Position numbers and translations under genes: made by a program
Shown here: positions 1-21,995 of the stretch, in pieces
Layout of the letters: the number at the start of each line of letters is the position of its first letter
Position numbering within the stretch: the first letter of the stretch is position 1
Notes under the pieces: model-generated
Database searches by the model: none
What the model was told of the DNA's origin: nothing
The model's input: only the letters and a program-made list of their open reading frames with translations
Assembly: GCA_016932965.1 (NCBI GenBank)
Contig: JAFGBW010000022.1
Span: 1 to 21,995 of the forward strand
DNA length: 21,995 nucleotides
Source: Candidatus Auribacterota bacterium
Lineage (GTDB): Bacteria > Auribacterota > JAFGBW01
Direction of reading: 5' to 3'

Positions 1-293
1 AGGGTTTTGACTCCATAGGCGGCAGTCTGGCCGGAATAGGCGTAGCCGGCATGAGGCAGGATCAATGCCTGGACATTTTCCTTGAGATTCACTTTGGCGT
101 TCGCCAGATAGGAATCCAGCTCATCTGAGAGAATTTTTTGATTGCTGGAGTACCAGCCCATTTTGGAAAGCTGAGAAACAAAAGGACTTCTGGTGGATTC
201 CGATGCGGATGCTTTATCCTGACGCATGGGTGAATATGCAACAAAACCCGTTAAAAGAATCAAGAGAAAAATCAAAACCCCCTTTTTTTTCAT
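1..293 (-). CDS. amrB: Memo-family protein (AmmeMemoRadiSam system protein B), exported form, 3' end outside window
   Basis: Only the first 97 codons are in the window; the gene continues past base 1. Residues 1-20 form a basic N-terminus (MKKKG) and a hydrophobic stretch, which reads as a signal peptide or signal anchor. The Memo fold then begins: a 'GWYSSN..L..EL' helix near residue 46, and LPHAGYAYSG near residues 79-88. The latter is the conserved PHAGYxYSG segment that carries a putative metal-binding His. Memo proteins resemble non-haem iron dioxygenases, but their bacterial role is unsettled. The start codon at 293 lies 4 bases past the stop of the small upstream gene and is preceded by GGAAAGGA, so translation is probably coupled. 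Bacterial Memo proteins are usually cytoplasmic, so the hydrophobic N-terminus is notable. A run of eight A and five G directly follows the start. The family call is confident; export is inferred. Confidence 0.85.
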   Translation of the reverse strand, partial: MKKKGVLIFLLILLTGFVAYSPMRQDKASASESTRSPFVSQLSKMGWYSSNQKILSDELDSYLANAKVNLKENVQALILPHAGYAYSGQTAAYGVKT

Positions 294-297
294 CCGG

Positions 298-486
298 TCA
301 TCCTTTCCATTTTGTTGATAAAAGCACAGCCTTTGGGTCAATGCTTTTAAGCCCGCCCGGATAAGCATCCGGTTTAAAGGCTATGGTGTATTTTTTAAAC
401 AGAATTCTTTTTATTAAAGAAAAATTCGCAATGAAAATCAAACCGAACAGGCTTACAAGGATTTTAATAAAATATCTCCGCGTCAT
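298..486 (-). CDS. small membrane protein with twin-arginine-like N-terminus, between amrS and amrB
   Basis: This is a 62-residue protein of unknown function. The start at 486 is chosen because its ATG overlaps the amrS stop (ATGA) and has GGAG seven bases upstream; an ATG at 525 lies deeper inside amrS. The N-terminus is MTRRYFIK, close to the Tat consensus (S/T)RRxFLK. One hydrophobic segment follows, about residues 8-21 (ILVSLFGLIFIAN). No clear AxA cleavage site is visible, so it may stay membrane-anchored. The C-terminal half is soluble, rich in Pro, Gly and Lys, and ends KWKG. Its place between two AmmeMemoRadiSam genes, with overlap on one side and a 4-base gap on the other, points to a partner or anchor for that system. 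No catalytic motif was recognised. Confidence 0.7.
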   Translation of the reverse strand: MTRRYFIKILVSLFGLIFIANFSLIKRILFKKYTIAFKPDAYPGGLKSIDPKAVLLSTKWKG

Positions 487-1454
487 GACCATACTCCAGG
501 AATTTTTGTTTGGCAGCCAGGGCATTGGCCTTTTTCCAAATTATTTTCCAAGATCACATATCTGTCCCGCTGGATAAGCTTTTTACGGCAGTTCGGACAA
601 AAAGTATTTTCTCCATTTTTCGTGGACAGATTGCCTATGTAAACGTAGTCCAGCCCGACAGATTTGGCAATCTGAAAAGCCTTTTCCAGGGTCCGGGAAG
701 GGGTTGGAGGAAGATTCTGCATGAGATACATTGGGAAAAATCGCGAGAAATGCAAAGGGGTATCCTTACCCAGATTGGTTTTCATCCACTGGCAAAGAGC
801 CTGGATGTCCTTGTCGCTGTCATTTAAAGTCGGAATGATTAGATTAGTGACTTCCAGCCAGACCCCCATTTCCTTGGCAAGGACTAAAGCATTCAAAACC
901 GGCTTCAGAGATCCTCCGCAAATTTGCTGGTAAAAAGAATCCGAATAGGCTTTCAAATCAATGTTGGCCGCGTCAGAGAAAGCATAAAGTTCTTTGAGAG
1001 GAGGGGTATTCAGATACCCTGCTGTCACGAGCACATTTTTTATACCGGCCTTTTTTGACGCCCTGCAGGAATCAAGCGTGTATTCATAAAAAGCAACCGG
1101 ATCTGTATAAGTATAAGCGATCAATCGGCAGTCATAAGATGATGCCGTCTTTGGCAGAGACTCAGGAGGAAGATAAAATGCTTCCACATTCTCCGGATCT
1201 GCCTGGGAAATTTCCCAGTTTTGACAGAATTTGCAGTGGAGATTGCATCCGACGGTAGCCAGTGATAATATTCGACTGCCTGGAAAAAAGTGAAAGAGCG
1301 GTTTTTTTTCTACCGGGTCTACATGCAGGCTGCATGGGTAGCCGTAAGTGACGGCGGTCAATTTTCCGTCCAGATTGATCCGGATTCGGCATTCTCCCCT
1401 ATGACCGGGAAGAATGATACATCCCTTGGGGCATAGTTCGCATTGAACCAGCAT
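483..1454 (-). CDS. amrS: AmmeMemoRadiSam system radical SAM enzyme
   Basis: This is a 323-residue radical SAM protein. The [4Fe-4S] motif is C70-x3-C74-x2-C77 within GCNLHCKFCQNW. An N-terminal Cys set (C5, C8, C12, C22) precedes the family signature DPVEKKPLFHF at about 46-56, and a C-terminal zinc-ribbon-like CPNC/CPGC pair sits at C286/C289 and C311/C314. These features match the AmmeMemoRadiSam enzyme, which is related to pyruvate-formate-lyase activases and whose substrate is not established. The start at 1454 has AAGGAA just upstream. The protein begins directly at the Cys-rich segment, slightly shorter at the N-terminus than I would expect. It leads a tight operon with the 62-residue protein and the Memo gene. 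No AMMECR1-domain gene is visible here. Confidence 0.93.
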   Translation of the reverse strand: MLVQCELCPKGCIILPGHRGECRIRINLDGKLTAVTYGYPCSLHVDPVEKKPLFHFFPGSRILSLATVGCNLHCKFCQNWEISQADPENVEAFYLPPESLPKTASSYDCRLIAYTYTDPVAFYEYTLDSCRASKKAGIKNVLVTAGYLNTPPLKELYAFSDAANIDLKAYSDSFYQQICGGSLKPVLNALVLAKEMGVWLEVTNLIIPTLNDSDKDIQALCQWMKTNLGKDTPLHFSRFFPMYLMQNLPPTPSRTLEKAFQIAKSVGLDYVYIGNLSTKNGENTFCPNCRKKLIQRDRYVILENNLEKGQCPGCQTKIPGVWS

Positions 1455-1559
1455 AGCTGTTCCTTCATGTGGAAATAGGATTCATCATCCGGGAAACCTC
1501 CACCGCAGGTTTTGGAGTCCTATCGTTTGACAGATACGGAAGTATCTAAAAATAATTGT

Positions 1560-1673
1560 CACCACGAAGAGCACGAAGCGAATCAGGAAAAATTTTGAGT
1601 TGTGAGTAAACAAATAAAATTTCATTTAAACTCAAAATTCATAACTCTTTTATTTTCGTGTCCTTTGTTGTGA
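1560..1673. repeat. nested imperfect inverted repeat of the CACGAAG type
   Basis: The outer left arm (1560-1579) reads CACCACGAAGAGCACGAAG. The outer right arm (1653-1673) reads TTTTCGTGTCCTTTGTTGTG, its approximate reverse complement. Inside lie a second pair, AATTTTGAGTTGTGAGT (about 1590-1607) and ACTCAAAATTCATAACTC (1629-1646). The arms consist of degenerate tandem units such as CACGAAG. A single related arm recurs at 11573-11598. It resembles dispersed intergenic palindromes seen in many bacterial genomes. It carries no coding potential. Confidence 0.6.
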
Positions 1674-1764
1674 AATAAAAATAGTTAAATATAAAATAAA
1701 TATGAATGTTATGCCGTATTCAGGGGCTCATATAAAGAAGATTTAAGCCGATAACCATTTCAAG

Positions 1765-1803
1765 CCACCCGGATTTGCCGGTGGTATTTGACTTGATCCG
1801 GGT
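1765..1803. terminator. GC-rich inverted repeat 3' of the PP2C-like gene, possible terminator
   Basis: ACCCGGAT (1767-1774) pairs perfectly with ATCCGGGT (1796-1803). A competing shorter hairpin pairs CCACCCGG (1765-1772) with CCGGTGG (1778-1784), with one bulged base. It lies 13 bases past the PP2C-like stop on the minus strand. No T-run follows, so factor-independent termination is doubtful; transcript-end protection or attenuation is possible. Confidence 0.35.
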
Positions 1804-1816
1804 TAAATGGCTTTGA

Positions 1817-2647
1817 TTAAAAATCGAGGCGGATGGTTGCCTCGCTTTTACTCATCTCCAATCCCATGTAATTGATGTATAAAATACCGATAACAGTGAG
1901 TGGGCCGGTTGCTCCTTTGTCCCTGGCCTGTTTCACGATGGTTTGGCTGCATTTGTCCGGATCGTATTCACAATGGAGAAGGATTTTATCCATTTCGTTA
2001 TCCGTGACATAGCGGTGTACTTCATCTGTGCAAAAAAGATAGTAATCATTGGGAAGGGCATGAATGACCTGGAAATCGATTTTTATCCAGGGACGACAGC
2101 CAAACGCCCGATATAGGATCGAATCATACTCTGAAGGGACTAGACCTGACTCGCTGCCTTTCTCTTTCCTGATCCGGGCAGCAAGGGTGTGGTCATCCGT
2201 CAGGCATCGGATTCGGCCGGCACGGGCCCGATACACTCTTGAATTTCCCACATGGGCCAGATAAAGCTCCATTTCATAGGTCAGGGCCCCTGTAAAAAGT
2301 GTGCTTCTGTTTTTAAGGTGGGGGGAATTTTCCTGCTCTTGAAATAAATGGTCATTGATTTCGTCCAGAACTGTTTTATAAAGATAAGGGATATTTTTGG
2401 GGGAAGCCTGAATATTGACGGCCAGATTTTTATATTCCTGTTGTTTAAAATATTTGTCCAGTTCAGAAAGGAGATATTGGCTGGCTGCCTCATCCTCAGA
2501 GCGTGTGGGGCTTCCATAAGTTTTGGCTATGCCTGCCATCATGGCTACTTCACTTTTGGGATTGGAGAAACAGACAACAGCATCCCGTTTTTCCTTGAAC
2601 GTGTCCTCTTCAGAATAAAATCCGATTTTTTTTTCCAGGTAACCCAT
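1817..2647 (-). CDS. PP2C-fold protein with degenerate active site (probable pseudophosphatase)
   Basis: This 276-residue protein can be threaded onto the PPM/PP2C phosphatase fold. GNSRVYRARAGRIRCLTDDH (134-153) matches the GDSRxYxxRxGxxxxLTxDH block. YRAFG (179-183) matches the RxLG step. LFCTDEV (204-210) occupies the place of LCSDGL, and TGPLTVIGI (247-255) that of DNxTxIxV. The metal-site residues are mostly changed: no DGMGG is present (the region 35-45 reads AMMAGIAKTYG), SDG is TDE, and the last Asp-Asn is Gly-Pro. Catalytic phosphatase activity is therefore unlikely, and a binding or scaffold role is inferred. Its start codon shares one base with the stop of the FHA gene (TAATG), so the two are translationally coupled. 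It could be a divergent active enzyme using other ligands, but that is less likely. Confidence 0.72.
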   Translation of the reverse strand: MGYLEKKIGFYSEEDTFKEKRDAVVCFSNPKSEVAMMAGIAKTYGSPTRSEDEAASQYLLSELDKYFKQQEYKNLAVNIQASPKNIPYLYKTVLDEINDHLFQEQENSPHLKNRSTLFTGALTYEMELYLAHVGNSRVYRARAGRIRCLTDDHTLAARIRKEKGSESGLVPSEYDSILYRAFGCRPWIKIDFQVIHALPNDYYLFCTDEVHRYVTDNEMDKILLHCEYDPDKCSQTIVKQARDKGATGPLTVIGILYINYMGLEMSKSEATIRLDF

Positions 2648-3087
2648 TAGATGTCCATTTTAAAACGAAACAGTGTTCGTCCTATTTGAATTGAATCCCC
2701 TTCCTTGAGCTGGATTTTGAGTACCCTTTTCCCATTGACCAGGGTTCCGTTAGTGGAATCCAGATCTTCGAGGTGGGGGATTTCACCTCTTTTTATGGTG
2801 AGAAGGACATGTTTCTCTGAAACCATCAGATCGTCGACAGTGATATCATTGGATACGGAACGGCCGATAAGGATTTCCGTTCCGATTAAAATGATTTTTT
2901 TGCCTTTTCTGGAGCCTTCCTCAATAACCAGGGCATAACCGTTTTTTTCTTCACTCCTGAACAGGGACTTGTCTTCTTCGTGAAGGCCTGTAAAGAACTG
3001 ATCGGTTTTTAATTCCACGCTCTCTTTTCTAAGAGGTTCTGTCTTTTGGTCCGATGAAGACTTTTTTTTGAAGAATGAAAACGGCAT
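2647..3087 (-). CDS. FHA-domain phosphopeptide-binding protein
   Basis: This 146-residue protein has a charged, low-complexity N-terminal tail (1-50, KKKSSS then Glu/Lys-rich) followed by one FHA domain (about 52-144). The diagnostic residues are all present: IGRS (74-77), the DD..VSEKH block (85-93), the LEDLDSTNGTxVNG core (106-119) and the closing GDSIQIG strand (130-136). FHA domains bind phosphothreonine peptides. The recognition residues Arg76, Ser90, Asn113 and Asn118 (or neighbours) are kept, so binding should be intact. The start at 3087 has GAGGAGAGG upstream. Pairing with a degenerate PP2C protein suggests a phosphorylation-reading module. No kinase gene lies in this window, so the writer must be encoded elsewhere. 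Confidence 0.92.
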   Translation of the reverse strand: MPFSFFKKKSSSDQKTEPLRKESVELKTDQFFTGLHEEDKSLFRSEEKNGYALVIEEGSRKGKKIILIGTEILIGRSVSNDITVDDLMVSEKHVLLTIKRGEIPHLEDLDSTNGTLVNGKRVLKIQLKEGDSIQIGRTLFRFKMDI

Positions 3088-3159
3088 TAACCTCTCCTCA
3101 ACCAGATGGTTGACTGCAGATCCGGTTGTTTATCTGAATTTTTTTAAGGTTCACGGGAC

Positions 3160-3189
3160 AGTTTATCCTGAATAAAACACAAGTGACAA
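3160..3189 (-). promoter_or_regulatory. possible promoter for the FHA/PP2C-like operon
   Basis: On the minus strand TTGTCA (3189-3184) and TAAACT (3165-3160) are separated by 18 bases, about 70 bases before the FHA start. The match to sigma-70 consensus is moderate. The rest of the 282-base divergent gap (3088-3369) shows no other clear structure. Confidence 0.3.
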
Positions 3190-3369
3190 GAAGATTTATT
3201 CAAATTACGATTCATACCAGGGAATAATGTCTTGATTGATCAAACCGGACATCCGAGTATCCTTAGGAACATTAGTAGCGGATATCAGAAAAACTCTTAT
3301 TGACAGATGGATCGGAATTATGTTAGTGGTTTGCCACCTTTAATAATTTAGGAGTCAAGTAGAATAAAA

Positions 3370-4395
3370 ATGTTGAGATGGGTTCTCATTCTATTTTATG
3401 CGGTCTGTTTGAATTTTCCGCTTCTTGCTTCCATTGAACACTCGCAAACTGATGTTCTTTTCGAAACAGATTCAAAATCCAATCCGGAAGCAGTTTCTTT
3501 GGATATAGCGGCAAAAAAGAAAGAAACGGAATCTGCCCTGGAAAATTCCACCCAATTGCATATCAGTCCGATATACCTGACAAGGGATTTTTTTTCCATT
3601 TCTCATTTTTCAAGGTTGCCGGTTAATTTTCAGATGACTTTGAATCAAATTCTGCTTTCTTACGAACTGAACAATAAAAACCACCTTTATGTCCGGACGG
3701 CTGAATTGGATACCATTCATGGATCCAAAGGTGAAATGGCGAGTGTTTCTTTTCAGCATCGCTTTGATCGGCTCCCTTACCGGATAGAGACATTTTGTGA
3801 TTCCATTTACGCCCAAGACGGAATGAACCAATTGGAAGCCGTATCCTTTGGCGGAAGAGGGAAAATGCCTTTGTCCAATCAGTTTGCTATCAATAGCGAA
3901 ATAGCCTGTGGAGAAAGAAAAACCATGGATTCTATTTCTCCTTTCTATCATACCACTCTGTCAGGCATATGGAATCCCCAGACATCAGGAAAACCTCAGG
4001 TGACGCTTTCCTATCAATATCTTTCAGGAGATGTTCCGAAAATGAAAGAAATGGACAACGATTCCTCCGTTTCTTCCATTTCTGTCATGAATGTTTCATT
4101 AGCCTGTGCGCCGGTTAAAAGCCTTTTTATGAGTGTGGACTATTATTATTACCTTCAGAATGAGGCCGAGATTCAAACACTTAGCAATCATCGTTCTCTT
4201 CTCGCTAGTTTAGATTTGAATGAGGCGCAAGACGTATTGGAAGAGGAGCTCAATTTCAAAGCCACGTATGTTTATTCAAAAACACTGGTGTCCCATCTTT
4301 TGGCAGGATGGTTTAACCGCGGCCCCTTGTCTTACGGACATACGGATGACAGTAAAACCTTTGAAATCCGCGGAGAGATCATTGTCAATTTCTAA
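3370..4395 (+). CDS. predicted outer-membrane beta-barrel protein
   Basis: This 341-residue protein has a signal peptide (residues 1-20, MLRWVLILFYAVCLNFPLLA) and a low-complexity linker to about residue 60. Alternating hydrophobic/polar strands rich in Tyr, Phe and Ser follow, for example SVSFQHRFD, VTLSYQYLSGD and FKATYVYSK. The chain ends EIIVNF, with the terminal Phe typical of BAM-inserted barrels. Strands such as the SYQYLSGD segment recall alginate-export-like porins, but I cannot assign a family. About 12-16 strands could fit. The start at 3370 is the first in-frame ATG; an AGGAG lies somewhat far (about 17 bases) upstream. It is followed 97 bases later by a flippase-like membrane protein on the same strand, so envelope transport or lipid handling is plausible. 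The substrate is unknown. Confidence 0.6.
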   Translation: MLRWVLILFYAVCLNFPLLASIEHSQTDVLFETDSKSNPEAVSLDIAAKKKETESALENSTQLHISPIYLTRDFFSISHFSRLPVNFQMTLNQILLSYELNNKNHLYVRTAELDTIHGSKGEMASVSFQHRFDRLPYRIETFCDSIYAQDGMNQLEAVSFGGRGKMPLSNQFAINSEIACGERKTMDSISPFYHTTLSGIWNPQTSGKPQVTLSYQYLSGDVPKMKEMDNDSSVSSISVMNVSLACAPVKSLFMSVDYYYYLQNEAEIQTLSNHRSLLASLDLNEAQDVLEEELNFKATYVYSKTLVSHLLAGWFNRGPLSYGHTDDSKTFEIRGEIIVNF

Positions 4396-4492
4396 CGGAT
4401 TGATCTCGTATTGACTCCGTTATCTTTTGGAAGATCATTGGAGGTTCCTCTATTTTGACGATCCTTATTTTGAAACAGGGGTGAAATGCTTC

Positions 4493-5518
4493 ATGCTTTG
4501 CCGGATAAAAAGATTTTTACCGTATTTTTTCCGTCTCGTGCTGACCTTGTTTGTGATCGCGGTCATTTGTTACGGGTTTGAAAAAAAACTGGGACAACAA
4601 GAGGATATTCTCGGGCAAATCAAAACCCATTTTCAGCATATCCATTTCGGCTGGTTCAGCCTGGCTTTGTCGATTTATTTTGTCTATTCCTTTATCTCAG
4701 CTTACCGTATCGCTTTATTGACCTGGTCTCATGATATCCCCATTTCCTACAATAAATTATTGAAGAATATCTATATTGGATATCTCTTTAACTTATTCTT
4801 AATGGGATCCACTGGCGGAGATGTGATCCGTTCATATTACCTGACCAAGGAGACAGGGAAAAAAACGGAAGTGGTCACGGTTGTTTTTCTGGACCGGCTT
4901 TTAGGAATGGCCGTCATGGTTTCCCTGGCCATCATGGCTCTCATATTCAATTTTAATGAACCCAAACTGCGTTTTTTAATCACAGGTGTTTTGAGTCTTT
5001 TTTTTATCATGATGGTGGTGATTCTTTTTTTCTCATCCAGAAGAATCATGAAAAGATTTGCTTTTCTGATCCCTTTGCTTGACAAATTGAAGATAAAAGA
5101 GATCGCCATAAAAACTTTTGAGACGCTGAATCAGACAAAAAAAAGAAAAAAAGTTCTGATCGGTGTGATCATCAGCACGTTGATCATCCAATCCTTGGCT
5201 ATTGTTTCAGTGTGGCTTGTTTCTCTTTCCATGATGAAGATCCATTTCATTCCCTTGAGATATTTTTTTCTATTCCTTCCGGTTATTTACACCATTTCTT
5301 CCGTTCCTATATCTGTAGGAGGGCTGGGGGTTGGCGAGGCCTTGTTCGCCGGATTGTTTGCCATCGTTGGAGTCAATCAGGTGGATGCCATCAGCATTTC
5401 TCTTTTAAGCCGCTCCATCCTCATTATCGGAGCTTTGGTGGGCGCCGTGATATACCTTCTTCCTTCCACCGTGCCTTATTCGGAAGAGGAGAAGGAACAA
5501 ATGGGCGTTTGTTGCTGA
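4493..5518 (+). CDS. LPG-synthase-TM / flippase-like integral membrane protein
   Basis: This is a 341-residue inner-membrane protein with about 8 hydrophobic segments. It matches the UPF0104 / lysylphosphatidylglycerol-synthase transmembrane family: GSTGGDVIRSYYL near residue 105 is the family's GGDxxR motif, and SVPISVGGLGVGEALF near residue 270 is its PxSxGGLGxxE motif. The soluble aminoacyl-transfer domain of MprF is absent. Members are thought to act in lipid or polyprenyl-linked glycan handling, but direct functions are rarely shown. I place the start at ATG 4493, preceded by CAGGGGTG, because it yields the usual short basic N-terminus (MLCRIKRF) before the first membrane helix. A TTG at 4427 would add 22 residues of unlike character. 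It may be cotranscribed with the barrel gene. Confidence 0.83.
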   Translation: MLCRIKRFLPYFFRLVLTLFVIAVICYGFEKKLGQQEDILGQIKTHFQHIHFGWFSLALSIYFVYSFISAYRIALLTWSHDIPISYNKLLKNIYIGYLFNLFLMGSTGGDVIRSYYLTKETGKKTEVVTVVFLDRLLGMAVMVSLAIMALIFNFNEPKLRFLITGVLSLFFIMMVVILFFSSRRIMKRFAFLIPLLDKLKIKEIAIKTFETLNQTKKRKKVLIGVIISTLIIQSLAIVSVWLVSLSMMKIHFIPLRYFFLFLPVIYTISSVPISVGGLGVGEALFAGLFAIVGVNQVDAISISLLSRSILIIGALVGAVIYLLPSTVPYSEEEKEQMGVCC

Positions 5519-5551
5519 TTTCAACCCAATCTGTGTCCCACTTTTTCAGGA

Positions 5552-7051
5552 TTATGAGCTTGCTTCTGCAGAGGTTCTGTCAGGAAAAGGAATGTCTGCA
5601 TGGATTCTTTTCTCCAGCGTTTTTTCCGCTAAAGCAAAAATTTCCCTCATGATCCTTTCTTTTTCTCCCTCAGAAGACCGGGCTGCGGTGACCAGATGGA
5701 ATGGAAAATCAGCCAGAGATATTTTTAACGGGCTATCAGGTTTGTCTTCTTTTATCATGGACAAAATGTCTGAATCCAGATGATCAAACAAACCCTGGAA
5801 AAAATTTAAAACATATATAAGGCGCTCATCCGGAGTGAGATGACAAACAGATTCTTTATCCATATCATCAAGCAGTCCCAGACTGTTATTCAGTTTCAAG
5901 CAAAGGTTAGACAGGGTGCGTAATAATATCATATCAGGAGTAAGCATCGTTACCGATTCCAACGAAGAGAGTTCTGCGTTTTCTTCCATGACGGATGACA
6001 CTTCACAAAGATCAGATTCTGAACCGCAGAAAGATTCATCAAGCAAGGAATAGGTTTTTTTTATTTTGTTCCAGTTGATCAGATACGCCAGAGCGGTTCC
6101 CTGACGGTAAATGATCCACTTCAGTAAATCTTTTGCAGTTTGAAAAACAGGAGCCGGAATCCCTAATGTCTTTAACCCTTGTGAAATATCCGAGGTTAAA
6201 CGGGAAAAAGAAGGATCAGACATTTTGATTTGTCTGAGATGCGGTAAACGATAGGGTGTGACAACAACGGATATTTCTCCATAAGGAATGATGTTATTAT
6301 CCCTGAAAAAAACAGAATCAGCCACTGGTACCAGTGATCCGGCTTGATCTGGGAGGCTTTTATACTGGCGAATCCCAAGAACGATAGGGAAAGGCCCGCC
6401 GTTTAATTCACGGGCGGCATTCAAAGCATGTGAGGCCTCCTCTTGTCCCCCCAAACCCAGGAAACGGTGTTGATATTTAAAATAGGGTCTTGGGTCATGA
6501 GGATCAATATTTTGACCGGAAAATTTATGGCAGAGAAAAATACCTCCTTTTAAAGGAAAAAAAGCCGATCTTCCGTGGATAACGTCAAAAATTCTGAATG
6601 GGTCTTTCTCATAAGGCCTGTCGGTGAATCCCACAATGATGGTTCGTCCCTGGTGATGTAATTTCAGGGCATTTTCAACTGATCCGGTTGAAAATCCGCA
6701 GATGGAATTGATATAATCCATTCCGCCAGCCAGATCAAGATAACCGGAATTGGCTTTAACCGCCTGAAAAGGACCTAATTCGCCTTTTGATTCTTCCAGC
6801 ACAACATGAAAAACAGGACGGAAGGCAGGATGTTTTAATAAAATGTCTTTTACCAGCGCGTTTGCCGGATGTTCCATGATGAACCGGAACATTTCCAGAT
6901 TATTACCCACATCGGAAAAGATCCTTTGCTCATCCTCACTCAACTGCCTTCCCTGAGGAGAAAGAGCTGAAGATTCTTTCAGGGCGGTATAAGAAAAAAT
7001 GATCAGTGTCCCTAGGATAGATTGAATCATTCTTTTCGTATAGATGAGCAT
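5552..7051 (-). CDS. secreted protein of unknown function (499 aa)
   Basis: The family was not recognised. The start at 7051 is supported by AGGAAA eight bases upstream. It gives MLIYTKRMIQ followed by a hydrophobic core and a probable cleavage near residues 30-33 (ESSALSPQ). Frames further upstream, up to 7138, lack such a signal. The mature part has a mixed alpha/beta section to about residue 300, with motifs such as LDLAGGMDYINSICGFSTG and IIVGFTDRPYEKDPFRIFDV. It ends in a helical, acidic and Leu-rich region (about 330-480). No Cys-His metal motif or classical hydrolase box stands out. The gene follows ispG by 124 bases on the same strand and ends 33 bases from the convergent flippase-like gene. 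It may be a lineage-specific periplasmic protein. Confidence 0.65.
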   Translation of the reverse strand: MLIYTKRMIQSILGTLIIFSYTALKESSALSPQGRQLSEDEQRIFSDVGNNLEMFRFIMEHPANALVKDILLKHPAFRPVFHVVLEESKGELGPFQAVKANSGYLDLAGGMDYINSICGFSTGSVENALKLHHQGRTIIVGFTDRPYEKDPFRIFDVIHGRSAFFPLKGGIFLCHKFSGQNIDPHDPRPYFKYQHRFLGLGGQEEASHALNAARELNGGPFPIVLGIRQYKSLPDQAGSLVPVADSVFFRDNNIIPYGEISVVVTPYRLPHLRQIKMSDPSFSRLTSDISQGLKTLGIPAPVFQTAKDLLKWIIYRQGTALAYLINWNKIKKTYSLLDESFCGSESDLCEVSSVMEENAELSSLESVTMLTPDMILLRTLSNLCLKLNNSLGLLDDMDKESVCHLTPDERLIYVLNFFQGLFDHLDSDILSMIKEDKPDSPLKISLADFPFHLVTAARSSEGEKERIMREIFALAEKTLEKRIHADIPFPDRTSAEASS

Positions 7052-7106
7052 GAGGCTTTTCCTGGATTGCTGAGTATTATTATCTATTTGCCAGCCCTGG
7101 CATGGT

Positions 7107-7126
7107 ATGGCATGAAACCATGCCAT
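7107..7126. promoter_or_regulatory. perfect 8-bp inverted repeat upstream of the secreted orphan gene
   Basis: ATGGCATG (7107-7114) and CATGCCAT (7119-7126) are separated by four bases. An overlapping alternative pairs GGCATGG with CCATGCC. It lies between the ispG stop and the downstream start and could be an operator or an RNA hairpin. No T-run follows on either strand. Confidence 0.35.
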
Positions 7127-7174
7127 CACAGTATGCAACCGGTTAGGGGCTTTTTTCCTGACTCCTTACATACT

Positions 7175-9046
7175 TTACCACAAACCATCAGCTTTAATCA
7201 AGGCCACCAGTTTTTCCACTGCTTTGTCTTCAGGGATGTTTTTTTCCACTACCTCTTTTTTCCGGTAGAGGGTGATTTTTCCAGGCCCTGCCCCGACGTA
7301 ACCGTAATCAGCGTCAGCCATTTCCCCGGGGCCATTCACCATGCAGCCCATGATGGCGATCTTGAGTCCGGTCAGATGCGAAGTTGCGTCACGGATTCTT
7401 TGCGTTGTTGCCTGGATGTTGTATTGTGTTCTGCCGCAGGACGGACAGGAAATGTAATCAGGACGGGTCATTTTAAGGCGGCCTGCCTGCAGGAGGCTAA
7501 ACGACAGGTTCATGGTTTCAGCCACAGATATACGGGGCGAATCAATGAGGATTCCATGACCGATTCCGTCATTTAAAAGACTGCCCAGATCCGCGGCGGA
7601 GAAAAGGGACAATAGATCCATGGCTTCATTGCTTCGATACCATAAAATAATGGGCAGGGTCATGCCTTTGGAATTCAAGAGTCCCTGAAAATGACGGAGA
7701 TAGTAAGAAAAATGATCCGTCGGGGCTGTGACCAGGAGAAGGGTCGATGAAGTCAATTTCTCCAGCCAGAGAAAATCAGAAGAGGTCTGGAGATCCACTG
7801 TTATAACAGAATTATCAGATGTTTCATGATTACCTGAAAATGATTTTATGATCTCGAAATGATCCCCATGAGGCTGAATGGCTGTTGGTTTAACAAACAC
7901 AGGTATTTTCTGCGGCAGGGAAAGGTGAGGCGCAGGCATGAATTCGTCGATCAGAATGAAATCCGCTGCGGTCCGTGATTTTTTCCATCCATGATGATCA
8001 TCAATCCAGCCGGCTTGTTCCCATTGATCCAAACCCGGGATTATTTTGAGATGAAGTCCGACCCATGGAGGTTTTCCATATCTGACGAAAAAGGGATTCA
8101 AGGATGATGGGGAACCAGAAGAAATTTCTATGGGCTGGCTCATGGGTTGGACAGGTTTGGCCTGAGCCAGATGAATTTTTTTTAAAAGATCTCTAGCTGC
8201 AGGGATTTCCTTTTCGGGGTCTTCTGTCAGTGAAACGCGGATGGTATCACCCAGTCCTTCCAATAAAAGGGTTCCAATCCCCATGGCAGATTTAATCCGT
8301 CCATCCAGGCCCTCTCCTGCTTCGGTGACTCCCAGATGAAGGGGATAATTTTTTCCTTTTTCGTCCAGTGTTTTTACCAGTTCCCGGTAGGCACGGATCA
8401 TGACAGAAGGAATGGAGGATTTCATGGATATGATCAGATCAAAAAATCCAAGATGTTCGGCAATCTCTATGTATTCAAGAGCGGAAGTGACCATGCCGAG
8501 TGTGGTGTCCCCGAAACGGCTGACGATTCTTTCCGAAAGAGAGCCGTGGTTCACTCCAATGCGTAAAGCGACCCCGTTTTGTTTCAATTTCAGGATCAAA
8601 GGGGAGACCCGGTCATGGAGTTTTTCCAATTCCAGAGCATACTGTTTTCCGTTGGATGAAACAGAAGATTTTCCCTGTTTGGGTTCAGCGTAATTACCGG
8701 GATTGATCCTGATTTTCTGCACATAGTCTGCAGCAGTCATGGCCGCTTTTGGATTGAAGTGAATATCCGCAATGAGGGGAACCTGAACCTGGTATTTTTT
8801 AAGCGCATCTGTAATGGATTTTAAATTCCTGGCCTCTTCCACTGTCGGCACGGTGAGCCTCACATAATCGCATCCTGCATGGCAAAGAGAAGTAATCTGT
8901 TTTACTGTGGCTGCAGTATTTAATGTCGGAGTGTTTGTCATGGATTGAACGCGGATAGGACAGGTTCCGCCCAGAGGAACATCTCCGATCTGAATTTGCC
9001 GGGTGTTTCTGCGTTTGTAATTAAAAATGGGTGGGTAAATGGACAT
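7175..9046 (-). CDS. ispG: 4-hydroxy-3-methylbut-2-en-1-yl diphosphate synthase, long three-domain form
   Basis: IspG (GcpE) carries out the reductive conversion of MEcPP to HMBPP in the MEP isoprenoid pathway. The N-terminal TIM barrel starts RRNTRQIQIGDVPLGG, then VQSMTNTPT and VRLTVPTVEEA. The C-terminal iron-sulfur domain has CPSCGR (C534, C537) and CMVNGPGE (C568, with Glu575 as the likely fourth cluster ligand). At 623 residues it is far longer than the roughly 360-400 residues of E. coli-type IspG. The extra central domain, about residues 290-520, corresponds to the A* insert known from plants, Chlamydiae and Bacteroidetes. The start at 9046 has only a weak A-rich upstream region. It is probably cotranscribed with the secreted orphan gene. 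Confidence 0.96.
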   Translation of the reverse strand: MSIYPPIFNYKRRNTRQIQIGDVPLGGTCPIRVQSMTNTPTLNTAATVKQITSLCHAGCDYVRLTVPTVEEARNLKSITDALKKYQVQVPLIADIHFNPKAAMTAADYVQKIRINPGNYAEPKQGKSSVSSNGKQYALELEKLHDRVSPLILKLKQNGVALRIGVNHGSLSERIVSRFGDTTLGMVTSALEYIEIAEHLGFFDLIISMKSSIPSVMIRAYRELVKTLDEKGKNYPLHLGVTEAGEGLDGRIKSAMGIGTLLLEGLGDTIRVSLTEDPEKEIPAARDLLKKIHLAQAKPVQPMSQPIEISSGSPSSLNPFFVRYGKPPWVGLHLKIIPGLDQWEQAGWIDDHHGWKKSRTAADFILIDEFMPAPHLSLPQKIPVFVKPTAIQPHGDHFEIIKSFSGNHETSDNSVITVDLQTSSDFLWLEKLTSSTLLLVTAPTDHFSYYLRHFQGLLNSKGMTLPIILWYRSNEAMDLLSLFSAADLGSLLNDGIGHGILIDSPRISVAETMNLSFSLLQAGRLKMTRPDYISCPSCGRTQYNIQATTQRIRDATSHLTGLKIAIMGCMVNGPGEMADADYGYVGAGPGKITLYRKKEVVEKNIPEDKAVEKLVALIKADGLW

Positions 9047-9085
9047 CTTTTTAGTTTTTTTATAGCATTTTACGTAAATTCATGG

Positions 9086-9249
9086 AAGAATTGAGAATTG
9101 AGAATTATAAATTGAGAATTAATTGGCCCGTTTCTTGAAAAAAACGGCCATGATATAATACCAGGACATCACGCCTATCATGCATCATTTTATTAGCTAT
9201 ATGATTTTGTCCAATTCTTGATTCTCTATTCTTAATTTTCAATTTTTCC
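9086..9249. repeat. imperfect inverted-repeat element built of GAGAATT-type units
   Basis: The left arm (9086-9125) holds the unit TTGAGAA three times. The right arm (9211-9249) is its approximate reverse complement, with units like ATTCTCTATTCTTAATT. The roughly 85-base centre contains a small hairpin, CCGTTT/AAACGG, at about 9128-9146. The element fills most of the divergent gap between ispG and the gene at 9315. The same unit recurs at 14996-15124 and, as one arm, at 20815-20827. Confidence 0.6.
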
Positions 9250-9314
9250 TTGAATCAGGAAAAAGCAATATAAATATAAAGAACAATATTTAACCATGAT
9301 TTTATAGGAGTGTC

Positions 9315-10229
9315 ATGACTTCAAAAGCCATCATCATCTTTCCTTATCTGGGATATGAGAATAACGAAGGGTGCGAATATTTTTTTTGGTGGACAGTTGA
9401 TAAATGCAAACAACTGGATGAAAAACCCATTATTGTCATGAGCAGAGAAACGGTTCTCAATAACAACGCAAATTCGTTTCTCATGGACGAGCGTTACGAG
9501 ACATTGGAGGTGATTCAGACCTGGTCCGTGGACACCTGTCAGACCTGGCTAGCCGGCTGGGGACATGTCCTGGATCATTATCCTGAAGCGGACAGGATCA
9601 TCCAGACCCCGGGAGACATCGATTATATTCAGGAAGAAAACGATTTTTACGAGAACCTGGAGGATTTTATTGAAACAACCGAAGCGGATATTGCCATCGG
9701 TGATTTTAAAACTGGAGATCAATACAGTGCAAAAGGCCTGGTTGACACTTACGGCACGTATTCGCTTTTGGCGAACTGGTTTCCTGAGATTTCCAAAAGT
9801 ATTCGTTCTCTGCCTCTCAACAGGGCAAGATCGGAATTCTTAAATATCAAGATATCTGTGTTAAGGGATCTTTTGATCAATCATAGAAAATTTGCGTACG
9901 AACAAACGCTTAATTTCTTGATCAAATCATGGGATTACTCGGAAAGCAGATGGAAATATCCGATTTCAGTTTTCCCGCTCGGCACTCTTTCCGACAATAA
10001 ATCCTTCAGAAAGTACAGAGCCTCCATTGACCAGATTGAACGGATCGAAAGGATGCTTTCTCTGTTGTGGAGGGAGATAAAAGAGCCTAAAAAAGTAAAG
10101 GGTATCAGTGAAAAAGCGTTTGAAGAGCAGTACAAGGAATTCAGCGACGAATACGATAAATTGTTTACCAAATCCAACGGCATCATGGAAACAGCCCGGA
10201 CTACCCTTCGTGCATTGCTTGGAGTGTGA
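9315..10229 (+). CDS. uncharacterised protein, possibly GT-A-like glycosyltransferase
   Basis: This 304-residue cytoplasmic protein has no signal or membrane segment. The start is clear, with AGGAG five bases before ATG. The N-terminus (AIIIFPYLGYE..) reads as a Rossmann-like beta strand. PEADRIIQTPGDIDYI (90-105) has the strand-then-DxD layout (Asp101, Asp103) of nucleotide-sugar-binding GT-A enzymes. DIAIGDF (125-131) is followed by a well-ordered central segment, LVDTYGTYSLLANWFPEI (142-159). RARSEFLNI (170-178) and a basic/aromatic block around residues 220-245 follow. The tail (about 260-300) is helical and charged. The glycosyltransferase reading is inference from these motifs only. It is followed 70 bases later by a radical SAM gene on the same strand, with which it probably works. 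Confidence 0.5.
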   Translation: MTSKAIIIFPYLGYENNEGCEYFFWWTVDKCKQLDEKPIIVMSRETVLNNNANSFLMDERYETLEVIQTWSVDTCQTWLAGWGHVLDHYPEADRIIQTPGDIDYIQEENDFYENLEDFIETTEADIAIGDFKTGDQYSAKGLVDTYGTYSLLANWFPEISKSIRSLPLNRARSEFLNIKISVLRDLLINHRKFAYEQTLNFLIKSWDYSESRWKYPISVFPLGTLSDNKSFRKYRASIDQIERIERMLSLLWREIKEPKKVKGISEKAFEEQYKEFSDEYDKLFTKSNGIMETARTTLRALLGV

Positions 10230-10299
10230 TGTTGGTTAAATTGGGCTCGTTTACAAACAGGCCAATCTGATTTCAATGACGGATGATCAGGAGTTAAGA

Positions 10300-11508
10300 A
10301 TGCAGAATCTCGCATCTCAATATCAATTATACCGCTTGCCCTGGAGTGCCGTTGACAATGTTAACGGGTGGATTGAAATTACGGATTCATGCAATCTCAA
10401 TTGCAGCGTCTGCTATAGAAAAATCAGAAGCAATACCTATTCATTATCCGAATTAAAAGAGATGGTTGATACAACCATCAGGATGAGAAACTGCGATCAC
10501 ATAGCCATTGCAGGCGGGGAACCTCTCCTGGTTGATTTTCTGGAAGATTTAGTTGAATACATAAAAGAAAGAAATGTAAAAGTCACGGTCATTACCAATG
10601 CAGTTTTATTGAATGAGGATAAGCTCAATTCACTTCAAAAGGCCGGATTAGACCGTTTGACACTGCATATTGACAGCAGGCAGCCGAGACCCGGGTGGGA
10701 AAATAAGACTGAGCTGGAATTGCTCCTGCTGAAACAGACATACCTTGATATGATAAGCCGATATTCTATTCAGTGCAGCCTGATTTCCGTTGTTTATCCA
10801 GAAACCATGCAATATGTGCCGGACATCATCAGATGGGCCCTGGAAAATGCTGATAAGATTTCAAATCTGACTTTTGATCTGTTCAGGTTTTCTCCTTTGC
10901 CTGAAAAAATAAAGAGTTGTTTTGCCCTTGACGGAACTCAGATCCATCCTGAAAAGATAAGGGCCATCAATTCCGTTTCCGATGAGAAAGCCATCCAACT
11001 GGATGAATTGTTTGCCGAGATCCATCAATCTATTCCTGAATTCATACCCCATTCTTATTTAAACGGCACCCAGAAACAGGACACGGTAAAATGGCTGCTG
11101 ACTTCTTTGATCATTTTTAATAAAAGGATAATCGGGCATGTCGGGCCAAAAACGATAGAACTGGCGACGATGCTGCATCATTTATTTAAAGGCAGATACC
11201 CTTCATTTATCGGAAAAAATAATTTAAAAATGTTAGCGTGGGGCTTGCTGTTTGACCGTGAATTACGAAGCGCCCTCTTGAATTATTTATCAACATGCCT
11301 GAAAAATCCTCGAGGATTTTTTAATAAAATGAATCTGTTGACCATAGCGCTTATTCAACCGACGGATATTTATCCCAACGGGATGAATAACTTATGTGAC
11401 GGGTGCCCTGATGCGATCTTGTATAAGGATATGCTGGTTCCATCATGCAGACTGGATGAATACCGACAGTTCGGCAGTTTATTATATGTCCCCTATAAAG
11501 AATCCTGA
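10300..11508 (+). CDS. radical SAM protein with C-terminal Cys motif
   Basis: This is a 402-residue radical SAM enzyme of unknown substrate. The cluster motif is C31-x3-C35-x2-C38 (CNLNCSVCYR). Other core elements are the AGGEPLL motif near residue 77, ITNAVLL near 104 and LTLHIDS near 125. A C-terminal Cys set, CDGCPD (C366, C369) plus SC383RLDE, resembles SPASM/twitch-type auxiliary-cluster ligands and may hold a second Fe-S site. The segment between about 240 and 340 is Leu- and Phe-rich with basic residues and could contact membrane or a lipid substrate. I chose ATG 10300 over 10276 because AGGAG lies seven bases upstream of it. It pairs with the GT-like gene just before. The radical SAM assignment is firm; the role is unknown. 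Confidence 0.85.
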   Translation: MQNLASQYQLYRLPWSAVDNVNGWIEITDSCNLNCSVCYRKIRSNTYSLSELKEMVDTTIRMRNCDHIAIAGGEPLLVDFLEDLVEYIKERNVKVTVITNAVLLNEDKLNSLQKAGLDRLTLHIDSRQPRPGWENKTELELLLLKQTYLDMISRYSIQCSLISVVYPETMQYVPDIIRWALENADKISNLTFDLFRFSPLPEKIKSCFALDGTQIHPEKIRAINSVSDEKAIQLDELFAEIHQSIPEFIPHSYLNGTQKQDTVKWLLTSLIIFNKRIIGHVGPKTIELATMLHHLFKGRYPSFIGKNNLKMLAWGLLFDRELRSALLNYLSTCLKNPRGFFNKMNLLTIALIQPTDIYPNGMNNLCDGCPDAILYKDMLVPSCRLDEYRQFGSLLYVPYKES

Positions 11509-11572
11509 ATCCGCCTGGGCAAACTTCTTTACCTGCACAGGATTATCCTTTTTGATGATTAAGAGAATTTAG

Positions 11573-11598
11573 AAACCACGAAATGCACGAAAGAATGG
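11573..11598. repeat. single CACGAAA-type microrepeat arm
   Basis: ACCACGAAATGCACGAAAG lies between two convergent genes, immediately 3' of the nucleosidase-like stop codon. It matches one arm of the palindrome at 1560-1673. I see no partner arm nearby, so it looks like a partial or decayed copy. Confidence 0.45.
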
Positions 11599-11600
11599 AT

Positions 11601-12476
11601 TTACGGTGCCTCGTTTATTTCAAGGCTCGACCGGGATATCCAGAAAGGGATCATTTTCAGGGATTCATCCAGGAGCTTTTTGAGCACCGGTACAGGGATT
11701 TCCTGTTTTTCATAGGCTTTTGGGTCATTACCCAAAAGACAGGCGACACTTTTTATCACAAGCAGCCTGACCTTATTGACAGAGGCAATGGACGAGACGG
11801 AGGCGGATTCTCTGTCCCAGGCCAGAGCGCCGAATTGATTTTTTAGGTTGGCCATTTCCGCAGGTGTTTGGATGGGTTTATCCCCGGAGGCGATCACCCC
11901 TTTTTTTGCCCACGCCGTGGCCGCAGCTCCGAGCCAGCTCAAATCGATATCCGTTGTTATTTTTGTAGCGGACGCCACTATTCTTTCGACAATCAGCAGC
12001 TCTTCCTTGTTCACGCTTCCTTCAAATCCGTTACAGACTCCAAGATGGATCATGAGCTTGGGTGACCAGCGGTCAATGGCATATTGAGTGGCTCCTCCGG
12101 CAAAAATCGCTCCCGGACCGTTGTAAAAAAAGGCGACCTCGAAAATGTCATCTTCCAGGGGCATTTCAGCCAGGAACCATTCACCATACGGGGTGGATTC
12201 CTTCGGTACGTTGGAAAAAAATTCTTTTTGGATCACTTCCCATTCACCTGCCCCTGAGACCAATATGACAACTTCTTGATTTTCATCCTGCACAGGTACT
12301 TGAATGGGATGGGCTGTTTGCTGTTCATCGCTTTGTTTGATGCTAACAGATGAACTTTGGCTTTGGGCGGAACTGGTTGCGGATTGAAAATAGAAAAAGA
12401 TACCCGCTAAAATGCTAAGGACAGGCCGCATGATAAGATAAGCCGTTTTACAGGATGAAGAGTGGTATCGATTCAT
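11601..12476 (-). CDS. exported MTA/SAH-nucleosidase-like protein, active site altered
   Basis: This 291-residue protein has an N-terminal signal (hydrophobic core about 17-30, possible cleavage near SSAQ at 35-38) and a Ser/Gln-rich linker to about residue 66. A purine-nucleoside-phosphorylase/MTAN fold follows. GAGEWEV (75-81) aligns with GAMEEEV of E. coli MTAN and keeps the catalytic Glu (E78). GPGAIFAGGATQ (120-131) and HLGVCNGFEG (144-153) are the substrate loops. WDRESA (220-225) keeps the ribose-binding Glu (E223). IKSVACLLGN (241-250) stands where IRxxSD is expected, so the catalytic Asp is Cys246. The start at 12476 has GAGG six bases upstream. It follows purB by 17 bases and is likely cotranscribed. 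Export is unusual for MTAN. Enzyme activity is uncertain. Confidence 0.75.
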   Translation of the reverse strand: MNRYHSSSCKTAYLIMRPVLSILAGIFFYFQSATSSAQSQSSSVSIKQSDEQQTAHPIQVPVQDENQEVVILVSGAGEWEVIQKEFFSNVPKESTPYGEWFLAEMPLEDDIFEVAFFYNGPGAIFAGGATQYAIDRWSPKLMIHLGVCNGFEGSVNKEELLIVERIVASATKITTDIDLSWLGAAATAWAKKGVIASGDKPIQTPAEMANLKNQFGALAWDRESASVSSIASVNKVRLLVIKSVACLLGNDPKAYEKQEIPVPVLKKLLDESLKMIPFWISRSSLEINEAP

Positions 12477-12493
12477 TGCGATCCTCTTTTAGA

Positions 12494-13909
12494 TCAAATG
12501 ATTTTTTCTGGTTGAATTTTTTTGTGTTCAGGATACTCACGCGCCCATTTTTCCACTTCCCGGCAAAATCGTTCAGTCTGCGCCGCTGCCAGACCCGTTT
12601 CTTTTTCAGGATGTTTTACCAGAGCATCAAGCTCTTTTATGGTGAGAGGAAAACCAGGAACAGCAGCCAGCCGTGTTGTCAGATCATTTCGTTCGGTTTT
12701 GCCTTCGGACCACTCCGTTAGAACAGCATGGGATTGTTCCTTGATGATCTGATGCGCTTTTTCCCTGCCCATGCCATTTTTTATTGTTTCCATTAGAATC
12801 ACCGTGGAACACAAGAAAGGAAGATATTTTTTTACTTCAGAATCAAGGCGGTGTTTGAAAAAATGCATCTCTTTAAAAACAGTCATGGCTGTCTCAAGAA
12901 GCCCGTCTAAAGCGTAAAAGGAATCGGGCAAAGCGACCCTACGTACCACGGAGCAGGAAACGTCCCCTTCATTCCATTGGTCACCGGCTAAACCGGACGC
13001 CATGGCGAGGTAACCGGAAAGGATCACGTGAAATCCGTTTATTCGTTCGCAGTTTCTTGAATTCATCTTGTGCGGCATGGCTGAACTGCCCACCTGACCT
13101 TTTTGGAAACCTTCGGTCGCCAGCTCCTGTCCTGCCATGAGGCGTATTGTTTTGGCAAAATCGGAAAAACCCGCTCCCAACTGATATAGAGCCGAAATGA
13201 CTTCAAAATCCAGGGACCGCGGGTAGACCTGGCCTACCGCATATAGTACCTGCTTGAAACCCAGAAATTTTGCAACCTTGGTCTGCAACAGATTCAGTTT
13301 TGAAGATTTTCCAAGAAGGCTTTGCTGGTCGATTAAGGTGCCGACTGCGCCTTTCAAACCCCTTAAAGGATAGGATTCAATCAGATGGGTCAAGCGCCTG
13401 AGCGCGATTAAAATTTCCTCTCCGGACATGGCCAGCCTTTTACCCAGCGTTGTCAGCTGCGCAGTCACATTGTGTGTTCTGGCTGCCAGAACGATAGTTT
13501 TATGCAACCAGGCCTTTTTAGACAAGAGCTTCAATGCGGCGATTGTCTTGAGCTGGATGAGTTTTAAGGATTTTAAAATTTGATACTGTTCCACATTGTC
13601 GGTGAGATCCCGGCTTGTCAGACCTTTGTGGATTTCTTCGAATCCTGCCAGGCTGTTGAATTCTTCGATGCGGGCCTTGACATCATGGCGCAGTATTTTT
13701 TCTCTTTCAGTGATTTTTTTCAGATCAACTTGTTTTTTTGTTTTTTCATAGGCGGGAACAGCGCCGGAAGGGATGCGCATGCCGAGCGCTCGCTGGGCCT
13801 TTAATACCGCAATCCAGAATTCCCGTTCCAGAATAATTTTCCCTTCTTCGCGCCAGATATTTTTCATCTCAGTGGACGCGTACCGTGAAGCCAATACATT
13901 TTTAATCAT
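12494..13909 (-). CDS. purB: adenylosuccinate lyase
   Basis: This 471-residue fumarase/aspartase-superfamily enzyme cleaves SAICAR and adenylosuccinate in purine synthesis. The signature loop GSSAMPHKMN is at about residues 274-283. GLTSRDLTDN near 97 is the family's TSxDxxDN element, HDVKARIEEF near 75 is the N-terminal His region, and THNVTAQLTTLGKR near 143 carries the catalytic-type TH. The length fits the long bacterial/eukaryote-like PurB group. The start at 13909 has GAGG ten bases upstream. It is divergent from argC across only 78 bases and is followed at once by the nucleosidase-like gene, both of purine-related fold or function. Confidence 0.95.
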   Translation of the reverse strand: MIKNVLASRYASTEMKNIWREEGKIILEREFWIAVLKAQRALGMRIPSGAVPAYEKTKKQVDLKKITEREKILRHDVKARIEEFNSLAGFEEIHKGLTSRDLTDNVEQYQILKSLKLIQLKTIAALKLLSKKAWLHKTIVLAARTHNVTAQLTTLGKRLAMSGEEILIALRRLTHLIESYPLRGLKGAVGTLIDQQSLLGKSSKLNLLQTKVAKFLGFKQVLYAVGQVYPRSLDFEVISALYQLGAGFSDFAKTIRLMAGQELATEGFQKGQVGSSAMPHKMNSRNCERINGFHVILSGYLAMASGLAGDQWNEGDVSCSVVRRVALPDSFYALDGLLETAMTVFKEMHFFKHRLDSEVKKYLPFLCSTVILMETIKNGMGREKAHQIIKEQSHAVLTEWSEGKTERNDLTTRLAAVPGFPLTIKELDALVKHPEKETGLAAAQTERFCREVEKWAREYPEHKKIQPEKII

Positions 13910-13927
13910 CTTGATTTTTCCTCATAT

Positions 13928-13955
13928 TTGATTCATGATAATATTTCAATATTGT
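13928..13955 (+). promoter_or_regulatory. possible argC promoter
   Basis: TTGATT (13928-13933) and TATTGT (13950-13955) are separated by 16 bases. Both are moderate matches. It overlaps the purB promoter in opposite orientation. The leader would contain the AAGGA ribosome site before ATG 13988. Confidence 0.35.
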
Positions 13956-13963
13956 CCGGACAA
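13935..13963 (-). promoter_or_regulatory. predicted purB promoter
   Basis: On the minus strand TTGTCC (13963-13958) and TATCAT (13940-13935) are spaced by 17 bases. The transcript would start near 13928, giving a leader of about 19 bases that contains the GAGG ribosome site. The -35 box is half of a 12-base palindrome. Confidence 0.5.
13952..13963. promoter_or_regulatory. 12-bp perfect palindrome, candidate operator
   Basis: TTGTCCGGACAA is an uninterrupted palindrome. It covers the predicted purB -35 and overlaps the end of the predicted argC -10. A regulator bound here could control both divergent units. No known regulator's site was recognised. Confidence 0.45.
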
Positions 13964-13987
13964 ATCTTTTTTTAAGGATAAATCATC

Positions 13988-15004
13988 ATGAAGGCAGGGA
14001 TCATCGGCGGAACAGGATACACGGGGAGGGAGCTTGTGCGTATCTTATTGCGTCATAAGGAAATAAAATCCGTCCGTGTCTATGGAAGGACTCATGGAAG
14101 ATTTTTGAGCGAGGACATCCCGGAATTAAGGGGAATTTATGATGGAAAAGTGCTCTCCATTGAAACGGAAAAAATCATCAAAGAGAATGACGTGTTGTTC
14201 ATCGCTTTGCCTCATAAGGTTTCCATGGAAATCTCCCCGGTTTTCCAGAACCGGATACCTTTGTTTGATCTGAGTGCTGATTACCGTTTAAAGACAGCTG
14301 AAGAATATGAAAAATGGTATCAAACCCCTCATTTAGACAAGGATTATCTTGGTAAATATGTTTACGGGCTTCCTGAAATGAACAGGGAAAAGCTCAAAGG
14401 CGCCACTTTGGTTGCCTGCGCCGGCTGCTATCCCACTTCTGTTATCTTAGCCGTGCTGCCCCTCATCGAAAAAGGGCTTGTTGAGAATACGGTGATAGCC
14501 GATTCCAAATCCGGCCATTCAGGGGCCGGAAAAAAGCTGACTGAGATGACCCAGGCAGGCCAGACCAATGAAAATATTCAGCCTTATAAAATATTGAATC
14601 ATCAGCATAAGGGGGAGATCGAACAGGTTTTCGAGGAATTGAACCGCGGCAATAAGTTTTATCTGACTTTCACTCCCCAGGTCATGGATTTTGACAGGGG
14701 TATTCTTTCCTCAGTGTATGCGGATTTAAAAGAACCGCTAAGCCAGTCTCAACTGGATGACATATACCGGACCCGGTACGGTAAAGAACCTTTTATCCGT
14801 TTGTACACCGGGGGTACTCTTCCTTCAGTCAAGCTTTCCGTTCACACAAATTTTTGTGACATCAGCTGCGTTATGGATGAAAGAATCGCCCGCGTGACCA
14901 TCATTTCCTGCATCGATAATCTGATCAAAGGCGCTTCTGGCCAGGCTGTCCAGGTCATGAATATCGCAATGGGATTCGATGAAAAAGAGGGGCTGATCAA
15001 TTGA
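13988..15004 (+). CDS. argC: N-acetyl-gamma-glutamyl-phosphate reductase
   Basis: ArgC reduces N-acetylglutamyl phosphate to the semialdehyde with NADPH, the third step of arginine synthesis. The protein has 338 residues. The dinucleotide-binding loop GIIGGTGYTGRE is at residues 4-15. Catalytic Cys147 lies in CAGCYPT, and the DSKSGHSGAGKK segment near 178 and the NHQHKGEIEQ block near 203 are family-conserved. AAGGA sits about nine bases before the start. It opens the argC-argJ-argB run. The last codon and the TGA stop fall inside a repeat arm (AATTGAGAATT), so the natural C-terminus is set by that repeat. Confidence 0.96.
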   Translation: MKAGIIGGTGYTGRELVRILLRHKEIKSVRVYGRTHGRFLSEDIPELRGIYDGKVLSIETEKIIKENDVLFIALPHKVSMEISPVFQNRIPLFDLSADYRLKTAEEYEKWYQTPHLDKDYLGKYVYGLPEMNREKLKGATLVACAGCYPTSVILAVLPLIEKGLVENTVIADSKSGHSGAGKKLTEMTQAGQTNENIQPYKILNHQHKGEIEQVFEELNRGNKFYLTFTPQVMDFDRGILSSVYADLKEPLSQSQLDDIYRTRYGKEPFIRLYTGGTLPSVKLSVHTNFCDISCVMDERIARVTIISCIDNLIKGASGQAVQVMNIAMGFDEKEGLIN

Positions 15005-15124
15005 GAATTTATTATCTTATTTTGTTAAAAAGATTGTTAAATATTAGTATAGAGTTGAAAACGGCGTGTATATTTTTTATTCAAAAGCATTTTTAATTCT
15101 CAATTCTCAATTCTCAATTTTTGA
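14996..15124. repeat. inverted GAGAATT-type repeat spanning the argC 3' end
   Basis: The left arm, CAATTGAGAATT (about 14998-15009), includes the argC stop codon. The right arm (15090-15124) has the unit AATTCTC three times. The roughly 80-base centre is A/T-rich. It belongs to the same family as 9086-9249. Such a hairpin could also affect argC-argJ read-through. Confidence 0.55.
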
Positions 15125-15159
15125 TTGCTCCATGGATTAAGGGAAGAACAACAATTAAA

Positions 15160-16392
15160 ATGAAAAACAAAGCCCGTTCTTTTTTTAATAGAACTCATAT
15201 CTCATTCAGTACCCATGGTGTTTGCTGGCCAAAAGGGTTTCGTTCAGCCGGAATGGCAGCCGGCATCAAAAAGGAAAACGCCCTGGATTTGGGACTTGTT
15301 GTCTCGGATTTTCCTGCTTCAGCAGCCGGGGTGTTCACGCGGAATCAGTTTATGGCTCATCCGGTAGCGTACAGCCGGGACGTCTTAAAAAAATATAAAA
15401 GAGCCAGGGCGATTCTGGCCAATTCCGGAAATGCCAATGCAGGCTGCGGGAAATACGGGAAAGCGGTGGTTCTTTCCTCGGTCCAGACTGCCGCGAAATT
15501 ATTAGGGCTCAGATCCCAAGAAGTCCTTGTTTTTTCAACTGGGCGTATCGGACAGAAATTTCCTGCTGAAAAACTCATCAGGAATCTCCCTGTTCTTATT
15601 TCAAGTCTCAAAATCAAGGACGCACTTTTTTCCACGAGCATTCTGACAACGGATACCATGATGAAAACCGCCTCGGCGGAATTTCAAGTGGACGGAAAGC
15701 TTGTCCGGTTAGGAGCCAGCGCCAAGGGAGCCGGTATGATCGAGCCTTCCATGGCCACCATGCTTTGTTTTATCACCTGCGATGCAAAGATTTCCCATGC
15801 CCTGATGCAGAAGGCTCTTAACGAGGCGGTGAATCAGTCTTTTAACCGGATCACCGTGGATGGAGACATGTCCACGAATGATTCTGTTGTTCTTCTGTGC
15901 AACGGCGCATCAGGCGTTCGGATTATAAATGATCAGGAAAAAGGATATGATTTTTTCCGGCAAAGCCTGATTCATATCTGCCGCTCCTTGAGTGAAAAAA
16001 TGGTGGAAGATGGGGAAGGAGCGACAAAACTCATCCGGATAAATGTCTCTGAAGCGGCTTCTGAAAAAGATGCCGAGGAAGTCTGCCGTTCGATCGGCAA
16101 CTCCATGCTGTTGAAATGCGCGTTTTTCGGAAACAGCCCCAACTGGGGCAGGATCCTTTCCTCCATCGGAGCCACAAGGGCAAAATTCAATCCTTTGAAA
16201 GTAAAAATTGTCCTGCAGGGAAAGATCTGTTTTCAAAACGGCGAGCCTGATTTTGAAGCAGCGGAGAAATTAAAGAACCGTATGAGGAAAAAGGAGATCA
16301 CGATTGACGTGACTCTCGGAGCAGGAACAAAAAGCTCTTTTCTTGTTGCCTCTGATTTGACTTATGATTATGTAAAGATCAACGCCCATTAG
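15160..16392 (+). CDS. argJ: glutamate N-acetyltransferase / ornithine acetyltransferase
   Basis: ArgJ moves the acetyl group from N-acetylornithine back to glutamate and so recycles it; bifunctional forms also use acetyl-CoA. The autocleavage motif is KGAGMIEPSMATML, and Ala199|Thr200 is the expected scissile bond giving the alpha and beta chains, with Thr200 as nucleophile. The N-terminal block PKGFRSAGMAAGIKK and the C-terminal NSPNWGRIL are family-typical. ATG 15160 gives 410 residues, a normal length. A TTG at 15121 lies in the flanking repeat and is rejected. No strong ribosome site precedes 15160 (GGGAAG lies about 14 bases away). The argB start follows the stop by 18 bases. Confidence 0.94.
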   Translation: MKNKARSFFNRTHISFSTHGVCWPKGFRSAGMAAGIKKENALDLGLVVSDFPASAAGVFTRNQFMAHPVAYSRDVLKKYKRARAILANSGNANAGCGKYGKAVVLSSVQTAAKLLGLRSQEVLVFSTGRIGQKFPAEKLIRNLPVLISSLKIKDALFSTSILTTDTMMKTASAEFQVDGKLVRLGASAKGAGMIEPSMATMLCFITCDAKISHALMQKALNEAVNQSFNRITVDGDMSTNDSVVLLCNGASGVRIINDQEKGYDFFRQSLIHICRSLSEKMVEDGEGATKLIRINVSEAASEKDAEEVCRSIGNSMLLKCAFFGNSPNWGRILSSIGATRAKFNPLKVKIVLQGKICFQNGEPDFEAAEKLKNRMRKKEITIDVTLGAGTKSSFLVASDLTYDYVKINAH

Positions 16393-16410
16393 AAGGATCA
16401 GGATAAAAGA

Positions 16411-17289
16411 ATGAAAGCGTTTATTGATAAGGCTGATGTTTTGATTGAAGCCCTTCCGTATATTCAGCGGTTCAAGGGGAAAAAGGTGATCATCAAATTC
16501 GGGGGGTCGGTCATTTCAGAGGAAAAGCACACGGAATCGGTGTTGAAAGATGTGGTTTTCATGAGAACCGTGGGGATGCAGCCAATCGTGGTGCATGGCG
16601 GAGGAAAATCCATCACCATGCGCATGAGAGAATCAGGGATCACAGCCAGATTCATCCAGGGGCTTCGGTATACGGATTCCAAAACCATGGAAATTGTGCA
16701 GGATGTTCTCAGAAATGAAATTTCAAAAAATATCGGCGACATCATATCACAATTCGGTGCTGTTCCTGCTTATTTCAATGGAAGGGACACGGGCACTTTT
16801 TTTTGCGCCAGAAAAACTCAATTCATGGGAAAAGAGATTGATCTGGGCCTGGTCGGAGATATTGTCCGGGTGGATACGGAGGGCATCGTCAAGGCCTGTG
16901 AATCGGAAAAGGTGCCTGTGATAGCGCCAATTGGAGTGGATGAAGAGGGGGTGTTGTATAATATCAATGCGGATTCCATGGCCGGAGAGATGGCTTCTGC
17001 CTTGAACGCGGAAAAGATCGTTTTTCTGTCAGACATTCCTGGAATCCTGAAGGATGTGAACGATCCCAAAAGCATGATTTCCTCTCTGAGAAAAAAAGAT
17101 GTGGACATCCTCATCAGACAGGGGGTCATTCACGGGGGCATGATCCCTAAAATTGACTCCTGCCTGAAAAGCCTGGAAGCCGGAGCCAGAAAAACTCACA
17201 TCATTGACGGCAGGCTTTCCCATTCCCTGCTTCTGGAGATTTTCACGGACAAGGGAGTGGGCACAGAAATCGTTCGGGATAACTATTAA
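16411..17289 (+). CDS. argB: acetylglutamate kinase
   Basis: NAGK phosphorylates N-acetylglutamate, the second step of arginine synthesis. The 292-residue protein has KFGGSVI (about 29-35) with the phosphate-binding Lys/Gly, VHGGGKSITMRM (about 60-71), a GLVGDIV segment and the C-terminal GGMIPKID element. An N-terminal helix before the core (residues 1-20, with EALPYIQRF) is the feature that builds the hexamer in arginine-inhibited NAGKs. Feedback inhibition by arginine is therefore likely. AGGA lies eight bases before the start. It is followed 32 bases later by a B12/radical SAM gene rather than argD or argF. Confidence 0.96.
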   Translation: MKAFIDKADVLIEALPYIQRFKGKKVIIKFGGSVISEEKHTESVLKDVVFMRTVGMQPIVVHGGGKSITMRMRESGITARFIQGLRYTDSKTMEIVQDVLRNEISKNIGDIISQFGAVPAYFNGRDTGTFFCARKTQFMGKEIDLGLVGDIVRVDTEGIVKACESEKVPVIAPIGVDEEGVLYNINADSMAGEMASALNAEKIVFLSDIPGILKDVNDPKSMISSLRKKDVDILIRQGVIHGGMIPKIDSCLKSLEAGARKTHIIDGRLSHSLLLEIFTDKGVGTEIVRDNY

Positions 17290-17321
17290 TAATTTTTTAT
17301 TCAGATTGAATATAAGGAAGC

Positions 17322-18878
17322 ATGGATATAAGGAAATTATCTGTCACTCTTATCAATCCAAGTGTTGGAGCCTCCTTAATTGGAGGTAGTTATAATCGAG
17401 ATATCAGACATGGAGAACATCTTTCATATTCATTATCTTTAGCTACCGTTGCCGGCGTATTGGCTGATTGCGGAGTCTCTCAAGTAAAGATCATTGATGA
17501 AAATCTCGGGGAATCCTATCTGGACTCTTTACAATCAGATATAATCGGAATTACGGGGTTCCCTTCGCAAAAGGCACGAATTCTTTTTCTTTCGGAATTT
17601 TTTTTCTTACAGAATCGTATCGTGATCCTCGGAGGACCTTTCGCCACTATATTTCCCAAGGGTCTTCATTCAATTTGCACTTCTGTTTTCATAGGAGATT
17701 GTGAAAAGACCTTGCCCCGGTTTCTCGAAGATTATAAAAATTCAAAAATAAGAAAGGAATACCATCAGGAACCGTCAACCTCGCCTCCTGTTTTTCATAA
17801 GCCCCGGTATGACATAATCAAGATGAAACAATATACCTTTTCCTGTCTGCAGACGACCAAAGGCTGTCCGCATGATTGTGAATTTTGTACGGTTTTTCTT
17901 CATTTTGGTCGAAATGTGTCTACTAAACCGATTGAACTGGTAATTCAGGAATTGGAGGAGGTATACCGGATAAAAGGCCCCTCTTCTTTTATCCTATGCG
18001 ACGATAACTCGGCTGCGGACCCTGTGTATTTTAAAAATTTACTTCAGGCTATAATCGTTTTTCAGGAACAGAAAAATTATCCTTTTCGCTTCATCACCGA
18101 AGTGACAATTCTGATCGCCAGAGATGAGGCATTGCTTGAATTGATGGCAAGAGCCGGAATTTATATTGTTTTCATCGGTATTGAATCTCCTCTGGAAGAG
18201 AGTTTGAGGGAGGCGGGTAAAAAAATGAATTTAATGGTCGACATGGCGGGAGCCATACAAAAAATCCAATCCTACGGGATTTGCGTCGACGGGGCTTCCA
18301 TTGTCGGATTCGATCATGATGATGCCTCTATTTTTGACAAACATTTTAACTTCTTTGATCGATTAAATATCCCCAACATTTTTTGTTCATTATTATATGC
18401 TGCGCCTAAAACTCATCTTTTTGAAAGACTTCGTAAAGAAAACCGTCTGATAGAGTCTCCCTATTGCATGGGGCCGGCCAGGGATTCTTCGGAATTGGAA
18501 TTTTTAACAAACATCATTCCGGCCCGGATGACCCAGCAGGAACTCATCGAAGGGTATAAGAAGCTGGTATTCCGGTTGTATAGTTTTAAAAATTTTGGAA
18601 ATCGTCTGATCCGTTACTTGCAGATACCGCTTAAAATGAATAATGAAACCCTTATCAACACAACCAAACATAAGGGTTTGTCTGTAATAAAATGCATTCT
18701 TCTCATTACCTGGTATCATCTCGTTGAAGAATTTCCTCAAAGCTTTCTGATTTATATGCGGATATTGTATCATGCTTATAAGCGTAAAAGGCTATATATC
18801 GCTTTTCATCACCTGGTTCATTTTAAGCAAGTCCATACTTATTATTATAAACATTGTTCCCCGACCCGGACTGAATGA
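17322..18878 (+). CDS. B12-binding-type radical SAM protein, copy 1
   Basis: This 518-residue protein has a Rossmann-like cobalamin-binding domain (about 5-150; DENLGE near 58, GITGF near 77, ILGGP near 104). No DxHxxG His loop is visible, as in many radical SAM cobalamin enzymes. The radical SAM core holds C182-x3-C186-x2-C189 (GCPHDCEFC), then GRNVSTKP and a CDDN strand near residue 227. The C-terminal region looks like the DUF4070 part found in hopanoid-methylase-like and related enzymes. It ends in an aromatic and basic stretch (about 450-510) that could lie on the membrane. AAGGA sits close before the start. It is a paralogue of the next gene. The substrate is unknown; a lipid or other hydrophobic target is inferred. 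Confidence 0.85.
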   Translation: MDIRKLSVTLINPSVGASLIGGSYNRDIRHGEHLSYSLSLATVAGVLADCGVSQVKIIDENLGESYLDSLQSDIIGITGFPSQKARILFLSEFFFLQNRIVILGGPFATIFPKGLHSICTSVFIGDCEKTLPRFLEDYKNSKIRKEYHQEPSTSPPVFHKPRYDIIKMKQYTFSCLQTTKGCPHDCEFCTVFLHFGRNVSTKPIELVIQELEEVYRIKGPSSFILCDDNSAADPVYFKNLLQAIIVFQEQKNYPFRFITEVTILIARDEALLELMARAGIYIVFIGIESPLEESLREAGKKMNLMVDMAGAIQKIQSYGICVDGASIVGFDHDDASIFDKHFNFFDRLNIPNIFCSLLYAAPKTHLFERLRKENRLIESPYCMGPARDSSELEFLTNIIPARMTQQELIEGYKKLVFRLYSFKNFGNRLIRYLQIPLKMNNETLINTTKHKGLSVIKCILLITWYHLVEEFPQSFLIYMRILYHAYKRKRLYIAFHHLVHFKQVHTYYYKHCSPTRTE

Positions 18879-18971
18879 TAGTTCATTTGAGCAAAGTCAG
18901 AATAATATAAATTGATTGATAAGGGTTTCGATTCACTTGTAAAGCCAACAGCATATTAGTGAGGTTTAAGT

Positions 18972-20576
18972 ATGTCCGTATCCGTCTGCCTGATTAATCC
19001 TCTTAATAGGAATTCTTTCTGGAGTTGTGAATACAACAGGGGAATACGTAATAATGAATCAGCATTTTATCCGCTGAATCTGGCAACGGTCGGAAATATT
19101 TTTCATAGATGTGGAATGATCGAGGTCTGCATCATTGATGAAAATATTGAGGATAAGATTCAAGAAGCTGAACAATCAGACATCATCGGAATAACCGGTT
19201 TTCTGAACCAGAAAGACAGGATTTTTCAAATAGCAGAATATTTCAGAAATAAAGGGAAATACGTTATTATCGGCGGGCCTTTGGCGTCTGTTCTTCCCGA
19301 AGAAGTTCAACCCAGATGTTCAACAGTATTTGTCGGTAATTGTGGGGATACGATCCCTTTATTTGTGGAGGATTATTATAACCATAACCCCAAAAATATT
19401 TATTCTTACGATCCGAAAACAGCCAAAACGGATTTTGTTGTTCCACGATTAGATTTGTTGAAAATGGATAGATACGGCGGGGCCATGATTCAAACTACCA
19501 TTGGGTGCTCTTCCCAGTGTGAATTTTGCGCGACCCATTTGCATTCAGGCAGGGAAATCAAGACAAAACCCTACTCTATGATAATTGAAGAATTGCGTAA
19601 CATATTAAGATATAAAGGCCCTACTTCAGTATTTCTGGCTGATGATAATGCCTATGCAAATAAAAGTTATTTCAAGAATTTGATGGGAATCATCACATCC
19701 TTTCAAAAAGAAAACGGATATCCTTTCAGATTTTCAACGCAGATCACGGTTTTAATTGCTCAAGATGAAAATCTTCTGGAATCAATGGCTAATGCTGGAT
19801 TTTACAGCGTTTTAATCGGGCTGGAAACACCAGATATTGATTCTGCCAGGGAAGCGAAAAAAGATTTTAATTTCAGCTCGGATATTCATGATGCCGTCAA
19901 AACCATTCAAACTTACGGCATATCAGTTGATTCCGGATCTATTCTTGGATTTGATCATGATACTAAGGATTCTCATAAAAATCATTTTGAATTTTTTCAG
20001 TCCCTGAATATTCCGTTGGTCGGGCCGACCATGTTATATGCTTTTCCAAAAACCAAATTGTATAATCGGCTTATGAATGAAGGCAGACTGATTGAAGAGA
20101 GAGCATTGATTGCATCAGGAGCTGTTCAAGGCACCAGTGATACGGCAATGGAAACGAATTTTATCCCGAAATCCATGACCATGGAAGAATTGATAAACGG
20201 AACCAAGATGCTTCAGGAAAAGCTCTATTCTTTTAAATATTTTGGCGAACGATTGGTCAATTATCTGAAAATACCGGTTAAAATCAACAATGAATTATTC
20301 ATTCATGCCCATGCTAAAAGAAAAAATAAATTTAAAATCATATTGAAGACGACTGCATTTTTCCTGATCGAAGAATTCCCCAGGAGTTTCATTATATATT
20401 TAAAAGTTTTATACTATGCCTGGAAGAACAAAAGATTTTTTATCGCATTCTGGCACATGGTTCTATATAAGCAAACCTATACCTTTTATATGAGGCTTTC
20501 AAAAAACAGGAATTTCAGCACTAAATATGACAGAATTGCAAAATATTTTTCCAGGCGCAGTAAAATAAGTATCTGA
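18972..20576 (+). CDS. B12-binding-type radical SAM protein, copy 2
   Basis: This 534-residue paralogue of the preceding gene is colinear over the full length. Shared blocks include SDIIGITGF near residue 73, the cluster motif C179-x3-C183-x2-C186 (GCSSQCEFC), the DDN strand, the QTYGISVDSGSILGFDHD block near 316-333 and the EEFPRSFIIYLKVLYYAWK stretch near 470. The start at 18972 has GAGG seven bases upstream. Copy 2 has an extra basic tail (NRNFSTKYDR..RRSK) not present in copy 1. The two differ at many core-flanking positions, so this is an old duplication with likely different substrates, not a recent copy. A possible terminator hairpin follows at 20655. Confidence 0.85.
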   Translation: MSVSVCLINPLNRNSFWSCEYNRGIRNNESAFYPLNLATVGNIFHRCGMIEVCIIDENIEDKIQEAEQSDIIGITGFLNQKDRIFQIAEYFRNKGKYVIIGGPLASVLPEEVQPRCSTVFVGNCGDTIPLFVEDYYNHNPKNIYSYDPKTAKTDFVVPRLDLLKMDRYGGAMIQTTIGCSSQCEFCATHLHSGREIKTKPYSMIIEELRNILRYKGPTSVFLADDNAYANKSYFKNLMGIITSFQKENGYPFRFSTQITVLIAQDENLLESMANAGFYSVLIGLETPDIDSAREAKKDFNFSSDIHDAVKTIQTYGISVDSGSILGFDHDTKDSHKNHFEFFQSLNIPLVGPTMLYAFPKTKLYNRLMNEGRLIEERALIASGAVQGTSDTAMETNFIPKSMTMEELINGTKMLQEKLYSFKYFGERLVNYLKIPVKINNELFIHAHAKRKNKFKIILKTTAFFLIEEFPRSFIIYLKVLYYAWKNKRFFIAFWHMVLYKQTYTFYMRLSKNRNFSTKYDRIAKYFSRRSKISI

Positions 20577-20654
20577 AAAATGGCAAGTTGGAATCATTGT
20601 GAGTTAAGAATAGTGGATGGTTGATGGATAAATAAGGGGATGAATGGGGATTTA

Positions 20655-20731
20655 TGGACAGGATTTACAGGATCAACAGGAATTATATTTTATTTTCGGC
20701 GAATCTTTTAAATCTATCCTGTCCATTTTTT
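20655..20731 (+). terminator. ACAGGAT-type inverted repeat with T-run, possible terminator
   Basis: TGGACAGGAT (20655-20664) pairs perfectly with ATCCTGTCCA (20716-20725), followed by six T. The left arm continues as tandem ACAGGAT-like units. The loop is long (51 bases), so it is a weaker terminator than a compact hairpin. It may also be a dispersed repeat. Confidence 0.4.
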
Positions 20732-20903
20732 CGGTAAATTCAGGACAGGCTCTGTTTCATTCTACAGTTGCATGCTCTTCAAGAATGAAATAATATCTTT
20801 AGAATAGAAGCCGGAATTGAGAATTCAAAAGTGAACGCTAACGTGCATGTCTCTCAGGCTTTATTTTTTAAATGATAGGGACGACTTGCAGATAGAGACT
20901 CTC

Positions 20904-20931
20904 TTGAATGCCGGATTCTGAATGTTAAAAT
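20904..20931 (+). promoter_or_regulatory. predicted ahcY promoter
   Basis: TTGAAT (20904-20909), a 16-base spacer and TAAAAT (20926-20931) preceded by an extended TG. The transcript would start about 50 bases before ATG 20989, with AAGGAG seven bases before that start. Confidence 0.5.
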
Positions 20932-20988
20932 ATGGTTTGCAGAGTAAATAAACTGGTTATTAATGAGTTCAATCATAAGGAGCTTTTC

Positions 20989-21995
20989 ATGTTAAGAAAT
21001 TCAAAATCATCCCGCCAGAATCAAGAGTATAAAGTTGCAGACATTTCCCTGTCTGACTGGGGCAGAAAGGAAATCGCCATAGCGGAAAAAGAAATGCCCG
21101 GACTGATGGCGGTCAGGGAAAAATACGCCAAAACCAAACCGCTGAACGGAGTCCGTATCACAGGCTCCCTTCACATGACCATTCAGACCGCGGTATTGAT
21201 TGAAACGCTTGTGGCTTTAGGGGCCAATGTCCGCTGGGCGTCCTGCAATATCTTTTCCACCCAGGACCATGCGGCAGCTGCGATTGCCAAGGCAGGGGTT
21301 CCTGTTTTTGCCTGGAAGGGCGAAACTCTGACAGATTACTGGGAGTGTACGTTCAAGGCGCTGTCTTTTCCAGGCGGATTAGGACCGCAGCTGATCGTGG
21401 ATGACGGCGGAGACGCCACGCTCATGATGCATTTGGGAGTCAAAGCAGAAGACGACCCTTCTTTTCTGGAAACAACGGCTTCCTCAGAAGATGAAATAAC
21501 TCTTCAGGACATATTGAAAAAATTATTAACGGAGAATAAGGGTGTCTGGCACCAATACGTCAAGGACTGGAAAGGGGTGTCCGAGGAAACCACGACCGGT
21601 GTCCATCGTTTATATCAGATGATGGAGAGAAAGGAACTTTTGGTTCCGGCTTTTAATGTGAATGATTCTGTGACCAAATCCAAGTTCGACAACTTGTATG
21701 GCTGCCGGGAATCTTTGGCAGACGGCATCAAGCGTGGGACGGGTGTCATGGTGGCGGGCAAAGTGGTGGTCGTGGCGGGATACGGCGAAGTCGGAAAAGG
21801 CAGCGCCCAGTCCATGCGGGGTTTCGGGGCCCGGGTGATCGTGACCGAGATCGATCCCATCTGCGCTCTGCAGGCTGCCATGGAAGGTTTTGAAGTGAAA
21901 ACCATTGAGGATGCCCTGTCTGAAGCCGATATTTTCGTCACAGCTACAGGCAATGTAGATGTCATTACGCTGGAACACATGATCAAAATGAAAGA
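20989..21995 (+). CDS. ahcY: adenosylhomocysteinase, 3' end outside window
   Basis: AhcY hydrolyses S-adenosylhomocysteine to adenosine and homocysteine and so relieves product inhibition of methyltransferases. 335 codons are visible. The N-terminus has [22 protein letters not shown], followed by [16 protein letters not shown] and [27 protein letters not shown] holds the substrate-binding Asp and His. [22 protein letters not shown] holds the Lys-Asp of the active site. The NAD loop is [15 protein letters not shown], and GNVDVIT closes the visible part. An insert at about residues 155-185 ([18 protein letters not shown]) fits the longer bacterial form. The start is fixed by AAGGAG and the onset of homology. 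It lies downstream of two radical SAM cobalamin-type genes. Confidence 0.97.

Follow-up and report, generated by a model that had tools for sequence, protein, structure and literature searches.

The glycerate-directed glycosyltransferases GpgS, MpgS, and mannosylglycerate synthase (MGS) form one structural group, in which MpgS and MGS are the closest structural relatives of GpgS (PMC2581804). Among radical SAM enzymes, the tetraether synthase Tes, a lipid tail-coupling enzyme, possesses an N-terminal rubredoxin domain and an N-terminal auxiliary cluster, with Met439 and Tyr459 conserved (PMC9433317), and the auxiliary cluster of MoaA is held by three cysteines (PMC9012708). The window analysed here, one entire contig of 21,995 bases (G000:C255) from a 3.14-Mb genome of the Auribacterota, which are placed in the PVC group, carries two adjacent genes whose predicted products resemble members of these two sets of enzymes by fold (Table 1). 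The original prediction had joined the two genes into a module that could make a modified glycolipid or natural product. The explanation favoured here, which we consider likely as a whole, is that the first gene encodes a GT-A glycosyltransferase (GT) with a symporter as its partner, that the radical SAM gene is independent of it, and that the GT and the symporter lie apart in the lineage of the window genome. Computation establishes the GT family, its conservation, its predicted fold, its linkage to the symporter, and the absence of a linkage to the radical SAM family.

Table 1. Coordinates of the features discussed, as positions in the window.
Feature	Position	Strand	Basis
GT-A-fold glycosyltransferase, 304 aa, without described sequence family	9315..10229	+	ORF, AF2 model, 31 homologous loci
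PGDID, DxD-type metal/nucleotide-sugar motif (D101-x-D103)	9609..9623	+	conserved, after predicted strand 94–97
46-bp gap between GT and radical SAM genes	10230..10275	+	sequence
Radical SAM protein, 410 aa, Tes-like fold	10276..11508	+	PF04055, AF2 model, 7tol match
CX3CX2C radical SAM cluster motif (C39, C43, C46)	10390..10413	+	invariant in alignment
CX2CX13C C-terminal site (C374, C377, C391), likely auxiliary Fe-S cluster	11395..11448	+	pattern once, Cys invariant

The GT had been described from its sequence as belonging to no recognised family, and the searches agree, with no match to Pfam, NCBIfam, or PADLOC at E ≤ 1 and single matches to PHROG (E = 0.32) and to a PDB sequence (E = 0.17) that are both at the level of chance. 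A scan of genome contigs recovered 31 homologous loci at 68–81% identity, labelled as Omnitrophota or its genera (n = 29), Candidatus Elulimicrobium (n = 1), and Auribacterota (n = 1), the last being a contig (locus L051) of G001, a genome from the same order and the nearest relative of the window genome in the search. Within the sample of the phylum Omnitrophota, the GT was present in 15 of 285 genomes, and among 43 relatives from the same phylum as the window it was found in G001 only. A profile search of 384 genomes around the window genome, mostly from other phyla, likewise returned the window genome and G001 only; two extra matches, one of 42 amino acids (E = 3e-4) and one to a stretch bearing stop codons (E = 0.01), were rejected as chance. 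No relatives of the GT occurred in the phage, plasmid, and viral contig collections searched. Overall, the family is narrow in distribution and very highly conserved, with a mean pairwise identity of 78% in the Omnitrophota set compared to 63% for the adjoining symporter.

The AF2 model of the GT (pLDDT 79.8, pTM 0.81), calculated from a shallow input alignment of 32 similar rows and weak at residues 1–20 and 71–80, bears out the earlier view of a GT-A-like protein. The best 50 rows of the structural comparison were all GT-A enzymes (Z 11.7–15.8), and the best PDB match was the MGS of Rhodothermus marinus (GT78; 2bo4_A), with 251 of 304 residues aligned at Z 15.8, 3.8 Å, and 8% identity (VIA-align). 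Among the matches listed, MGS was followed by dolichyl-phosphate mannose synthase (Z 13.9), GpgS (Z 13.8), and MpgS (Z 13.4), leading the next family by about 2 Z units, and its alignment covers the chain throughout, C-terminal helices included. Foldseek agrees, with MGS at E = 5.6e-5 to 1.9e-3. By structure, the GT shares a common GT-A subgroup with GpgS (GT81) and MpgS (Z 13.2–13.8), though with 7–13% identity and no sequence match. The GT is about 90 residues shorter than MGS, and no link between the two was detected at the sequence level by hmmsearch (−2.5 bits), hhalign (probability 0.1), or profile alignment, so the substrate of MGS is not transferable to the GT, the GT is not classed as GT78 but is proposed to work like such an enzyme, and a mapping of residues is claimed for the DxD motif only. 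A literature search for Omnitrophota together with mannosylglycerate found no paper.

The DxD-like TPGDID string to which the original prediction had pointed occupies residues 98–103, and most of it is conserved: P99, G100, and D101 are invariant in 32 of 32 homologues and position 103 is an aspartate in 30 and a glutamate in 2, while the leading threonine varies. With three invariant positions and an acidic residue always at the fifth, PGDx(D/E) is under selection and not a chance string. The motif follows the strand formed by residues 94–97 of the model, at a chain position that matches D100-A-D102 of MGS. Such a placement is as in glycosyltransferases, which argues against a GT-A-like nucleotidyltransferase acting in the activation of a sugar-1-phosphate. 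Enzymes of that type have related folds and GlmU, TarI, and IspD do appear in the Foldseek list (E of about 1e-4 to 1e-3), but none was among the best 50 structural rows, where MGS leads and is aligned over the whole chain, making a nucleotidyltransferase very improbable. A further point of comparison is H217 of MGS, a metal-ligand histidine following the last strand. No conserved histidine was seen near this place and none is invariant among the aligned GT homologues, and S226 and D227 are invariant nearby, both comparisons standing outside a residue-level structural register. From the model, and among the families that the fold searches listed, the first protein is most likely a GT-A glycosyltransferase, the representative of a family without a described sequence relative.

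A GPH-type (MelB-like) cation:sugar symporter accompanies the GT as its conserved partner, an assignment that is well supported. Each of the 28 Omnitrophota-type loci that extend upstream of the GT has an MFS_2/GPH symporter gene directly before the GT on the same strand, with a gap of 36–265 bp, and the 28 genes represent one orthologous transporter. The symporter occurs in all 15 of the GT-bearing Omnitrophota genomes compared to 69 of 285 genomes overall (Fisher p = 1.6e-10, a value that overstates the strength of the association as related genomes are not independent). The GT is missing from 54 of the 69 symporter-bearing genomes, and thus the symporter does not need the GT. Among the Omnitrophota loci with the symporter and no GT (L093–L106), several genomes have operons with a GH94 phosphorylase, a sugar ABC transporter, and GH72-like or similar proteins, and these symporter-only operons suggest the use of a glucan or similar oligosaccharide. 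Six of the GT loci have sugar ABC permease genes close by, and some carry a LacI regulator together with a GH2-type protein.

The symporter has a strong match to PF13347 (204.8 bits, cut-off 27) and is like MelB in keeping the DxxxDP pair, as D70 and D74 are invariant in the alignment and stand opposite the DAINDP of MelB, the aspartates of which are Na+ ligands. Its score to TIGR00792 (gph; 167–199 bits) falls below the cut-off of 231, so that it is GPH-like within a subfamily of its own. With an MFS profile of the symporter, MelB (84 bits) came a little behind MFSD2A, a lysolipid symporter (102 bits), which leaves some room for the MFS protein to flip a glycolipid made by the GT across the membrane instead of importing a sugar. 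Synthesis and flipping of a glycolipid are modelled on the ypfP-ltaA arrangement of staphylococci, and the structures that the GT resembles include dolichyl-phosphate mannose synthase. Nonetheless, the curated matches of the MFS protein are glycoside symporters (TIGR00792, MelB, and glucuronide), the best whole-length match of the GT is a soluble enzyme with a small acceptor, and the MFS gene, where it occurs alone, sits in the oligosaccharide operons described above. On balance, glycolipid flipping is unlikely, and a cation:sugar symporter remains the preferred partner of the GT.

The arrangement differs in the Auribacterota, where the GT and the symporter are unlinked in both GT-bearing genomes. 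The symporter orthologues are on other contigs, in the window genome on G000:C124 (601 bits) and in G001 on C49. Between these two genomes the symporters are only 48% alike compared to 80.5% for the GTs and, given that the genes are also unlinked, joint work of the two proteins in the window genome is not required. In G001 the GT is flanked by a block containing an Elp3-like radical SAM gene, rplM, and rpsI, and the same block lies beside the symporter in G002, a 77%-complete genome in which the contig ends inside the symporter gene. This shared flanking block suggests an older GT–symporter linkage in the Auribacterota too, and an ancestral transporter–GT unit that was later broken up explains the split. 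Alternatively, the unequal similarity of the transporters and the GTs makes it possible that the GT was acquired independently.

The partner originally proposed for the GT was the radical SAM gene, which follows on the same strand 46 bp downstream. A consensus scan detected no promoter- or terminator-like site inside the gap, the shortness of which makes co-transcription possible in the window genome. The neighbour statistics called for by the original prediction do not extend this pairing beyond the window genome: the radical SAM family was absent from all 31 GT loci (470 kb), including that of the closest GT relative, as well as from the G001 genome itself, and the GT was absent from all five loci of radical SAM relatives. 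The adjacency is therefore probably incidental. A single pathway, in which a lipid or natural product is both glycosylated and modified by radical chemistry, would draw on this adjacency, on the fold of the radical SAM protein, which is closest to that of Tes, and on the ability of GT-A enzymes to use lipids, but the pair was found in one genome only and the constant partner of the GT is another gene, the symporter, such that we give a joint pathway very little credence.

The radical SAM protein is better read on its own. Its match to the Pfam domain Radical_SAM (PF04055) is above the cut-off at 69.9 bits and C39, C43, and C46 are invariant across seven aligned relatives, in keeping with the standard motif noted at the outset. 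The same alignment holds C374, C377, and C391 invariant, the CDGCPD...SC stretch that had been read as a second cluster; the cysteines are thus real conserved features, and a cluster is plausible from their pattern. The CX2CX13C pattern occurs once in the protein. The auxiliary-cluster cysteines of MoaA have the same CX2CX13C spacing, and the three C-terminal residues could plausibly serve one auxiliary cluster. In the AF2 model (pLDDT 77.6, pTM 0.82), the best PDB match is Tes (7tol; Z 23.6, 316 residues aligned, 18% identity), extending to the C-terminal part of the fold, and the next among the matches listed is MoaA (Z 16.0). A viperin-like role in defence, raised by PADLOC matches of 58–72 bits to core residues of about 34–137, was rejected, as viperin reaches Z 14.8 compared to 23.6 for Tes. 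The protein differs from Tes in that the N-terminal rubredoxin and auxiliary-cluster domains are missing, with no cysteine before residue 39, and in a score of 66–67 bits to NF045702 (Tes/GDGT-MAS) where the cut-off is 450; no profile alignment with the C-terminal sequence of Tes was obtained. As the best fold match comes with absent N-terminal metal domains and a low score, lipid chemistry is a reasonable lead and not a result.

Full-length relatives of the radical SAM protein (32–34% identity) were found in 3 of 384 genomes besides the window genome (G190, G231, and G248), and among the genes around the relatives are further radical SAM genes, one for a family-2 glycosyltransferase, and one for a CDP-alcohol phosphatidyltransferase fusion. 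The gene looks to be independent of the GT and sporadic in distribution, encoding a Tes-like enzyme that is probably active on lipids. The window genome holds a second Tes-like radical SAM protein elsewhere (G000:C39:3139-3753; L019, L109), which scores 94 bits to NF045702, shows CPEC...C-x-x-H in an N-terminal stretch that aligns with the beginning of Tes, and is closer to true Tes than the protein encoded in the window.

Several other genes on the contig were noted. Tandem paralogous genes on the forward strand (17322–18878 and 18972–20576) encode B12-type radical SAM proteins with DUF4070 that resemble HpnJ, BchE, and ladderane-type lipid enzymes, although well under every curated NCBIfam cut-off, and are two further candidates for lipid or hopanoid-like chemistry. 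A radical SAM enzyme of the AmmeMemoRadiSam system (483–1454, reverse strand) exceeded the cut-off of TIGR04337 at 401 bits. On the reverse strand is a phosphorylase/nucleosidase-like gene (11601–12476; PF01048) with weak matches to HpnG and MTA/SAH nucleosidase, an N-terminal stretch of which looks by eye like a signal peptide, unusual for proteins of this type. A flippase-like membrane protein (4427–5518, forward strand; TIGR00374, PF03706) adjoins an unassigned 341-aa protein at 3370–4395, and a 528-aa protein (5552–7138, reverse strand) had no Pfam match and an NCBIfam match at chance level.

For the GT and the symporter, we infer the catalysis, the use of a metal, the type of acceptor, and the joint function. 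Judged from its model, the GT would be a soluble, metal-dependent GT-A enzyme, in which a nucleotide sugar is most likely bound through PG-D101-x-D103. By analogy with the mannosylglycerate and glucosyl-3-phosphoglycerate synthases, it would most likely pass the sugar on to an acceptor that is small and hydrophilic. The GT and the symporter form an apparent operon in the Omnitrophota and would most likely handle one small glycoside, possibly a solute or storage sugar, with the symporter responsible for import or salvage and the GT for synthesis or extension. A broader proposal, which we advance tentatively and with some doubt, is that this new GT-A family, so far restricted to the Omnitrophota, one order of the Auribacterota, and one Elulimicrobium-labelled MAG, makes up with the GPH symporter a two-component system for building or remodelling an undescribed small glycoside (a solute or storage sugar), and that the GT, far more conserved than the symporter, has either passed between phyla or been held under unusually tight constraint.

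The tempting pathway joining the GT to the radical SAM enzyme is removed as unsupported, and the radical SAM gene is pointed instead to lipid chemistry. What sets the GT apart is that its sequence belongs to no described family while its predicted fold is well supported, its partner is nearly constant, and its conservation across phyla is unusually high. These features offer a first way into the function of a gene that is conserved in the uncultured Omnitrophota and has a relative in the Auribacterota, and one purified GT, screened against donors and acceptors, could reveal a small glycoside of these bacteria.
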